Shown one piece after another: positions 1 to 64,000 of a stretch of DNA of 64,000 nt (its first letter is position 1; the number at the start of each line of letters is the position of its first letter). Under the pieces are notes generated by a model. It was not told the origin of the DNA, made no database searches, and was given only the letters and a program-made list of their open reading frames with translations. The DNA comes from Alphaproteobacteria bacterium (GTDB lineage: Bacteria; Pseudomonadota; Alphaproteobacteria; TMED109), in contig JAJDWH010000043.1 in assembly GCA_022825705.1 (NCBI GenBank), positions 1 to 64,000 on the forward strand. The letters are read 5' to 3'. Made by a program: the position numbers and the translations under genes.

Positions 1-42
1 CACCACGCGCTCGCGAAGGTCGTTCGAATAGGGTCGAGTCAT
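1..42 (-). CDS. IS630-family transposase, N-terminal 14 codons at window edge
   Basis: Reading leftward from an ATG at 42, the frame gives MTRPYSNDLRERVV and then leaves the window. This N-terminus is typical of IS630/Tc1-mariner-type transposases, where it opens the first helix-turn-helix domain. Only 14 residues are visible, so the DDE catalytic domain and the completeness of the gene cannot be judged. It lies next to the broken 3' end of the DUF499 gene and is probably what interrupted it. Confidence 0.65.
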   Translation of the reverse strand, partial: MTRPYSNDLRERVV

Positions 43-138
43 GGGTCCGGCCTCCAGTGCAGCCAAAACCCCTTTGAATCACATCCTTACCCAAAATGGA
101 ATCCCCCCGGGGATTCTCTCAATGACAGACACGCTCTA
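1..138 (-). mobile_element. End of an IS630-like insertion sequence
   Basis: The stretch between the transposase start (42) and the DUF499 reading frame looks like the terminal region of an insertion sequence. It contains a perfect dyad, GAATCCCC-CC-GGGGATTC, at 99-116. The DUF499 frame loses family-like sequence at about 138, exactly at a TA dinucleotide (137-138), which is the target IS630 elements use and duplicate. The other end is outside the window, so the outer inverted repeat cannot be confirmed. Confidence 0.45.
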
Positions 139-2629
139 GGGCGAGCCAGCGCGCACTGAGCGCGTCGTCGATCCCCCGGCGCAGTATCGGCCAAGGAAGC
201 GGTGCGCCGAACTGGACCGAAATTGCGGCGGACAAAGCGAGCGCGGTGGTCTTCTGGTCCTTCCAAGCCTCAGGCACAGCGTCCCGTGTCAACTGGTCGA
301 CAGCCAGCGGCGGCATCGGCGCACGCAGCACTGCCGCATCCGTTAACACACCGGGAGCGACAGTCTCGCCTTGGAAGCTAGCCGGGCCGTTCACCAACCA
401 GAGTAGGCCCTGATGAACCGCGTCCGCGATCGCCGCCTCGACCTCGACGCGCGGACAAGCGGGGATGGCAACCGGCTCTTCGTAACCTTCTCGCTGTATC
501 GCCACGACCCTCCCGCCCGAGAAATACGCGACAACTTCGGCCACCGTGACCGACTCGCCGGTCCACAGTTCCGGCAGCTCGCCCGGCACCAGGACGCTCG
601 GGTCGAGCGCCGACAGGTTTGCGCCGCTAGGTAGGAACAGTTCGAGCGCGGGCTCCGAACGCGACGCCTTGTCGATCGAGGTCCGCCACCAAGTTCTGAC
701 GGACCTGTCTGGCCGGAGGAGGGAAGCGACGAAGATGCCGTCGCGGACGCCCCGGTCGATGGTGTCAAGAATTTCCTTGTGACGGAGCATCTTTGGCAGC
801 TTCGGGTTCTCCGCAAAGGCGCCGGCCAAGTCCTTCACACGGCGCGAGTGTTCGTCCGCGCGCCAGAGATCGTAAGGGCCGCCCGGCAGCATCGCCTCGG
901 CGCTGATTGCGGTGTCCTGGATGCGCGCCCGCCGGTCTGCCTTGACGGTCGAGAACAGCGGCTCGGCGCCAATGGTCACCTTGAATGCTTGGATGTCGTT
1001 GCGCTCGTTGACGGTGATGACGACCGACCAGGCCTGGCGGATCGCGTCGGGGATGCGCTTGCGCGCTTGCTCGGTCCAGACGGCGAGCATCCCTTCGCGC
1101 CCGGGGTCTTGAGTCTGGCCTTCCAACTGTCGGCGCACCTCCTCCCAGCCGAGATATTCGCGGATGTGTGCGCGGGCAGCGTCCAGCCCATCGCGCGAAG
1201 GGGCCACGAGGACAGCGGCGTTGCGTCGGGTGCGTGGGCGATCCGGCCCGGTCGTCTCGTCGATGAAGCGGCGCGCTTCAGCACTTGTCCTGCCGGATTC
1301 GGAGACGGCCTTCGGCCCTAGGATGGCGAAGTGGAAATTGCCGTCGTCCTCGATGTCGCGCGGCCGCTCGGGCAGCGTGTGGACGCGCGCGCCGGCACTC
1401 GTGGCACCCTGAGTCAGGCTCTTCGTCCGTTGGACTTCTGCGAGGAGCTTCTGCTCCACGAGTTCCGCCGTGACCCGGTTGGCGCAGGCGTCGTGGTGCA
1501 TCTGCTTGAGATTGGGGCGATTGCCGAGACGCCACGCATTGGGCAGTGCGCCAGGGCCGCCGTCTGCCGCAGCGACGCCTGCGAACTCCGACTCATCGAG
1601 GAACCAAGAGAGGTTCGTCCATCGGCGCAGGCCCTTTTCGAGCTCAATGCGGTCCGGGCGGGTCGCGCCAACGAGCGCGACCAATTCCGGCGTGTGCGCC
1701 TTTTGCCCGATAGGTTGAGAGCTCAGGAACGCGACCAACACCGCCTGCTCCATCTCGCGGAATTTCAGAGCCGGTAGTTCGTCCTGAATCGTCCGCGCCT
1801 TGGTGAGCTCGCCTTCGAGCACCGCGCTCCATACATTGCCGGCACCCTCCGTCACCTCGCGGGTGGCAGTGCCAGCGAGCTCACGGGCGGCTTCGGCGAG
1901 CCCCTCGGCAGTGGGCGCGGGCAGGAACACGCCTGCGCCGATCAGCGGCGCCGTATCCCACGCCTCGGCGTCACGCAGCCCGATGGCAAAGATGCGTAGG
2001 ATTCCGCGTGTGCGCTGGAATCCTTCCAGTTGGGTCCACTTGGTGTAGAAGAGCTCGGTCAAATCCGGATGGAAAGGATACCCGTCGAGGAACCGTTGCT
2101 CAGCGCTCGCCCTGTCCTTGCCAACGGTCTCATCGACCCCGGCGATATTCGCCACCGCCGCTGTAACGTGCGGGCGGAAGGAGTCGGGGTTGGCGATCGA
2201 CTGGGGCGTGAAGAAGCGCCGGCGCAGCACCTCGGCTACGTCCTGCTTCTGCACCGGCTGAACTCCCTCTTCCCGCTGTCGATTAAAGATGTCGAATATC
2301 TGCGCGGTCAGTTCCTTGCCGAACGCATCGCTCTTCACTGGATCGGAGGCGAGAAGCGAGGCGACTAGGGCACAGTGGTCGACTCGCACCACCGCCTGAC
2401 AGAGATACTGGAAGAAGTCGATCAGGCGGGCACGCCAGATCTCCTCCAACGCTACCTTCTCGCGGGCGTACATGAGGACTTCGTCGATCAGCACAAGGGT
2501 CGCGAGACCCTGCGCCTGCGGTCGCGATAGCAGATCGGCAAGCAGGGGCTCTGCGGGCGGCGTTTCACGCTCCTCGTTGGCGCCTTCGGGATGGAGCGTG
2601 CTCAGGCCCTCCTCGCCCGCAATCTGGAA
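119..2629 (-). pseudogene. DUF499 anti-phage-associated ATPase, truncated at both ends
   Basis: A long open frame matches the DUF499 family of large AAA-type ATPases, found in phage-defence islands beside DUF1156 methyltransferases and helicases. The Walker B-like stretch LVLIDEVLMYAR lies near 2460-2500. Downstream is the family signature around YPFHPDLTELFY and FQRTRGILRIFA. A GTG codon at 2494 could serve as a start, but the frame stays open upstream through more protein-like sequence to 2629, where a transposon end begins, so the N-terminal part with Walker A is missing. The 3' end stops in five residues (RVCH and stop) that probably come from the IS630-like element. I infer a dead remnant of a defence system; no partner genes remain in view. 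Confidence 0.7.
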
Positions 2630-2654
2630 GGGAATTATATACTAGGGTTGACTT
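2630..2654 (+). repeat. Left terminal inverted repeat of the IS1595-type element
   Basis: The 25-bp repeat starts GGGAATTATATAC and ends AGGGTTGACTT. It matches the reverse complement of 5906-5930 with one difference (T here at position 14, A at the other end). Confidence 0.85.
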
Positions 2655-2676
2655 CCCCCCGAATCAACCCTAGTAT
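2639..2676 (+). other. Perfect 13-bp hairpin overlapping the left terminal repeat
   Basis: ATACTAGGGTTGA at 2639-2651 is followed by a 12-base loop and its exact reverse complement at 2664-2676. The hairpin starts inside the terminal repeat and ends 29 bases before the transposase start. It could block outside transcription from entering the transposase gene, or act as a second transposase-binding site. Its position and perfection are seen; the role is inferred. Confidence 0.6.
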
Positions 2677-2705
2677 CCCCCTAGCAGATACAGGGGGATG
2701 CAGAC

Positions 2706-3656
2706 ATGAAAGCGCCGGGACGATCGCACCGCAGCGGCATCAGCATCATGAAGCTGACCGAGATGTTTCCCAACGAGGAATCAGCCCGCGTCTGGTTTGA
2801 GTCCCACGTCTGGCCAGATGGCCGCGACTGCCCCAGATGCGGTTCCACGCGCACTCACGAGTGCAGCCACGCCAAATCCCCCTACCGCTGCACTGACTGC
2901 CGCAAGTACTTCTCCGTCAAGACCGGCACGCCGCTGGCCGGGTCTCCAATCTCGATCCGCAAGTGGGTGTTCGCGATCTACCTGGAGGCCACCAGCCTCA
3001 AGGGCGTATCGTCGCTCAAGCTGCACCGCGACCTCGACATCACGCAAAAGACGGCGTGGTTCATGCTGCACCGTATCCGCGAGGCATGGCAGCATGAACG
3101 TGAAACCGTACTCGAGGGGCCTGTGGTGGAAGCAGACGAAGCGTATTTCGGTGGCCGCCGCAAGAACATGAGCAATGCGAAGCGGAAGGCGCTCAAGGAC
3201 ACCGGGCGCGGTGCCGTGGGCAAGACGGCCGTCGCGGGCGTCAAGGATCGGAAGAGCAGGCACATCAGCGCGGCCGTGGTCGAGCGGACGGACGGAGCCA
3301 CGATGCGGGAGTTCGTGACCAAGCGTACCGATCCCGCCGCATTCATGTACACCGATGAGGCGAGCGCGTATCTCGGTGTTCCGCGCTGGCACGCAACAGT
3401 GAAGCACTCACGGAGCGAGTACGTCCGGGGCGAGGTTCACACCAACGGGATTGAATCGTTCTGGGCGCTCCTGAAGCGCGCCTACCACGGCACCTACCAC
3501 CACATCAGCGGGAAGCACCTGGACCGCTACGTGCAGCGGTTCTCGGGCTGCAATAATCTCCGCGACATGGACACCATCGACGTGATGGGAGCCATCGTCC
3601 GCCTAATGGTCGGCAAGCGAATCAAGTATGCTGAGCTGGTCGGGAGCAGAAACTGA
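2706..3656 (+). CDS. IS1595-family transposase
   Basis: The 316-residue protein has the family layout. An N-terminal zinc ribbon (C42, C45, C62, C65; CPRCGSTRT and YRCTDCRKYF) is followed by a DDE/DDN-type catalytic core with D144 in VEADEAYFGG, D217 in YTDEASAY, and N247/E250/K257 in NGIESFWALLKR. It would cut and join the element's ends at the 25-bp repeats. The ATG at 2706 sits just after GGGGGATGCAGAC, a usable ribosome binding site, and the opening KAPGRSHR is typical of the family; a start at 2748 is possible but would remove it. The frame is intact and key residues are present, so the enzyme may be active. The downstream peptide gene overlaps its stop codon. Confidence 0.92.
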   Translation: MKAPGRSHRSGISIMKLTEMFPNEESARVWFESHVWPDGRDCPRCGSTRTHECSHAKSPYRCTDCRKYFSVKTGTPLAGSPISIRKWVFAIYLEATSLKGVSSLKLHRDLDITQKTAWFMLHRIREAWQHERETVLEGPVVEADEAYFGGRRKNMSNAKRKALKDTGRGAVGKTAVAGVKDRKSRHISAAVVERTDGATMREFVTKRTDPAAFMYTDEASAYLGVPRWHATVKHSRSEYVRGEVHTNGIESFWALLKRAYHGTYHHISGKHLDRYVQRFSGCNNLRDMDTIDVMGAIVRLMVGKRIKYAELVGSRN

Positions 3657-3748
3657 TGGAGCGCATTAACGCCGCCATCAAGATCGTGAGCGTGACGCTC
3701 GCCTACGCGATGCTTGGCTTGATCGTGTGGGCTGTGTTCCTGCAGTGA
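3656..3748 (+). CDS. 30-residue single-pass membrane peptide coupled to the transposase
   Basis: An ATG that shares its A with the transposase stop (TGATG) opens a 30-codon frame. Residues from about 8 to 30 form one hydrophobic helix (IKIVSVTLAYAM then LGLIVWAVFLQ). The overlap implies translational coupling to the transposase. I know no function. Similar tiny ORFs may accompany other IS1595 elements, which would test whether it is real. The alternative is a chance frame, but the exact overlap and the clean membrane segment argue for a gene. Confidence 0.5.
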   Translation: MERINAAIKIVSVTLAYAMLGLIVWAVFLQ

Positions 3749-3755
3749 GGCGCAA

Positions 3756-3787
3756 CAGACCCGCAGGCGCCAACCAACGCGGGTCTG
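3756..3787 (+). terminator. Hairpin just downstream of the transposase operon
   Basis: CAGACCCGC (3756-3764) pairs perfectly with GCGGGTCTG (3779-3787) across a 14-base loop, seven bases after the small peptide's stop. No T-run follows, so it may be a weak or Rho-assisted terminator. Confidence 0.45.
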
Positions 3788-3811
3788 TGCAGTGCCGAAT
3801 AGAAGCCCCAA

Positions 3812-3845
3812 CGGCTATGACCATCATAGCCGAAGGGCCTTTCGT
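3812..3845 (+). terminator. Second hairpin after the transposase operon
   Basis: CGGCTATGA and TCATAGCCG form a perfect 9-bp stem with a CCA loop at 3812-3832. Pyrimidine-rich CCTTTC follows shortly. It lies between the rightward transposase operon and the leftward 84-residue gene and could terminate either. Confidence 0.45.
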
Positions 3846-3852
3846 GTCTATG

Positions 3853-4107
3853 TCACAATCCACCTTTGATCAAGGCTTCGCCGATCGCCTCGTCGATTAC
3901 ACCGACAAAGCTCTCAGCCGACTTCCGGCTGCGGCTCCTGGTGAAATCGGCGGACCGTCCCCTGAAATCCTCGAGCGTTGCCCGCATGCGGCGCGCTTTC
4001 TCGGCTTCCCCGTTGAGAACGAGATCAATGAGGATTCTGTTGACAAGCTGGAGCGCGGCGACTTTCCCCTCTAAATCGTGGAGGTCGCCTCTTAAGTCTC
4101 TCTCCAT
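3853..4107 (-). CDS. 84-residue transposon passenger protein, unknown function
   Basis: I do not recognise this small soluble protein. It is mostly helical and charged (MERDLRGDLHDLEGKVAALQ at the start), with a predicted amphipathic helix and an Arg/Ser-rich middle (RSRSRKSAES). The ATG at 4107 is chosen because GAAGGAGAG lies just upstream at good spacing; a longer frame to 4149 exists but its extra residues are proline/arginine-rich and runs through a hairpin. The gene lies inside the IS1595-type element on the strand opposite the transposase, behind the lipoprotein gene and separated from it by a strong stem-loop. Confidence 0.6.
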   Translation of the reverse strand: MERDLRGDLHDLEGKVAALQLVNRILIDLVLNGEAEKARRMRATLEDFRGRSADFTRSRSRKSAESFVGVIDEAIGEALIKGGL

Positions 4108-4132
4108 GAGAACTCTCCTTCTCGTGGGTGGA

Positions 4133-4163
4133 GGCCCCGCCCGCGGCAACGGGCGGGGCCTTT
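4133..4163 (+). terminator. Strong GC stem-loop between lipoprotein gene and 84-residue gene
   Basis: GGCCCCGCCCG (4133-4143) pairs perfectly with CGGGCGGGGCC (4150-4160) over a 6-base loop, with TTT after it on the plus strand. It sits just past the lipoprotein stop (4168, minus strand) and could end that transcript, or rightward transcripts from the transposase. Confidence 0.65.
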
Positions 4164-4167
4164 CAGG

Positions 4168-5262
4168 CTAGAAGCTAGGTGTAGCGCCGAAGTGAGCGCC
4201 AATGAACTTCACTTCGGTTCCACCGGGCGTCGTAACAACACCGCCGTGGGTGCCAGCGAGCGCCCGAGGATCGCCCGTGGCATCGTCGATAGCCGAGAAG
4301 CGGCCACCCCATGATCCTTGTGTACTGAGACTGGAGAACCTTGGATCGGTCGCCGTAACCGACGTGCCGGTGAAGGTGCCGTTGGAGTTGATCGATGCAG
4401 CCCCGAAGTGCAGTTGCGAGGGGCTTGCTCCTGATGCGTCGTAGACCGTTCCATCGGGCGTAACCGCGATCGCATCCACGGTGATGCCCGTGATGGAGGC
4501 TGAAACGGTGTTGGTGCCGAAATTGGCACGGGCCTGGAACAAACCGTCGTATTCACCCAGCTCGATCGTCCCTTCCTGGACACCAGGCACGCCCCTTCCG
4601 GCTTCGAGCCCGTACAGACCGGCAGCGATCCCGGTGTAGCTGGCAGTACCGCTTAGCGGCATGTTGGCCGGACGCGAGATCTCCGGCCCGTCAACGAACG
4701 CACCGACCTCGACGCCGCTGACCTGCGCGTTTGCCCAGTCACCCCTGATGTGGATCCAGTAGCCGCCGGCCATGTAGTCATTGGCATCATCCGAGCTGAA
4801 GTCGATTGCGCCGCGCATAACAGTCAGGCTGTTGGCGGTGTAGTCGAACAGCAAGCCATCGACCCAGTTTCGGCCTGTCACCGGGGAAACCGTCACGGCA
4901 GAACTCTCGACCACGTGCTGGGCGGTGTTCAGCGAGAACCCGCCGCCGTTCTGTCGGCGGACGCGAAGGGTGAAGGTGTCTCCGCTCCGGGTGACCTGCG
5001 CCGCATCGGCGGATACGCCAGACACGTTGACGCTGGAGGATTGGGTCACGCTCCCGAACGCTGGCCGTGCGGTGGCGGCATTGTCGATCGCGGCGGTTCC
5101 GGTGCCTGCAGCAGATCGAAATGCCGTGTCTGGCGTCGGAGTTGTGGGTGGCGCGGTAGGACCCGCGCCTGTGTTGTCGGTTGGGCTTCCGCTGCCGCCA
5201 CCGCCACCACAGGCGGCGAGGACCAAGACCGCCGCGAACGCGGCAGCATAACGAGTAATCAT
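4168..5262 (-). CDS. Surface lipoprotein with TbpB-like C-terminal beta-barrel
   Basis: The 364-residue precursor starts with a lipoprotein signal (MITRYAAAFAAVLVLAAC); C18 in the lipobox LAAC would be lipidated, followed by a Gly/Ser/Pro/Thr linker to about residue 50. The rest is beta-rich, with repeating Gly/aromatic strands, and ends in GSWGGRFSAIDD, AGTHGG and FIGAHFGATPSF. This pattern matches the small beta-barrel of transferrin-binding protein B and factor-H-binding-type lipoproteins. These are surface-displayed proteins that bind host or metal-carrier proteins, often exported by Slam. No Slam or TonB receptor gene is nearby. It is a passenger of the transposon. The barrel call rests on pattern, not on a search; the ligand is unknown. 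Confidence 0.65.
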   Translation of the reverse strand: MITRYAAAFAAVLVLAACGGGGGSGSPTDNTGAGPTAPPTTPTPDTAFRSAAGTGTAAIDNAATARPAFGSVTQSSSVNVSGVSADAAQVTRSGDTFTLRVRRQNGGGFSLNTAQHVVESSAVTVSPVTGRNWVDGLLFDYTANSLTVMRGAIDFSSDDANDYMAGGYWIHIRGDWANAQVSGVEVGAFVDGPEISRPANMPLSGTASYTGIAAGLYGLEAGRGVPGVQEGTIELGEYDGLFQARANFGTNTVSASITGITVDAIAVTPDGTVYDASGASPSQLHFGAASINSNGTFTGTSVTATDPRFSSLSTQGSWGGRFSAIDDATGDPRALAGTHGGVVTTPGGTEVKFIGAHFGATPSF

Positions 5263-5307
5263 GAGAAACCTCGCGGTGCATTACGACACCGGCGGATGCC
5301 GGGCCGT

Positions 5308-5437
5308 TGCCAACCAACAAGGATTTCTTGAGGCCCCGCCTATTCGCCTGGGCGCCGGGAGCGACCCAGCGCCGGACAAGAGGCTGTTCTATTCAGCGGG
5401 TGGCCCGACGCAGAGGTCGGAACCTTGTTGGTTGGCA
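5308..5437. repeat. 15-bp perfect inverted repeat flanking 100 bp
   Basis: TGCCAACCAACAAGG at 5308-5322 is the exact reverse complement of 5423-5437. The enclosed 100 bp has no gene and lies upstream of the lipoprotein gene inside the transposon. It could be a long-range operator or cruciform, or a small nested element. Confidence 0.55.
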
Positions 5438-5484
5438 CGGTGATGATGAGTTGCTTTTCGGAGTGATGCAAGGACAATGAAGCC

Positions 5485-5578
5485 ATGCCGAAAGCAACAC
5501 GACGACGCTCCGCACCACCCCCCGCCGTGGATGCGACTCCGGAGCAGCTTGCACGTGCATTGGCGATGCGTGGGCCTA
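5485..5578 (+). pseudogene. N-terminal fragment of a small passenger ORF
   Basis: An ATG at 5485 begins about 31 codons with natural-looking composition (MPKATRRRSAPPPAVDATPE, then QLARALAMRG). After that the frame runs antisense through the 96-residue gene and turns into low-complexity Ser/Arg sequence. I read this as the surviving start of a small gene whose remainder was replaced. A weak AAGGA lies about 12 bases upstream. It may simply be a chance frame. Confidence 0.3.
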
Positions 5579-5866
5579 GTGCTTCGTCTCAAGGTCGGGA
5601 TCGTTTGTCAGCATCGCCCCGATCGGCCGCATCTCGACAAACAGCTTCCGGATCACGAGTAGATCCTTCTGCTGTTCGGGATCCAGGCTCTTCAGCCCCG
5701 GCACATGATCGAAGAACTCCCGAATTTCCCGCTCTACCACCAGAAAGGGATCAGATGTTTCGGGATGGTCTTGCGTTCGGGCGATCACTGCTAAGGCAGT
5801 GGTCAGAGCTGAGAGGAAGGCGATCACCGAAGCAAGGCTGACTTGGTGGTCTGACGAAAACTGCAT
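5576..5866 (-). CDS. 96-residue membrane-anchored passenger protein, unknown function
   Basis: The protein begins with one hydrophobic segment (about residues 9-28, SLASVIAFLSALTTALAVIA), followed by an acidic, helical cytoplasmic or periplasmic tail with evenly spaced Leu/Glu (VEREIREFFDHVPGLKSLD). The ATG at 5866 has GGGAGGA six bases upstream, a strong ribosome binding site, which supports a real gene. It is the last gene before the right terminal repeat and is read inward. I do not recognise the family. Confidence 0.6.
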   Translation of the reverse strand: MQFSSDHQVSLASVIAFLSALTTALAVIARTQDHPETSDPFLVVEREIREFFDHVPGLKSLDPEQQKDLLVIRKLFVEMRPIGAMLTNDPDLETKH

Positions 5867-5905
5867 CGCTTGTCCTCCCGAGGCGGAGGGGCGATGCTAG
5901 GTCTT

Positions 5906-5930
5906 AAGTCAACCCTTGTATATAATTCCC
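5906..5930 (-). repeat. Right terminal inverted repeat of the IS1595-type element
   Basis: Reads AAGTCAACCCT...TATATAATTCCC on the plus strand and is the mirror of 2630-2654 with one mismatch. It closes the 3.3 kb element. Confidence 0.85.
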
Positions 5931-5951
5931 AAGAAAATTACTTTGAAGTAC

Positions 5952-5974
5952 GTTCGAATCCCGTAGGGGCACCA
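5952..5974 (+). other. tRNA 3'-end-like sequence, candidate attachment-site remnant
   Basis: GTTCGAATCCCGTAGGGGC followed by ACCA looks like a T-loop, T-stem 3' strand, acceptor strand and CCA of a tRNA. No tRNA body precedes it, and the part from TTC to CCA is 22 bases rather than the canonical 23, so it is not a functional gene. Integrases commonly use tRNA 3' ends, and a copy of such an end marks the border of the inserted island. Its place, 22 bases outside the transposon and just before core genes, fits an island boundary. Chance resemblance remains possible. Confidence 0.4.
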
Positions 5975-6220
5975 CAGGCCGCCGCCTTTGTCCGATTACC
6001 AAGCCGGCCTCGCGCAGGTCTTCTGCCGGTGGGGCAGGGAGCCGCGCTGCAGGCATTCGCGGGTCGGGATGGCCGCGGCACGAACACCTGTATGTGAATG
6101 GCCCCGCCGCACGGGCAGGCGGCACACTGGTCAGGAAAGTCGAAATTGGGTGCCGGGTCCGGCTGCGCTATGGTGTCGCGGTCACCAGAGGGCCGTGACC
6201 GTGTTCCCCAGTATGTTTTC

Positions 6221-6904
6221 ATGATCGGCGACCCGCTCGCCCTCCGGATTCACACGCCGGTCGGCCGGGCAACGCCTGAGCAGTTGGCGGCCGTGGCAGG
6301 CGCGTCAACCAGTTTCCTCGCCGATGCTCAACAGGGCTGGAACTGCATGGACGTGGGGATTCGGCCGCTCGACCCGGACATGCGTTTTGCCGGCATTGCC
6401 GTCACGGTCTCCGGCGGGCCGCGGGACATTCTCGCGGCGGTAGCGGCGCTTGATGTTGTGGCGCCGGGCGATGTCCTGGTGCTGGCAACCGGGCGTGATG
6501 AGAGCGGGGCCGTCATCGGCGACCATTACGCTGCGGTCGCCAAACAGAAAGGGGTGGTCGGGATCGTCACGGACGGCTTGGTGCGAGATGCGGCGGGCAT
6601 CCGCGCCAAAGGCCCTCCGACGTTTTCGCGGGGATTCAGGCCGAACGGCGGGTACCGCAACGGACCGGGGGAGCTGAACGGCCCCGTCAGCGTAGGCGAC
6701 GTGGTCGTGCAGCCGGGAGACATCGTGGTGGCTGACGAAGATGGCGTGGTGGTGGTGCCCCGCGTCCAGGCTGAACGGGTGATCTCTGCTCTGGCGGACG
6801 TGCAGGCGAAGGAAGACGCGCTTGAGGAGCGGATTGCTCGCGGCGAGGTCACCACCATGTGGGACCGTGCCCGCTACGTGGAACGCGGCGTCGAAGAGAT
6901 CTGA
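6221..6904 (+). CDS. RraA-family aldolase/decarboxylase-like protein
   Basis: The 227-residue protein belongs to the RraA/HMG-aldolase fold (once called demethylmenaquinone methyltransferase). It has the family signatures GIVTDGLVRDAAGI and VVADEDGVVVVPR, including the Asp/Arg pair that binds the divalent metal and pyruvyl group in catalytic members. Such enzymes act as 4-hydroxy-4-methyl-2-oxoglutarate aldolases or oxaloacetate decarboxylases. The start at 6221 (MIGDPLALRI) is chosen because sequence further upstream is not protein-like. It opens a three-gene operon with a 2-hydroxyacid dehydrogenase (11-base gap) and an HpaI-type aldolase, which points to breakdown of a hydroxy/oxo acid rather than RNase E inhibition. 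Confidence 0.8.
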   Translation: MIGDPLALRIHTPVGRATPEQLAAVAGASTSFLADAQQGWNCMDVGIRPLDPDMRFAGIAVTVSGGPRDILAAVAALDVVAPGDVLVLATGRDESGAVIGDHYAAVAKQKGVVGIVTDGLVRDAAGIRAKGPPTFSRGFRPNGGYRNGPGELNGPVSVGDVVVQPGDIVVADEDGVVVVPRVQAERVISALADVQAKEDALEERIARGEVTTMWDRARYVERGVEEI

Positions 6905-6915
6905 GGGACAAGAAT

Positions 6916-7896
6916 ATGGCGAATCAGCGCAAAGTGATGCTGGTGCAGGGCATGCCGGCCGCGGGACGATCCCTTCTTGAGGCCCGAGACGACGTCCTGG
7001 TCGAGGAGTGCTCCAACGACGAGCTCGATACGCTTCTCGAGCGGATGAGTGATGTCGCTGCAGTGACCCTGCGCACGACCATCTGTGACCGGAAATTCAT
7101 TGAGGCGGCGCCGAAGCTGGAAGCGGTGGCGCGCTTTGGCGTCGGTTACGACTCCGTGGACGTTGAGGCGCTGACCGAGCGTGGCATTCCGCTGCTGATT
7201 GCCGGCGAAGCCAACTCAAGGTCGGTCGCGGAGCATGCCGTCTTCATGATGATGGCGCTTGCCAAGCGCTCCCTCCAATACCACGGTGCGGTGCAGGGGC
7301 GCCGCTTCCAGGATCGGTTTGGGACTGAGCGGGACAACACCGAATTGTTCCGAAAACGGCTGCTGGTGATCGGGTTCGGCCGAATTGGCACCCGCACGAC
7401 GTCGATTGGCAAGGGACTTGGAATGACGGTCGACGTCTTCGATCCCTACGTCGAGGACGCTGCCGTGGAACGGGCTGGCGCCCGCCGCGTTGCGCGCCTG
7501 GAGGAGGCGCTGCCGCCGGCGGATTTTGTCACCGTCCACTGTCCCCGGAATGCCGAGACCGAAGGCCTGATCGGCGCCGGTGAGCTCGGTCTGATGAAGC
7601 CGACGGCCATCCTCGTCAATACTGCCCGCGGGGGAATCATCGACGAGGAAGCGCTGGTCGAAACACTCCGGGATGGCGGAATTCGTGCAGCAGGCCTGGA
7701 CGTCTTCGATCTGGAACCGCCGCCGGACGACCATCCCCTTCTCGATCTCGAAAACGTGCTGTTTTCACCGCACGTGGCCGGTGTAACCAACGAGTCCATG
7801 CGTGCCATGGCGGAAGTCACTTGTCAGAACGTCTTGGACGCGTTCGACGGCCAGATCAAGCCCGGGCACATCGTCAATCCCGAAGTACTGGAGTAG
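6916..7896 (+). CDS. D-isomer-specific 2-hydroxyacid dehydrogenase
   Basis: The 326-residue protein is a PGDH/GyaR-like NAD-dependent dehydrogenase. It has the Rossmann motif GFGRIGTRTT near residue 150 and the catalytic set: Arg in NTARGGIIDEEAL, a Glu in the following segment and His in SPHVAGVTNESM. It would interconvert a D-2-hydroxyacid and the 2-oxoacid in the cytosol. The C-terminal ACT domain of biosynthetic SerA is absent, so a serine role is unlikely. The ATG at 6916 follows GAGGGACAAGAAT. It sits between an RraA-type and an HpaI-type gene with tiny gaps, implying one catabolic operon. Confidence 0.85.
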   Translation: MANQRKVMLVQGMPAAGRSLLEARDDVLVEECSNDELDTLLERMSDVAAVTLRTTICDRKFIEAAPKLEAVARFGVGYDSVDVEALTERGIPLLIAGEANSRSVAEHAVFMMMALAKRSLQYHGAVQGRRFQDRFGTERDNTELFRKRLLVIGFGRIGTRTTSIGKGLGMTVDVFDPYVEDAAVERAGARRVARLEEALPPADFVTVHCPRNAETEGLIGAGELGLMKPTAILVNTARGGIIDEEALVETLRDGGIRAAGLDVFDLEPPPDDHPLLDLENVLFSPHVAGVTNESMRAMAEVTCQNVLDAFDGQIKPGHIVNPEVLE

Positions 7897-7901
7897 CAAC
7901 C

Positions 7902-8672
7902 ATGCGCGAGAACGCCGTTCAGAAAATTTGGCAGGAAGGCGGCGCCGTTGTGAACGGTTGGCTTGCCATTCCGAACAGCTTCGCTGCCGAGGTCATGGGG
8001 GGATGCGGATGGGACTCCGTGACCATCGACCTGCAGCATGGACTGAGCGATTTTTCCGACACCGTGCAGATGTTGCAGGCGCTGTCGACGACCCCGGTGA
8101 CGCCCCTCACGCGGGTCCCGACGCTGGAACCCGGAATCATTGGAAGGCTTCTCGACGCCGGGAGCTACGGCATCATCTGTCCGATGGTCAACACGCCCGA
8201 GCAGTGCGCGCAGCTGGTTTCCTATTGTAAATACGCACCTGAGGGGGTCCGAAGCTTCGGCCCGATTCGGGCTGCGATCTACGGCGGTCCCGATTACCTC
8301 GACAAGGCGAACGAGACCATTCTGGCAATCGCGATGGTCGAGACCGCGGAAGCAGTTGCGAACGTGGACGCAATCGTCGCCACGCCGGGCCTCGACGGAA
8401 TCTACGTGGGCCCGTCGGACCTCGCGCTGTCACTCGGCGAGAGGCCGCAGATGGATACCGACAATCCAGTCGTCACCGAGGCGATGGCGACCATTCTGGC
8501 GGCGGCCAAGCGGGCCGGAGTACCGGCGGGACTGCATTGCCTCAGCCCGGAGTATTCCCTGCAGAAGATTCGCGAAGGGTTCCAGTTCGTTTCGATCGCG
8601 AATGACACGCGCATCCTGACGGCCGCCGCGCAGGAGCAGATTGCTACCGTCAGGCAGGGTCTCGCCGACTGA
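7902..8672 (+). CDS. HpcH/HpaI-family 2-oxo acid aldolase
   Basis: The 256-residue TIM-barrel protein carries the class II aldolase signatures: GWLAIPNSF and IDLQHGLSD near the start, Glu in MVETAEAVANVDAI and the Asp of GLDGIYVGPSDLALSLG. Family members cleave 4-hydroxy-2-oxo acids into pyruvate plus an aldehyde using a divalent metal. It starts at ATG 7902, five bases after the dehydrogenase stop, and is the last gene of the hydroxy-acid operon. The substrate cannot be read from sequence; HpaI, GarL and RhmA types are all possible. Confidence 0.85.
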   Translation: MRENAVQKIWQEGGAVVNGWLAIPNSFAAEVMGGCGWDSVTIDLQHGLSDFSDTVQMLQALSTTPVTPLTRVPTLEPGIIGRLLDAGSYGIICPMVNTPEQCAQLVSYCKYAPEGVRSFGPIRAAIYGGPDYLDKANETILAIAMVETAEAVANVDAIVATPGLDGIYVGPSDLALSLGERPQMDTDNPVVTEAMATILAAAKRAGVPAGLHCLSPEYSLQKIREGFQFVSIANDTRILTAAAQEQIATVRQGLAD

Positions 8673-8733
8673 AGTTGCCGCACCGCCGGGAGACGTGATC
8701 CAGGCTGTGTCCCGGAAGGAAGGCCAGCCGGAC

Positions 8734-10518
8734 GTGACGGCCCCGGTGCCCGGTGACGCGCCGATCCCGGCGCTTCGCCGGCACGTCATGGAGGCGGTTC
8801 GACAGGTCGCCGGCACGTCGTCTGTCCCCAGCGGGGACTGGGAGCCGCTGCTGCAGCGCGCGGTGACACTGAGTCCGCCGCGCGACCCCGCGCACGGGGA
8901 CCTTGCCACCAACGCCAGTCTGGTCCTGGCAAAACGTGTCGGAATGAGCCCGCGGGAATTCGCCGACCGCCTGGCACGAGCACTGCCTGGGACCGCCGGC
9001 ATCGAATCTGCGGAAACTGCGGGCCCCGGTTTCGTCAACCTGCGGATCGCGCCATCGGCATGGATTCCGGCATTGCGGACGGCCGCGGCGGGCGGCGCCG
9101 ACTACGGTCGTTCCGGGATGGGCGAAGCGACGCCGATCAATGTCGAATACGTGTCGGCGAACCCGACCGGGCCGCTTCACGTTGGACACGGGCGTGGCGC
9201 CGTTCTGGGAGACGCGACCGCGGCCCTCCTGGCGTTCGCGGGCTTCACGGTCACCCGGGAGTACTACATCAACGACGCTGGCGGCCAGATCGACCAGCTC
9301 GCTCGCTCGCTCCATCACCGTTACCGCATGGCGGCCGGCGCCGAGAGCGCGCCGCCGGGGGAGGGCCTGTATCCGGGCGAGTACCTCCAGCCGGTGGCTG
9401 ATGAGCTCTTTGCGATGGACAGCGGACAGATGGTTTCTGCTGCGGAGAACGTGTGGCTGGAGCAGTTCCGAAAGACCGGTGTCGGCGCGATGATGAAGTT
9501 GATCGACCGGGACCTGGAACAACTCGGCATTCGCTTCGATGTCTTTGCGTCGGAGCGCGACCTGCGGGAGGCCGGCCGCGTCGACGATGCCGTAGGTGTC
9601 CTGGAAGAGCGAGATCTCGTCTACACCGGAGTACCGCCCCGGCCCAAGGGTGAGGCCGGTGAGGCGTGGGAGCCTCGTCCCCAACTGCTCTTCCGAGCCA
9701 GCCGGTTCGGCGACGATGCCGACCGCCCCCTGCGCCGGGCCAACGGTGAATGGACATATTTCGCGGGCGACCTTGCCTACCATTTTGACAAGTTCCGCCG
9801 AGGTTTCAGCGAGCAGATCAACGTGTGGGGCGCTGACCACGGAGGTTATGCCAAGCGCGTGCGCGCAGGACTCGCTGCCCTCAGCGAGGACTCGGCCAGT
9901 CTCGACGTCAAGTTCTGTCAGCTGGTGCGGGTCACACGTGCCGGGCAACCCGTGCGGATGTCGAAGCGCGACGGCAATATCGTCACGTTGGAGTCCGTCC
10001 TTCGCGAGGTCGGTCCGGACGTGTTCCGCTTCCTTATGCTGATGCGGCGGCCGGATGCGCCGCTCGATTTTGATCTGTCGGAGGCGGTGCGCCAGTCAAA
10101 GGACAATCCGGTCTATTACGTCCAATATGCTCACGCCCGGATCTGTTCGGTGTTCCGACGGGTCCAGGACCATGGGGAACTGAGAGCTCTCGACGTCGCC
10201 TCCGAGGCTGAACCGACGTTGCTCACCGATCCCCGGGAGGTGGCACTGATGCGGGAAGTCGCGCTCTGGCCTGAACAGGTCGAAGCGGCAGCGCGCGCCC
10301 GCGAGCCCCACCGCATCGCATTCCAGCTGTCGGAGCTGGCGGCCCGGTACCACGAGCTCTGGACGGCCGGGGCCCGTGGCGAACCGACCTTGCGGACACT
10401 GATCCCCGGGGACCGGCCGCGGACCGCGGCGCGTCTACTGCTGGCGGATGCGGTGCGGGCGGTGTTGCGCGCCGGCCTGTCGATTCTGGGCGTGACCCCG
10501 GTGGAGGAGATGCGATGA
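8734..10518 (+). CDS. argS: Arginyl-tRNA synthetase
   Basis: This class I synthetase charges tRNA-Arg. It shows the N-terminal Add-1 domain for the tRNA D-loop, the HIGH-type motif as HVGH (about residue 150, in NPTGPLHVGHGRG), a KMSKS-equivalent MSKRDGN, and the C-terminal DALR anticodon-binding domain ending in ILGVTPVEEMR. The start is uncertain: the frame is open from 8641, overlapping the aldolase gene. I prefer the GTG at 8734 because GGAAGGAAGG lies ten bases upstream and the resulting 594 residues match the family size; GTGs at 8695 and 8707 are alternatives. The SPOR gene begins inside its stop (ATGA). Confidence 0.95.
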   Translation: MTAPVPGDAPIPALRRHVMEAVRQVAGTSSVPSGDWEPLLQRAVTLSPPRDPAHGDLATNASLVLAKRVGMSPREFADRLARALPGTAGIESAETAGPGFVNLRIAPSAWIPALRTAAAGGADYGRSGMGEATPINVEYVSANPTGPLHVGHGRGAVLGDATAALLAFAGFTVTREYYINDAGGQIDQLARSLHHRYRMAAGAESAPPGEGLYPGEYLQPVADELFAMDSGQMVSAAENVWLEQFRKTGVGAMMKLIDRDLEQLGIRFDVFASERDLREAGRVDDAVGVLEERDLVYTGVPPRPKGEAGEAWEPRPQLLFRASRFGDDADRPLRRANGEWTYFAGDLAYHFDKFRRGFSEQINVWGADHGGYAKRVRAGLAALSEDSASLDVKFCQLVRVTRAGQPVRMSKRDGNIVTLESVLREVGPDVFRFLMLMRRPDAPLDFDLSEAVRQSKDNPVYYVQYAHARICSVFRRVQDHGELRALDVASEAEPTLLTDPREVALMREVALWPEQVEAAARAREPHRIAFQLSELAARYHELWTAGARGEPTLRTLIPGDRPRTAARLLLADAVRAVLRAGLSILGVTPVEEMR

Positions 10519-11207
10519 ACCGGGTAGCCGGATTGGTGGTGGCCGCCGTGCTCGTCGGCGGCTTCGGAATCGGTGCCTGGATGTACTTCGAGGGCTACTT
10601 CGGGACCGGTGATCGGGACACCGAATCCGTCCCCGTGGTGGAGCCGTTGCCGGAACCGATCCGCCAACGCCCGGAGGACCCGGGCGGGTACCAGGCCGAT
10701 TCCCGCGGCAGCGCCCTGCTGGAGGGTACGGAACCGGATGCCGGCCCGGAACAGCTGCTGCCAAGTTTCGAGGAACCGGTGGCCCGGCCCCGGGTGGAGC
10801 CTGCCGAGCCGCCCCCCGAGGCCGTGCCGGACGCGGAAGCGGCAGCGGCCCAGGACGTTGCGGAAGAACCTGCGGCTCAGGAAGCAGCGGAAGAGCCTGC
10901 GGCGGCTGCCGAAGAGCGGCCGAAACTCCCCGAGCCCCGTCATCCCCGCAGTGCGTGGAAAGCGTCGGTGCAGTTGCTGGCGATCCGTTCGCGCGACCGC
11001 GCCGTCGTGGAGGCGCAGCGCTTGCTCGCCGCCCATCCCGACGTCTTCGGCAACCTCGATTTCCGCGTGCGGGAGTTCAAGGTGTCGGAACAGGAGCGGG
11101 TGCAGCGCCTGCAGGCTGGCCCCTTCGAGACCAGGAAAGACGCAGGCGAGGTCTGCAACCGGCTGGAGAAACGGGGCGTTCCCTGTTTCGTCGCCAAGGG
11201 GCAGTGA
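10515..11207 (+). CDS. SPOR-domain inner-membrane protein
   Basis: The 230-residue protein has one N-terminal membrane helix (about residues 4-24), a long Pro/Glu/Ala-rich linker with repeated AEEP-like units, and a C-terminal SPOR domain of about 75 residues (ASVQLLAIRSRDRA to NRLEKRGVPCFVAKG). SPOR domains bind denuded peptidoglycan glycan strands at the division site, so it likely acts in the periplasm during septation. The 4-base overlap with argS and with nagZ places it in the conserved alphaproteobacterial argS-SPOR-nagZ-scp cluster. Confidence 0.88.
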   Translation: MNRVAGLVVAAVLVGGFGIGAWMYFEGYFGTGDRDTESVPVVEPLPEPIRQRPEDPGGYQADSRGSALLEGTEPDAGPEQLLPSFEEPVARPRVEPAEPPPEAVPDAEAAAAQDVAEEPAAQEAAEEPAAAAEERPKLPEPRHPRSAWKASVQLLAIRSRDRAVVEAQRLLAAHPDVFGNLDFRVREFKVSEQERVQRLQAGPFETRKDAGEVCNRLEKRGVPCFVAKGQ

Positions 11208-12217
11208 CCCTTCCGGTCATTTTCGGCATTGCCGGACCGGAACTTCGCCCTGAAGAGCAAGCGTTATTCAGCGAATTCACTCCGTTCGGCTTCATTCTGT
11301 TCGCCCGAAACCTGGACACCCCCACGCAAACGGTCGGGCTCGTCAATGCGCTCCGGGAGGCGGCCGGAGCCGAAGCGCCGGTCCTGATCGACCAGGAGGG
11401 TGGCCGCGTGCAGCGGTTTGGCCCGCCCCATGCGCCCGCCTATCCGCCGGCCGCCGCGTTCGGGCAACTGGCCGCGAGCGATCTCGGTCAGGCGGGCGAC
11501 ACGGTGCGGATCGGGCATGCCCTGCTGGGCCGCGATCTCGCAAGTCTCGGGATCGATGTGAACTGTGCGCCGGTGCTCGACCTGGCAATGGAAGAAGGCC
11601 ATGCTGTCATCGGGGATCGCGCCTTTGCCGGCGATCCCGGCATCGTGGCGGCACTTGGTCGAGCGGCCATGGACGGGCTGGGGCGCGCGGGTGTGCTCCC
11701 AGTCGTCAAGCACATACCCGGCCATGGCCGCGCCAGGGCCGACAGCCACGAGCAGCTGCCAGTGGTCGAGACTCCGCGACAGGTTCTTGAGGCGACTGAT
11801 TTCGTCCCGTTCCGCGTGCTTCGCGATGCGCCGGTCGCCATGACGGCGCACGTGGTCTATGCGGCGCTTGATGCCGATCTGCCCGTTACCGTTTCGCCCA
11901 AGGGAATCCGCGAATTCGTGCGCGGCCGCATCGGCTTTGAGGGTCTGTTGCTGTCGGACGATCTTTGCATGGGAGCGCTTGTCGGCGCGATGGAGCACCG
12001 AGCGTGTGCCGCGCTCGCGGCCGGCTGCGACGTCGTCCTGCACTGCAACGGGAATTTCAACGAAATGACCGCCGTCGCACGGGCGGTCCCTGCCATGACT
12101 GACGAGGCCTCGGCGCGCTGGCGCACGGCGCTGGCCTGGCTGGCGGCGCGCCGGGCGCCGGAACAGGTCCGCAGGCTCGAGTATCGCACCTTCCGCGAGC
12201 GTCTTCCGCATGGTTGA
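11204..12217 (+). CDS. nagZ: Beta-N-acetylhexosaminidase NagZ
   Basis: This cytosolic family 3 glycoside hydrolase removes GlcNAc from anhydromuropeptides in peptidoglycan recycling. The diagnostic motif KHIPGHG...DSH is at residues 169-182, with the catalytic dyad D180 and H182 on its flexible loop. The nucleophile Asp is in LLSDDLCMGAL at about 252. The GTG start at 11204 overlaps the SPOR stop as GTGA; no other start fits. At 337 residues it is the usual bacterial single-domain size. Its stop overlaps the site-2 protease gene by 8 bases. Confidence 0.93.
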   Translation: MTLPVIFGIAGPELRPEEQALFSEFTPFGFILFARNLDTPTQTVGLVNALREAAGAEAPVLIDQEGGRVQRFGPPHAPAYPPAAAFGQLAASDLGQAGDTVRIGHALLGRDLASLGIDVNCAPVLDLAMEEGHAVIGDRAFAGDPGIVAALGRAAMDGLGRAGVLPVVKHIPGHGRARADSHEQLPVVETPRQVLEATDFVPFRVLRDAPVAMTAHVVYAALDADLPVTVSPKGIREFVRGRIGFEGLLLSDDLCMGALVGAMEHRACAALAAGCDVVLHCNGNFNEMTAVARAVPAMTDEASARWRTALAWLAARRAPEQVRRLEYRTFRERLPHG

Positions 12218-12896
12218 TCAGGCCGGTGCCATCGCCTACACGCTCTCGGTATGGGCACTGCCGGCGCTGACGGCGATCACGCTCCACGAGGCGGCGCACG
12301 GCTACGTCGCGGAACAGTTCGGCGACGACACGGCGCGTCAGGCAGGCCGGGTGAGCCTCAATCCCCTGCGCCACGTCGATCCGGTAGGGACGGTCCTGCT
12401 GCCGCTCGTGCTCTTGTTGATCTCGCCGCTGGTGTTCGGTTACGCGAAGCCGGTACCGGTGCGTTTCTTCCGCCTGAACCCGAGGCGGATCGGGATCGCA
12501 GTGGTGGCGCTGGCGGGGCCGGGCATGAACCTCGCGCTCGCGTTGCTGGCGGCGCTTCTGCTGCACCTGGTTCCGAGCGTTCCGGTCGGTGGTGGCTGGG
12601 TTGCCGACAATCTGGTGAATGCGCTCTGGATCAACGTGCTCCTGGCGCTCCTCAATCTGCTCCCGGTGCTGCCGCTGGACGGTGGGCGCGTGCTGTACGC
12701 CGCGCTGCCGCCCGGGTGGGCGCGGCGCTGGTCCACGACCGAGCGCTACGGGTTCCCGGTGCTGCTCGCGGGGTTGGTGCTGGTGCCACTTGGGGCATCC
12801 GCACTGGGAGCCGAACTTCCCATATTTCGGTGGATTCTTGGCGAACCGGCCCAATATGTGGTATCTATCATCATTCGCATGGTGGGGCTTACGTGA
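12210..12896 (+). CDS. Site-2 protease family (M50) membrane metalloprotease
   Basis: The 228-residue polytopic protein has the zinc motif HEAAH (residues 28-32, within a membrane helix) and the second signature NLLPVLPLDGGRVL around residue 146, supplying the third zinc ligand Asp. It is the short M50 type without PDZ or CBS domains. Such enzymes cut membrane-embedded substrates; the target is unknown. It overlaps nagZ by 8 bases and scpA by 4 (GTGA), so translation is coupled through this cluster. Confidence 0.85.
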   Translation: MVDQAGAIAYTLSVWALPALTAITLHEAAHGYVAEQFGDDTARQAGRVSLNPLRHVDPVGTVLLPLVLLLISPLVFGYAKPVPVRFFRLNPRRIGIAVVALAGPGMNLALALLAALLLHLVPSVPVGGGWVADNLVNALWINVLLALLNLLPVLPLDGGRVLYAALPPGWARRWSTTERYGFPVLLAGLVLVPLGASALGAELPIFRWILGEPAQYVVSIIIRMVGLT

Positions 12897-13696
12897 ACGC
12901 TCCCGTTCTCGAGTTTGAAGAGGATCCGCCGCAGCACCGGGCGGCTCCGGACGCATTCTTCCTGTCGTTGGACGCGTACGAGGGGCCGATCGACCTGCTG
13001 CTCACGCTCGCGCGCCGCCAGAAGGTGGATCTGGCCGAAATCTCAATTCTCGAGCTCGCGGAGCAGTATCTCGCCTTCGTCGAAGGGGCGCGCCGCCTCA
13101 ATCTTGAAGTCGCTGCCGGTCATCTGGTGACGGCGGCGTGGTTGGCCTACATGAAATCGCGGTTGCTGCTTCCCGAATCGGAGGAAGAGGAACTGGCCGG
13201 AGAGGAGCTGGCGGAGGCGCTGCGGTTTCGCATCGTCCGTTTGGACGCCATGCGCCGGCACGGCGAGCTTCTGTTTCGACGGCCGCTTCTCGGACGGGAA
13301 CGCCATGCCCGCGGTGAGACGCAGCCGCGCGCCGAGAAGGTAGAGACCGCGGTCGATGCGACGTTCCACGACCTGATCGTCGCCTATGCGGGCATCTGCC
13401 GCCGCCGCCAGCCGCCGGCACTCGCCGTTCGTCCCAAACGCCTCTATTCGGTCAAGACCGCGACCGGCTGGATTCGGAATCGCCTTGGCGGACTGCAGCA
13501 ATGGGCGACGCTTGCCGGTTTCCTGCCGCGCGATGATCCGTCGCCGGTCCGCCGGTCGGCGTATGCCTCGGTGTTTGTGGCCAGCCTGGAACTCGTTCGA
13601 GGAGGCGAACTGGACATGCGGCAAACGCGGCCGTTCGGCCCTGTCCTGGTGCGCTCGCGAACCGGCCCCAATGGAGATCCGGCTCATGCCGCATGA
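12893..13696 (+). CDS. scpA: Condensin kleisin subunit ScpA
   Basis: ScpA joins the Smc heads and recruits ScpB for chromosome compaction and segregation. The 267-residue protein has the typical N-terminal segment FFLSLDAYEGPIDLLLTLAR and the helical YMKSRLLLPE stretch, and ends in the winged-helix kleisin C-domain (FVASLELVRGGELDMRQT). The GTG start at 12893 overlaps the protease stop; AYV NAPVLEF begins the protein. The scpB gene starts 11 bases before its stop. Confidence 0.93.
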   Translation: MNAPVLEFEEDPPQHRAAPDAFFLSLDAYEGPIDLLLTLARRQKVDLAEISILELAEQYLAFVEGARRLNLEVAAGHLVTAAWLAYMKSRLLLPESEEEELAGEELAEALRFRIVRLDAMRRHGELLFRRPLLGRERHARGETQPRAEKVETAVDATFHDLIVAYAGICRRRQPPALAVRPKRLYSVKTATGWIRNRLGGLQQWATLAGFLPRDDPSPVRRSAYASVFVASLELVRGGELDMRQTRPFGPVLVRSRTGPNGDPAHAA

Positions 13697-14423
13697 ATCC
13701 CTGGAAGTCTTGGCTCGGGGCGGTTCGACCGAGCCGCAATCCGGCGTCGAGGTGCCCGGGCCGGCGTCTCGCGTTATGCCGTGCCCTGCTGACGCTGCCC
13801 CGGCGGCGGATCCGTGCAGGGTCGATCCGGCGACGTTTGATGCGTGCCGCGTGACCGAGGCGCTGCTCTTCGCGAGCGCAGCCCCCGTCCGGACCAGTGA
13901 GATCGCCCGCGTGTTGCCCGAAGGCACGGTGGTCGTCGACGTTCTTACCGCCTTGCGGGAGCAGTACAAGGGGCGCGGCGTGGAACTCGCAAAGGTCGGA
14001 AACGCCTGGGCGTTCCGAACGGCGAGCGACATTGCCGACCGGCTGACCGTCGAAAAGGTCCGGCGGCGGAAACTGTCCCGCGCCGGACTGGAAACACTGG
14101 CGATCGTCGCCTATCACGCCCCGGTCACGCGGGCCGAAATCGAAGAGATTCGCGGCGTGTCGGTGAGCCCCGGGACCCTCGACATTCTGTTCGAGGAAGG
14201 CTGGATCGAACCGCGGGGGCGAAAGCAGGTGCCCGGTCGTCCAACGACATGGCAAACGACCCCGGCCTTCCTCGACCACTTCGGCCTCGAATCCCGGAAC
14301 GACTTGCCGGGCCTTCGTGATCTCCAGAAGGCCGGCCTGCTTACCCCGACCCGGGGCTCGATCGTGGCGCCGGCCGACGACCATCACGACGCGGACACCG
14401 CGGCCTTGACGAACACGGCCTAG
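13686..14423 (+). CDS. scpB: Condensin accessory subunit ScpB
   Basis: ScpB dimers bind the ScpA linker and regulate the Smc complex. The 245-residue protein has an unusual 40-residue Pro/Ala-rich N-terminal tail, then two winged-helix domains with the family stretches TEALLFASAAPV and LETLAIVAYHAPVTRAEIEE. The ATG at 13686 has GGAG ten bases upstream; an ATG at 13671 is the alternative. In many alphaproteobacteria tatA follows scpB, but here the next gene is on the other strand. Confidence 0.92.
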   Translation: MPHESLEVLARGGSTEPQSGVEVPGPASRVMPCPADAAPAADPCRVDPATFDACRVTEALLFASAAPVRTSEIARVLPEGTVVVDVLTALREQYKGRGVELAKVGNAWAFRTASDIADRLTVEKVRRRKLSRAGLETLAIVAYHAPVTRAEIEEIRGVSVSPGTLDILFEEGWIEPRGRKQVPGRPTTWQTTPAFLDHFGLESRNDLPGLRDLQKAGLLTPTRGSIVAPADDHHDADTAALTNTA

Positions 14424-14483
14424 CCCTCGCTTCGGCCGGCGGCGGTGCCCGGCGGCGCGGGGCATGGGGGCGCGGTAGACCGG

Positions 14484-15773
14484 CTAACCGCCCAGCCGTC
14501 GGAGTTCCTCGAGACAGCGGTCCCGGCCACGCGTGAAGTCGCCGTCCGCCCACCATACTTCGACGGCGCGGAGCAGCGCCCGGCGCCTCGGGCCTGCGGG
14601 TACGCCGAGCCGGACAACGTCGTCGCCGCCCAGCGGGAAGACCGGCCGCTTCCACGTCTGCATCTCCCGGGCAAGGCGGCGGACGACGTTCGGCGCGGGC
14701 GCCCCGGTCCGTGCAGCGCCCAGCAGCAGGCGATCGAGAGCCCGAGGGCTGCCGCCCGCTTCCCAGACGTGCCGCCTGGCCTCGGGACAGGTTCTCGCCG
14801 GTGGCCCGGCAACTGCGCTGGCACGAAGGCGTCGGGACTCCGTCCTGGTGAGTCGAAGGCGGGCTTCGGCTGTCTTGGCCCCCGGCACCGTGTCGACGAG
14901 TGCGCAGATTCGCCGTCCCGGATCGTTGAGACCGAGCAGTCCTTCGAGATGCACCAACCGGCCCAGGGTCTGGAGCCGCCGCCTCGCGGTCCGGGACGCC
15001 GGATTGCTCCAGTTGCCCACCACCCGCTGGAGGGTGCCGGTCGCGGCCATCGCCTCCACGGCCGGAACCGGTTGCTCAGCGGCCAGCAGCCGCAGCAGCT
15101 CTGCCCTGAGCCGTTCGCCGGAAACGAGCCTGAGACCGGGAAGTGACTTGGCGATGGCATTGAGATTCACGCGATCGTGCACGCGCCCGCCGAACCACGC
15201 GAACATGCGAAAGTACCGAAGGATGCGGAGATAGTCCTCGTGAATTCGATGTGCCGCGGTACCGATAAAACGCACGTGGCCGCGAGCCAGATCCTGGAGC
15301 CCAAGATCGCTGACCCCGAACACCTGGAGATCGGCGCCCGCGTACAGCGCGTTGATCGTGAAATCGCGGCGCTCCGCATCGGCAATCCAGTCGTCCGAGA
15401 AGGCTACCTCGGCGGCCCGCCCGAAAGTCCGGACGTCGCGGCGCAAGGTCGTGACCTCCACTGAACCGGGTTCGTTGCGCGGCGGCAGCGCTGTGATGGT
15501 GCCGTGCGCGATCCCCGTGGCGACCGTCCGTATTCCCGCCTGGCGAAGGCGCCGCCGGACCTCGTGCGGAGGATGCACTGTGGCGACATCGACATCGAGG
15601 GTGTCACGCGGCGGCGTGAGCAAGGCGTCACGGACGCAACCCCCGACGAACAGCGCCCCCGGTCGGATCTCGGGCGTGTTGAGCAGCGCCATTACCTTCG
15701 CGACCAGGGGACGTTTCGGCCACGCGGGTGGGGTCGTGATCCGACCGATCACCTGCAGTGAGCGGACTGTCAA
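14484..15773 (-). CDS. CCA tRNA nucleotidyltransferase / poly(A) polymerase family
   Basis: This enzyme adds or repairs the CCA end of tRNAs. It has the class II nucleotidyltransferase motifs GGCVRDALL (residues 44-52), the metal-binding DVD (60-62 in LDVDVAT) and RRDFTINAL, followed by the RNA-binding helical domain with RILRYFRMFAWFG. The start is uncertain: TTG at 15773 overlaps the DUF6111 stop as TTGA and suggests coupling, while a GTG at 15752 also fits; neither has a clear ribosome binding site. It is third in a NUDIX-DUF6111-CCA operon that is conserved in alphaproteobacteria. Confidence 0.88.
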   Translation of the reverse strand: MTVRSLQVIGRITTPPAWPKRPLVAKVMALLNTPEIRPGALFVGGCVRDALLTPPRDTLDVDVATVHPPHEVRRRLRQAGIRTVATGIAHGTITALPPRNEPGSVEVTTLRRDVRTFGRAAEVAFSDDWIADAERRDFTINALYAGADLQVFGVSDLGLQDLARGHVRFIGTAAHRIHEDYLRILRYFRMFAWFGGRVHDRVNLNAIAKSLPGLRLVSGERLRAELLRLLAAEQPVPAVEAMAATGTLQRVVGNWSNPASRTARRRLQTLGRLVHLEGLLGLNDPGRRICALVDTVPGAKTAEARLRLTRTESRRLRASAVAGPPARTCPEARRHVWEAGGSPRALDRLLLGAARTGAPAPNVVRRLAREMQTWKRPVFPLGGDDVVRLGVPAGPRRRALLRAVEVWWADGDFTRGRDRCLEELRRLGG

Positions 15774-16048
15774 GGTTCGACGTGACCCGGAATGACGCGG
15801 CCGTCCTCGTATTTCGGCGGTACGTAGGTCCCGTCCGGCGAGGCGCCGGTCGAGAACCGGAAGAAGGCGAGGCCCAGAGCCAGTACCAGCAGACCGGAAA
15901 GCGCGATCCAGCCCCATGGGGCCTCGCGCCAGCTCGGCGCCTTCTCGCCTGCCTTGCCGGCTCGCCGGCGGGCGAGGAAGTACCAGACTGCGAACAGGAT
16001 GATCGGTACCAGGAACGGAAGGATGCGAACTAGGAGGGTCCGGATCAC
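15770..16048 (-). CDS. DUF6111 family small membrane protein
   Basis: The 92-residue protein has two hydrophobic helices (about residues 3-24, LLVRILPFLVPIILFAVWYF, and 46-65) separated by a basic, Arg/Lys-rich loop. The tail carries PDGTYVPPKYEDG. The GTG start at 16048 overlaps the NUDIX stop (GTGA) and its own stop overlaps the CCA enzyme's start, so it sits tightly coupled in the operon. The name is from position and appearance; the function is unknown. Confidence 0.75.
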   Translation of the reverse strand: MIRTLLVRILPFLVPIILFAVWYFLARRRAGKAGEKAPSWREAPWGWIALSGLLVLALGLAFFRFSTGASPDGTYVPPKYEDGRVIPGHVEP

Positions 16049-16707
16049 GGGTGTTGCGTCCTCTCGAACAGGTTCACCACCATCCGCGCTGTCGCCCCCC
16101 AAATGCGGTGCTCCCGCCACCGAATGTCATAGAAGCGGAACGTGCCGTACGTGGTTTCGCGGGTGGCTTCGGTGTGGTTGTCCGGGTTCAGCATGTAGGC
16201 GAGGGGCACTTCGAATGCATCCGCCACCTCGCGCGTCGCGAGGGTCAGCGTGAAGCCCGGCGTGATTCGCCCCACCACGGGCATCACCGCGTAACCGGTG
16301 CCCGTGATGCACGTGTCCAGGTGCCCGATGATCTCGACATGCCGACGGAGGAGGCCGATCTCTTCCTCCGTTTCCCGAAGCGCGCAGGCTACGGCATCGG
16401 CGTCATCGGGTTCGACGACCCCACCCGAGAAGCTCACTTGGGACGGGTGTCTCGGCAGGTCGTCTGCGCGCCTGGTCAGCAGAATGGTCGGGCCCGCCGG
16501 CCGGTCCACCAGGCCTACCAGGACTGCCGCCGGAACAAGGTTCTCGAGCAGCGAATCAGGCAGCTGCACGTCACCGATGACCGCCGGGATGCTTCGTGCC
16601 GGCAACGCGCGTTGCAGGCGAGTCTCGATCTCGTCGATGGCGGTAGCCGGAGCAATGGAGGCATTCGGTCGCACGGTGTTTGCGTGGCAATGATGACCAT
16701 GGGGCAT
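16045..16707 (-). CDS. NUDIX hydrolase, CoA pyrophosphatase type
   Basis: The protein carries a NUDIX box (GGVVEPDDADAVACALRETE, then EEIGL) whose Glu residues bind Mg2+, preceded by LTRRADDLPRHPSQVSFSGG, the extension that marks the CoA/acyl-CoA pyrophosphatase (NudL) subgroup. It would hydrolyse CoA or similar diphosphates in the cytosol. The start is doubtful: the ATG at 16707 gives a His-rich opening with no ribosome binding site, and a GTG at 16674 would give a more usual N-terminus. It is first in the operon with DUF6111 and the CCA enzyme. Confidence 0.85.
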   Translation of the reverse strand: MPHGHHCHANTVRPNASIAPATAIDEIETRLQRALPARSIPAVIGDVQLPDSLLENLVPAAVLVGLVDRPAGPTILLTRRADDLPRHPSQVSFSGGVVEPDDADAVACALRETEEEIGLLRRHVEIIGHLDTCITGTGYAVMPVVGRITPGFTLTLATREVADAFEVPLAYMLNPDNHTEATRETTYGTFRFYDIRWREHRIWGATARMVVNLFERTQHP

Positions 16708-16852
16708 GTCGCGTGGCAGATGATCATAGTGGGATCACGGGGATATCCGACCACATCGCCGCCGGAGAGCGTCGCACCGCCCGACTGAGTCCGGTAGATT
16801 CGCAGGCAAGGCAGTCGATCGGGCAGTTCCGTGTCGACGGGAGGCCCCGCCC

Positions 16853-17137
16853 ATGAAACGCACGATCGGTCGGACCGCGTTGGTTCTGGGAGGCGCGGCC
16901 TTCGTCGCGGCCCTGCTGGGCCTTGGGCCCTCGATTGCCCGTATATGGTCGCAACTGCATGCAAACAGCCTGGTGGGGCTGCAGGGGTTTGTGGATCGAA
17001 CGCTGGACCCCGACCCGGGGAACCCGACCGTCTGGTTCGATCAGGTTCTTCCCATCTTGGCGAGCAGCGTGTTCTACGGGGTCGCGGTCGTCCTCGTCGC
17101 AATCGGGTTGGGGATCTTGCTGACCGGCCGATCCTAG
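16853..17137 (+). CDS. 94-residue two-helix membrane protein, unknown
   Basis: Two hydrophobic segments (about residues 8-28 and 67-90) flank a short polar loop containing VDRTLDPDPGNPTVWFDQ. The ATG at 16853 has a good GGGAGG upstream. It is divergent from the NUDIX operon and convergent with the amidase gene. I do not recognise the family. Confidence 0.65.
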   Translation: MKRTIGRTALVLGGAAFVAALLGLGPSIARIWSQLHANSLVGLQGFVDRTLDPDPGNPTVWFDQVLPILASSVFYGVAVVLVAIGLGILLTGRS

Positions 17138-17293
17138 GCGCCCCACCTGTCGGCCGCCTTCACGCGTGCTCCGCTGCCCGACCTGGCGCCGGGCGACCTC
17201 CGCGATGCAGCCCGCCCGGCCGTCAACTTGCTTCGGCGTTGGAAACGTTCGGGCGCTGAGGGGTGGCCGCGGCCGATCGCCGACGGCTGCGGA

Positions 17294-18742
17294 TTACACG
17301 TGTAGCGCCGTGGCGCCCGGTCCCGCCTCATGCGAACGGGCGTTGACATGCGTCGGCATGACGAACGGGTTGGCCCGTTCGTAGGCGCGACAGGTGCGGA
17401 GGATCCGTTCGTCGTCGAACTTCCGTGCCACGATCTGGACGGCAGCCGGCATGCCGTTTGACGCGAAACCACAGGGGAGCGCCGCGGCCGGCTGCTGAGT
17501 CAAGTTGAACGGGTACGTGAACGGCGACCACTCCCACCAGCGGGTCATCCCGCTGCCCAAGGGGACTTCGTGGCCCACTTCGAACGCTGTCAGCGGTAGC
17601 TGCGGCGTCATCAGCAGGTCGTAGCGTTCATGGAAGGCACGCATGTGCCGTCCCAGCGCGTCGCGACTTTGTTCTGCCCGACGATAAGCGAGCGCCGATA
17701 CGGACTTGCCTCGTTCCGCCAGTTCGAGGATCGGAGGATCGACGAGTTCGCGCTGCGCCGGTGACAACCCGTCCGTCGCGAGGGCCAGGGCAACCGTCCA
17801 CAGTGTCACCATCACGTCGATCGGGTCTTCGAAGCCCGGGTCCTCCTCGACGACAATTGCGCCTCTGTCGGCAAACCAGTGCACTGCCGCGTCCACCTGG
17901 GCGGTGACCTGCGGATCAACCCTGGCATAGCCGAGGGAACGGCTGTAGGCGACACGCAGACCCTCCAGGCTGGAGTCGTCAGAAGCGTTCGGGGCAACGG
18001 GACGAGCGAGCGGAACCGCCTGCCAGTCGCGGGCGTCCGGCTGCGAGATGATGTCCAGCATCAGGCACGCATCGTCCACGGTGCGCGCAATCGGGCCCTG
18101 ATGCCACAGCGTCCCCGCTGGCGAGTGCGGATGAACGGGTACGGCACCGAACGTGGGCTTGTGGCCGAACAGGCCGCAGAATCCGGCGGGCATGCGGATG
18201 GAGCCGCCGCCGTCGGTCGCGAGGTGCAGCGTGCCCATGCCCAGAGCCGCGGCTGCAGCTGCCCCGCCGCTGGAGCCGCCCGGGGTACGGGCGGTGTCCC
18301 AGGGGTTGACGGTGGTTCCCGTGAGGGGACTGTCGGTCACCCCCTTCCAGCCGAATTCGGGTGTCGTGGTCTTGCCGATGAGCACGGCGCCGGCTTCACG
18401 GAGGCGGGCGACGGGAGGTCCGTCGACATCCCAGGGCTGGTCGGCATCGATGGTCCGCGATCCGCGGCGGGTCGGCCATCCCTTGACGAGAATGAGGTCC
18501 TTGACCGTGGTTGGCACGCCATCGATCGGGCTGAGCGGGCGCTCCTCATGCCATCGGCGTTCGGACTGCCGGGCGGCTTCCAGGGCGCTTTCCCCGTCGA
18601 TCACGCAAAACGCGTTGTAGGTCTTGTCGAGTTCCCCGATCCGATCGAGGACCGCCTGCGTTACCTCAACCGGAGAGAATCGGCGCGTACCGAAACCACT
18701 GGCGAGGTCCCGGGCGGACATCATGTGGAGGGCGTTCGACAT
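17294..18742 (-). CDS. Amidase signature (AS) family amidase
   Basis: The roughly 480-residue enzyme has the full Ser-cisSer-Lys set: Lys in GVPTTVKDLILVKG, the Gly/Ser-rich GGSSGGAAAAAALGMG and the nucleophile Ser in DGGGSIRMPAGFCGLFGHKP. It hydrolyses an amide such as an aryl or acyl amide; GatA is unlikely because gatB/gatC are absent. I chose ATG 18742 (MSNALHMMSA); GTG 18754 is four codons earlier, and no clear ribosome binding site separates them. It lies downstream of a molybdenum hydroxylase operon, behind a strong hairpin, so it may be transcribed separately. Confidence 0.88.
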   Translation of the reverse strand: MSNALHMMSARDLASGFGTRRFSPVEVTQAVLDRIGELDKTYNAFCVIDGESALEAARQSERRWHEERPLSPIDGVPTTVKDLILVKGWPTRRGSRTIDADQPWDVDGPPVARLREAGAVLIGKTTTPEFGWKGVTDSPLTGTTVNPWDTARTPGGSSGGAAAAAALGMGTLHLATDGGGSIRMPAGFCGLFGHKPTFGAVPVHPHSPAGTLWHQGPIARTVDDACLMLDIISQPDARDWQAVPLARPVAPNASDDSSLEGLRVAYSRSLGYARVDPQVTAQVDAAVHWFADRGAIVVEEDPGFEDPIDVMVTLWTVALALATDGLSPAQRELVDPPILELAERGKSVSALAYRRAEQSRDALGRHMRAFHERYDLLMTPQLPLTAFEVGHEVPLGSGMTRWWEWSPFTYPFNLTQQPAAALPCGFASNGMPAAVQIVARKFDDERILRTCRAYERANPFVMPTHVNARSHEAGPGATALHV

Positions 18743-18785
18743 CGGGTGCTGCACCGAGAAAGACGTTCGCTGCGATCATGCAGTA

Positions 18786-18819
18786 CTGGAGCTACGCGAC
18801 CAACGTCGCGTAGCTCCAG
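18786..18819 (-). terminator. Perfect 14-bp hairpin after the molybdenum hydroxylase operon
   Basis: CTGGAGCTACGCGA (18786-18799) pairs exactly with 18806-18819 around a 6-base loop. It sits 16 bases past the large-subunit stop on the minus strand. No T-run follows, so it may stabilise the mRNA end or end transcription with Rho. Confidence 0.6.
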
Positions 18820-18834
18820 CCCCAAGTCACGGGG

Positions 18835-21273
18835 TCAGGTCGCCTTGAGGGCAGCCTTCACCGCGTCTGCCGTAATCGGCATGTGCCGCATGCGCACTCC
18901 CACGGCGTTGAACACCGCGTTGGCCACGGCTGGCGCAACGACGGTCGACGAGGGTTCGCCCACGCCGCTTGGGTGGTGCCCGGATTCGACGATCTCAACG
19001 TCGATCTCGGGAACCTGGCTCAAGCGGATCGGCAGGTAGGTGTCGAAGTTGTGCTGCTCGAACGCGCCATCCTTGACAGTGAGTCGCTCGCTCAGCACCT
19101 GACTTGCTCCCCACAGCGCCGCACCCTTGATCTGGGCCACGGCATTGACGGGGTTGATCGCGATTCCCATGTCCATGGCAATCGTCAGTTTCTGCAAGTC
19201 AATTTCGCCACTCTCGGGGTCAACCGCGACCTCGGCGATACCGGCCACCCAGGTCGGACTTTGCCGTTCCTCCGCTGCCGATACGGCGATGCCCATGCCG
19301 TGGTTCTTCGGCATGCGCTTTCCGTATCCTGCCTTGCCGGCAGCGACCCGAAGGACGTTGGCCAGCCGCTTGGCGCCGCCGACCGTTGCCGACTCGTAGG
19401 GGATCCAGCTGTCCTCGCTTGGCCACGGCAGCGAAATCCAGAGGCGGTCCATGTAGTAGTCGGAACCGGTGCCGGGTTCGTAGCCGGCGTTCGGGATTCC
19501 GCGGCTGGTGCCTTCGCCGGTCAGCATCGAGAGACGGAACTCCAGCGGGTCCTTGCCAATTCGGTGGGCCACTTCGTCGAGGAAGGATTCAACGACGAAG
19601 TAGTTGTACGAATTGGAGACTGTCCGGAGAGCCGACGCCTGCACGGCCCAGGTGGTCTGGTCGTGATTGATGGCGCGCACGCGATGGTTGGCCAGCGTGT
19701 ACCAGTGGTCGCTGCCGCCGATCGACCATTGGTCGATGTCGCGGCCCGAGCCGTCGTCTGCATCCAGCTGGAGCCAGTCGCTCCCGTATGCCTTGCCCAC
19801 GGAGAACCGCGGACCCATGTAGCCGCACACGATGTCGTGCTGCATGGCGGTGAAGGCGCCGCCCTGGATGGAGCCGCGCAGCTTGTGCAGCGTCGGCGTC
19901 CGCGGGAAGCTGGTCGCGAAGGTCGTCTCGCGGGTCTGGAGCAGCTTGACCGGCCGTGCAACCTGGTGGGAGCAGTAGGCTGCGGCGAGAATCTCGTCGT
20001 AGTCCTGTTTCCCGCCGAAGCCGCCGCCCAGCACGCGCTGATGCACCACCACCTTGATCTCCTCCGCGGGCTTGCCGAGGAAGTGCGCAAGGTAGGCGGT
20101 AAGGGTCATCCGGGCGAATGACGTGCTCTGCGTACCGGTGTGCACGTGCCAGGTGTCCCCGACCTGATGCACGGTGGCGTTGAGAGGCTCCATGGTCGCG
20201 TGCACCACCATGTCGGTGGTGTATTCGGACTCGAGCACGTCATCGGCATTGGCCAGACTGCCGTCCACGTCTCCCTGGTCCACCCAGGGGGCGCCGACTT
20301 CAGGATCCGCTTGGAGCGCCCGGTATTCCTCGAGCAGCCCCTCCAGCGAGACATCGCCGTGGGGTCCCGGGTCCCATTCGACCTCAAGCGCCTTGGCGGC
20401 GTTCACAGCGGCCGGGAACGTCTCGGCAATCGCGACCACCCATCCGGTGCACTTGCCGAAACTGTCGTCCACGGTGACGGCCTGGATGTAGCCGGGAATG
20501 GACTGGGCATTGGTGTCGTCGACCGAGATCGCCTTGGCGCCGTAGCGTGCACGTGGCAGCACCAGCGCGCCGTACGCCATGTTCGGGATGAACACGTCGA
20601 TGCCGTAGCGCGCGCTTCCGTTGGTCTTGGAGGGAATGTCGTGCGCGGGCATGGACTGCCCGATGATGTTGTAGTCCTCGGGGCTCTTCCGCGGGATGTC
20701 GCGGAAGTCGTCGGGATACGCGAAGCGCCGCTCGATGGTGGTCTGCGACAGGATTTCGCTGTACGAGATTGACCGGCCGGAGACAGAATCGGTGACCCGG
20801 CTGCTGGCGGCGACCGCGTCTTCGACATTCGTCCCGAGGAGCGCTGCGCCCGCTTCAACAAGCGCGATCCGGCCTGCGGCGCCGGAGCGCGACAGGCGGT
20901 CAAACTCGGTGGTGACGCTGCCGCTGTTCACCGTGTAGGCGAGGCCGTACACGGCGAAGTTCTCGGCGCTCCCTTCCGGGTAGTCGATTGAGACGTCCTG
21001 CCAGTCCACCTCGAGCTCGTCCGCGACGATCTGCGCGAGCGCGGTGCCGATGTGCTGGCCCATCTCGGCCTTCACCACATGGATCGTGGTGCGGCCGTTC
21101 GGCATCATCGTGAACCAGATCGACGGCGTGAACGCCTCTGCCGGTTCGATCGCGGCATGGGCGCCGGGAATCGTCCCGGTCGTAAAGCCGATGCCGAGTG
21201 CGACCCCTGATCCGGTTGCCATCGACCGGACCATGAAGTCCCGCCGTGACAGTTGTGTGTCTGTGGTACTCAT
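18835..21273 (-). CDS. Xanthine dehydrogenase-family molybdopterin-binding subunit (IorB-like)
   Basis: The 812-residue large subunit binds molybdopterin cytosine dinucleotide and hydroxylates an aldehyde or N-heterocycle. A Tat signal (SRRDFMVRSMATGSGVALG, residues 9-27) sends it to the periplasm, as in the isoquinoline 1-oxidoreductase beta-subunit type. It carries the family stretches VHQRVLGGGFGGKQDYDEIL and, near the C-terminus, GVGEPSSTVVAPAVANA, which holds the active-site Glu. The ATG at 21273 is one base after the small-subunit stop, so the two genes are coupled. Electrons pass through the 2Fe-2S subunit; a cytochrome partner is not visible nearby. Confidence 0.88.
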   Translation of the reverse strand: MSTTDTQLSRRDFMVRSMATGSGVALGIGFTTGTIPGAHAAIEPAEAFTPSIWFTMMPNGRTTIHVVKAEMGQHIGTALAQIVADELEVDWQDVSIDYPEGSAENFAVYGLAYTVNSGSVTTEFDRLSRSGAAGRIALVEAGAALLGTNVEDAVAASSRVTDSVSGRSISYSEILSQTTIERRFAYPDDFRDIPRKSPEDYNIIGQSMPAHDIPSKTNGSARYGIDVFIPNMAYGALVLPRARYGAKAISVDDTNAQSIPGYIQAVTVDDSFGKCTGWVVAIAETFPAAVNAAKALEVEWDPGPHGDVSLEGLLEEYRALQADPEVGAPWVDQGDVDGSLANADDVLESEYTTDMVVHATMEPLNATVHQVGDTWHVHTGTQSTSFARMTLTAYLAHFLGKPAEEIKVVVHQRVLGGGFGGKQDYDEILAAAYCSHQVARPVKLLQTRETTFATSFPRTPTLHKLRGSIQGGAFTAMQHDIVCGYMGPRFSVGKAYGSDWLQLDADDGSGRDIDQWSIGGSDHWYTLANHRVRAINHDQTTWAVQASALRTVSNSYNYFVVESFLDEVAHRIGKDPLEFRLSMLTGEGTSRGIPNAGYEPGTGSDYYMDRLWISLPWPSEDSWIPYESATVGGAKRLANVLRVAAGKAGYGKRMPKNHGMGIAVSAAEERQSPTWVAGIAEVAVDPESGEIDLQKLTIAMDMGIAINPVNAVAQIKGAALWGASQVLSERLTVKDGAFEQHNFDTYLPIRLSQVPEIDVEIVESGHHPSGVGEPSSTVVAPAVANAVFNAVGVRMRHMPITADAVKAALKAT

Positions 21274-21274
21274 G

Positions 21275-21739
21275 TCAGGCCTCGCTTCCAGCGATTTCGG
21301 CGGCGCGTGCGACCGCGCCCACGATGCTTGAATAGGTTGCGCACCGGCACAGGTTTCCGTCCATGGCCTCGACGATTTCGTCTCGGCTGGGCGAAGGGTT
21401 GGCCGAGAGCAGCGCGGCCGCCTGCATGATCTGCCCAGACTGGCAATAACCGCACTGTGGCACCTGCATTTCGATCCAGGCCTGCTGGACCGGATGGTTG
21501 TCGGCGTAGTGCAAGCCCTCGATGGTGGTAATCGACGTCCCCTCGACGTCTCCCGCTTGGACCATGCACGATCGCACTGCTTCGCCATTGACGTGGACGG
21601 TGCAAGAGCCGCACAGGCCAATGCCGCACCCGAATTTCGTTCCGGAGAGGCGCAATTCCTCCCGAATGATCCACAGGAGCGGTGTATCCGGCGGGGCGTC
21701 CACGAGGTAGCTGTATCCGTTGATGGTCAAGGCAACCAT
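21275..21739 (-). CDS. (2Fe-2S)-binding small subunit of the molybdenum hydroxylase (IorA-like)
   Basis: The 154-residue protein has two iron-sulfur clusters: a ferredoxin-like one (C38, C43, C46, C58 in GCGIGLCGSCTVHV) and a helical one (C96, C99, C131, C133 in QCGYCQSGQ and NLCRCATY). It relays electrons from the molybdenum site. The ATG at 21739 follows GGAGGAG at good spacing. It is the first gene of the operon and its upstream region is shared with a divergent AraC-type regulator. Confidence 0.92.
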   Translation of the reverse strand: MVALTINGYSYLVDAPPDTPLLWIIREELRLSGTKFGCGIGLCGSCTVHVNGEAVRSCMVQAGDVEGTSITTIEGLHYADNHPVQQAWIEMQVPQCGYCQSGQIMQAAALLSANPSPSRDEIVEAMDGNLCRCATYSSIVGAVARAAEIAGSEA

Positions 21740-21892
21740 CGGCAAATCTCCTCCTCAGGGTTCATTTGGCGCGCCTGGCAACGCGCGTTGCGCACCAGTA
21801 CGCGTGACATGCCCACCTTCAACCCAAGCCAACGCCCAAGCCGGACGCAATCCGGTTTGCGCCATCGATGTCCGAATTCCGCCAAACGGGGG

Positions 21893-21913
21893 ACCGGGGC
21901 ATAAATCCCCGGT
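21893..21913. promoter_or_regulatory. Perfect 7-7-7 inverted repeat in the divergent regulator/hydroxylase region
   Basis: ACCGGGG (21893-21899) and CCCCGGT (21907-21913) flank CATAAAT, an AT-rich spacer that could itself be a -10 element. It lies 50 bases before the AraC-type gene and about 150 before the hydroxylase operon. A role as operator for the regulator is inferred. Confidence 0.4.
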
Positions 21914-21963
21914 GCTGCTTGTCGGTCCGGCGCGCGCTTCATATGCTGAACGGGGAAACCGCC

Positions 21964-22968
21964 ATGGGTCCGACGACGACAGCTCTCCCGGTTCGACCGC
22001 TTTCGCGCTACCAGATCGCAGCGACTTCCCGCGCCGACGAAGCGGCGTCGTTCATTTCCAGTACCTATTGCGGGCACCAGATTCGCTTCCCGGATCGGGC
22101 TGCCAGTCTCCGCTTCCGGCTTTGCGAGGCGCCGTTGGCCCGCATCTCGGTGGGGGCGCTGTCCTTCGATGCCCAGATTGGGTACGACCTGGGCGAAACC
22201 GAGATCTTCTATCTCGTCCAGATCGCGGCTTCCGGCACCATCCGGTACATCAACGGTAACGAGCTGTGTGTCGTGACGCCTCGTCAGGGCATGGTCACGT
22301 CGCCCACGCGGCCGCTGTCGATCCACTACGGGCCCAGCTCCTGCGGGCTGATCGTGAAGATCCGTCGCCGTGCCCTCGAACGGCACCTGCATGTGCTGAC
22401 CAGCGAACCGATTACGGCGCCGCTGACGTTTGATCCCCGGTTTCGCCCGCAGTTCGGAGATCGCTATCGAGGGCTGCTGCGATTTCTGATGGAAGACCTC
22501 GAAGCCGGCAACTCCATCGGTGATCACCCGGTCCTGGTGACCAACGTGGAAGATACGTTGATGACCGCCCTGCTGGTCGGCCAGCCGCACAACTACTCGC
22601 GGCAGTTCGAAGCGCAGCCGCCGGATGTCGCACCTCGCCAGGTGCGGGCGGTGGAGGAGTACATCCGGGCACATGCAGCGGAGCCGCTGTCGATCGACGA
22701 CCTGGTTCGGTACTCCGGTATCAGCGGCCGTTCCCTCTTCCGTGCGTTCCGGAGCCGCGGCATCTCGCCGATGGCCTTTCTGCGCTCGGTGCGGCTGGAT
22801 GACGCGCGGGCGCGGCTGCTGGCCGCCGCCCCGGGTGAATCCGTGACGGACATCGCGCTGGACTGCGGCTTCGAGCACCTGGGGCGCTTCAGCAAGGAAT
22901 ACGCGAGACGCTTCTCCGAATCCCCATCGCGGACGCTGCGACGCGTCCGACGGATGCGCCAAAGCTGA
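21964..22968 (+). CDS. AraC-family transcriptional regulator
   Basis: The 334-residue protein has an N-terminal ligand-binding domain of the AraC_binding_2 type (residues about 30-210) and a C-terminal double helix-turn-helix (SIDDLVRYSGISGRSLFRAF and DIALDCGFEHLGRFSKEYAR). This is the layout of regulators that respond to aromatic or heterocyclic compounds. The ATG at 21964 follows GGGGAAACCGCC; an ATG at 21943 is possible. It is divergent from the molybdenum hydroxylase operon and probably controls it. Confidence 0.88.
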   Translation: MGPTTTALPVRPLSRYQIAATSRADEAASFISSTYCGHQIRFPDRAASLRFRLCEAPLARISVGALSFDAQIGYDLGETEIFYLVQIAASGTIRYINGNELCVVTPRQGMVTSPTRPLSIHYGPSSCGLIVKIRRRALERHLHVLTSEPITAPLTFDPRFRPQFGDRYRGLLRFLMEDLEAGNSIGDHPVLVTNVEDTLMTALLVGQPHNYSRQFEAQPPDVAPRQVRAVEEYIRAHAAEPLSIDDLVRYSGISGRSLFRAFRSRGISPMAFLRSVRLDDARARLLAAAPGESVTDIALDCGFEHLGRFSKEYARRFSESPSRTLRRVRRMRQS

Positions 22969-23177
22969 CCGACTGCCGCATCGCCGGCCGCGATCCGGCT
23001 CGCCGACGGAACCGATCGAAAGCCTGTCCCGAGACCGACCGCATTCGGTGAGCGCGCTCGAGCACGCCGGCAGGAGGCTTGACACCTGTCACGCGGCACG
23101 CAATCCGCCGCGGCCGTCTATCGCCGGATCAGCATGTCCCCTATACGTAGGGGCTTCGCGAACCCGGGAGACGTTCC

Positions 23178-23960
23178 ATGGAATTAGGACTGCAGGGCAA
23201 GTCGGTACTGGTGACCGGGGCGTCGAAGGGCATTGGGCTCGGCTGCGCCGAACTGTTTGCCGCTGAGGGGGCCAGCCTGCACCTGGCCGCGCGCGGTCAA
23301 GATCTGCTCGAGACGCGGCGGGAGGCGATCCGTTCGGCTCACCAGGTGGACGTGCAGGTGCACCCCATCGACCTCGCCGTCAGCGGATCGGCCGAAGAAC
23401 TCGTGGAGCGCTGCGGCGATGTCGACATTCTGGTCAACAATGCGGGCGCCATTCCCGGCGGCACGGTCGACCAGGTCGACGAGGCCCGCTGGCGCGAGGC
23501 GTGGGACCTGAAGGTGTTCGGCTACATCAACATCACCCGGCAGTACTTCCGCCGCATGCGCGAGCGCGGCGGCGGCACGATCGTCAACGTCATCGGCATG
23601 GCCGGGGAGAGCTACGACGCGGCGTACATCGCCGGGACCGCCGGCAACGCTTCCCTGATGGCGTTCACCAGAGGCATCGGCAGCACCAGCATCGATCAGG
23701 GCGTCCGCATCGTCGGCGTCAACCCGGGCGCGGTCGAGACCGACCGCATTCGCGCTCTCCTTGCCGGCAAGGCGGAGACCGAACTCGGCGACCGCGAGCG
23801 ATGGCGGGAATTCCTCTCGAATTTGCCGCTGGGACGGGCCGCGTCCGTCGCGGAAATCGCGAACGTGGTGGTGTTCCTCGCCTCGGAACGTGCGAGCTAC
23901 CTGAGCGGGATCGTTGTTACGGTCGACGGCGGCCGTGCCGCGCGCGGAGGGACCTTCTGA
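23178..23960 (+). CDS. Short-chain dehydrogenase/reductase with altered catalytic site
   Basis: The 260-residue protein has the SDR cofactor motif TGASKGIG (13-20), the NNAG motif (87-90) and the usual C-terminal FLASERASYLSGIVVTVDGG. The catalytic region is unusual: Tyr150 is present, but the residue four positions on, normally Lys, is Thr154 (YIAGTAGNAS), and the expected upstream Ser is replaced in VNVIGMAGE. Related SDRs with a YxxxS/T pattern exist in alphaproteobacteria as I recall them, so it may be a distinct subgroup rather than a sequencing error. Reaction unknown. The ATG follows GGGAGACGTTCC. Confidence 0.8.
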   Translation: MELGLQGKSVLVTGASKGIGLGCAELFAAEGASLHLAARGQDLLETRREAIRSAHQVDVQVHPIDLAVSGSAEELVERCGDVDILVNNAGAIPGGTVDQVDEARWREAWDLKVFGYINITRQYFRRMRERGGGTIVNVIGMAGESYDAAYIAGTAGNASLMAFTRGIGSTSIDQGVRIVGVNPGAVETDRIRALLAGKAETELGDRERWREFLSNLPLGRAASVAEIANVVVFLASERASYLSGIVVTVDGGRAARGGTF

Positions 23961-24030
23961 GCCGAGACGCCGTCCGGTAGTTCGTCTCCTGCCGTTCGAG
24001 CCGGAAGCTCGGCGTCGCGATCTAGGCCGC

Positions 24031-24513
24031 CTACGATGCCTTCGCGTGCTGCCAGGCGTCCAGCTTGTCACGCGCGCCGTTTCGGTCGGGATCCAACATG
24101 TCATCGTGTCCCGTGCGCTTGGCGCAGAGTTCGATGACGTAGCCGTTCGGGTCACGGAAGTAGATCGATTCCACGATGCCGTGATCCGACGGCCCGCGGG
24201 TCTCGATCCCGGCCTTCCGGCCCTTGGCGAGCATCATCTGCAGATCTTCGGGCGAAACCTCCAGCGCGATGTGGAGGTCGAAGTCGCGCTGCTTCTTGAA
24301 CTCGAACGGTTCCTCCGGCGCCTCGAAGAAGGCCAGGAATGAGCCGTCGTCGAGTCGATAGAAGGTGTGCAACACCTGGGCCTGCCGGCCCGTCTTGGTG
24401 GTCCCGATGGCCATCGCTTCCGCCAGTGGGAGGCCCAGGAAATCCTCGTAGAAGGCCCGGGTTTCCTCCGAATCGCGACAGCGGTACGCGTTGTGATGAA
24501 GTTGCCTGATCAT
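24031..24513 (-). CDS. VOC-superfamily (glyoxalase/dioxygenase-like) protein
   Basis: The 160-residue protein has two beta-alpha-beta-beta-beta modules. Candidate metal ligands are the His pair in RQLHHNAY, His in DFDLHIALEV and Glu in PNGYVIELCAK. It could be a ring-cleavage-type dioxygenase, an isomerase or a resistance protein. The start MIRQLHHNAY (24513) fits the usual start of the fold; an upstream Met at 24549 would add a non-homologous stretch. It is convergent with the SDR gene. Confidence 0.75.
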   Translation of the reverse strand: MIRQLHHNAYRCRDSEETRAFYEDFLGLPLAEAMAIGTTKTGRQAQVLHTFYRLDDGSFLAFFEAPEEPFEFKKQRDFDLHIALEVSPEDLQMMLAKGRKAGIETRGPSDHGIVESIYFRDPNGYVIELCAKRTGHDDMLDPDRNGARDKLDAWQHAKAS

Positions 24514-24613
24514 GGTTCCATGCCGCTGGTTGGGTGCCGGGACAGCCATGTTGCAAGGCTGGCTCCCCTACAGTCAATCCCGTCGCGGCGGTCGAAACCC
24601 GCCGGCCGCGTAA

Positions 24614-26110
24614 TCAGCGATGCGTGGGGATCACGAACTCGGGGCGGCTTTCACCGCTGGTCGGCCAGCGCGCCGTCACGGTCTTGATGCGGGTGTAGAA
24701 CCGGATGCCTTCCATTCCGTGCGTGTTGGAGGCGCCGAAGAACGAGTTCTTCCAGCCACCGAACGTGTGGTAGGCCACCGGCACCGGGATCGGAATATTG
24801 ATTCCGACCATGCCGATGTTGCTGCGCTCGGCGAAGTCCCTGGCTGCGGCCCCGTCCCTCGTGAATACCGAGACTCCGTTTCCGTACGGATTGTCGCGCA
24901 CCAGCTGCAACGCGTCCGCGTACGACTCCGCCCGGACGGTCGACAGCACCGGGCCGAATATCTCTTCCCGGTAGATCGTCATGTCCGGCGTGACCCGGTC
25001 GAAGAGACAACCCCCCATGTAGAAGCCGTCCTCGTAGCCCTGGAGCTTCAGTCCGCGCCCGTCGACGACCAGTTCGGCCCCTTCCTCGACCCCCTTGGCC
25101 ACGAGGCTCTCGATCCGCTTCAGCGAGTCACGCGTCACGATCGGACCCATTTCGGCTGCGGGGTCGTTGTACGGCCCGATCTTCAGGGTGCGTACCCGGT
25201 CCGCCAGCCGATCGCGTAGCGGGTCCGCCACGTCCCCCACCGGCACCGCCACCGAGACCGCCATGCACCGCTCGCCGGCCGAGCCGTATGCCGCACCCAG
25301 GAGCGCATCTGCCGCCTTGTCGAGGTCGGCGTCCGGCATGACCACCAGATGATTCTTCGCTCCGCCCAGCGCCTGTACGCGCTTGCCGTGTTCGGCCGCT
25401 CCCGCATAGACGGCCCGCGCCACCGGCGTCGAACCCACGAAGCTGACGGCCTCGATGTCGGGATGCGCGAGGATCGCCTGCACGGCTTCCTTGTCGCCGT
25501 TCACGACGTTGACGACCCCCGGCGGCCCGCCGGCTTCCTCGAACAGCTCCACAAGGCGCAACGGGCAGGACGGATCGCGCTCCGACGGCTTGAGCACGAA
25601 CGTGTTGCCGCAGGTGACCGCCAGCGGGAACATCCAGAGCGGGATCATCGCCGGGAAATTGAACGGGGTGATACCGGCGCACACCCCGAGGGGCTGCATC
25701 AAGGACCAGGTGTCGATGCCGGTGCCGACGTCGCGGCTGTGCTCGCCCTTCAGGAGGTGCGGAATGCCGCAGGCGAATTCCACGACTTCCCACCCGCGGA
25801 TCAGCGATCCACGCGCATCGTCCAGCGTCTTGCCGTGTTCTCGCGAGATCAGTTCCGCAATTTCGCCCGCGTGCTCTTCCAGCAGTGCGCGATACCGGAA
25901 CATGATCCGCGCCCGTGCTGCGGGTGGCGTCGCCTGCCAGGCCGGCAGCGCCTCCTGGGCGGCCTGCACGGCTGCATTGACCTCGGCGGACCCGCCGAGA
26001 CGGACATGCCGGGCGACTTCGCCGGTCGATGGATTGAAGACCTGGCCGACGCGCTCCGATTCACCCGGAACGCGGCGGCCGCCGATGTGATGGTCGAGGG
26101 TCTCCGGCAT
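24614..26110 (-). CDS. mmsA: Methylmalonate-semialdehyde dehydrogenase (CoA-acylating)
   Basis: The 498-residue aldehyde dehydrogenase has the MmsA hallmarks: GEHSRDVGTGIDTWS, the NAD-binding TPFNFPAMIPLWMFPLAVTC stretch and the catalytic Cys in SAGERCMAVSVAV. The C-terminal IPIPVPVAYHTFGGWKNSFFG is also typical. It converts methylmalonate or malonate semialdehyde to propionyl- or acetyl-CoA in valine, thymine or myo-inositol breakdown. The ATG at 26110 overlaps the stop of the upstream TRAP binding protein gene (TGATG), so the two are translationally coupled and may serve one substrate. Confidence 0.9.
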   Translation of the reverse strand: MPETLDHHIGGRRVPGESERVGQVFNPSTGEVARHVRLGGSAEVNAAVQAAQEALPAWQATPPAARARIMFRYRALLEEHAGEIAELISREHGKTLDDARGSLIRGWEVVEFACGIPHLLKGEHSRDVGTGIDTWSLMQPLGVCAGITPFNFPAMIPLWMFPLAVTCGNTFVLKPSERDPSCPLRLVELFEEAGGPPGVVNVVNGDKEAVQAILAHPDIEAVSFVGSTPVARAVYAGAAEHGKRVQALGGAKNHLVVMPDADLDKAADALLGAAYGSAGERCMAVSVAVPVGDVADPLRDRLADRVRTLKIGPYNDPAAEMGPIVTRDSLKRIESLVAKGVEEGAELVVDGRGLKLQGYEDGFYMGGCLFDRVTPDMTIYREEIFGPVLSTVRAESYADALQLVRDNPYGNGVSVFTRDGAAARDFAERSNIGMVGINIPIPVPVAYHTFGGWKNSFFGASNTHGMEGIRFYTRIKTVTARWPTSGESRPEFVIPTHR

Positions 26111-27219
26111 CAGTCGAGGTACCCCAGGTCGCGCCAGATCGCGAAGCGCTCCCGGAATTCGTTCAACGAGGCGAGCGCCCGGGCGAAGTCGGCATCCTTC
26201 TCGGATTCCTCGATTGCAACCTGCTGCCATGCTTCCTTGTACGCGTTCAGGAACTCGTCGTTCCAGCGCTTGAGCTGGACGCCCTGGCCCTCGAAGTACT
26301 CGAGCGCCGGCACCTGAAGCGCCTCGCCCTGCGCGAGACCTCGCTGCACCAGGTCGCCGCACGCCATCGTCAGCAACGTCTGCTGGCCGAGCGAGAGCTC
26401 GTTCCAGCCGTCCAGGTTGTAGATCACGTCGGCCCACGTCGATTGCTGATGCCAGCCCGGGAAGTAGTAGAACTTCGCGATCTGCTCGAACCCGAAGTTG
26501 CGGTCGATCGCCGGGCTGGAGAACTCGGTCGCATCGATGGTCCCGAGCTCGAGCGCCGGATAAATGTCCCCGCCGGCGAGCAGCTGGGTCGAAACGTCCA
26601 GTTTCTCCATCACCCTCGCGCCCAGCGCGAAAAACCGCATCTTCAGGCCGCGGAGGTCATCGAGCGTGCGGATCTCCTGGCGAAACCATCCGGAGGCTTC
26701 CGGCGGCAGGATCATGCAGAGCGTGCTCTTGATGTTGTGCTTCAGGTACAGCTCGTCGAGCAGCTCCTGGCCGCCGCCGACGTACATCCAGGCCATGTAC
26801 TCGGGTGCCGCGGGGCCGAAGGGAATTGACGCGAACAGCTGCAGCGCCGGAACCTTGCCGGCCCAGAAGCCGGGAGTTGCCCAGCCGGCGTCAACACCGC
26901 CCGATGCGACGGCATCGAAAATTTCGAGCGGCGGCACGAGGGCGCCGGGTTCGAAGAAGCGGATGTCGAGGCTTCCGTCCGACGACGTCCGGATGCGCTC
27001 CAGCATCTCCTTCATCGACGGGCCAATGATCGGCGTTGTTCCGGCATACGCGCTCGCCATCTTCCAGCGGACCGACTTTGCAGCCTCCGGGGCATCCGAA
27101 GTGGTCGTGGGCGTGACGGCGGTCATCTCCGAATCGCCGAACAACGCTGGGCGCACCGCAAGTCCGATGACGATCCCGACTACCAATACGACCAGAACGG
27201 CCAGTTTTCCTCGATCCAT
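26110..27219 (-). CDS. TRAP transporter substrate-binding protein (DctP family, TakP-like)
   Basis: The 369-residue protein has an N-terminal membrane/signal segment (LAVLVVLVVGIVIGLAVRP) and a DctP-type two-lobed domain. It includes the family Arg region LKMRFFALGARVMEKL, and AKFYYFPGWHQQSTW resembles the alpha-keto-acid-binding TakP group. It would capture an organic acid in the periplasm for a Na+-driven TRAP permease. No dctQ or dctM gene is adjacent, which is unusual. ATG 27219 follows GGGGAGTGCGAG. It is coupled to mmsA downstream. Confidence 0.85.
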   Translation of the reverse strand: MDRGKLAVLVVLVVGIVIGLAVRPALFGDSEMTAVTPTTTSDAPEAAKSVRWKMASAYAGTTPIIGPSMKEMLERIRTSSDGSLDIRFFEPGALVPPLEIFDAVASGGVDAGWATPGFWAGKVPALQLFASIPFGPAAPEYMAWMYVGGGQELLDELYLKHNIKSTLCMILPPEASGWFRQEIRTLDDLRGLKMRFFALGARVMEKLDVSTQLLAGGDIYPALELGTIDATEFSSPAIDRNFGFEQIAKFYYFPGWHQQSTWADVIYNLDGWNELSLGQQTLLTMACGDLVQRGLAQGEALQVPALEYFEGQGVQLKRWNDEFLNAYKEAWQQVAIEESEKDADFARALASLNEFRERFAIWRDLGYLD

Positions 27220-27270
27220 CTCGCACTCCCCATGCGGCACGCCCGTAACGCAGCACGGCGTTCGATTGTA

Positions 27271-28209
27271 TCAGTTGGTGCCGACGTACAACGCTCCGAG
27301 GTACAGCAGCTGTACCAGCACCAGGCCCGCACCGACGCCGCGGCTCAATGAACGGTGGAGCGTCAGGAAACCGGTCAGGAACAGCGCTGTCACGATCAGG
27401 ACCGTCAGGTCCAGCGGCGTGAGCAGACCCCGCATGGACAGCGGGTGGGCGAGGGCGGCCGCACCCGTGACGCCCAGCAGATTGAACATGTTGCTGCCGA
27501 GGATGCCGCCCAGGGCGAGGCCGCCCTGTCGGCGCAGGGCCGCAAGTGCGGTCACCGTGACCTCGGGCAGCGAGGTCCCGATGGCCACGATCGACAGGCC
27601 GATGACCGTCTCCGGCACGCCGAACGCGCGGGCCAGGCCACTCGCACCGACCACCAACGCCTCCGCACCTCCCGCCACCATGGCGAGACTCACCACAATC
27701 ACGGCGCCGCTCCCGGCGAGCGATTGCGTGACCGGCTCGCCTGCCGCCTGGGTCATGTCGGCGCCCGCGCGCCGGATGGAGTGCGTTGTCGAGACCGCCA
27801 GCGCGACGACGAGCGCCAGGCCGCCCAGCCGGGGAAGCACGTCGACCCAGAGCGTGAATCCGGCAAAGACCAGGGTGGCCATCAGCATGATGACGGCATC
27901 CAGCCGCAGGCCGGGCGTTCCGACGAGCGGTCGACAGGCGGCAGCGACTCCCACGGCCAGCAGCACGTTGGCGATGTTGGAGCCGGCGACGTTGCCCAGG
28001 ATGAAGCCGGCATGGTCGCCGAGCGAGGCCCGCACCGCCACGACCAGTTCCGGGAACGAAGTGCCGAAAGCGACGACGCTCGCGCCGATCACGAACGGCG
28101 CGACCCGCAGGCGGGTGGCAGTGGCGACGGACGCGCGAACCAGCAGCTCGCCGCCCACGACCAGCAGGCCGATCCCGCCTGCCACGGCCGCCAGGTTGAA
28201 TAGGAGCAC
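27271..28209 (-). CDS. Calcium/sodium antiporter (CaxA/YrbG type)
   Basis: The 312-residue inner-membrane protein has about ten helices and two inverted alpha repeats, marked by GTSFPELVVAVRA and GTSLPEVTVTALAA. The acidic residues in these repeats coordinate Ca2+ and Na+. GSNIANVLL and GSNMFNLLG accompany the repeats as in YrbG. It exchanges cytoplasmic Ca2+ for Na+ or H+. It lies nine bases below sdhB on the same strand and could be read through from the sdh operon. Confidence 0.9.
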   Translation of the reverse strand: MLLFNLAAVAGGIGLLVVGGELLVRASVATATRLRVAPFVIGASVVAFGTSFPELVVAVRASLGDHAGFILGNVAGSNIANVLLAVGVAAACRPLVGTPGLRLDAVIMLMATLVFAGFTLWVDVLPRLGGLALVVALAVSTTHSIRRAGADMTQAAGEPVTQSLAGSGAVIVVSLAMVAGGAEALVVGASGLARAFGVPETVIGLSIVAIGTSLPEVTVTALAALRRQGGLALGGILGSNMFNLLGVTGAAALAHPLSMRGLLTPLDLTVLIVTALFLTGFLTLHRSLSRGVGAGLVLVQLLYLGALYVGTN

Positions 28210-28217
28210 CGGCGCGT

Positions 28218-28994
28218 TCAGCGCCGTTGCTGAATACGGCGCTTGATGTCGCTGATTGCACGGGCCGGATTGAGGCCCTTCGGGCAGGTCTTCGTGCAGT
28301 TCATGATCGTGTGGCAGCGGTACAGCCGGAACGGGTCTTCCAGCGCGTCAAGCCGCTCGCCCGTCGCCTCGTCACGACTGTCTTGGAGCCAGCGCGCCGC
28401 CTGCAGGAGGGTTGCCGGACCGAGGTAACGGTCCCCGTTCCACCAGTAGCTCGGGCAACTGGTGCTGCAACAGAAACACAGGATGCACTCGTACAATCCG
28501 TCAAGCTTGCGGCGATCTTCCTCTGACTGCAGACGTTCACGGGCCGGTGGCGGCGATTCCGTCTTGAGCCAGGGCTCGACCAGCGCGTACTGGGCGTACG
28601 CATCGGTGAGGTCGGGAATGAGGTCCTTGATCACCGGCATGTGCGGCAGGGGATAGACCTTCACCGGGCCCCGGACGTCGTCGATGGCCTTGGTGCAGGC
28701 CAGCGTATTGGTCCCGTCGATGTTCATGGCGCAGGAGCCGCAGACTCCCTCGCGACAGGACCGGCGAAAGGCAAGGGTCGAATCGGCGGAATTCTTGATC
28801 TCGATCAGGGCGTCGAGGACCATGGGTCCGCTCTTGTCCAGATCGACCTCGAACGTATCGACCCGGGGCGACTCGTCGTCATCCGGCGAATAGCGGTAGA
28901 CCCGGAACTCGCGCACGCGGCTGGCGCCGTCCGGCGCCGGAATCCGGCGGCCCTGCCGTACTTCGGAGCCTCTTGGAAGTCTGAACGCCACCAT
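28218..28994 (-). CDS. sdhB: Succinate dehydrogenase iron-sulfur subunit
   Basis: The 258-residue subunit carries all three clusters: 2Fe-2S ([16 protein letters not shown]), 4Fe-4S ([12 protein letters not shown]) and 3Fe-4S ([17 protein letters not shown]). It moves electrons from the flavin in SdhA to ubiquinone. I start it at ATG 28994, with GAGGAAC upstream; an earlier frame start at 29057 overlaps the sdhA end and adds an Arg-rich segment. It is last in sdhCDAB. Confidence 0.95.
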
Positions 28995-29010
28995 CGCTGC
29001 ATGTTCCTCG

Positions 29011-30801
29011 CTAGTAGACGCGCGCCTTGGGCGGAATGGTCTCGACGTCCGGCGCATCCGTCTCGAGATGCACCGGGCGCGCGGCGCATTCCGCGCGGCC
29101 GTCCCGGAACCAGGCCAGCGTGTGGGTCAGCCAGTTCTCGTCATCGCGGTCCGGATGGTCCTCGCGGGCATGCGCACCCCGGCTCTCGGTCCGGTGCAGG
29201 GCCGAGCCAATGGTAACTGCCGCCTGCTGCAGGAGGTTTTCGAGCTCGAGGGTTTCCACGAGATCGGTGTTCCAGATCAGCGACCGGTCGCTGACCCGGA
29301 CGTCCGCAAGCTGTTGCCAGGCCTCGGCAACTCGGTCGACTCCCTCGGTGAGGCTGTCGCCGGTCCGGAACACGGCGCAATGGTCCTGCATCACGCGCTG
29401 CATTTGCAGCCGGAGCTTGGCCGTCGGCGTCCCTCCGTTGGCATGACGAAAGCCATCGAATCGGGCGAGAATGGCGTCTTCGGCGTCCTTCAAGGGAGCG
29501 CGGCGGGGAGCCTGGGGCCGCTGCGTGTCGGCAATCCGGTTCGCGCACGCGCGGCCGAAGATCACGAGGTCCAGCAGCGAATTCGATCCCAGCCGGTTGG
29601 CACCATGGACCGAGACGCAGGCTGCCTCGCCTGCGCTCATCAGTCCCGGGACGGCTGCATCCGGGCTGTCAGCCGACCCGGTCACGGCCTCTCCGGTATG
29701 CAGCACCGGGATGCCGCCCATGTTGTAGTGGCACGTCGGCAACACCGGGATCGGTTCGCGCGTGACATCGACGCCACCGAAGATGCGGGCCAATTCCGCG
29801 ATCCCCGGAAGCCGTTCGGCGATGACGTCGGCGTCGAGGTGCTCCAGGTGCAGGTGCACATGATCTCCCAGCTCCCCGACGCCGCGGCCGGCCCGGAGCT
29901 CGAGCGTGATCGAGCGGCTTACCACGTCGCGTGACGCGAGATCCTTCGCGCTGGGCGCGTAGCGCTCCATGAAGCGCTCGCCTTCGGAATTGGTCAGATA
30001 ACCGCCCTCACCGCGCACGCCTTCGCTGATGAGGCAACCAGCGCCGTAGATGCCGGTCGGGTGAAACTGCACGAACTCCATGTCCTGAAGCGGCAGCCCG
30101 GCCCGCAACACCATGGCGTTGCCATCACCGGTACAGATATGCGCTGACGTGCAGGAGAAGTAGACACGCCCGTAGCCGCCAGTGGCGAGGATCACGGTGT
30201 GGGCCCGAAACCGGTGCAGGGTGCCGTCGTCCAGTTTCCAGGCCAGGACGCCCTGGCAGGAGCCGTCCGCGTCCATCAGGAGATCCAGCACGAAGAATTC
30301 GATGAAGAACTCGGCGGCGTTGCGAAGGGACTGCTGGTACAGCGTGTGCAGGATCGCGTGACCGGTGCGGTCCGCCGCCGCGCAGGTGCGCTGCGCTGCC
30401 GGTCCTTCGCCGAATTCGGTCGTCATGCCGCCAAAGGCGCGCTGGTAAATCCGTCCGTCCGGAATCCGGGAGAAGGGGACGCCGTAGTGCTCGAGTTCGA
30501 TGACGGCGTCCGTGGCCTCCCGGCACATGTACGCGATGGCGTCCTGATCGCCCAGCCAATCCGACCCCTTGACCGTGTCGTACATGTGCCAACGCCAGTC
30601 GTCGACACCCATGTTCCCGAGTGCAGCGCTGATCCCGCCTTGCGCCGCCACGGTGTGGCTTCGCGTCGGGAACACCTTGGTCAGGCAGGCCGTGCGAAAT
30701 CCGCGCTCGGCAAGTCCGAGCGTGGCGCGCAGCCCCGCCCCGCCGGCGCCGACCACCACGACGTCGTAGGCGTGATCGACGATGTCGTAGCTCGCCGCCA
30801 T
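29011..30801 (-). CDS. sdhA: Succinate dehydrogenase flavoprotein subunit
   Basis: The 596-residue subunit oxidises succinate to fumarate in the TCA cycle. It has the dinucleotide motif [17 protein letters not shown], the His that covalently binds FAD ([10 protein letters not shown]), the substrate loop [20 protein letters not shown] and the C-terminal KARVY end. The ATG at 30801 overlaps the sdhD stop by one base, confirming the start. Confidence 0.96.
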
Positions 30802-31184
30802 CACGCCCCTCCCATTCCGGTCCGCAGGATCGCCAGCACGGCACCGGCTGCCGCCAGCCAGGCGATCCCGGCGCAAATGGCCAGCGTCGCCATCCGCGCG
30901 GCGGAGGCGTGAACGTAGTCCTCGACGACCACCCGGACGCCGAGCCAGCCGTGGTAGAAGCCGGCAATGACCAGCAGGACGAGCAGCAGGGAGTTGGCCG
31001 GCCGGGCCATCCAGGCGACGAACGCGCCGTGATCCGCGCCCACGAGGCACAGGACCGACCACGCGAACCAGGCGCCGAGCAGCACCAGTGCCACCGCCGT
31101 CACGCGCTGCATCCACCAGTGATGCGCGCCTTCGTGCGCGGATCCGTGGCCCCGTGCCCGCGCGAGGGGTGTGAGAAGGTTCAC
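30801..31184 (-). CDS. sdhD: Succinate dehydrogenase membrane anchor subunit SdhD
   Basis: The 127-residue protein has three membrane helices and the conserved [13 protein letters not shown] segment near residue 22, which contributes to quinone and haem binding. [18 protein letters not shown] in the second helix region is typical of alphaproteobacterial SdhD. It overlaps sdhC by 4 bases and sdhA by 1. Confidence 0.93.
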
Positions 31185-31567
31185 GCCGCTGCCACTCCAG
31201 ACCAGAACAGCACCGTCAGAATGACCGTGAGGGCGACCACGAACCAGCCGGATCTTCGGACGTTGACCAGTTCAAATCCGAAGCCCGCGTCCCAGAAGAG
31301 ATGCCGAACACCGTTTGCGAGGTGGTAGAAGAACGCGACCGACACGGCGACGAGGAACGCGCATCCGATGAGGCTATCGACTGCCGACGTGGCGAGCGCA
31401 AACGCTTCGGGCCCGGCTGCGGCGGCCACCAGGAACGCCGCGAGCGCCACCATGCCGAACCCCAGCAGCAGCCCGGAGAGCCGGTGCAGAATCGACAGGA
31501 CGGACGTGATCTCCGGCCGGTAGACCGAGAGGTGGGGCGACAGCGGGCGGCCGATGGGGTCCGGCAT
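31181..31567 (-). CDS. sdhC: Succinate dehydrogenase cytochrome b556 subunit SdhC
   Basis: The 128-residue subunit begins [20 protein letters not shown] and HRLSG, the family signature in which Ser and Arg line the quinone site and His is a haem ligand candidate. Three helices follow. The ATG at 31567 gives the standard N-terminus [13 protein letters not shown]; the longer frame to 31618 does not. It opens the sdhCDAB operon, so the promoter should lie between 31568 and the citE remnant. Confidence 0.93.
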
Positions 31568-31653
31568 GCGGAACTCCGTGCGGGATCCGGGGCGGTGCCG
31601 GAAAGGAACGGCGGGCACGATACCAGAGGCCGGCCGAAGAACGCAGGCCCGAT

Positions 31654-31947
31654 TTAGCCCGAGGCTCTCTCCAGTTCCAGGATGGCCGCTGCCTTCGCCG
31701 TGATTCGCTCCGCGTTCACGACGGGCAGCTTCCCGACCAGCTTGCCGTCGAGCAGGACCACGCCTTTCCCCCCGGCCTCGGCCCCGCGATGGGCATCGAT
31801 CACCCGTTCCGCATGCGCGACCTCCGCCGCAGTCGGACCGAACACCTCGCCGGCTGCAGCCGGTGTCGTCGGGTGGATCAATACCGTGCCATCAAACCCC
31901 AGGCCGGCGGCCCCGATCAGGGTGCGCGCGCCGCCGCAGTTGGTTAC
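31654..31947 (-). pseudogene. 3' remnant of a citE/malyl-CoA-lyase-type gene
   Basis: The frame encodes only the C-terminal end of a CitE-like HpcH/HpaI-family lyase: LGFDGTVLIHPTTPAAAGEV, then a helix, GGKGVVLLDGKLVGKLPVV and an Ala-rich helix. Family-like sequence starts about 31947 and continues through a possible ATG at 31881 without a break. The preceding 200 residues (TIM-barrel and catalytic Arg/Glu) are missing, and an unrelated gene starts at 32029 on the other strand. Intact CitE-like lyases near sdh genes are known in this class, so the rest was probably deleted. Confidence 0.7.
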
Positions 31948-32028
31948 CTTGAGCCGGCAACCGGGTCCGGGCCGTTGGTTCCGGATGAAAGCCGGCCGCG
32001 CCGCCGCGATCCTATTGGAGTACCTCCC

Positions 32029-32529
32029 TTGTCATCTAATGGTGACCCCCTTCTTCATGCCATCCTGCCGGAAGCGTTTGCCGGCGATGCGCTGGTTCCC
32101 ACGGCCGGCAATCTCGAAGCCGCCCTTGTTGCCGCCGTTGGGTATCACGTGGTTGATATCGAGACGGATGAGAACGGATACGACGGCGGCGGGCTGATCC
32201 GGGCGGTCAGCCTTGACCACGCGCTGTTGATCCTCGGCCTGCCCGCCCGCTGCTACCCGCTTGAGCAGCCTGCTCGCCTGAAGGCGTTCGTCGAGAAGCA
32301 GCAGATCTACGTCCACGAGCAGTTCGAGACCATGCTCGGCAACACGACCCTCGCGGCGTGGCGCACCGCAGTGGTCGACGGCAACCGATGGCACTTGCAC
32401 TACACCGCGCGCGCGGCGGGCTCCTTCTCGTTTCACGCCCACCCGGCGTACTACCCCGCCGTCCTGCCGGCCAAGCCGGCGGCGATCCGCTACTTCCTGC
32501 GCCGACACGTCTTCCAGCTCGGACAGTGA
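32029..32529 (+). CDS. Uncharacterised 166-residue protein
   Basis: I do not recognise this protein. The TTG start at 32029 is chosen because GGAG lies eight bases before it and the frame only becomes protein-like there ([20 protein letters not shown]). It looks soluble and globular, with no signal peptide. His and Tyr are enriched near the end ([18 protein letters not shown]). It precedes thyX by 10 bases and may share its transcript. It appears to have replaced the 5' part of the citE-like gene. Confidence 0.6.
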
Positions 32530-32539
32530 AACCGGGTCC

Positions 32540-33460
32540 GTGACTGCTTCGACCACCGGGGACGATGCAACCACGGGCCGGCCTGTCGTCCCGAACCTCG
32601 AAGCCATCCTGGGGCGGGAGTATCCCGTGCTGGACCACGGGTTCATCCGGGTGGTCGACTACATGGGGGATGACGCGGCGGTCGTGCAGGCGGCCCGGGT
32701 TTCCTATGGCGCGGGCACCCGTCGCGTCCGCGAGGACCGCGGCCTGATTCGCTACCTGATGCGCCACCGGCACACCACGCCGTTCGAGATGTGCTCGATC
32801 AAGTTCCACGTGAAGCTGCCCATCTTCGTGGCTCGGCAGTGGATTCGCCACCGCACGGCATCGGTGAACGAGTACTCGGCCCGCTACTCGGTCCTTGACC
32901 GCGAGTTCTACCTACCGGCGCCCGAGGACCTGGCGGTGCAGTCGAAATCCAATGCGCAGGGGCGCGAGGAGAGCGTCTTGCCGGACGTCGCCGACGAGAT
33001 CCGGCGTTTACTGGAGCAGGATGCGCGGCAGGCGTACAGCCGCTACGAATGGCTCCTCAACGAGCAGCCGGACGGATCTCCCGCCGACCCCGACCGGCCG
33101 GGGCTCGCCCGCGAACTCGCCCGGATCAATTTGCCCCTGTCCACGTACACGCAGTGGTACTGGAAGGTGAATCTTCACAACCTGCTGCATTTCCTGCAGC
33201 TGCGGGCGGACCCCCATGCCCAGACCGAGATCCGGGTCTATGCAGAGGCCATGCTGGGGATCGTGCGGCGCTGGGTGCCGGTGGTGGCGGAAGCGTTCGA
33301 GGACTATCGCCTGGGAGCGGCCGAGCTGTCCGGGCCCATGCAGGCAGTGGTCAGGGCGTGGCTGGCGGGCGAACCGGTGGACCGAGAGGCGAGCGGGCTC
33401 GGCATTCGGGAATGGCGCGAGCTGCACGCGCTCGTCGGACGCGAGCTGCCGGACACGTAG
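32540..33460 (+). CDS. thyX: FAD-dependent thymidylate synthase ThyX
   Basis: The 306-residue enzyme methylates dUMP to dTMP using FAD and methylene-tetrahydrofolate. The ThyX motif RHRx7S is intact (R103-H-R to S113, [14 protein letters not shown]), and [15 protein letters not shown] is typical. The protein is longer than the minimal ThyX, as in many alphaproteobacteria. GTG is the start. The ten-base gap to the previous gene suggests co-transcription. Confidence 0.95.
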
Positions 33461-33469
33461 CCGCCGCCT

Positions 33470-34576
33470 TCACTCGAAGCTGATCTCCGGCATGGGCGCG
33501 GTCTCGGTTCGCCTCAACTCCGCGCCGAGCCGCTCAGCCACGGCAACGAACGCCTGCGCCTCGGCACTCTCGGGCAATGTCGCCACGACGGGCAGGCCCT
33601 GGTCAGACGTTTCCCGGATGGAGAGGTGGAGCGGAATACCGCCCAGGAACGGGACCTGCATGGCTGCCGCCGCCTGCTCGGCGCCGCCGTGGGCGAAGAT
33701 CTCGGTGCGTTCGCCGCATTTCGGGCAGGCAAACCAGCTCATGTTCTCGATGAAACCGAGAACCGGCACGTCGACGCGACGAAACATGTTCAGTCCCTTG
33801 CGCGCATCGATGAGCGCGATGTCCTGAGGCGTGGACACGATGACCGCGCCACGGAGCGGCACGCGTTGCGACATGGTGAGCTGCACGTCCCCGGTGCCCG
33901 GCGGCATGTCGACCAGCAGCACGTCCAGTTCACCCCATTCCACGTCCCGGAGCAGCTGCTCCAGCGCGCCCTGGACCATGGGCCCGCGCCAGATCATCGG
34001 GCGCTCCTCGTCCACCATGAACCCGATGGACATGACCTTGATTCCGTAGCCGGCCATCGGTCGGATGCGCTTCCCGTCGATCGATTGCGGCCGGCCGGCG
34101 ATCCCCATGAGGCGCGGTTGCGACGGGCCGTAGATGTCCGCGTCCAGGATGCCCACGCGAAGGCCCTGTCGGCTCAGGGCCAGGGCGAGGTTGGACGTGA
34201 CCGTCGACTTGCCGACGCCGCCCTTGCCGCTGGCGACGGCGATGATCGACTGGACGCCGGGGAGCGAGATCGCCCGCGCGTTCGCCGCCGGTCCGGTGGG
34301 TGCCTGCGGCGGGCGTTCGGCGGTCAGCACTGCGCTCACCGATGCGACGCCGGGGAGCGACAGCACCGCCTGTTCGCAGGCGCGGCGAACGATCTCGAGG
34401 GCCTTGGCCCGGGCAGGATCGGCCTCCAGGGCGAAGGCGACGTTGCCGTCCCGGATGGCGATTTCCTGCACCATCCCGAGACTCACGACATCCTGGTTGC
34501 GGGCTGGATCCTTGACGCCGGCTAGGGCGGTGCGCACTTCGGCTTCGGTGATGGTTGACACGAGCACCTTCCGCAT
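33470..34576 (-). CDS. Mrp/ApbC-type iron-sulfur cluster carrier ATPase
   Basis: The 368-residue protein has an N-terminal MIP18/DUF59 domain (to about residue 85) and a deviant P-loop NTPase domain with VASGKGGVGKSTV (about 114-126) and LVDMPPGTGD. The CPKC pair near residue 285 holds the bridging 4Fe-4S cluster in the dimer. It delivers clusters to apo-proteins. The ATG at 34576 is preferred; the GTG six codons later has a better-placed AAGG. It is convergent with thyX. Confidence 0.92.
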   Translation of the reverse strand: MRKVLVSTITEAEVRTALAGVKDPARNQDVVSLGMVQEIAIRDGNVAFALEADPARAKALEIVRRACEQAVLSLPGVASVSAVLTAERPPQAPTGPAANARAISLPGVQSIIAVASGKGGVGKSTVTSNLALALSRQGLRVGILDADIYGPSQPRLMGIAGRPQSIDGKRIRPMAGYGIKVMSIGFMVDEERPMIWRGPMVQGALEQLLRDVEWGELDVLLVDMPPGTGDVQLTMSQRVPLRGAVIVSTPQDIALIDARKGLNMFRRVDVPVLGFIENMSWFACPKCGERTEIFAHGGAEQAAAAMQVPFLGGIPLHLSIRETSDQGLPVVATLPESAEAQAFVAVAERLGAELRRTETAPMPEISFE

Positions 34577-34697
34577 GGCCGCAGGGGAAACGCTGTTCGG
34601 GCGGCTTGGTGACCCGGACGCTGCCTGTGGCAAGTCTAATACATGTCCGTCTGCCGACCGCTAACAGCCGACGCGGCGCGCGGGTAAGCGAGTGAGG

Positions 34698-34751
34698 GGA
34701 CGGAGGTTGGTGGCCTGGGGAGTCCGGCAAGGCCCAGCGAAGCCTCCGTCC
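34698..34751. repeat. Nested inverted repeat between two genes
   Basis: GGACGGAGG (34698-34706) is the exact complement of CCTCCGTCC (34743-34751), and inside it GGCCT and AGGCC pair again. The structure lies just after the stop of the 228-residue gene on the minus strand and upstream of mrp. It may terminate that transcript; no T-run is present. Confidence 0.5.
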
Positions 34752-34766
34752 GAACGGGCTGGCGCT

Positions 34767-35453
34767 TCAGGTGCCAGGGAACTCGCGGTAGCAGGCGCTG
34801 TGATCGCCGTCGTGGTTGGCAAATCCCGGACGCGTAAGGATGCCTTTGGGCGCGATGTAACTGCGGATTTCGCGCCGGGGGTGCCGGCTCCGCCACGCCA
34901 GGTTGAAGGCCGCGTTCTTCGGAAAGAAGCACATCTCCGAATACGGCAGCCGGTCGTGGATGAACCACGCCAGGGGACGCCAGTCGCGCGTCGCCCGGTA
35001 CCGATCCGAGTCGATGAACCAGGGGATCACCACGCAAGCCGTGGCACCGATGCAACCGTCCGCGTCGCGATGATCCCAGATGTGCTTCGCGTGGGTCTTC
35101 GGGTTGCGAGAGCAGTTCAGCCGATGCCGGTTGCCGTACCGGTTGACCGAGGCGTTGCGAAAGGCCGACCGAACGGTGACATGACCGAAGATGTCGCGCA
35201 GCGGCTCCAGAAGATGCTCGCAGAGCCCTGTGCCTGCTGCGATCGCGAGGTCGGGTTCGTTCGGGACGTTGGGGATCCCGTGGACGGCCGAGATTTCGGA
35301 GTACAGGAAATCGCGCATGAAGAAGTGTTTCGACAGCCGGACGCGGCCAAAGTCCTCCAGTGCCCTGACGGCGCCGCCGTCGAGCGCCGGTGAGTCGAGT
35401 TCGGAGCGCCGGTCGGCGAAACGTTTCAGGGCACGGAAGCGGTTCCGCTTCAT
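34767..35453 (-). CDS. Uncharacterised 228-residue protein, possible M15-like peptidase fold
   Basis: I do not know a function. The protein contains HFFMRDFLYSEIS (residues 43-55), DLAIAAGTGLCEHLLEPLRD (68-87) and HVTVRSAFRN (91-100), then HIWDHRDADGCIGATACVVI (124-143). The His-x(n)-Asp pattern and the preceding VRSAFR resemble D-Ala-D-Ala/M15 and phage-endolysin peptidases, but no full zinc triad is certain. No signal peptide. The ATG at 35453 follows a perfect AGGAGAGGAGAG; the long open frame upstream is not protein-like. It is alone between mrp and a HEAT-like gene. Confidence 0.65.
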   Translation of the reverse strand: MKRNRFRALKRFADRRSELDSPALDGGAVRALEDFGRVRLSKHFFMRDFLYSEISAVHGIPNVPNEPDLAIAAGTGLCEHLLEPLRDIFGHVTVRSAFRNASVNRYGNRHRLNCSRNPKTHAKHIWDHRDADGCIGATACVVIPWFIDSDRYRATRDWRPLAWFIHDRLPYSEMCFFPKNAAFNLAWRSRHPRREIRSYIAPKGILTRPGFANHDGDHSACYREFPGT

Positions 35454-35656
35454 CTCTCCTCTCCTCTCCGGAGTGTCGCCAGTCGGCCTTCGCACCATCG
35501 GGCGCGCGGTGTCGCGTCCCGTGCTGCCGAGCTCCCCGGCACTGCGGGGCGGCCGTGCCTGCCCCGGGAAGGTCGGGGATGCGGGCCCGGGGAATGCAGG
35601 CTGGATGTACCGTCGATCCGGGCAGGCAATCGCCGGCAAACCTGCATGGGACGGAA

Positions 35657-36184
35657 TCAAGGGTAGAGCTTGCGCCGTTGCTTCGCCGCCCGCGACGCGA
35701 CCGATTTCCGCCTGTCGGCCGACAGGCGCTCCAGGTGCGGTTTCAGCCATCGCCTCAGGCCCTGGTCCGTCGTCGCCCAGTCCGACAGGGTCTCGATGGT
35801 TGCATTGAGCACGATCCAGTCGTCGTGCGACGACAGGTTTCGCTTCATGATCCTGAGGGCGCCCGCCCGCTGAACCTGGTCCATGTCGGCGACCAGCCGG
35901 CCGAAAAGCTGGGCGAGGGTCCATTGGGCGGAAGCTTGGTCGAGGCTGCCGACCTCCTCGGTCAGCCGGTCGATGTAAGGGACCAGGAGGTCCCGACGCT
36001 GCGCCGCGATGCGTTTGAGCGCGTTCGAAGTGCGGAGCCGGACCACCGGATCCTCGGACACGTAGCAGGCGAAGAGCTCGCCGAAGCGATCGGCGTCGGC
36101 GAGGACGGTCTCCACGACTTCCACGGTCCGCCCCAGCGAGTTCGGGTGGCCACCCGCCAGCATGTCTTCAAGACGCTCGGACAT
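35657..36184 (-). CDS. HEAT-repeat-like helical protein, unknown function
   Basis: The 175-residue protein is almost entirely helical, with paired helices such as DPVVRLRTSNALKRIAAQ and SAQWTLAQLFGRLVAD and a basic C-terminus (RRKSVASRAAKQRRK). This resembles HEAT repeat proteins that act as binding scaffolds. It starts at ATG 36184 and lies below nrdA on the same strand, with a 227-bp gap in which I see no gene. Function unknown. Confidence 0.65.
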   Translation of the reverse strand: MSERLEDMLAGGHPNSLGRTVEVVETVLADADRFGELFACYVSEDPVVRLRTSNALKRIAAQRRDLLVPYIDRLTEEVGSLDQASAQWTLAQLFGRLVADMDQVQRAGALRIMKRNLSSHDDWIVLNATIETLSDWATTDQGLRRWLKPHLERLSADRRKSVASRAAKQRRKLYP

Positions 36185-36411
36185 GGTACGAGCCCGGTGC
36201 GGCGGCAGGAGAGGAAGTCGTCGCGAAGCCGTGCGGGCCTGGGCCGCTACCGCTGACGCCGGCCGCGCGTGCCGGTCGGGTCATCCGGACGACAGGTCTG
36301 GTGCGCGCGCGGCGAAGCGGCACGACGCAGGTTCCGCCCGACGGGTGCCCCGGGGCCCGGGTCAACGATCGCTGAATGGAGGGCTAGCGTGCGGGCCGGG
36401 CGGCTCAAGGC

Positions 36412-38277
36412 CTACTGGCAGGCCAGGCATTCCTCGTAGTCCACCGGTTCTTCCGGCGCTGCCGGCGCCTCGACGATGGCGTCCCGGTCGGAGCGCTGGA
36501 GCGACATGGACCGGAGGTAGTAGAGGCTCTTCACGCCGCGTTTCCATGCCTGGAAGTGCAGGTGATGCAAGTCCCGCTTGTGGACGTTGGCGGGCAGAAA
36601 CAGGTTCAGCGACTGGGACTGACAGATGTACGGCGCCCGGTCCGCGGCCAGTTCCACCACCCAGCGCTGGTCGATCTCAAAGGCGGTGCGGAACACGGCC
36701 TTTTCGTCGTCGTCAAGGAAATCCAGGTGCTGGACGGAACCTTGGCGGGTAGTGATCGACGACCACACCTCATCGGTGTCACGACCTTTCTTCTCCAGCA
36801 GTTTCTGGAGGTAGACATTCCGGACCGGAAACGCGCCCGAGAGGGTCTTGTGAAGGAAGGCATTCGCCGCAAAGGGCTCGATCCCGGGCGAGGTGCCGCC
36901 GCAGATAATCGAGATCGACGCGGTCGGAGCAATCGCGAGCTTGTTCGAGAAACGTTCCATCGCGCCGGCGTCTCTGGCGTCGGGGCAGGGGCCCTTTTCC
37001 ATGGCGAGGACGCGTGATGCGGCATCAGCCCGCTCACGAAGATCCTTGAAAATCCTTCGGTTCCAGGCCTTGGCCGGGGCGGATTCGAGTGGCAGTCCGT
37101 GCGCCTGCAGGAACGAGTGGAACCCCATGACCCCGAGACCCACGCTGCGTTCCCGCTCCGATGCATACCGCGCGTTGGCCATGGAATCGGGCGCGTTCTG
37201 GATGAACCCTTCAAGCACATTGTCGAGGAACCGCATGACATCCTCGATGAAGAGGGTGTCGTCTTTCCACTCGTCGTAGCGCTCAAGGTTGACGGACGAG
37301 AGACAGCAGGTCGCGGTTCGTTCGCGATCGAGGTGATCCGGACCGGTCGGCAGCGTGATTTCCGAACAAAGGTTCGAGGTCCGGACATTGAGGCCCAGGA
37401 ACCTGTGGTGTTCCGGGACGGACTGGTTCACGTGATCGATGAACAGCATGTACGGCTCACCCGTTTCCACGCGCGCGGTCAGGATCCGGATCCAGAGCGC
37501 CCGCGCCGCGACGGCCCGGCGTGACCTCTGGTCGCGCGGGCTGATCAGTTCCCATTCTTCGTCCGCTTCGACGGCCCGCATAAAGGCGTCAGGAATCACG
37601 ACACCGTGATGCAAATTGGGTGCCTTGCGGTGCGGGTCGCCGCCGGTGGGACGTCGGATCTCGATGAACTCCTCAATCTCCGGATGGCTGACAGGCAGAT
37701 AGACGGCAGCGCTGCCACGGCGCAGGCTTCCCTGGCTGATCGCCAGGGTCAGGGAGTCCATGACGCGAATAAAGGGGATGATTCCGGACGTCTGTCCGTT
37801 CTGGCCGACCTGCTCACCGATGGAACGCAAGTTCCCCCAGTAGCTGCCGATTCCGCCGCCGCGCGCGGCTAGCCAGACGTTTTCGTTCCAGAGATCAACA
37901 ATTCCTTCAAGGCTGTCGCTCGCCTCGTTCAGGAAACAGGAGATCGGAAGTCCGCGCGACGTGCCTCCGTTGGACAGCACCGGCGTCGACGGCATGAACC
38001 AGAGATTGGAAATGTAGTCGTACAGGCGCTGCGCGTGCCCGTCGTCATCCGCGAACGTGCTGGCGACGCGGGCGAACATGGTCTGGATCGTTTCGTTGGG
38101 TAACGTGTAGCGATCTCGGAGAACGGATTTTCCGAATTCGGTGAGGTGCACATCCCGATCGTCGCACGGGGAGACGCGCCACCCTCCAGGGACCTGAATC
38201 GCATCCTGATCTCGACCGAAAAGCTTGTCGGGCAGCACGGCTGCAGGGGGAACTCGCTCTTCGATCATCCCATCCAT
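36412..38277 (-). CDS. nrdA: Class I ribonucleotide reductase, large (alpha) subunit
   Basis: The 621-residue enzyme reduces ribonucleotides to deoxyribonucleotides. It has the active-site stretch TSNLCSEITLPTG, the fold-defining LPISCFLNEASDS and QGSLRRGSAAVYLPV, and a C-terminal redox pair CLAC, the swinging cysteines re-reduced by thioredoxin or glutaredoxin. The N-terminus (about 25 residues before the core) is too short for an ATP-cone, so allosteric activity control is likely absent. I start at ATG 38277; TTG 38295 is possible. No nrdB follows, although beta is required for a class Ia enzyme. Confidence 0.93.
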   Translation of the reverse strand: MDGMIEERVPPAAVLPDKLFGRDQDAIQVPGGWRVSPCDDRDVHLTEFGKSVLRDRYTLPNETIQTMFARVASTFADDDGHAQRLYDYISNLWFMPSTPVLSNGGTSRGLPISCFLNEASDSLEGIVDLWNENVWLAARGGGIGSYWGNLRSIGEQVGQNGQTSGIIPFIRVMDSLTLAISQGSLRRGSAAVYLPVSHPEIEEFIEIRRPTGGDPHRKAPNLHHGVVIPDAFMRAVEADEEWELISPRDQRSRRAVAARALWIRILTARVETGEPYMLFIDHVNQSVPEHHRFLGLNVRTSNLCSEITLPTGPDHLDRERTATCCLSSVNLERYDEWKDDTLFIEDVMRFLDNVLEGFIQNAPDSMANARYASERERSVGLGVMGFHSFLQAHGLPLESAPAKAWNRRIFKDLRERADAASRVLAMEKGPCPDARDAGAMERFSNKLAIAPTASISIICGGTSPGIEPFAANAFLHKTLSGAFPVRNVYLQKLLEKKGRDTDEVWSSITTRQGSVQHLDFLDDDEKAVFRTAFEIDQRWVVELAADRAPYICQSQSLNLFLPANVHKRDLHHLHFQAWKRGVKSLYYLRSMSLQRSDRDAIVEAPAAPEEPVDYEECLACQ

Positions 38278-38948
38278 GTTGCTGTTTTGCCCCAATAATT
38301 GCGGTTAGAAGGAGGAAACCCCGTACGACGAGGGGAGAATCAAGATATGGACCCCCTATCGTAGTGGAGTGGAACATGCGGTGCCAGTGACTCTCCCGAT
38401 CACGAAATTCCTGATGCCTAACCTGATCGGCCAGCGTCCATTCATCTGAACAAATGGCCACGGCACCGTACCATAAACCGGCGCCCCTTGGAAGGTCCGC
38501 ACGAACGGTCCCGCGGGCGAGCGGCAGCTACTTCAATTGGTGCCCGTCGCGCGTGCCCAATGGAGGCCCGGGTGCAACTGCTGTCTCCGTCCGCACCAGC
38601 GAACGCACCCAGTCCTTCTGGTGCTTTCTCCGTTACCCGGACCGCGGATGACCTTGAGGCCGACCGCGGGGCTCGGCTGGCCCCGAAACAGGTTGAGCGG
38701 GATTCATCTGGCCGACAACGACGTCGCGACCCATGCTCCCACGTACAACACAGGCGGATCGGTCACGCCGTCTCAGCGATGGTCATTGCACGTCTTCGGC
38801 ACTAACTCACCAAGTGTGGCCGCGAGGTTCCCACGAACGGGGTTCCGGACGTGCCGGGCGCGTCACCCCTTTGCAAATCGGCAGGTCTCGGCTACAAACG
38901 AGCCCGGCCCACACGATCCGGCGTTGGCCTAGGACCCCTCTGCACCAC
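38278..38948. other. 671-bp region without a convincing gene, between divergent nrdA and petA
   Basis: Short frames here have biased, non-protein-like composition. It must hold the promoters of nrdA (leftward) and petABC (rightward). An imperfect dyad CCCCTA-TCG-TAGTGG at 38353-38367, about 75 bases before nrdA, faintly resembles an NrdR box but is 15 rather than 16 bp. No other structure was evident. Confidence 0.5.
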
Positions 38949-39476
38949 ATGTCGAATCCAGCTGCTCCAGCGGCGGCTTCAAGCCGCCGCGACTTCCTCA
39001 ACGTTGCGTCCGGCGCCTTCGGCGCCGTAGCCGCAGGCTGCGCGACCTGGCCGCTCATCGATCAGATGAATCCGTCGGCCGATGTCCAGGCGCTGGCCAC
39101 GGTGGACATCGATCTGACCGGCCTCGAACCGGGCAACAGCCGCACCGTGTTGTGGCGCGGAGCCCCGGTGTTCGTGCGTTATCGGACACCTGAAGAAATT
39201 GAGCAGGCCACTCAGGATGACACCGCTGATCTTCCCGATCCGGCGACGGACGCCAGCCGGGCGCAGGATCCCCGCTTCCTGGTGCTGGTCGGGGTGTGCA
39301 CCCATCTCGGATGCATACCGATCGGTGACGGGCAAGGCGAATACCAGGGCTGGTTCTGCCCCTGCCACGGCTCGCATTACGACACGTCGGGCCGAATCCG
39401 GAAGGGCCCGGCTCCCAAGAATCTCGCCGTGCCGCCGTACCGTTTCGTAGACGACACGACGATCCGGGTGGGCTAA
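38949..39476 (+). CDS. petA: Ubiquinol-cytochrome c reductase Rieske iron-sulfur subunit
   Basis: The 175-residue subunit has a Tat-type N-terminus ([20 protein letters not shown]) forming the membrane anchor, and the Rieske cluster ligands C117/H119 (VCTHLGC) and C137/H140 (CPCHGSHYD), with C122 and C139 forming the disulfide. It takes electrons from ubiquinol to cytochrome c1. The ATG at 38949 is chosen over the longer frame from 38733, which is not protein-like. It opens petABC. Confidence 0.95.
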
Positions 39477-39481
39477 GCGCT

Positions 39482-40702
39482 ATGCGGACTACCGGTCTCG
39501 TATCGCGGGTTGTGCGCTGGATCGACTACCGCCTGCCGGTGTTCTCGGCCGCGCGGCACTCGCTGATCGAGTACCGCACCCCTCGCAACCTGAACGCGTT
39601 CTGGAACTTCGGTTCCCTCGCCGGGTTCTTCCTCGTGGTGCAGATCATTACCGGCGTCGTGCTGGCCATGCACTACACGCCGCATGTCGACCATGCCTTT
39701 GACAGCGTGCAGCACATCATGCGGGACGTGAACTACGGCTGGTTGATCAGGTCCATACACGCCAACGGGGCCTCGTTTTTCTTCATTTGCGTCTACATTC
39801 ACATCTTCCGGGGCCTCTACTACGGCTCGTACAAGGAACCCCGGGAACTGCTGTGGTGGCTCGGCATCATCATCCTGATCGTGATGATGATGAGCGCGTT
39901 CTTGGGGTACGTGCTGCCTTGGGGCCAGATGAGTTTCTGGGGCGCCACCGTCATTACCAATCTCTTCTCGGCGATACCGGGCATCGGTCCGGCCATCGTC
40001 GAATGGCTCTGGGGCGGATTCTCGGTCGACAATCCGACGCTGAACCGCTTCTTCTCGCTCCACTACCTCTTGCCGTTCGTCATCGTCGCGCTGGTCTTTC
40101 TCCACATCGTCGCCCTGCACCGGCACGGTTCGAACAATCCTCTCGGCGTCAATCCCGGCGCGCCGCGCGATACGATTCCGTTCCACCCGTACTACACGGT
40201 GAAGGACTTGGTCGGTCTGGGCATGGCGCTGGTCTTCTTCGCCGGCGTGGTGTTCTACGCTCCGGACAGCCTTGGCCATCCCGACAACTACATCCCGGCC
40301 GACCCGCTCCGGACGCCGCCGCACATCGTGCCCGAATGGTACTTCCTGCCGTTCTACGCCATTCTCCGAGCGGTCCCGCACAAGCTCGGCGGCGTCATCG
40401 CGATGTTCGGAGCGGTCATGATCCTGTTTGCGCTGCCGTGGCTGGATAGTTCAAGAGTCCGGAGTGCCGCGTTCCGGCCGGTTTACCGGTGGCTGTTCTG
40501 GCTGTTCGCGGGCAACACGTTGCTGCTCGGCTGGATCGGTGCCAATCCGCCGGAGGGTATCTACATCACGATCGGAAGAATCGCGACGATCTATTACTTC
40601 GCGCATTTCCTGGTGCTGATGCCGGTGATCGGCCGGGTCGAGCGTTCCCGACAGCTGCCCGAGAGCATCTACGGCCACAAGCACGGGAGCCAGGGCCCGT
40701 GA
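39482..40702 (+). CDS. petB: Cytochrome b of the bc1 complex
   Basis: The 406-residue, eight-helix protein binds both b haems (His in [17 protein letters not shown] and in [20 protein letters not shown]) and the quinone sites, with [13 protein letters not shown] as the Qo-site signature. It is a full-length b, not split into b6 and subunit IV, as in alphaproteobacteria and mitochondria. It starts five bases after petA and overlaps the cytochrome c1 gene by 4 bases. Confidence 0.97.
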
Positions 40703-41478
40703 GGCGCCTGGGGGTACTGTTCGCCGCGGTACTGTTGGCGGCCTCGCCGACCGGGCAGGACGCCCGGGCCGCGACCGACGGTTTGGTGCCGCCAGCCGTC
40801 GAGTTTTCGTTTGACGGGCCGTTCGGCAGGCTCGACCGTGCCGCGGCGATCCGCGGCTTCGAGGTGTACCGGAACGTGTGCGCAACCTGCCACGGACTGC
40901 GGTTCATGGCGTGGCGCAACCTGGGTGACTTGGGCTTCACCGAGGACGACATTCGCCGCATGGCGTCGGAGACGCTGGTCACGGACGGGCCGGATGACAT
41001 GGGCGAGATGTTTGAACGCCCCGGCCGTCCCTCCGACCCCCTGATCACCGAGCCGTTCGCGAACGCGAAAGCCGCGGCGGCGGCCAACAACGGCGTCGCA
41101 CCGCCGGATCTCTCGCTCAAGGTGCTGGAACGCGGCGCGCCCTACGTCTACGCGATCCTCATCGGCTACGAGGATCCGCCGGACGGGGTCGACCCGGGGT
41201 CCTCGTACTACAACCCGTACTTTCCGGGATCCGTCATCGCGATGCCGAAGCCGCTCTGGGGCGATGACGTAACGTACGCAGACGGCACTGAGGCGACCAT
41301 CGAGCAGGAAGCTCACGACGTGGCGACGTTCCTCGCCTGGGCGGCTGACCCGACTGCGGACGAGCGGAAGCGCATGGGGTTGCGGGTGCTGGTCTTCCTG
41401 GTGGTCATGACGGGTGTGTTCTACGCGACCTACCGGCGCACCTGGGTGCCGGTCAAACGCGGCGACGATGACCTTTGA
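40699..41478 (+). CDS. petC: Cytochrome c1
   Basis: The 259-residue protein has a signal peptide ([19 protein letters not shown]), a CATCH haem c motif followed by [10 protein letters not shown], the axial Met in [10 protein letters not shown], and a C-terminal anchor helix ([18 protein letters not shown]). It passes electrons to a soluble cytochrome c. The GTG start overlaps the cytochrome b stop (GTGA). It is a separate gene, not fused to cytochrome b as in fbcH organisms. Confidence 0.95.
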
Positions 41479-41490
41479 CGGCGAGGCCGG

Positions 41491-42366
41491 CTAGGCTTCC
41501 AGAGCCCGTCCGGCCACTGCACCCAGTTTCTTCGCGAGTGCCGGGTCGCGCGCCTCCGGCGGCGTGATGATGGCCGCGTCGAGCGCCCGGTAGGCAGGAT
41601 CGGAATCATCCCAGTCCGTGGCCGCGGCGGCACTCGCGAAAGCCTCGACCAGAGTCCTCGCGCGGGCGGCGTTGTCCAGCAGGACGCCGACGACCTGCTC
41701 GACCGTCACGGCCTCGTGGTCCGGATGCCAGCAGTCGTAGTCGGTCATCATCGCCACGCTGGCGTAGGCGATTTCGGCCTCGCGGGCCAGCTTCGCCTCC
41801 GGCATGTTGGTCATGCCGATCACGTCGCAGCCCCAGGACCGGTAGAGCTCGGATTCGGCCCGAGTCGAGAACTGCGGCCCTTCCATGGCCAAGTACGTAC
41901 CCCCGCTCACCGCATCGATGCCGGCAGTGCTCGACGCTTCGGCCAGCAGCCGCCGAAGGCGATCCGAGGTGGGATGCGCCATGGAGACGTGCGCCACGAG
42001 ACCGGGTCCGAAGAAGCTCTTGACCCGCGCAAAGGTGCGGTCGATGAACTGATCGACTAGGACGAATGTACCGGGAGGCAAGTCCTCCCTGAGGCTGCCT
42101 GCGGCGGAAAGCGAGATGATGTCGGTTACGCCGGTGCGCTTCAGCGCGTCGATGTTCGCCCGGAAGTTGAGGCTGCTGGGAGGAATGCGATGGCCGCGGC
42201 CATGTCGCGGCAGGAAACGAAATTCCAGCCCTTTCAGCCGGCCGTGAAGAATCGCGTCTGACGGCGCGCCAAAGGGGGAGCTTACGGTCTTCCAACTCGG
42301 CGACTCAAGCGAGTCGAGCTCGTAGATGCCGCTCCCGCCCACAACCCCGAAGACCGGTTTCGTCAT
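41491..42366 (-). CDS. mtnP: S-methyl-5'-thioadenosine phosphorylase
   Basis: The 291-residue trimeric phosphorylase splits methylthioadenosine into adenine and methylthioribose-1-phosphate for methionine salvage. It has GVVGGSGIYEL, the phosphate-binding LPRHGRGHRIPPSSLNFRAN and the purine-site segment MEGPQFSTRAESELYRSWG with NMPEAKLAREAEI. Asp in TDYDCWHP favours 6-aminopurines. It overlaps nothing, but lies two bases from the FKBP gene and likely shares its transcript. Confidence 0.92.
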   Translation of the reverse strand: MTKPVFGVVGGSGIYELDSLESPSWKTVSSPFGAPSDAILHGRLKGLEFRFLPRHGRGHRIPPSSLNFRANIDALKRTGVTDIISLSAAGSLREDLPPGTFVLVDQFIDRTFARVKSFFGPGLVAHVSMAHPTSDRLRRLLAEASSTAGIDAVSGGTYLAMEGPQFSTRAESELYRSWGCDVIGMTNMPEAKLAREAEIAYASVAMMTDYDCWHPDHEAVTVEQVVGVLLDNAARARTLVEAFASAAAATDWDDSDPAYRALDAAIITPPEARDPALAKKLGAVAGRALEA

Positions 42367-42368
42367 GG

Positions 42369-42809
42369 CTAGAAATCGGCCACCGAGAGCACTTCCACCT
42401 CGAAGATGAGCGTCGCATTCGGAGGGATCACTCCGCCCCCCGCGCCATGTTCTCCGTAGGCCATGTCCGGCGGGACGACGAGGCAGCGGTGCCCGCCGAC
42501 CTGCATTCCGACAACACCGATGTCCCAACCGGGAATGACATAGCCCTCGCCAAGCGGGAAATTGAACGGCCGTTGACGGTTCCGGGAACTGTCGAACTGC
42601 TGGCCCCGCGCAAGGCAGGGGTCGTCGGTAGCCGCATCGGGATCGAACAGCCATCCCGTGTAGTGCACGCTCACGCCACAGCCTGCCTCGGCAACACGGC
42701 CATCACCGGCCTGCAGATCGACCATGACGAGCTCGGCGGGCGGTTCGATGGCCAGCGCGGACCAGGGCGCCAGGAGCGCCGCCACGGCGATGGCGACAGC
42801 CCGCGCCAT
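42369..42809 (-). CDS. Periplasmic FKBP-type peptidyl-prolyl isomerase
   Basis: The 146-residue protein has a signal peptide (MARAVAIAVAALLAPWSALA) and one FKBP domain with VHYTGWLFDPD, FDSSRNRQRPFNFPLGEGYV and GGVIPPNATLIFEVEVLSV. It would catalyse proline isomerisation of exported proteins. The start at 42809 overlaps the stop of the dienelactone-hydrolase-like gene (single-base overlap), and mtnP follows, so the three form one leftward unit. Confidence 0.88.
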   Translation of the reverse strand: MARAVAIAVAALLAPWSALAIEPPAELVMVDLQAGDGRVAEAGCGVSVHYTGWLFDPDAATDDPCLARGQQFDSSRNRQRPFNFPLGEGYVIPGWDIGVVGMQVGGHRCLVVPPDMAYGEHGAGGGVIPPNATLIFEVEVLSVADF

Positions 42810-43489
42810 CAGGCTTCTTCCTTGGCTACGTGCCTGGCAAAGAACGCGAGGGTGCGTTCATTGGCGGCCTCCGCCGAGGCCGGGTGATGGCTGCCGCGCG
42901 CGGTGCAGGCAAACCCGTGGTCGCCTTCGTAGACGTGAATGTCGGCGTCGGTGGCGAAGGCGCGGATCTTCTCGACATCTTCCGGCGGGATGGACGCATC
43001 GCGGTCGCCGAAGTGCATTTGCACGGGGACGTTCGCCGGTTTGTCGAGCAAGGCCGCGATCTGCCCGCCGTAGTAACAGACGGCTGCCTCCATGCCGTAG
43101 CCACGGCAGGCGCTGAGCCATGACAACGAGCCTCCGTAGCAGAAGCCGACCACGCCGACCCTGTGGTCGATCAACAGGGTCGCAATACAGGTCTGCACAT
43201 CCATGACGGGCAGGTCCCAACCCGTCTGGGATTTGAGCTCCAGGCCGCGCTGGACGTCGGTTGCCTCGTAGCCGAGTTCGATCCCGGGCTCAATCCGGTG
43301 GTAGAGATCCGGCGCGTAACACACGTAACCGGTCTCGGCGAACTGGTCCGCCACGCTGCGGATGTACGGGTTGACACCAAAGATTTCCTGGATGACCACC
43401 AGCGAACCACGGCGGATTCCGGTGGGTTCGGCGAGATAGACGGGCAAACTGGTGTCATCAGCGGCGCGGACCGCGATCATTGATCCCAT
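42809..43489 (-). CDS. Dienelactone hydrolase-family alpha/beta hydrolase
   Basis: The 226-residue enzyme shows the family triad: nucleophile Cys in VGFCYGGSLSW, Asp in GDRDASIPPED and His in EGDHGFACTARGSHH. The strand opening GSLVVIQEIFGVN is typical. True dienelactone hydrolases act on chloroaromatic intermediates, but most homologues act on other esters or lactones, so the substrate is open. It starts at ATG 43489 (43480 also possible) and is divergent from the urea gene cluster. Confidence 0.85.
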   Translation of the reverse strand: MGSMIAVRAADDTSLPVYLAEPTGIRRGSLVVIQEIFGVNPYIRSVADQFAETGYVCYAPDLYHRIEPGIELGYEATDVQRGLELKSQTGWDLPVMDVQTCIATLLIDHRVGVVGFCYGGSLSWLSACRGYGMEAAVCYYGGQIAALLDKPANVPVQMHFGDRDASIPPEDVEKIRAFATDADIHVYEGDHGFACTARGSHHPASAEAANERTLAFFARHVAKEEA

Positions 43490-43643
43490 GAGGGCTACAT
43501 CCGATTGGGGCGAAGTGGGTTGCTGGAGATCCCGCTTGGGCGAGCAGGGCGCTTTGTAGCCCGGGCAGGGCCGGGTTTCCAGAGCGGGGACGAAAGTGGT
43601 CGGTTGTGTGGTGGCGGGCGGGGAAACATCGGCACCGGTCAGG

Positions 43644-43659
43644 CAAAGTGCCTACTTTG
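43644..43659. promoter_or_regulatory. Perfect dyad CAAAGT-GCCT-ACTTTG upstream of urtA
   Basis: A 6-4-6 perfect palindrome, overlapped by AGGCA-AAG-TGCCT, lies about 120 bp upstream of the sigma-54-like promoter, a usual enhancer distance. It does not match the NtrC consensus exactly. Confidence 0.45.
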
Positions 43660-43671
43660 TGAGCATCGTAT

Positions 43672-43685
43672 GACCATCAATGGTC
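43672..43685. promoter_or_regulatory. Perfect dyad GACCAT-CA-ATGGTC upstream of urtA
   Basis: A 6-2-6 perfect palindrome centred 27 bp from the first dyad. The CCAT..ATGG core partly resembles the inner part of NtrC sites. Function is inferred from position. Confidence 0.45.
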
Positions 43686-43763
43686 GTTATTCGTGCAGAT
43701 ATTTCGGGTCGGCTGCCTGCAGAGCCGGTTTCCAGGCAGGCTGCAAGCGTTCAGCCGCAAACT

Positions 43764-43780
43764 TGGCATGGAGTTTGCTT
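43764..43780 (+). promoter_or_regulatory. Candidate sigma-54 promoter for the urea cluster
   Basis: TGGCATGGAGTTTGCTT has the invariant GG and GC spaced by exactly ten bases, as required for RpoN promoters (consensus TGGCACGNNNNTTGCA). It would start transcription near 43790, about 65 bases before the urtA start codon. RpoN with NtrC control of urea genes is common under nitrogen limitation. Confidence 0.6.
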
Positions 43781-43856
43781 CTGTGAGGGCGTGGTGCAGT
43801 CCGCAAAGCGGCCCCGGACATCGGTGGGTGCGCACCAGACTTCACGGAGAAATTCT

Positions 43857-45146
43857 ATGTTTCGAAACCAGCGTCATCTGGTCTTCGCAGGCATCTTGGC
43901 CGCGTCGACCGCACTGAGTGGAGCGGCGCAGGCCGAGACCATCAAGGTCGGTGTCCTGCATTCGCTCTCTGGCACGATGGCCATCAGCGAAACCACGTTG
44001 AAGGACACGATGCTGATGCTCATCGAAGAGCAGAACAGCAAGGGCGGCCTGCTCGGCAAGATGCTAGAGCCCGTCGTCGTTGATCCGGCCTCGAACTGGC
44101 CCCTCTTTGCCGAAAAGGCTCGCGAACTGATCGAGCAGCATGAGGTCGCCGTGATCTTCGGAAACTGGACGTCGGTATCCCGCAAGTCGGTGCTGCCGGT
44201 GATCGAGGAACTCAACGGACTGCTGTTCTACCCGGTTCAGTACGAGGGCGAAGAGAGCTCCCGGAACGTGTTCTACACCGGCGCAGCCCCTAATCAGCAG
44301 GCCATTCCCGCAGTTGACTATCTCCTCAGCGAGGACGGTGGTGGAGCCGAACGGATCGCGCTTCTGGGCACGGATTACGTGTACCCGCGGACAACCAACA
44401 AGATCCTCCGTGCGTACCTGAACGCGAAGGGGATTTCCGACGCGGACATCCTGGAGAACTACACGCCGTTCGGGCACGCCGACTGGCAGACGATCGTGGC
44501 GGATGTCAAGAAGTTCGCGTCCGAAGGCAAGAAGACGGCCGTGGTCTCGACGATCAACGGCGACGCCAACGTTCCGTTCTACAAGGAGCTGGCCAACCAG
44601 GGCATCAAGGCCGAGGACATCCCCGTGGTTGCCTTCTCGGTCGGCGAGGAGGAACTGGCCGGTCTCGACACCGAGCCGCTCGTAGGCCACCTCGCGGCGT
44701 GGAACTACTTCATGAGCGTGGAGACCGACGAGAACGAGGCGTTCATCGAGAAATGGCACGCGTTCATCGAGGACGAGGACCGTGTGACGAACGACCCCAT
44801 GGAAGCCCATTACATCGGCTTCAACATGTGGGTGCAGGCGGTGCAGCAGGCCGGCACGGTGGAAGTCGATGCCGTACGCCAGGCCATGTACGGTCAGACC
44901 TTCAAGAACCTGACCGGCGGCATGGCCATGATGAACACCAACCATCACCTGTCGAAGCCGGTCCTCATTGGCGAGATCCAGGATGACGGGCAGTTCGAGA
45001 CGGTCTGGGAAACCGACGGGGTGGTCAAGGGTGACGCCTGGTCGGACTTCATTCCCGAAAGCGCGAAGCTGATTGCCGACTGGACCTTCCCGTGGGTCTG
45101 CGGCAACTGCGAGGCCCCGAAGTACGGCGCTACCGCCGACATGTAG
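43857..45146 (+). CDS. urtA: Urea ABC transporter substrate-binding protein
   Basis: The 429-residue precursor has a signal peptide ending ALSGAAQA and a two-lobed binding domain that begins ETIKVGVLHSLSGTMAISET, a near-signature of UrtA. The late NMWVQAVQQAG and PWVCGNCEAPKYG segments also fit. It captures urea in the periplasm for UrtBCDE. The ATG has ACGGAGAAATTCT upstream. It is followed by two hairpins before urtB, which may let it be made in excess over the permease. Confidence 0.95.
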   Translation: MFRNQRHLVFAGILAASTALSGAAQAETIKVGVLHSLSGTMAISETTLKDTMLMLIEEQNSKGGLLGKMLEPVVVDPASNWPLFAEKARELIEQHEVAVIFGNWTSVSRKSVLPVIEELNGLLFYPVQYEGEESSRNVFYTGAAPNQQAIPAVDYLLSEDGGGAERIALLGTDYVYPRTTNKILRAYLNAKGISDADILENYTPFGHADWQTIVADVKKFASEGKKTAVVSTINGDANVPFYKELANQGIKAEDIPVVAFSVGEEELAGLDTEPLVGHLAAWNYFMSVETDENEAFIEKWHAFIEDEDRVTNDPMEAHYIGFNMWVQAVQQAGTVEVDAVRQAMYGQTFKNLTGGMAMMNTNHHLSKPVLIGEIQDDGQFETVWETDGVVKGDAWSDFIPESAKLIADWTFPWVCGNCEAPKYGATADM

Positions 45147-45162
45147 GCTGCGCATCCGGTCC

Positions 45163-45241
45163 GGGGCGGCGGGAGCAATCCCGCTGCCCCTGATCGGATC
45201 GAGCGTCGTTGCTCTACTGTTTCCCGCCGGCCTCTGGCCGG
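45163..45241 (+). other. Two hairpins between urtA and urtB
   Basis: The first (45163-45190) pairs GGGGC..GCCCC with an inner GGCGGGA/TCCCGCT stem around GCAA. The second (45227-45241) is CCGGCC-TCT-GGCCGG. Such intercistronic stems often stabilise the binding-protein mRNA or partly terminate before permease genes. Confidence 0.55.
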
Positions 45242-45265
45242 TTTCCAATGTCCGGACCCGCTGCC

Positions 45266-46912
45266 ATGCCGACACGCGGTTTCGCCCTGCCGTCCTTGGC
45301 TGCGGTGTTCTCGTGCATCGCGATCGTGGCGATCGTCGCGGGCGGCGCTCCAGCCAGCCACGCAGCAACGCTGGACGAGGCGATCCAGGGACTGTCGGCA
45401 AAGAGCTACAAGGACCGCGCCGTCGGAGTCGAGGTCCTGGCAGCGACCGGGCACCCGAGGACCATCCCGATCCTCGAGGCCATGGCGAAGGGCCAGCTGT
45501 TCGTGCGCAAGGCGGACGGTGTGCTCGTGATCGGCCACAAGACCGGCAAGGTTTATTCGCTGACGAACGCCCTGGACGGCAGTGCGGTCGGCGACGCCAG
45601 GAAGAAAGAACTCAAGAAGGTCAAGGTCAACAACCGCCTGCGCGGGGTGATCAAGGCGGCGCTGGGGGGCCTGACCCTGCTGTCCGACGATCCCGATCAG
45701 CGCGAGGAGGCGGCGGCGGCGGTGTTCGCGGCGCGCGATGCCGGGGCGCTGGAGACCGTGGAACAGGCGATCGCCCGCGAGGAGGACCCGGGTCTCCTCG
45801 ACCAGCTCACCTTGGCCAAGGCAGCCATCGAGACCAATCCGGACTTCCCGCTCGACGTTCGCCTGGCTGCGGTGGAACGCCTTTCCGAGTCGGCGCTTCC
45901 GGAAGTCCGGTCGCTGCTGGCCAGCCTCAGTCAGGAGAGCGAGCCGGATGCGGAGGTCCGGGCGAGCGCTGCGGAGGCGCTGGATGCCGTCGAGCGCGAC
46001 CTCGCCTTCTGGAACCTCCTGGGCGCCATTTTCCAGGGTCTCAGCCTTGGTTCAGTGTTGCTCCTGGCGGCCGTGGGGCTGGCCATCACATTCGGAGTCA
46101 TGGGCGTCATCAACATGGCCCATGGCGAACTGGTGATGCTCGGCGCCTACACGACCTACGTGGTCCAGCAGCTCTTCCGTGACTTCGCGCCGGGCGGCCT
46201 CGACTATTCCCTGGCCGTGGCCGTGCCGGCAGCCTTTCTCGTCGCCGGCGCCGCCGGCGTCGCGATCGAGCGCAGCGTCATTCGCTGGCTCTACGGGCGG
46301 CCGTTCGAGACCCTGTTGGCGACCTGGGGGCTGAGCCTCATCCTGCAGCAGCTGGTTCGGACGGTGTTCGGACCGACCAACCGCGAGGTGTCGAGCCCGT
46401 CGTGGCTGAGCGGGGCGTTCGAAACGGCGACGGGGCTGGTGCTCCCCTACAACCGGGTCGCCATCATCATCTTCAGCCTGCTGGTGGTTGCCGGCATCGC
46501 GCTGGTCCTTCGCCGCACCGCCCTGGGGTTGTACATGCGGGCGGTCACCCAGAACCGGTCCATGGCGTCATCCATGGGGATCCGGACCGGGTGGGTCGAT
46601 GCCGCGACCTTCGGCCTGGGCGCGGGCATCGCGGGCGTGGCCGGGGTGGCCCTCAGCCAGATCGACAACGTGAGCCCCAATCTCGGGCAGGCTTACATCG
46701 TCGACAGCTTCATGGTCGTGGTGTTCGGCGGGGTCGGCAACCTCTGGGGAACCCTGGTCGGCGCCATGAGCCTCGGGGTTATCAACAAGTTCCTGGAGCC
46801 GTTCGCCGGCGCGGTTCTCGCGAAGATCCTCGTGCTGGTGGCCATCATCCTGTTCATCCAGAAGCGGCCGCGCGGCCTGTTCGCCCTCAAGGGCCGTGCG
46901 GCGGAAAGCTGA
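45266..46912 (+). CDS. urtB: Urea ABC transporter permease UrtB
   Basis: The protein of about 548 residues has the UrtB layout: a signal-like helix, a periplasmic helical domain of roughly 200 residues (HEAT-like, with ASHAATLDEAIQGLSAKSYK) and a LIV-type permease domain of eight helices containing GVINMAHGELVMLGAYTTY and GVGNLWGTLVGAMSLG. With UrtC it forms the channel for urea. The start is uncertain between ATG 45266 and ATG 45248; neither has a strong ribosome binding site. Confidence 0.92.
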   Translation: MPTRGFALPSLAAVFSCIAIVAIVAGGAPASHAATLDEAIQGLSAKSYKDRAVGVEVLAATGHPRTIPILEAMAKGQLFVRKADGVLVIGHKTGKVYSLTNALDGSAVGDARKKELKKVKVNNRLRGVIKAALGGLTLLSDDPDQREEAAAAVFAARDAGALETVEQAIAREEDPGLLDQLTLAKAAIETNPDFPLDVRLAAVERLSESALPEVRSLLASLSQESEPDAEVRASAAEALDAVERDLAFWNLLGAIFQGLSLGSVLLLAAVGLAITFGVMGVINMAHGELVMLGAYTTYVVQQLFRDFAPGGLDYSLAVAVPAAFLVAGAAGVAIERSVIRWLYGRPFETLLATWGLSLILQQLVRTVFGPTNREVSSPSWLSGAFETATGLVLPYNRVAIIIFSLLVVAGIALVLRRTALGLYMRAVTQNRSMASSMGIRTGWVDAATFGLGAGIAGVAGVALSQIDNVSPNLGQAYIVDSFMVVVFGGVGNLWGTLVGAMSLGVINKFLEPFAGAVLAKILVLVAIILFIQKRPRGLFALKGRAAES

Positions 46913-46915
46913 GTG

Positions 46916-48067
46916 ATGGTGGTCCGGTCGGTGCTCGTCGATCTGCTTGCCGGCAATCGGGGCGGCCAGATCCTGCTGGCCGTGCTGCTGGCGGCCGTCG
47001 TGGTGGTGCCGATTTCGAACCTGCTGCTGCCCGAGGATTCGGTCCTGCACGTTCCCACCTACGTCGTCAGCCTGATGGGCAAGTACCTGACGTTCGCATT
47101 GCTGGCCCTGAGCGTCGACCTGATCTGGGGGTACGCGGGCGTGCTCAGTCTCGGCCACGGCGCGTTCTTTGCGCTCGGCGGCTATGCCATGGGCATGTAC
47201 ATGATGCGCCAGATCGGCGACCGGGGGGTCTACGGGCATCCCGAACTGCCGGATTTCATGGTTTTCCTCGACTGGAAGGAGCTGCCCTGGTACTGGCAGG
47301 GATTCGACTGGTTCCCGTTCGCCATAATCATGGCGCTGGTCGTGCCGGGAGCGCTGGCGTTGGTCTTCGGCTGGTTCGCGTTCCGCTCCCGGGTGACCGG
47401 CGTCTATCTCTCGATCATCACCCAAGCCATGACGTTTGCGCTCATGCTCGCGTTCTTCCGCAACGACATGGGCTTCGGCGGCAACAACGGGCTGACCGAT
47501 TTCAAGGACCTGCTGGGGTTCAACCTGCAGGCGGACGGCACGCGGGTCGCGCTCTTCTGCGCCAGTGCGGCGGCCGTGGCGCTGGGCTACCTGCTCGGGC
47601 GCTTCATCGTCCGCAGCCGCGCCGGGAGAGTGCTGGTCGCCGTCCGGGATGCCGAGACCCGCGTCCGCTTCCTGGGTTATCGGGTCGAACACTACAAGCT
47701 CTTCGTCTTTGTCCTGTCGGCCATGCTGGCCGGCCTCGCCGGGGCCCTGTACGTCCCGCAGGTCGGCATCATCAACCCGTCCGAGTTCGCGCCGGCAGCG
47801 TCCATCGAGATCGTGGTCTGGGTGGCAGTGGGCGGCCGGGGATCCCTGTACGGCGCTGTGCTCGGGGCGATCCTCGTCAACTACGCGAAGACGGTGTTCA
47901 CCGGGGTACTCCCGGACATGTGGCTGTTTGTGCTGGGGGGGCTGTTCATCGCCGTGACCCTGTTCCTGCCGAAGGGGCTCGTCGGGACCGTCCCGGTCTT
48001 CAAGCGCGCAGGCGCGCGCTGGCGGCGCAGGTCCGGCCGGGCAAGGTCCCCGGAGTCGGCACCGTGA
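46916..48067 (+). CDS. urtC: Urea ABC transporter permease UrtC
   Basis: This LIV-type permease partner of UrtB has about ten helices and the signature YAGVLSLGHGAFFALGGYAM. GGRGSLYGAVLGAILVNYA near the C-terminus matches UrtC. The start is ATG 46916, three bases after the urtB stop (a GTG directly at 46913 is equally possible). Its stop overlaps urtD (GTGA). Confidence 0.94.
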   Translation: MVVRSVLVDLLAGNRGGQILLAVLLAAVVVVPISNLLLPEDSVLHVPTYVVSLMGKYLTFALLALSVDLIWGYAGVLSLGHGAFFALGGYAMGMYMMRQIGDRGVYGHPELPDFMVFLDWKELPWYWQGFDWFPFAIIMALVVPGALALVFGWFAFRSRVTGVYLSIITQAMTFALMLAFFRNDMGFGGNNGLTDFKDLLGFNLQADGTRVALFCASAAAVALGYLLGRFIVRSRAGRVLVAVRDAETRVRFLGYRVEHYKLFVFVLSAMLAGLAGALYVPQVGIINPSEFAPAASIEIVVWVAVGGRGSLYGAVLGAILVNYAKTVFTGVLPDMWLFVLGGLFIAVTLFLPKGLVGTVPVFKRAGARWRRRSGRARSPESAP

Positions 48068-48837
48068 GCGACGTCGCTGTCCAGGCGCGGCCGGAGCTGC
48101 ACGACACCATCCTGTACCTGGACGGCGTATCGGTATCGTTCGACGGCTTCAAGGCCCTGAACGATCTCAGCTTCTATGTCGAGGTGGGCGAACTTCGCGC
48201 CGTGATCGGACCCAACGGTGCCGGCAAGACGACGATGATGGATGTGGTGACGGGCAAGACCCGGCCGGATCGCGGCCAGGTCGAGTTCAACGGCGGCATC
48301 GATCTCACGCAACTGGACGAAGCGGCGATTGCCAATCTGGGAATCGGCCGGAAGTTCCAGAAGCCCACCGTGTTCGAGGAACACACCGTCTTCGACAACC
48401 TGGAGCTCGCGCTCGCGGGCACCCGCGGGGTGTTCGGAAGCCTGTTCGCCCGCCTCGGCGCCGCTTCCCGCGAGCGGATCGACGGGGTGCTCGAGACGAC
48501 CGCCCTGATCTCCCATCGTGACCGGCGGGCGGGCGACCTGTCCCACGGCCAGAAACAATGGCTCGAGATCGGGATGCTGCTGATGCAGGATCCCGAACTC
48601 CTGCTGGTCGACGAGCCGGCCGCCGGCATGACCGACGAGGAAACCGAACAGACGGCGGCGCTGCTCACCCGGATTGCCGGATCGCGTTCGGTCGTCGTGG
48701 TGGAGCACGACATGGCGTTCGTGCGGGGCCTGGGTTGCCGGGTCACCGTGCTGCATGAAGGCGCGGTGTTGGCCGAAGGAACCCTCGATGCCGTGCAAAA
48801 CGACGCGCGGGTGGTCGAGGTGTACCTGGGGCGCTAG
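48064..48837 (+). CDS. urtD: Urea ABC transporter ATPase UrtD
   Basis: The 257-residue ATPase of the LivG type has Walker A GPNGAGKTT, an LSHGQKQWLEIGMLLMQDP signature region and Walker B LLLVDEPAAGMT. NLGIGRKFQKPTVFEEHTVF is typical of UrtD. It energises urea import with UrtE. The GTG start overlaps the urtC stop by four bases; a longer open frame upstream is antisense/out-of-frame to urtB and urtC and is not real. Confidence 0.94.
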   Translation: MSDVAVQARPELHDTILYLDGVSVSFDGFKALNDLSFYVEVGELRAVIGPNGAGKTTMMDVVTGKTRPDRGQVEFNGGIDLTQLDEAAIANLGIGRKFQKPTVFEEHTVFDNLELALAGTRGVFGSLFARLGAASRERIDGVLETTALISHRDRRAGDLSHGQKQWLEIGMLLMQDPELLLVDEPAAGMTDEETEQTAALLTRIAGSRSVVVVEHDMAFVRGLGCRVTVLHEGAVLAEGTLDAVQNDARVVEVYLGR

Positions 48838-48839
48838 CC

Positions 48840-49535
48840 ATGCTGCAGGTCGAGGCCATCGATTTCCACTACGGGGCCAGCCAGGCGCTGCGCCAGGTCA
48901 GCTTGAGCGCCGCGCCGGGCCGCGTGACCTGCGTGATGGGGCGCAACGGCGTGGGGAAGACCACGCTGCTTCGGGCCATCGTTGGCCAGCAGATGATCAG
49001 CGCCGGCCGGATCCTGTGGGAGGGCGCCGACATCTCGGCGCTCGCGGCGTACCAGCGCGCCGCCCGGGGCATCGCCTACGTGCCCCAGGGGCGCGAGATC
49101 TTCCCGCTTCTCAGTGTCCGCGAGAACCTCTACACCGGCTATGCCTCGCTGCCCCGGCCGACCCGTACGCTGCCGGAGGAGATCTTCCACCTGTTCCCCG
49201 TCCTGCGCGACATGCTCGGTCGCCGCGGCGGTGACCTGTCCGGCGGGCAGCAACAGCAACTGGCGATCGCCCGGGCACTGGTGATGCGGCCCCGGCTGCT
49301 GGTGCTCGACGAGCCGACGGAGGGCATCCAGCCGTCGATCATCAAGGACATCGAACGGGTGATCCGGACGTTGGCCGCCCGCGGGGACATGGCGATCCTC
49401 CTCGTGGAGCAGTACTTCGAGTTCGCGCGCGACCTCGCCGACGACTTCATCGTCATGGACCGTGGCGAAGTGGTGCTGTCGGGCAAGTCCGACGACATGG
49501 TTGAGGAAGATGTCCGCCGCCGCCTCACCGTCTGA
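48840..49535 (+). CDS. urtE: Urea ABC transporter ATPase UrtE
   Basis: The 231-residue LivF-type ATPase has Walker A GRNGVGKTT, the signature LSGGQQQQLAIARAL and Walker B LLVLDEPTEGIQPSII, where TEGIQPSII is typical of UrtE. It starts two bases after urtD and overlaps ureD by 26 bases, so uptake and urease genes form one translationally linked unit. Confidence 0.94.
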   Translation: MLQVEAIDFHYGASQALRQVSLSAAPGRVTCVMGRNGVGKTTLLRAIVGQQMISAGRILWEGADISALAAYQRAARGIAYVPQGREIFPLLSVRENLYTGYASLPRPTRTLPEEIFHLFPVLRDMLGRRGGDLSGGQQQQLAIARALVMRPRLLVLDEPTEGIQPSIIKDIERVIRTLAARGDMAILLVEQYFEFARDLADDFIVMDRGEVVLSGKSDDMVEEDVRRRLTV

Positions 49536-50370
49536 AGCGCCGGTATCCGGACACCGCGTCCACGGCGTGGCCGAGGTCGGCTTCGCGGGCGCCGGCGCGG
49601 CCTCGCTGCGCCACCTGTACCAGCGCGACCCGATGCGCGTCCTGTTCCCGGCCCAGCCCGCCGCCGAACCGCCGCTGGCGGCGCTCGTGACGACGTCGGG
49701 CGGCCTCGTCGGCGGTGACCGGATCGACGTCACGGCGACCGCCGGGGACGGTGCTGCCGCGATCGTGGCCGCACAGGCGGCGGAAAAGGTGTACCGCTCG
49801 ACCGGTGCGGATTGCCGGATCGATGTCCGCCTGGAGGCCGCGGAAGGCGCGTGGCTCGAGTGGCTGCCCCAGGAGACGATCCTGTTCGATCAGGCGCGGC
49901 TGCGGCGCCGGGTCTGCATCGACCGTGCGCCCGGAGGGCGGGTCCTGGCCGGCGAGTTTCTGGTGCTGGGGCGAATTGCGTCCGGCGAGCAGATGACGCG
50001 GGGGCTGGTCCGTGAGGCGTGGGAGGTGCGCAGGAACGGCGACCTCGTCTGGGCCGACGCGCTCCACGTCGAGGACGACCTGCCGGCTGTGCTCGACCAC
50101 CCGGCCGGCTTCGGTGGCGCGCGGGCCGTGGCCTGCGCGGTCTATGCCGCGGACGACGCGCCCGCACGGCAGCAGGAGGCCCGGCGCCTGCTCGATGACC
50201 TGCCGGCCGGCGTGCGCGCCGGGGCCACGGTCGTCAACGGCGTGCTGGTCGTGCGGTGGCTCGCGGAACGCGGGGACCACGTCCGCTGCGCGTTTGCGAC
50301 CTTCTGGGCAGGGTTTCGCGCCACCGCGGCGGGTCTCGCCGCCGGCCTGCCCCGGCTCTGGCACGTCTGA
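49510..50370 (+). CDS. ureD: Urease accessory protein UreD
   Basis: The 286-residue protein is the scaffold that binds urease and UreF/UreG during nickel-site assembly. It has the family stretches VTTSGGLVGGDRIDV and AAEKVYRSTG, and WLEWLPQETILFDQARLRR. The ATG at 49510 has GAGGAAG upstream, inside the end of urtE. UreA follows after 15 bases. Confidence 0.93.
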   Translation: MSAAASPSEAPVSGHRVHGVAEVGFAGAGAASLRHLYQRDPMRVLFPAQPAAEPPLAALVTTSGGLVGGDRIDVTATAGDGAAAIVAAQAAEKVYRSTGADCRIDVRLEAAEGAWLEWLPQETILFDQARLRRRVCIDRAPGGRVLAGEFLVLGRIASGEQMTRGLVREAWEVRRNGDLVWADALHVEDDLPAVLDHPAGFGGARAVACAVYAADDAPARQQEARRLLDDLPAGVRAGATVVNGVLVVRWLAERGDHVRCAFATFWAGFRATAAGLAAGLPRLWHV

Positions 50371-50385
50371 TTCAGGAGGACATGC

Positions 50386-50688
<303 letters not shown>

Positions 50689-50704
50689 AATCGGGAGATG
50701 ACCG

Positions 50705-51016
50705 ATGATTCCCGGTGAGATCATGACCGCGCCCGGCTCGCTGCTCCTCAACGCGGAGGCCGACGCCATCACGATCACGGTGGCCAACACCGGCGACCGG
50801 CCGATCCAGGTTGGCTCGCATTACCATTTCTTCGAGGTCAACACCGCGCTCGAGTTCGACCGCGATGCGGCGCGGGGCCGCCGCCTCGACATTCCCGCCG
50901 GGACCGCGATGCGGTTCGAGCCGGGCCAGCAGCGCGAGGCGCGGCTCATTCCTTACGCCGGTGCCCGGGTCGTCCGCGGGTTCAATGCCCGGGTTCAGGG
51001 TCCACTGGAGGACTAG
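50705..51016 (+). CDS. ureB: Urease beta subunit
   Basis: The 103-residue subunit starts [16 protein letters not shown] and has [20 protein letters not shown] and the [15 protein letters not shown] strand, the standard beta fold. It bridges UreC subunits. It lies 16 bases after ureA and three before ureC. Confidence 0.97.
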
Positions 51017-51019
51017 GTC

Positions 51020-52726
51020 GTGCCATTTTCCATTGAGCGGGCGGCCTACGCCGCCATGTACGGGCCGACGGTCGGCGATCGGGTCAGGCTGGCCGACACC
51101 GACCTGTTCATCGAAGTGGAAGCCGACCGGACCGTGTACGGCGAAGAGGTCAAGTTCGGCGGCGGCAAGGTCATCCGCGACGGCATGGGCCAAGGATCTG
51201 CCGGCCGTGCGGACGGTGCGGTGGACACCGTGATCACGAACGCCCTGATCGTCGATCACTGGGGAGTGATCAAGGCGGACGTGGGCCTTCGCGATGGCCG
51301 GATCGCCGCGATCGGCAAGGCCGGCAACCCGGATACGCAGCCGAACGTGGACATCGTCGTCGGGCCGGGCACCGAGGCGATCGCCGGCGAGGGCCGCATC
51401 CTGACCGCCGGCGGCATCGATGCGCACATTCACTGGATCTGCCCGCAGCAGGTCGACGATGCCCTCTACTCGGGCGTCACCACGATGCTGGGCGGTGGCA
51501 CGGGCCCTGCTGAGGGGACGAACGCGACGACGTGCACGCCGGGGCCCTGGCACCTGGCCCGCATGCTGGAGGCGGCGGAGGCGTTGCCGGTCAATCTCGG
51601 TTTCTACGGCAAGGGGAACGCCTCCGAGCCGACGGCGCTGGTCGAGCAGGTGCGCGCCGGGGCCTGCGGCCTGAAGCTGCACGAGGACTGGGGCACCACG
51701 CCCGCGGCCATCGACACGTGCCTGTCCGTCGCCGACGAGTGGGACGTCGGCGTCGCAATCCATACCGACACCCTGAACGAGTCGGGCTACCTCGAGACCA
51801 CGACGGCCGCGTTCCGGAACCGCACGATTCATGCGTTCCACACCGAAGGGGCCGGCGGCGGCCACGCGCCGGACATCATCAGGCTCTGCGGCGAGCCCAA
51901 CGTGCTGCCGTCCAGCACCAATCCCACCCGTCCGTTCACCGTGAACACCGTCGACGAGCACCTCGACATGCTCATGGTGTGTCATCACCTGGACCCGAAC
52001 ATCCCGGAGGACGTGGCATTTGCGGAGAGCCGCATTCGGCGCGAGACCATCGCGGCGGAGGACATCCTGCATGATCTCGGAGCGTTCTCGATGATCGCCT
52101 CCGACAGTCAGGCCATGGGTCGAGTCGGGGAAGTGATCGTCCGGACCTGGCAGACCGCCGACAAGATGAAGCAGCAGCGCGGCCGTCTCCCGGAGGAGCG
52201 CGGCGACAACGACAACTTCCGGGTGCGGCGGTACATCGCGAAATACACGATCAATCCAGCCCGGACGCACGGTATCGACGGCGAGGTCGGGTCGGTCGAG
52301 GTGGGCAAGCTGGCCGACCTGGTGCTGTGGAAGCCGATGTTCTTCGGCGTCAAGCCCGATCTCGTGCTCAAGGGAGGGGCGATCGCCGCCGCGGCGATGG
52401 GGGATCCGAACGCATCGATTCCGACGCCGCAGCCCGTGCACTACCGTCCGATGTTCGCGGCGCTGGGGCGTGCCCGGTCCTCGTCATCGGTGACATTCGT
52501 CTCGCAGGCGGGCCTGGAGGACGGACTGGGCGAACTGGGACTGACGAAACGGCTGGTGGCGGTGTCGGGTACCCGTGCGCTCGGCAAGAAGGACATGGTG
52601 CTGAACGACCTCTGCCCGGCGATCGACGTCGATCCCGAGACGTACGAGGTCCGCGCCGACGGAGCGCTGCTGACCTGTGAGCCGGCAACCCGGTTGCCGA
52701 TGGCCCAGCGCTACTTTCTCTTCTGA
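51020..52726 (+). CDS. ureC: Urease alpha subunit (catalytic)
   Basis: The 568-residue subunit hydrolyses urea to ammonia and carbamate at a di-nickel site. All ligands are visible: H136 and H138 (HIHWICPQQ), the carbamylated K219 (GLKLHEDWG), H248, H274 and D362 ([10 protein letters not shown]). The mobile flap Cys/His are in VCHHLDP (321-323). No residue is missing, so the enzyme should be active. GTG is the start, four bases after ureB. Confidence 0.98.
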
Positions 52727-52737
52727 GTGCGACGGCA

Positions 52738-53199
52738 ATGCGGCGCGCGATTGCGGTGCTGCGCCACGGCGCCTGGACACCGCCGCCGGAGGGTCCGTCC
52801 GTGACCCTGGTGCATGACGACCGGCAGCGCCGCCGCGGGCGGCTGCGCAGCGATGACGGCGAGCCACTGCTCCTCGACCTGGAGACCGTGCCCCGATTGC
52901 AGGACGGTGACGGACTGACGCTTGCCGGCGGCGGCGCGGTGCTGGTTCGGGCGGCGCCCGAACCGGTCGTCGATATCCGCTGTGAATCTGCGGCGCACGC
53001 GGCCAAGGTGGCATGGCACATCGGCAATCGCCATGCCCCGCTGCAAGTGCTGGCGGATGGAGGCCTCAGGATTCAGGACGACCACGTATTGGCCGGGATG
53101 GCGGAGGGGTTGGGCGCGACCACGCAACGGCGGCAAGCCCCGTTCTCGCCGGAGCCCGGTGCATACGCCGTGTCCGATCCCGGGGAAGACCGCGGGTAG
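52738..53199 (+). CDS. ureE: Urease nickel chaperone UreE
   Basis: The 153-residue protein has the N-terminal peptide-binding domain (RRGRLRSDDGEPLLLDL) and the metal-binding domain with the family motif AWHIGNRHAPLQVL, whose His binds nickel at the dimer interface. The His-rich tail found in some homologues is absent; the protein ends in Pro/Asp/Gly. It hands nickel to UreG. The gap to ureC is 11 bases, to ureF eight. Confidence 0.9.
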   Translation: MRRAIAVLRHGAWTPPPEGPSVTLVHDDRQRRRGRLRSDDGEPLLLDLETVPRLQDGDGLTLAGGGAVLVRAAPEPVVDIRCESAAHAAKVAWHIGNRHAPLQVLADGGLRIQDDHVLAGMAEGLGATTQRRQAPFSPEPGAYAVSDPGEDRG

Positions 53200-53207
53200 G
53201 TCCGGGC

Positions 53208-53879
53208 ATGGAAGCCGATCGGCGCATCATCCGCCTGATGGCCTGGCTCGGACCGTCGTTTCCGGTCGGCGCCTACGCGTACTCGCACGGAATCGAGTAT
53301 GCCGTCGAGGCCGGACTGGTCCGCGACCAGGACACGCTGGCGACGTGGGTACGCGGCATCCTCCGGTTTGGCGCCGCCCGCGTCGATGCCGACCTCTACC
53401 GTGAGACCTGGCACGCAGCCAGTTGCGGTGACGCCGAGCGTCTGGCCGTGGTGGGTGCGCTGGGCCGGGCCATGCGCGGCACGTTCGAGATCGCGACAGA
53501 GACCGCCGCGCAGGGAACCGCCTTCGAGGATACGGTTGCGGCGGCATGGGACGGCGCCCGCGCGGCGGACGGACGCGCGCCGCCGGTATATCCGGTCAGC
53601 GTCGCCGCCGCTGTCGCCCGGGAGGGCATCCCGCTTCGGGAAGGTCTGGCTGCCTACCTGCATGCCCTGGCCGCGAACCTGGTGTCCGCCGGGATTCGGC
53701 TCATCCCGCTCGGCCAGGTTGCCGGGCAGCGCATCCTGGCCGATCTTGAAGCGGACGTCCTCCGGGCCACCGGCGAGGCGCTCGGCCGGTCGCTGGACGA
53801 CATCGGCTCCGCAGCAGTCGTCGTGGACTGGGCATCCATCCAGCACGAAACGCAATACACGAGGTTGTTCCGATCATGA
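53208..53879 (+). CDS. ureF: Urease accessory protein UreF
   Basis: The 223-residue all-helical protein has the usual opening [20 protein letters not shown] and the late [19 protein letters not shown]. It works with UreD as the activator/fidelity factor for UreG GTP hydrolysis. The ATG at 53208 is chosen over a longer frame starting inside ureE. It overlaps ureG by four bases. Confidence 0.93.
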
Positions 53880-54490
53880 CCACACCGTTCCGCGTGGGCA
53901 TCGGCGGGCCCGTCGGCTCCGGCAAGACGGCCTTGCTCGATGGCCTCTGCAAGTCGATGCGCGAGAGTTATGACATCGCCGCCATCACCAATGACATCTA
54001 CACCCGCGAGGATGCCGAGTTCCTGACCCGCTCCGGCGCGCTCACCCCGGAACGGATTCAGGGGGTCGAGACCGGAGGATGTCCCCACACCGCGATTCGC
54101 GAGGACGCCTCGATGAACCTGGCGGCGATCGCACAACTGGAGGCCGCGTTCCCCGATCTCGACGTCGTGTTCGTGGAATCCGGTGGCGACAATCTCGCGG
54201 CGACGTTTTCGCCTGAACTCGCCGACCTGACCCTCTACGTGATCGATGTCTCGGCGGGCGACAAGATCCCACGCAAGGGCGGACCGGGAATCACCCGATC
54301 CGACTTGCTGATCATCAACAAGACGGATCTTGCACCGCTGGTCGGCGCGGACCTTGAAGTGATGGACCGTGATACGAAACGGATGCGCGGTTCACGCCCC
54401 TTCCTGTTTGCGCAGGTGAAGCACGGCAAGGGCGTGCACGCAGTGGCGGAATTCATCGTGGAGGCCGGGGGTCTCGCAACGGAGCGTTAG
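53876..54490 (+). CDS. ureG: Urease accessory GTPase UreG
   Basis: The 204-residue SIMIBI GTPase has the P-loop GGPVGSGKT (residues 10-18), the nickel-binding CPH in [15 protein letters not shown], the [17 protein letters not shown] stretch and the guanine motif NKTD. GTP hydrolysis drives nickel transfer into urease. It ends the urt-ure cluster; the next gene is convergent. Confidence 0.97.
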
Positions 54491-54500
54491 GCACGCCTCG

Positions 54501-55175
54501 TCACCAGGGCAACGAATCACCCTTCCAGTCGAGGTAGGTACCGTTCTGCGCGGGATCGGCGTCGGCGATCACCTGTGCAATGCCGCGGGCTGACGTTTCC
54601 GTGTCGATGTTCGCGGACGGACCGCCCATGTCGGTGCGCACCCAGCCGGGATGCACGGCCAGCACCGTCACGTCCTTCGGGCCCAGTTCCGCCGCCAGCG
54701 TCCGGGAGATGCTGTTGAGGGCTGCCTTGCTGGCCCGGTAGATCGCCATGCCGCCCGACGTGTTGGCCGCGTTCGACCCCATGATCGACGTCACGTTTAC
54801 GACCAGGGCACCGGGCGGGAGCCGGTCCGCGAGGAGGCGCGTCAGCAGGAGCGGGGCGACCGCATTCACCCGGAACACGTCATCGGCCATCCGGAAGTCC
54901 GCTTCGGACAGGTTGTCCCGAAGCTTGCCGCCCGCGATCCCCGCGTTGTTGACGAGAATATCGATCGTGCCGTCGAGAGCGGTCGCAAATGAATGCATGG
55001 CGACCGGGCTGGCGACGTCGAGCCCCCGCACCGTGACGCCGTCGACATCGGCGAGCCCGGTGACTTCCACCGGTTTCCGGCAAAGGGCGAGGACGTCGTG
55101 CCCGCGCCCGGCAAGCTCGATGGCGAGGGCGTGCCCGATGCCGCGGCTTGCGCCGGTGATCACTGTGCGGGGCAT
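54501..55175 (-). CDS. Short-chain dehydrogenase/reductase, classical type
   Basis: The 224-residue enzyme has TGASRGIG, NNAG and an intact active site with Ser (VVNVTSIMG) and YRASKAALN. It resembles C-factor-like SDRs that end TYLDWKGDSLPW. The substrate is unknown. It is convergent with ureG and divergent from the YqgE gene. ATG 55175 is chosen because the upstream frame is antisense to that gene. Confidence 0.85.
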   Translation of the reverse strand: MPRTVITGASRGIGHALAIELAGRGHDVLALCRKPVEVTGLADVDGVTVRGLDVASPVAMHSFATALDGTIDILVNNAGIAGGKLRDNLSEADFRMADDVFRVNAVAPLLLTRLLADRLPPGALVVNVTSIMGSNAANTSGGMAIYRASKAALNSISRTLAAELGPKDVTVLAVHPGWVRTDMGGPSANIDTETSARGIAQVIADADPAQNGTYLDWKGDSLPW

Positions 55176-55292
55176 GCGTGAATCTCCTGAAAGGGACCGT
55201 CGCGTCGTTGCGGGCGTTCGCCGCCCGGCCGGGTTCCTGCCTGCGGCGCCGGATGCGTTGCGGAGCGGCCCCACAAAGAATAGCGTTGACCC

Positions 55293-55898
55293 ATGTCGCC
55301 GACACCGCCAGAGAAACCGGACCAGTCTCACCTTGCCGGCCAGCTGTTGGTGGCCATGCCGTCGCTGACGGATATGTTTTTCGAGCGGGCGGTCGTGTAT
55401 CTCTGTTCGCATGCGGCCGAAGGCGCCGTCGGATTGGTCGTCAACCGCCCGGCCGATTCGCCGCGCTTCGACAAGATCTTGAACGATTTGAACATTGAAG
55501 GTACCGACGCGGCCGAGAAGGTGCCGATTCACATGGGCGGCCCGGTCGAGCTGAACCGCGGGTACGTCCTGCACACTGATGATCTGAAGTACGAGAACTC
55601 GCAGCGTGTGGGGAATTCCATTCTGCTGACGTCAAGCGTGGACGTGCTCCGGGAAATCGCCAGCGGCGGCGGACCCCGGCGGGCGCTGGTGCTGTTTGGT
55701 TATGCGGGTTGGGGGCCAGGTCAGCTGGATCACGAGATCATGCAGAACTCCTGGCTCAATGTGGCGGCCGACGAGGACCTGGTGTTTTCGGCGGATCATT
55801 CGGCGAAGTGGGAACGAGCGATCGGCGGCATCGGGGACACCGCGTCGGGTCAGCCGGTCGACCCGTATCGAATCTCGCCGACGGCCGGGAACGCCTGA
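55293..55898 (+). CDS. YqgE/AlgH family protein
   Basis: The 201-residue protein has the DUF179 pattern: LAGQLLVAMPSLTDMFFERA, the VYLCSHAAEGAVGLVVNRP strand and LVLFGYAGWGPGQLDHEIMQ near the middle. The role is unclear; AlgH was linked to alginate regulation, but most members have no proven function. It is monocistronic here, divergent from an SDR gene. Confidence 0.9.
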   Translation: MSPTPPEKPDQSHLAGQLLVAMPSLTDMFFERAVVYLCSHAAEGAVGLVVNRPADSPRFDKILNDLNIEGTDAAEKVPIHMGGPVELNRGYVLHTDDLKYENSQRVGNSILLTSSVDVLREIASGGGPRRALVLFGYAGWGPGQLDHEIMQNSWLNVAADEDLVFSADHSAKWERAIGGIGDTASGQPVDPYRISPTAGNA

Positions 55899-56115
55899 GC
55901 GCGTCGCCTGCTGCGGCAGGTGAGCAGGTGGTGCCGTAGCCGCAACCATGCCGGCATCCGGGTTCCCGTCACCGCCGGGCTTCCGGTTGCCCCGCCGGCG
56001 GGCCGCCAACGAAAGCCACGGCGATTGCACCGTCGGCCTGACAGCGCCCCGTGAGCAGCCCAAGCCCGAGAAGTGACGGCTGTAACCAGCGGAATCTCTG
56101 TTCGGTATCGGGGTT

Positions 56116-56150
56116 CTGGAATATAAGATAAGTTAACTTTCCTTAATTGA
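56116..56150 (+). promoter_or_regulatory. AT-rich stretch with palindrome upstream of the DUF4143 ATPase
   Basis: In an otherwise GC-rich region, a run of about 30 bases is strongly AT-rich and holds the palindrome AAGTTAACTT (56130-56139) plus TATAAGATAAG. It lies about 35 bases before the ATPase gene and probably contains its promoter or an operator. Confidence 0.45.
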
Positions 56151-56181
56151 CACCCATGGCCGGCAAGCCTAACCTGACGGC

Positions 56182-57612
56182 ATGCGTGAAATCTCCTCGG
56201 AGCAGCGGTGTCACCGCATCCGGGCGGAAAACCCATGGTGGGCGGACGGCACAATCCGTGCCGACTTCAGCGAACTGAGACCACGCGCGTACTTCGACCG
56301 TTTCCTGAGCTTGGTGGAAGAGCCCGGCGTCCGTCGTGCCGTGGTGCTGATGGGGCCACGGCGGGTCGGCAAGACGGTGCTGCTGCATCACGTCATCCGG
56401 CATCTCCTCGCCGGGGACGAATACCGGCCCGACGACCTTGGTTACCTGTCGCTCGACCAGCCGCTGTACACGCGGCTCTCGATCGAGGAGGCTGCCGACG
56501 AAATCCGCCAGGCGAACGGCAACCTAGAAGGCCTCCGGGTGCTGTTTCTGGACGAGATCCAGTACCTGGCCGACTGGGAGCGCCACCTGAAGGCGTTCGT
56601 GGACGCGCACCCGAACGTCAAGTGCGTCGTATCGGGCTCGGCAGCGGCTGCACTGCGGCTCAAGAGCATCGAATCGGGAGCCGGCCGCTTTACGGATTTC
56701 CTGCTGCCGCCGCTGACGTTCCACGAGTACCTTGATTTGCGAGGCATCCGCGGACTCGTCGAACACGATGCGGCAACGGGTCAGTACTCGACCCGCGACA
56801 TCGAGCAGCTCAATCGGCATTTCGTCGACTACGTCAACTTTGGCGGCTACCCGGAAGCCGTTACCTCGCCGGCCGTGCGTTCGGACCCCGGCCGCTACAT
56901 CGGTACCGATATCGTCGAGAAGGTCCTCTTGCGCGACCTCCCGAGCCTCTATGGCATCCAGGATGTGCAGGAACTCAACGCGCTGTTCACGACCTTGGCG
57001 TACAACACGGCTCAGGAAGTGTCGCTCGATACGTTGGCGCGCCGTTCCGGGGTGACCAAGCCGACGATCAGGCGTTATCTGGAGTACCTGTCAGCGGCCT
57101 TCCTGATCAAGGTCGTCCACCGCATTGACCACAATGCCCGCCGCTTCAAACGCGCCACGCACTTCAAGGTGTATGTCGCGACCCCGGCACTGCGGAGTGC
57201 GCTGTTCGGCCCGGTCACGGATGACGACGAAGAAATGGGGCCGCTCGCCGAGACGGCTGTCTTCGCCCAGTGGTTTCACTCAAATCTCGCTCTTCATTAT
57301 GCGCGGTGGAGAAACGGTGAAGTGGATATCGTCCACCTCGACAGGCAGCAGCGGCCCTCGTGGTGCGTCGAGGTCAAATGGGCTGATCACCATGTCCGGA
57401 GCGCGAACGACCTGAAGAGCCTGAAGGCATTCACGACCTGGCACCCCGACGTGGTGCCGCTCGTGACCACCCGAACTCTGATGGAAGGTGACGTAGGGTG
57501 GCCGGGAAATGCGCGCCTGGATTTCGCACCGACCAGCCTCTACTGCTACATCGTCGGGCACCGCGCCGTGAGCGATCCGTCGGAGGGCGTGCCGTGGGTT
57601 GTCATTGACTGA
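56182..57612 (+). CDS. AAA ATPase with DUF4143 C-terminal domain
   Basis: The 476-residue protein has Walker A GPRRVGKT (58-65), Walker B VLFLDEIQYL (120-129), a winged-helix segment (LARRSGVTKPTIRRYLEYLS) and a C-terminal DUF4143 domain. In the last, GEVDIV and CVEVKWAD look like the D and ExK of a PD-(D/E)xK nuclease fold. Such proteins are common in variable genome regions, and their role (toxin, defence or housekeeping) is unsettled. It has its own AT-rich upstream region and no operon partner, which suits a mobile gene. Confidence 0.85.
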   Translation: MREISSEQRCHRIRAENPWWADGTIRADFSELRPRAYFDRFLSLVEEPGVRRAVVLMGPRRVGKTVLLHHVIRHLLAGDEYRPDDLGYLSLDQPLYTRLSIEEAADEIRQANGNLEGLRVLFLDEIQYLADWERHLKAFVDAHPNVKCVVSGSAAAALRLKSIESGAGRFTDFLLPPLTFHEYLDLRGIRGLVEHDAATGQYSTRDIEQLNRHFVDYVNFGGYPEAVTSPAVRSDPGRYIGTDIVEKVLLRDLPSLYGIQDVQELNALFTTLAYNTAQEVSLDTLARRSGVTKPTIRRYLEYLSAAFLIKVVHRIDHNARRFKRATHFKVYVATPALRSALFGPVTDDDEEMGPLAETAVFAQWFHSNLALHYARWRNGEVDIVHLDRQQRPSWCVEVKWADHHVRSANDLKSLKAFTTWHPDVVPLVTTRTLMEGDVGWPGNARLDFAPTSLYCYIVGHRAVSDPSEGVPWVVID

Positions 57613-57893
57613 TGCGGAAGTGCGGAACCGGCGTCTGCGTCCCGCGGAATTGATAATCCATCGTATCCCGCGAGGCGGCGTGGGGTTGTCGCAGCGACTC
57701 TCGCGGGGTGCTGCCAGACCTTGGCGTTGCGAGACGTCCGGCGGGCTCGCCGTATTCCCTGGTGGTGCTACCTTGGGCTCTGACCTTCGTGCCGTGGTTC
57801 AAGACCAGTTGGCCGTGGCTGTCGGGAGCGGGGTCCCCTGATACGCCGAGCTCCTGACCGAACCGGCCGCGCAGGCGGTCCCCGGCACCGCCG

Positions 57894-59102
57894 GTGAACG
57901 CGCCCGCTGCCGTGCGCCGGCCACGCCTTACGTGGCGCGGGCCCGCCCTGTTCAGTGCCGGATTCCGCCCGTTCTTCTTGTTCGGTTCGCTGTACGCGGC
58001 GCTCATGATGGGCCTGTGGTTCCTCATGTACCGGGGTTTGCTGAGCGTTCCGATAGCTTTTCCGCCAGTCGCCTGGCACGCCCACGAACTCCTGTTCGGC
58101 TACGTGGCGGCGCCCATCACAGGTTTTCTGCTCACTGCCATCTCCGGCTGGACGCGTCGCCCACCCGTGGCGGGATGGCTCCTCTTCGCTCTTTTCGGGT
58201 TGTGGGTGGCGGGACGCCTCGCTGTCAATTTTTCATTCATCCCCGGCTACCCGCTCGCAACGGGGCTCTCCATTGCTTTTCCTGTGGCCGTGGTGATTGT
58301 CGTGGGGCGGGAAATCATCGCCGGGCGGAACTGGCGAAACCTGAAGGTTGTGGGCCTCCTGGCCGCATTCACTGTCTCGCACGCGGTCTATTCCTGGGAA
58401 GTCTGGTGCGGCGGCGATCCGGCAATCGGCAGCCGGATGGCCATCGCGTCGGTGCTCCTGCTGCTGACCCTGGTCGCGGGCCGGATCGTCCCGAGCTTTA
58501 CGGCAAACTGGCTGGAGGCGCGCGGCGAGACGGTAATGCCGGCCGCGTACGCACGGTACGATTCCGTCGTGGTCGGGAGCGGCGCGCTGGGGCTCGTGCT
58601 GTGGGTTGTGGACGGCTGGATCGTCCCGGCCGGCATCGTCGGAACGATCCTGTTGGGGTCGGCCGGCCTGCACCTGGTCCGGCAATTGCGGTGGCGTCCA
58701 CACCGGACCCTGGCCGACCCGTTGGTCGCGGTCCTGCACGGGGCATATCTGTTCGTGTCCGTCGGGTTCGCACTGGCCGGTCTCGCCGTGATCGCGGGGC
58801 TGGAGGACGTCCATCGCGCCGCGGTCCACGCCTGGACGGTGGGCGCCTTCGGCACCATGACCCTGGCGGTGATGACGCGGGCAAGCCTCGGGCACACCGG
58901 ACGGCCCCTCCGAGCCTCGCCGGCCACGGTGATCATCTTCCTGTCGGTCCTGCTGGCGGCCGCGACACGGATCGCCGCCCCCCTGTTTCCCGCGTGGAGT
59001 CCGTTGCTGTCATCGGTGGCGGCTGTCGCATGGATTGCTGCCTTTCTGGGCTACGCCGTCGCGTACGGGCCGATGCTCCTGGCGCCGCGCCGGGCGGCGT
59101 AG
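57894..59102 (+). CDS. NnrS family membrane protein
   Basis: The 402-residue protein has about twelve membrane helices and the NnrS-type opening GPALFSAGFRPFFLFGSLYA, with WHAHELLFGYVAAPITGFLL and HAWTVGAFGTMTLAVMTRASLGHTG as the His-containing signatures. NnrS is a haem- and copper-containing protein that eases nitric-oxide stress. GTG is the start. The 281 bases before it contain no gene that I can see. Confidence 0.9.
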   Translation: MNAPAAVRRPRLTWRGPALFSAGFRPFFLFGSLYAALMMGLWFLMYRGLLSVPIAFPPVAWHAHELLFGYVAAPITGFLLTAISGWTRRPPVAGWLLFALFGLWVAGRLAVNFSFIPGYPLATGLSIAFPVAVVIVVGREIIAGRNWRNLKVVGLLAAFTVSHAVYSWEVWCGGDPAIGSRMAIASVLLLLTLVAGRIVPSFTANWLEARGETVMPAAYARYDSVVVGSGALGLVLWVVDGWIVPAGIVGTILLGSAGLHLVRQLRWRPHRTLADPLVAVLHGAYLFVSVGFALAGLAVIAGLEDVHRAAVHAWTVGAFGTMTLAVMTRASLGHTGRPLRASPATVIIFLSVLLAAATRIAAPLFPAWSPLLSSVAAVAWIAAFLGYAVAYGPMLLAPRRAA

Positions 59103-59274
59103 CAGCTTTCCGGGTCCTCCCTCCGACGGAACCGCTGACCGTCCGCCGGGGCGCGCCGGGCGTCGGGGCGAGCAGTATCGGGCCGATCGCGTTCGTGCGA
59201 CCGGCCGGCTCCTGCTCCCACTGTAGACTGGCCGTCCCTGCTGTTTCGGCCACATCATTGGGGAAATCAGGCTC

Positions 59275-60315
59275 ATGCAAGCGAAGAACGCCGACTGGCT
59301 CGACCTGGTCCAGGAACAGGCACTGGAGCCTGAACTTCCGATCTGTGATCCCCATCATCACTTCTGGGACCGTCGCGATGTGATGGTCCAGCCCCGCTAT
59401 CTGCTGGATGAGATCCTGACTGACCTTGGCGGTGGCCACCGGGTGGTCAGTACGGTCTACGTCGAGTGCGGGGCGATGTATCGGCGCGAAGGGACACCAC
59501 CCACGCGGGTCGTAGGGGAGACAGAGTTCGTGAACGGCCTTGCGGCCATGGCGGCCTCCGGGCTCTACGGCGAAACTCAGATTGCCGCCGCCATCGTCGG
59601 GACAGCCCCTCTCGACGCGGGCGACGGGGCAGCGGCCACGTTGGATGCGCAGATTGCGGCCAGCCCGGCGCGCTTCCGCGGCATCCGCCACGTGGTCGCC
59701 TGGGACGAGAGTCCCGAAACTCCGGTCGCCCGTGCGGCGCCCCCGCCCGGCCTGATGGCGAGCGACGCCTTTCGCGCCGGCTTCCGGCACCTGGCGCCCC
59801 GGGGACTGACCTTCGATCTGTGGTGCTACCACCCGCAGCTGTCCGAAGCCGTCGACCTGGTCCGTGCGTTCCCCGATCAGACGGTCATTCTCGATCACTT
59901 TGGCGGGCCGCTCGGCGTGGGGCCGTACGCGGACCGTGCCGACGAGGTATTCGACGACTGGCGGGAGCGAATGGTGGAGCTGGCCCAATGCCCAAACGTC
60001 GTGGCGAAGCTTGGGGGGATCAACATGGAGGTGAACGGCTTCGGCTGGCACAGTCGCAGCCGTCCGCCATACAGCTGGGAGTTGATGGAGGCGACCCGGC
60101 GGTACTACGAGACGATGATCGAGCTGTTCGGCGTCGACCGCTGCATGTTTGAATCGAACTTCCCGGTCGACAAGGTCAGCTGCAGCTACACGGTGCTGTG
60201 GAATTCCTTCAAGCGCTTGGTGGCACACTACTCGGAGGACGAGAAGCGGGCGCTGTTCCACGACACGGCGACCAGGATCTATCGGATCCAGCCTTCCGGC
60301 ACCCCGTCGGATTGA
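59275..60315 (+). CDS. Amidohydrolase family TIM-barrel protein (PDC-hydrolase-like)
   Basis: The 346-residue protein has the metal-binding opening ICDPHHHFWD, VYVECGAMYR and the middle GLTFDLWCYHPQL, VILDHFGGPLG and a late ESNFPVDK. This is the amidohydrolase_2 layout shared by 2-pyrone-4,6-dicarboxylate lactonase and decarboxylase-like enzymes; many act on lactones or carboxylates without bound metal. It ends 159 bases before the sterol methyltransferase-like gene on the other strand; a joint role is not implied. Confidence 0.82.
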   Translation: MQAKNADWLDLVQEQALEPELPICDPHHHFWDRRDVMVQPRYLLDEILTDLGGGHRVVSTVYVECGAMYRREGTPPTRVVGETEFVNGLAAMAASGLYGETQIAAAIVGTAPLDAGDGAAATLDAQIAASPARFRGIRHVVAWDESPETPVARAAPPPGLMASDAFRAGFRHLAPRGLTFDLWCYHPQLSEAVDLVRAFPDQTVILDHFGGPLGVGPYADRADEVFDDWRERMVELAQCPNVVAKLGGINMEVNGFGWHSRSRPPYSWELMEATRRYYETMIELFGVDRCMFESNFPVDKVSCSYTVLWNSFKRLVAHYSEDEKRALFHDTATRIYRIQPSGTPSD

Positions 60316-60474
60316 CGACCACCGGCTCCCCAACTGGACGCCGGCAATGCGGCAGGGAAATCCGCATGCACGCTGGAGAGGTCGCGGGTGCGCTCAGTGG
60401 CGCAGGGGCGGGCTTGAACCGGCGGCTCGGTGACTCGACCTCGCTACAGCGCAGGCTTTAAGCGCGCCTAGGAG

Positions 60475-61479
60475 TCAACGCGGCTTGCGCGCCTTGTGGA
60501 AATACATGGGCGTAAAGATCCCCAGCCGTCCTGCGGCCACGAGACTGTCAGCCGCCACGTTGAGAAGTCTCTGTATCTCGAACGAGCCCTGGGGTACTGC
60601 CCGCGCGCCTTCCAGCACGCGCAAGGCCGCCGAGGTGATCTTGCGGCCCAGACGGGTCCTCGGCAGACCCCGCAGTGTCAGGCCGCTTCCCTCCAGCGGT
60701 CGATACCACGGTGTGTGCGCATCGGCGTCCGGGGCGCGGTCGCGCGCCTCGATCAGCTCGAAACCCGCGGCCTGCAGACCATCGGTGACGACCGTGTACG
60801 AAGCAATTTCCGGAAGCGCATTGCTGTATTCGATCCGTTCCTTGAGTTCCCGGTGCTCCGGCTTGTCACCGTCGTACAGCGGCGTCACGCACCAGTCGTA
60901 ACCGGCGAACACTGCCCCCGGGCGCAACACGCGGAACACCTCGGCGTAGGCGGCCGTCTTGTCCGGCGCGTGGGGAATAGCCTCGATATGGTAGGCCGCG
61001 TCAAAGGTCTCGGCTTCTGCAGGAATGGCCATGAAGTCGCCGTGCAAGGCGCTGCACAGGTGATCCAGCCCGGCCTCCCGGTTGTATCGGGCGCACTTCT
61101 CAATCTGATATGCGCTGAGGTTGAGGCCCGTGATCGAGGACCCGAATTGCCTGGCGATGGAGCGTTGCGGTCCGCCGACGCCGCAGCCGACATCCAGCAC
61201 CTTCATACCGGGCTTCAGGCCAATGGCCTCGCCCAGAAAATGCTGATGGCTAGCGAGGCAATCATCGAAGGACGCACCGTTCTTCATCGGTGCGAAGTGA
61301 AACGACTGACCCCAGCCGTACTCGTAGAAGTCGGTAATGAGATCGTAAAAGGCCTTCACCATCAGGGCGTAGTCTGCCTTGCCCCGCTCCTGACTGAGAC
61401 GGTACTTGGACAACGTGTCGGCCGTGTCTTCCGGACGAACAGCCTGGGAAATCGGATTGTGAAAGTCAGCCGCCATCAT
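60475..61479 (-). CDS. Sterol C-24 methyltransferase (SMT/ERG6) homologue
   Basis: The 334-residue SAM-dependent methyltransferase matches eukaryotic SMT motif by motif. It has the sterol-site signature YEYGWGQSFHF (52-62), the SAM motif LDVGCGVGGPQR (95-106), GDFMAIP, the region YHIEAIPHAPDK (163-174), and YDWCVTPLYDGDKPEHR (194-210) leading to IEYSNALPEI. Plain cyclopropane or phospholipid methyltransferases lack the YEYGWG and PEHR segments. The C-terminal sterol-MT domain (to residue 334) is present. It would add methyl to the delta-24 bond of a sterol side chain. The start ATG at 61479 (or 61476) lies inside the end of the Rieske oxygenase gene, a 14-base overlap. The identification is strong by motif; activity and substrate are inferred. 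Confidence 0.85.
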   Translation of the reverse strand: MMAADFHNPISQAVRPEDTADTLSKYRLSQERGKADYALMVKAFYDLITDFYEYGWGQSFHFAPMKNGASFDDCLASHQHFLGEAIGLKPGMKVLDVGCGVGGPQRSIARQFGSSITGLNLSAYQIEKCARYNREAGLDHLCSALHGDFMAIPAEAETFDAAYHIEAIPHAPDKTAAYAEVFRVLRPGAVFAGYDWCVTPLYDGDKPEHRELKERIEYSNALPEIASYTVVTDGLQAAGFELIEARDRAPDADAHTPWYRPLEGSGLTLRGLPRTRLGRKITSAALRVLEGARAVPQGSFEIQRLLNVAADSLVAAGRLGIFTPMYFHKARKPR

Positions 61480-62518
61480 TGCGTACCGACAAGTTGGCGA
61501 CGGGACCGTCAGGGTAGAACTGCCGGTACCACTGATGCATTTTGCGCCTGGGGTCCGCCTCTACGGCTCCCGGAGGACAGGGCCGGTAGACCTTGCTTTT
61601 CCAAATCGCCACGTCCTGTCTCCATTGCGAGATCCAGTTCCCGATCACATAGGACACCAGTGTGCGCGGCACCCGCCGGGCGGCGAACCAGCGGAAGCTC
61701 ACCAGCTGCTTCAGCGGCTCCACGGGGGTGTGCAACTGGAACATGATGATCTTGCCGATTCTCGGAATCTGGAATTCGAATCTTACGATACTGCCTGGGC
61801 CAAGAAACGTGATTACCGCTTGAGATCTTGTTCTCTCGAATACCCGGCCCCCGATTTCCAGCGTTGCCTCGTCTTCGAAATAGGAAACGTGCCCAAGTTC
61901 GTCGTCCAGCGACCAAGACGGGCGGTGTCGGATTCGTATCCAGGGCAGTTTTATGCCGATCCACGGGATGCGCATGACACGGTGGACGTTCGAAAAGTGC
62001 TCGAAATCGACGCTGTTCTCGGCAAATTCGATGATGTGCATGTCGACTTCGCCGGCGTCGTGCTGGCCGCGATAGACGAGCTCCAGGCTGTCAATGTTCG
62101 GTTGACGGGGGAGCCGGTAGGGTGCCTCGGCGACGTCGCCAGATGACCGGTACATCATGACCATGCCGTAGTAGTCGATGGCCTCCCAGTACCGGTGAAC
62201 GAGAGGTTCGTCTTCAGCGCGGGGATGGCTTCGGGCCCGTCCGTTGGCGTCCAGTTGCCAGCCGTGAAACGGGCATTGCAGACGGTCCCCCGTGACCTTG
62301 CCGTAGGCCAGGTTGGCGCCCTGATGCGGGCAGAAAGCATCAACCGCCCCGATCTGGCCGTCCGTCTTGCTGCGAAACAGGGCGATCTGTTCCCCCAGGC
62401 ACTGAACGTGCCGCACGTCGCCGGGCCTGATCTCCTTCGACGCCGCTATCCGGTACCAGCCGTCCGGGTAAGGCGGCGGGTAGGTGAGCTCCCTGTCGCG
62501 CGTCGGGCTGAGGGTCAT
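61466..62518 (-). CDS. Rieske non-haem iron oxygenase, DAF-36/Neverland-like (sterol 7-desaturase type)
   Basis: The 350-residue oxygenase has a Rieske domain with C63-P-H65-x16-C82-P-F-H85 (FCPHQGANL and QCPFHGWQL) and a catalytic iron motif E167-x3-D171-x2-H174-x4-H179 (ENSVDFEHFSNVH). That exact spacing, the PYPDGWYRIAASKEI opening and the late W-rich C-terminus resemble DAF-36/Neverland, which makes 7-dehydrocholesterol from cholesterol. Bacterial aromatic-ring oxygenases and SdmA-type sterol demethylases are alternatives. It overlaps the sterol methyltransferase gene by 14 bases, implying shared substrate. No ferredoxin reductase gene is adjacent. Confidence 0.8.
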   Translation of the reverse strand: MTLSPTRDRELTYPPPYPDGWYRIAASKEIRPGDVRHVQCLGEQIALFRSKTDGQIGAVDAFCPHQGANLAYGKVTGDRLQCPFHGWQLDANGRARSHPRAEDEPLVHRYWEAIDYYGMVMMYRSSGDVAEAPYRLPRQPNIDSLELVYRGQHDAGEVDMHIIEFAENSVDFEHFSNVHRVMRIPWIGIKLPWIRIRHRPSWSLDDELGHVSYFEDEATLEIGGRVFERTRSQAVITFLGPGSIVRFEFQIPRIGKIIMFQLHTPVEPLKQLVSFRWFAARRVPRTLVSYVIGNWISQWRQDVAIWKSKVYRPCPPGAVEADPRRKMHQWYRQFYPDGPVANLSVRNDGG

Positions 62519-62739
62519 GAAACACCGGCCTGTTCCGGCACCGCGTGTGGCGGCGCGGACTATTCAAAGCGATCGGAGGGCTGTCAAATGACTTTGAAGA
62601 CCACAGGTGCCGGGTCCCGGGTGCCGTGAGGGTGACCTCGTCGGCGGCCGCGCGACCGTCGTCATCGCCGCACACAGGACCAATGCGAACTGGCTCCACG
62701 GCCTCCGATCACGGATGCACGGAGCCTCCCGGTCTCCGG

Positions 62740-64000
62740 CTAGGCCGGTTCGTTGGGTCTCCCGAACGCGGCTTCCATCTCGCGGCGGGTTCGGACCGCT
62801 TCGTCCGTTTCCTGGACAGCAGCATCGGACCACCGGAGGAGCTCGCCTTCCGCGATGTCCCTGGTCAGCGGCACGCCGCTCGCCAAGCCAAGGGGCAGCC
62901 CGCCGAACTCCAGCGAATCGATCGCGGGGGACTGGCGGCCCCAGACCATGTAGCCGCCCTCGCCGTCCAGCACTTCGCCTTTCTTGAGCGGCCGCTTCGC
63001 ACACGCAATGACGTCTGAACGGAAACCGGTCGGCGATCCGGTCGGCTCGCCACGGAGCGCTGCCGAGGCCACCGAGATGCCGAGCTCGAGACCGATCATG
63101 TGCGTGGGGCGGTAGAGCGCAGCGTAGTGGAACGTGCTGTCAGGCAGCATCCGATACTCCTCGAAGCAGTTCCGGACGTAGTCGCTCTCCCCCTCAATCA
63201 CCACGTACGTGCCCACCATCAGGTCATCGCTGACCGGAGACATGTCCCGGTTGAGCGAGGACACGACTTCGGTGGTGCCGACATGCTGGGCAAGACCACC
63301 CGCGCTGGCGGGCTTCAGCAGTTCGGCGAGGTCGTAGCGCGAGCAGGGCGGAAAGGTGAGGCCACCAGACTGCGGCGTGAGCCCGGTGGCGTTGCAGACT
63401 GCCGTCATCTCGATTCCGGACTTGGTCCCGTCGATGAAGGAATTGAACATCTTGGGATTCATGCCGCCGCGTTCGGCCTCTTCCTGGCTCAGGTGGTAGT
63501 TGTCCCAGACGGTATCGGGCGTCGAACGGTGGAAGTCCGGGTGGTAGCGCGTCCCCTTCCCGGCGCAAACGACGCTGAACCCGCAGGCCCGCGCCCAGTC
63601 GACATGCTCGGCGATCAGCGCTGGCTGATCACCCCACGCCAGGCTGTACACCACGCCGGCTTCTTCGGCGCGCCTCGCGAGCAGCGGCCCCGCGAGGACG
63701 TCCGCCTCGACGTTGACCATGACGACATGCTTGCCATGGTCGATCGCCGCCAGGCAGTGGCGAATCCCCACCTTGGGGTCACCGGTCGCCTCGATCAGGA
63801 CGTCCAGGGCCGGATGGGCAATCAGAGCTGGCGCATCGTCATCAATCCGTGTCGCGCCGGTCTTGACCGCCTGGTCGAGATCCGCCGCCCCGATCTGCTC
63901 GGCGCTCCAGCCGCCTCGCCGACAGTTCGCGTGCGCCTTGGCGACATCCAGATCGGCGATACCGATTACGTGGAGACCAGGCGTTCGATGGGCCTGCGCG
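62740..64000 (-). CDS. COG4091-type NAD(P)-dependent oxidoreductase with SAF domain (5' end missing)
   Basis: The frame is open to the right edge (reading ADLDVAKAHANCRRGGW and VLIEATGDPKVGIRHCL at the start of what is seen), so the Rossmann GxGxxG lies outside the window. The protein has the homoserine-dehydrogenase-like domain (NVEADVLAGPLLARRAEEAG, then the GTKSGIEMTAVCNATGL region) and a C-terminal SAF domain (KRPLKKGEVLDGEGGYMVWG). This family includes enzymes in branched-sugar (apiose/ribose-type) and hydroxyacid pathways. It is upstream of the Rieske/SMT pair on the same strand, with a 221-bp gap, so it may or may not be co-transcribed. Confidence 0.75.
   Translation of the reverse strand, partial: AQAHRTPGLHVIGIADLDVAKAHANCRRGGWSAEQIGAADLDQAVKTGATRIDDDAPALIAHPALDVLIEATGDPKVGIRHCLAAIDHGKHVVMVNVEADVLAGPLLARRAEEAGVVYSLAWGDQPALIAEHVDWARACGFSVVCAGKGTRYHPDFHRSTPDTVWDNYHLSQEEAERGGMNPKMFNSFIDGTKSGIEMTAVCNATGLTPQSGGLTFPPCSRYDLAELLKPASAGGLAQHVGTTEVVSSLNRDMSPVSDDLMVGTYVVIEGESDYVRNCFEEYRMLPDSTFHYAALYRPTHMIGLELGISVASAALRGEPTGSPTGFRSDVIACAKRPLKKGEVLDGEGGYMVWGRQSPAIDSLEFGGLPLGLASGVPLTRDIAEGELLRWSDAAVQETDEAVRTRREMEAAFGRPNEPA

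Follow-up and report, generated by a model that had tools for sequence, protein, structure and literature searches.

A putative two-gene sterol-tailoring cassette pairing a sterol C-24 methyltransferase with a DAF-36/Neverland-like Rieske oxygenase in Alphaproteobacteria

Bacterial sterol C-24 methyltransferases (SMTs) and SdmA-type clusters have been published. The portions of Brown et al. 2023 (PMC10070321) cited here report that SMTs recovered from sponge and other metagenomes act on desmosterol and 24-methylenecholesterol in vitro, that some bacterial SMTs are inactive in vitro, and that clusters combine sdmA/sdmB with other sterol homologues; the main text does not use the terms Rieske, Neverland, isomerase or desaturase. 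Steroid clusters of Ircinia symbionts have a core of ERG24, CYP51 and a cyclase according to the cited part of Kelly et al. 2022 (PMC9531527), and the cited part of Mohanty et al. 2020 (PMC7074536) describes msb, an overlapping oxidoreductase–Rieske pair with an SMT, whose Rieske protein the authors liken to C-4 demethylation enzymes. DAF-36/Neverland is a cholesterol 7-desaturase, as given in the cited part of PMC7609953. The original prediction for the locus studied here had mentioned earlier reports of bacterial SMT homologues from sponge-associated and uncultured bacteria, which the published record bears out (PMC10070321, cited portions). Our literature search, covering few subscription papers and no preprints, returned no description of a bacterial Neverland-like enzyme or of an SMT paired with one, an absence that is weak evidence.

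An overlapping gene pair and its spread

The window is the whole 64,000-nucleotide stretch of DNA that was analysed, and its genome is referred to as G000. The features discussed below are as follows.

60475..61476, minus strand: gene for a sterol C-24 methyltransferase (SMT, A type), 333 aa when started at the conserved ATG (open reading frame, Sterol_MT_C, start in 6/6 loci, tree)
60481..60660, minus strand: Sterol_MT_C domain (Pfam)
61162..61197, minus strand: SAM-binding motif LDVGCGVGGPQR
61294..61326, minus strand: SMT signature motif YEYGWGQSFHF
61466..61476, minus strand: conserved 11-base overlap of the SMT and Rieske genes (G000, G001, G004, G005, G006, L044)
61466..62518, minus strand: A-type Rieske oxygenase gene, KshA_C class, DAF-36/Neverland-like, 350 aa (open reading frame, Rieske and KshA_C domains, trees)
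61982..62020, minus strand: non-haem iron motif E167-x3-D171-x2-H174-x4-H179 (motif, alignment)
62264..62332, minus strand: Rieske [2Fe-2S] ligand motif C63-x-H65-x16-C82-x2-H85 (motif, alignment)
about 60340..62622, no strand: segment absent in one piece from G002 (similarity of the L205 flanks to the window, 90-92%, extends to about these positions)

Both predicted open reading frames are present and overlap, at 60475-61479 (minus, 334 aa as first called) and 61466-62518 (minus). The overlap itself stands, and the 14 bases originally claimed give way to a conserved value of 11: one ATG is common to all six orthologous loci with an intact pair (five genomes of the genus and L044), and the SMT more likely starts there, at 61476, because the extra ATG at 61479 occurs in the window only and is missing from the other five loci. 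Over the 15 pairs of these six loci, dN/dS was 0.13-0.30 for the Rieske gene and 0.14-0.27 for the SMT gene, indicating that both encode maintained proteins under purifying selection rather than chance open reading frames. Conservation of the overlap, and the joint absence of both genes from one congener, make co-transcription plausible, as had been proposed. The neighbours of the pair were assigned to NnrS, amidohydrolase and DRL-type oxidoreductase by Pfam and to GNAT and M16 peptidase by eye; inspection of the surroundings, with six window proteins domain-scanned and the rest judged by eye, revealed no reductase.

The 2-kb pair is whole in five of the seven genomes of the genus. The two window-matching flanks in congener G002 are separated by about 0.13 kb of L205 that has no match, and in congener G003 the Rieske gene is deleted and the SMT kept. 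Such pairs extend to other bacterial lineages: an A-type Rieske also adjoins an SMT in four further MAGs (L044, L056, L071 and L074), three of these SMTs being distant; the gene order is reversed in L056, where a start at 6660 would give a 4-base overlap with the SMT. The quick SMT tree places L044 in the window's clade and L056 and L071, L074 in two or more others, and forces at least five label changes in all, some of them within the window's clade. No A-type Rieske was found beside the close SMTs L045-L048 in their available flanking sequence. The pair is, as judged from these loci, a 2-kb two-gene cassette, and the selection on its genes, their coupling and their enzyme families are established at the sequence level.

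Identity of the two enzymes

The window SMT scores 72.1 bits against Pfam Sterol_MT_C (cut-off 21.7), carries both the aromatic YEYGWG motif and the SAM motif, and shares 47% identity with Arabidopsis SMT1 and 41% with yeast ERG6 over 305-312 aligned residues (provisional reference sequences). In a quick-search tree of 65 rows, whose two eukaryotic rows are provisional sequences, it falls within an SMT set that takes in yeast ERG6 and Arabidopsis SMT1 and excludes other methyltransferases, the grouping on which the original prediction had staked its assignment; domain score, motifs and tree place together uphold the identity as a sterol C-24 methyltransferase, so that side-chain methylation by this enzyme is very likely. 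The SMT set, drawn from 80 loci, left out L082 (33%), L084 (28%), the partial match L088 and other rows from L087 on, and many of its members are located beside other sterol genes. The EATCHAP stretch of the yeast and plant enzymes reads EAIPHAP in the window SMT and is altered across the A-type SMTs of the genus and L044, and its Cys is retained in the close SMTs L045 and L046. To our knowledge, EATCHAP is a conserved feature of yeast and plant SMTs that is not known as essential, and it was not treated as defining.

The Rieske protein contains a Rieske domain (81 bits) and a KshA_C domain (50.3 bits, cut-off 23.3), and its four [2Fe-2S] ligands as well as N168, D171, H174 and H179 are invariant in the 24-row alignment A5. 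The motifs quoted in the original prediction, FYEYGWGQSFHF, LDVGCGVGGPQR, CPH-x16-CPFH and ENSVDFEHFSNVH, were all found, but the Rieske and iron motifs proved not to be diagnostic for Neverland: the patterns E/D-x3-D-x2-H-x4-H and C-x-H-x16-17-C-x2-H, printed for DAF-36/Neverland in the cited part of PMC7609953, fit the window Rieske and the two tested solved KshA sequences as well. DAF-36 (provisional sequence) also has Rieske and KshA_C domains, with 105 bits for KshA_C and a Rieske spacing longer than the printed pattern, and is 28% identical to the window Rieske over 341 residues. KshA_C scores were 48-91 bits for A-type proteins (window 50) vs 205, 249 and 282 for the three KshA-like proteins scanned; the other bacterial Rieskes L161-L163 resemble the A type in score (47-91 bits) and in the E at the first motif position. 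All eight A-type proteins scored 116-143 bits against DAF-36 (provisional sequence) and 84-117 against either solved KshA, a comparison that is weak because B-type Rieskes give the same preference (11/11) even though a B + DAF-36 grouping is rejected on the tree (p 0.019). The A-type Rieske loop is without the DAF-36 insertion and equals that of KshA in length, and the stretch GPG...Q..TP...L.Q.V.FR.F is common to seven of the eight A types and DAF-36 (provisional sequence), is partial in L071 and is not found in the KshA rows.

The best-sampled Rieske tree joins the A type to DAF-36 at 90/79, with DAF-36 represented by one provisional row, and gathers seven KshA-like rows (two solved KshAs and five labelled KshA by similarity) in a separate clade at 99/98, outside which the window Rieske falls. 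This tree included L071, a long branch left out of the preceding tree, and kept three of nine SdmA-type rows; the L074 Rieske, whose reading frame is broken, was excluded from all Rieske trees. Neither alternative grouping was rejected (A + KshA, p-AU 0.137; KshA + DAF-36, p 0.213), and trees with fewer KshA rows gave no separation of A type, DAF-36 and KshA. Among solved structures the best sequence match was KshA 4qdf (94.5 bits), and Foldseek with the predicted structure also ranked KshA first (TM 0.61, rmsd 6.8), with other Rieske oxygenases close behind; the model, built from 24 sequences (pLDDT 78.6) after an 18-sequence model (mean pLDDT 52.1) was set aside, confirms the fold class only. 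The predicted Neverland-like assignment was thus retained for the KshA_C class and for the grouping with DAF-36, and qualified by motifs that fit KshA and by the surviving A + KshA tree, so that the placement with DAF-36/Neverland rather than KshA is not decisive. Of the bacterial branches, the A type may lie closest to the animal enzyme, and C-7 desaturation is the leading, unproven reading.

Sterol source, proposed reaction and alternatives

The genome-wide search gave no match to squalene epoxidase or oxidosqualene cyclase in the G000 assembly, as the original prediction had found for the window, and no cyclase was detected in the MAGs of L056, L071 and L074, whose contigs are 6.5-15 kb. 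The further step from a missing cyclase to a host or prey sterol is weakened: cyclase-family matches occur in three of the seven genomes of the genus (G001, G005 and G006; not in G002-G004), and in the nearest relative, G005, the flank of a sterol cluster aligns with G000 contig C36 at 96-98%, a contig that ends 1.8 kb past the last match. Because of these congeneric matches and this contig break, the host- or prey-sterol inference is not established. A second sterol locus in the same genome, outside the window, contains another SMT, a Rieske, a P450 and an ERG2-type isomerase.

We infer the activities, the substrate, the reductase and the position oxidised as follows. The SMT would methylate C-24 in the side chain of a delta-24 sterol, with SAM as the methyl donor, and the Rieske, probably co-expressed, would oxidise the nucleus of the same sterol with electrons from an unlinked reductase, most likely by DAF-36/Neverland-type C-7(8) dehydrogenation, yielding 24-alkylated delta-7 or delta-5,7 sterols. 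The substrate could be made in the genus via a separate cyclase cluster or acquired from a eukaryotic host. It is reasonable to suggest that the pair is a sterol-tailoring cassette, in which the SMT probably methylates C-24 and the Rieske oxidises the nucleus, with C-7(8) as the most likely site. The altered EATCHAP stretch, the inactivity of some bacterial SMTs in vitro, the G003 SMT that has lost its Rieske, the SMTs L045-L048 and the lack of a recognised reductase nearby weigh against this reading. Oxidation of the nucleus at some position is highly probable, and assignment to C-7 in particular is tentative. It is rather unlikely that bacteria hold a true DAF-36/Neverland counterpart in a transferable SMT cassette and remodel acquired sterols to 24-alkylated delta-5,7 or delta-7 sterols.

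The Rieske might also act elsewhere on the nucleus or hydroxylate it, for instance by C-9 hydroxylation or C-5 desaturation, giving 24-alkylated oxysterols or other dienes instead of delta-7 sterols. The 9-alpha-hydroxylase KshA is the solved structure that it matches best, in sequence as well as in fold, the two share the iron motif, and the A + KshA test did not separate them; however, the KshA-like rows form their own clade, three of them score far higher for KshA_C, and they lack the stretch common to most A types and DAF-36, so that this outcome is possible but somewhat doubtful. The KshA_C domain would also suit steroid catabolism, in which the Rieske would be a KshA for B-ring opening and its link to the SMT would be incidental, but the pairing of A-type Rieskes with SMTs in other MAGs, the position outside the KshA-like clade and the NnrS, amidohydrolase, DRL-type oxidoreductase, GNAT and M16 peptidase neighbours make it improbable. 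On the KshA_C scores and the best-sampled tree, KshA proper is not favoured, although the A type could be its sister group.

Of the 42 SMT loci examined, 9 have an SdmA-type Rieske nearby, and the literature describes a sponge symbiont with overlapping oxidoreductase–Rieske genes and an SMT (PMC7074536, cited part), so that the pair might be a fragment of a known bacterial sterol cluster with the Rieske as SdmA C-4 demethylase. This is scarcely credible given a score of 55.9 bits against the SdmA model vs 386.7 for the SdmA-like gene of G005 (both below the cut-off of 600), a catalytic domain of KshA_C and not VanA_C type, an iron motif spacing of x4 and not x3, and the separation of the A type from the SdmA-type clade at 100/100; model score, domain, spacing and tree led us to reject SdmA identity. 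Quite improbable, too, is a methyltransferase acting on another isoprenoid or specialised metabolite in a cassette unrelated to sterols: among solved structures the protein is closest to other methyltransferases, including 3bus and MitM, and its top NCBIfam hit is to a sarcosine/dimethylglycine methyltransferase model (72 bits, far below the cut-off of 550), but Sterol_MT_C exceeds its cut-off, the 41-47% identity to ERG6/SMT1 (provisional sequences) extends over 305-312 residues, and many SMTs of the set occur in loci with other sterol genes.

Comparison with known sterol systems

Sterols with altered side chains and ring double bonds serve as markers of animals and algae in the fossil record; in insects and nematodes, the route to steroid hormones begins with 7-desaturation. 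If the sterol-tailoring reading is true, bacteria holding this mobile cassette could alter a sterol at both ends, perhaps a sterol that they do not make themselves, and its two small genes make the proposal directly testable.

The window SMT belongs to the same enzyme family as the bacterial SMTs of Brown et al., whereas its partner is a different Rieske type and no cyclase is seen in the window. In the cited parts of PMC9531527 and PMC7074536, an SMT accompanies sterol genes in the Ircinia clusters and in msb, several clusters contain ERG2, and there is evidence for horizontal transfer among many phyla; the window cassette, in contrast, has only the SMT and a KshA_C-class Rieske. SdmA resembles the window protein as a Rieske oxygenase of bacterial sterol pathways and differs in its VanA_C catalytic domain, iron-motif spacing and clade. 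The KshA 3-ketosteroid 9-alpha-hydroxylases (4qdf, 4qdc, 2zyl) share fold class, domain architecture and metal ligands with the window Rieske, but KshA has D where the window has E at the first motif position, and its relatives have higher KshA_C scores, a separate clade and no Q..TP...L.Q.V.FR.F stretch. DAF-36/Neverland is alike in its KshA_C domain, its E-x3-D-x2-H-x4-H motif and its place as the nearest branch in the best-sampled tree, whereas the window Rieske is bacterial, is without the N-terminal extension of about 60 residues and has a shorter Rieske loop.

The Rieske–SMT gene pair and its conservation

On the minus strand of the window (contig C24 of a 3.49-Mb, 93.6% complete assembly, G000), the Rieske gene comes first and the sterol C-24 methyltransferase (SMT) gene follows, with their ends overlapping:

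61466-62518, minus strand: Rieske oxygenase gene (350 aa), an ORF with Rieske and KshA_C domains
60475-61479, minus strand: SMT gene, an ORF with a Sterol_MT_C domain

A DRL-type oxidoreductase gene lies upstream on the same strand (62740 onward), amidohydrolase and NnrS genes occupy the plus strand on the opposite flank, and no recognisable sterol genes were found among these neighbours. Elsewhere in the window, urease subunit-like and UreG-like proteins were noticed by eye (51020-54490).

The methyltransferase is very likely an SMT, as the original prediction had proposed: its Sterol_MT_C domain scored 72.1 bits (Pfam cut-off 21.7), and it shares 47% identity with Arabidopsis SMT1 and 41% with yeast ERG6, both reference sequences being non-database copies. 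It is 50% identical to a second SMT of the same genome and reads EAIPHAP at the EATCHAP stretch. The Rieske protein contained a Rieske domain (81 bits) and KshA_C (50.3 bits, Pfam cut-off 23.3). The predicted gene overlap stands but its length of 14 bases probably does not, since the ATG giving it is present in the window genome only, whereas a single ATG common to all six intact-pair loci (G000, congeners G001, G004, G005, and G006, and locus L044) gives 11 bases. In the 15 pairwise comparisons of these loci, dN/dS by a simple Nei-Gojobori estimate ranged over 0.13-0.30 in the Rieske gene and over 0.14-0.27 in the SMT gene. The pair is real and under selection; its family identity, selection, and coupling are established at the level of sequence comparison.

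Gain and loss of the pair

Sterol_MT_C matches occurred in 9 of the 192 relatives searched, namely all seven genomes of the genus and two others of the class, and none was found in the searched family members outside the genus. Of the two class-level matches, that of G061 is marginal (22 bits, interrupted by a stop) and that of G092 is in pieces. In G092 (L040, L042), the SMT was seen split over several reading frames, with an SdmA-type cluster on a different contig. The locus runs NnrS, amidohydrolase, SMT, Rieske, and DRL oxidoreductase, then GNAT and M16 (these two by eye), and holds both pair genes in five of the seven genomes (G000, G001, G004, G005, and G006). Congener G002 has an empty site (L205:4214-4411), where both genes are jointly absent and about 0.2 kb of other sequence lies between intact flanks matching G004 at 96% and 93%. 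At least one congener has gained or lost the two genes together. G002 is close to G000 (96% in a flanking gene), and the pair is carried by G001 and G006, which are more distant, so the empty site probably reflects loss. Congener G003 retained the SMT but, relative to G001, lacks most of the Rieske gene (about 0.96 kb), and the Rieske start region joins the SMT upstream region directly (L027:9305-9560). G004 was also seen to carry a third SMT type (contig C68, L039:2967-3992), which matches the SMT of the window at 42% and lies in divergent orientation to a GPP34-P450-like gene.

Beyond the genus, genome contigs were scanned with an SMT alignment; within the best 80 of 232 relatives, 42 were counted as SMTs (L043-L081, L083, L085, and L086; 38-92% identity). 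A Rieske gene of the window's type (A type) adjoined the SMT in five of these 42 (L043, which belongs to the genus, and L044, L056, L071, and L074), a B type, as on contig C34 of G000, lay within the flanking DNA examined in six and an SdmA type in nine, with many flanks ended by contig ends. L056 has the two genes in reversed order, and a possible start codon at 6660 would give a 4-base overlap; in L071 the Rieske gene has a stop that ends at 9796, and 9815 is the first listed possible SMT start; in L074 the Rieske gene is in broken frames. On a quick SMT tree, L044 fell in the window's clade, L056 near a myxobacterial SMT, and L071 together with L074 in a third group; the paired label required at least five changes over the starred branches, some within the window's clade. 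SMTs close to the window's (L045-L048) showed no A-type Rieske gene in the flanking DNA examined, which counts against a fixed pairing. Among 398 genomes of the phylum, the only full-strength A-type match was the own genome (671 bits), followed by a KshA-like protein (135.7 bits), although misses are possible because at most four candidates were scored per genome.

Type and proposed reaction of the Rieske oxygenase

Both A and B types contain KshA_C, whereas the SdmA-like (C type) protein of G005 has VanA_C and scored 386.7 bits with the SdmA model, under its cut-off of 600. KshA_C scores were 205, 249, and 282 bits for three KshA-like proteins, 48-91 for A types, 84-90 for B types, 105 for DAF-36, and 47-91 for three other bacterial Rieske proteins of unknown role. 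The DAF-36 sequence in all scores and trees is a non-database copy; each of the eight ligand positions listed in PMC7609953 carries the expected residue in it. All eight A types scored higher with DAF-36 (116-143 bits) than with either solved KshA (84-117), but this does not by itself set the A type apart, because all 11 B types do likewise.

The original assignment to DAF-36/Neverland-like enzymes holds in part. In a tree with seven KshA-like rows (two of them solved KshAs, the other five labelled from similarity) and a single DAF-36, the A type grouped with DAF-36 (90/79) and the KshA-like rows formed a separate clade (99/98); a grouping of B with DAF-36 was rejected (p-AU 0.019), but A with KshA (0.137) and KshA with DAF-36 (0.213) were not, and trees from smaller samples did not separate A, KshA, and DAF-36. 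The A type also lacks the loop insertion of DAF-36, longer still in the B type, which counts against simple identity with Neverland. Sterol ring oxidation by the A type is likely, with C-7 desaturation the leading guess. The SMT would place at least one methyl group on C-24, and the Rieske centre would hand electrons to the mononuclear iron, which could abstract hydrogen from the sterol B ring to yield a 24-alkyl delta-7 or delta-5,7 sterol.

Sterol source and relation to known gene sets

The original prediction, seeing no cyclase or squalene epoxidase gene in the window, allowed for a sterol from host or prey. The G000 assembly likewise gave no match to either model, both of which recognise a fused G005 protein, but cyclase-family matches in G001, G005, and G006 (in G006 in pieces at contig ends) weaken that reading, as does a contig break near the corresponding site. 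A cyclase-family match also occurred in the outside relative G092, and none in G002, G003, or G004. Contig C61 of G005 (L143:152-8853) carries SdmB, SdmA, an ERG24 type, an epoxidase-cyclase fusion, and ERG2. Beginning 2 kb past this cluster, the DNA matches contig C36 of G000 at 96-98%, as far as position 12888; since C36 ends at 14668, in sequence transposase-like by eye, the absence may be an assembly gap. Once reverse-complemented, the end of C36 (L157) is identical to window bases 1-138, so that both contigs end in one repeat beside transposase-like sequence. Of the other MAGs with the pair (completeness unstated), that of L044 gave a cyclase-family match; the L056, L071, and L074 MAGs gave none.

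A second sterol-gene locus of G000, about 18 kb and largely present again in congeners, contains:

Contig C34, L006:4208-19139 and L009:1319-3077: SMT, LolA-like, MMPL transporter, B-type Rieske, GPP34-P450 fusion, ERG2-type isomerase, 3-beta-HSD-like, and steroid 5-alpha-reductase-type genes

The ERG2-type sterol isomerase scored 200.7 bits, and the 3-beta-HSD-like protein 216.6 bits with the SdmB model, under its cut-off. By analogy, together with the 5-alpha-reductase-type protein, the isomerase would fit further nuclear changes, and the MMPL and LolA proteins might serve membrane transport. The ERG2 start of G005, the nearest congener, looks nearly identical to that at C34. Fusions of GPP34 (Golgi phosphoprotein 3-like) with a CYP51-like P450 were found with Pfam at L006:15909-17993 (closest structures CYP51, 72.4 bits) and L144:5888-7906, and similar genes with BLAST at L046, L072, L077, L079, L080, and L039; the fusion adjoins SMTs repeatedly in several phyla.

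Among the papers listed by targeted searches, no SMT–Rieske pairing or bacterial Neverland was recognised. In vitro activity of bacterial SMTs (PMC10070321), steroid clusters spread via transfer in Ircinia symbionts (PMC9531527), the msb cluster (PMC7074536), and de novo cholesterol production by a myxobacterium (PMC10202945) are known, and the pair is a variation on bacterial sterol-tailoring gene sets already known.
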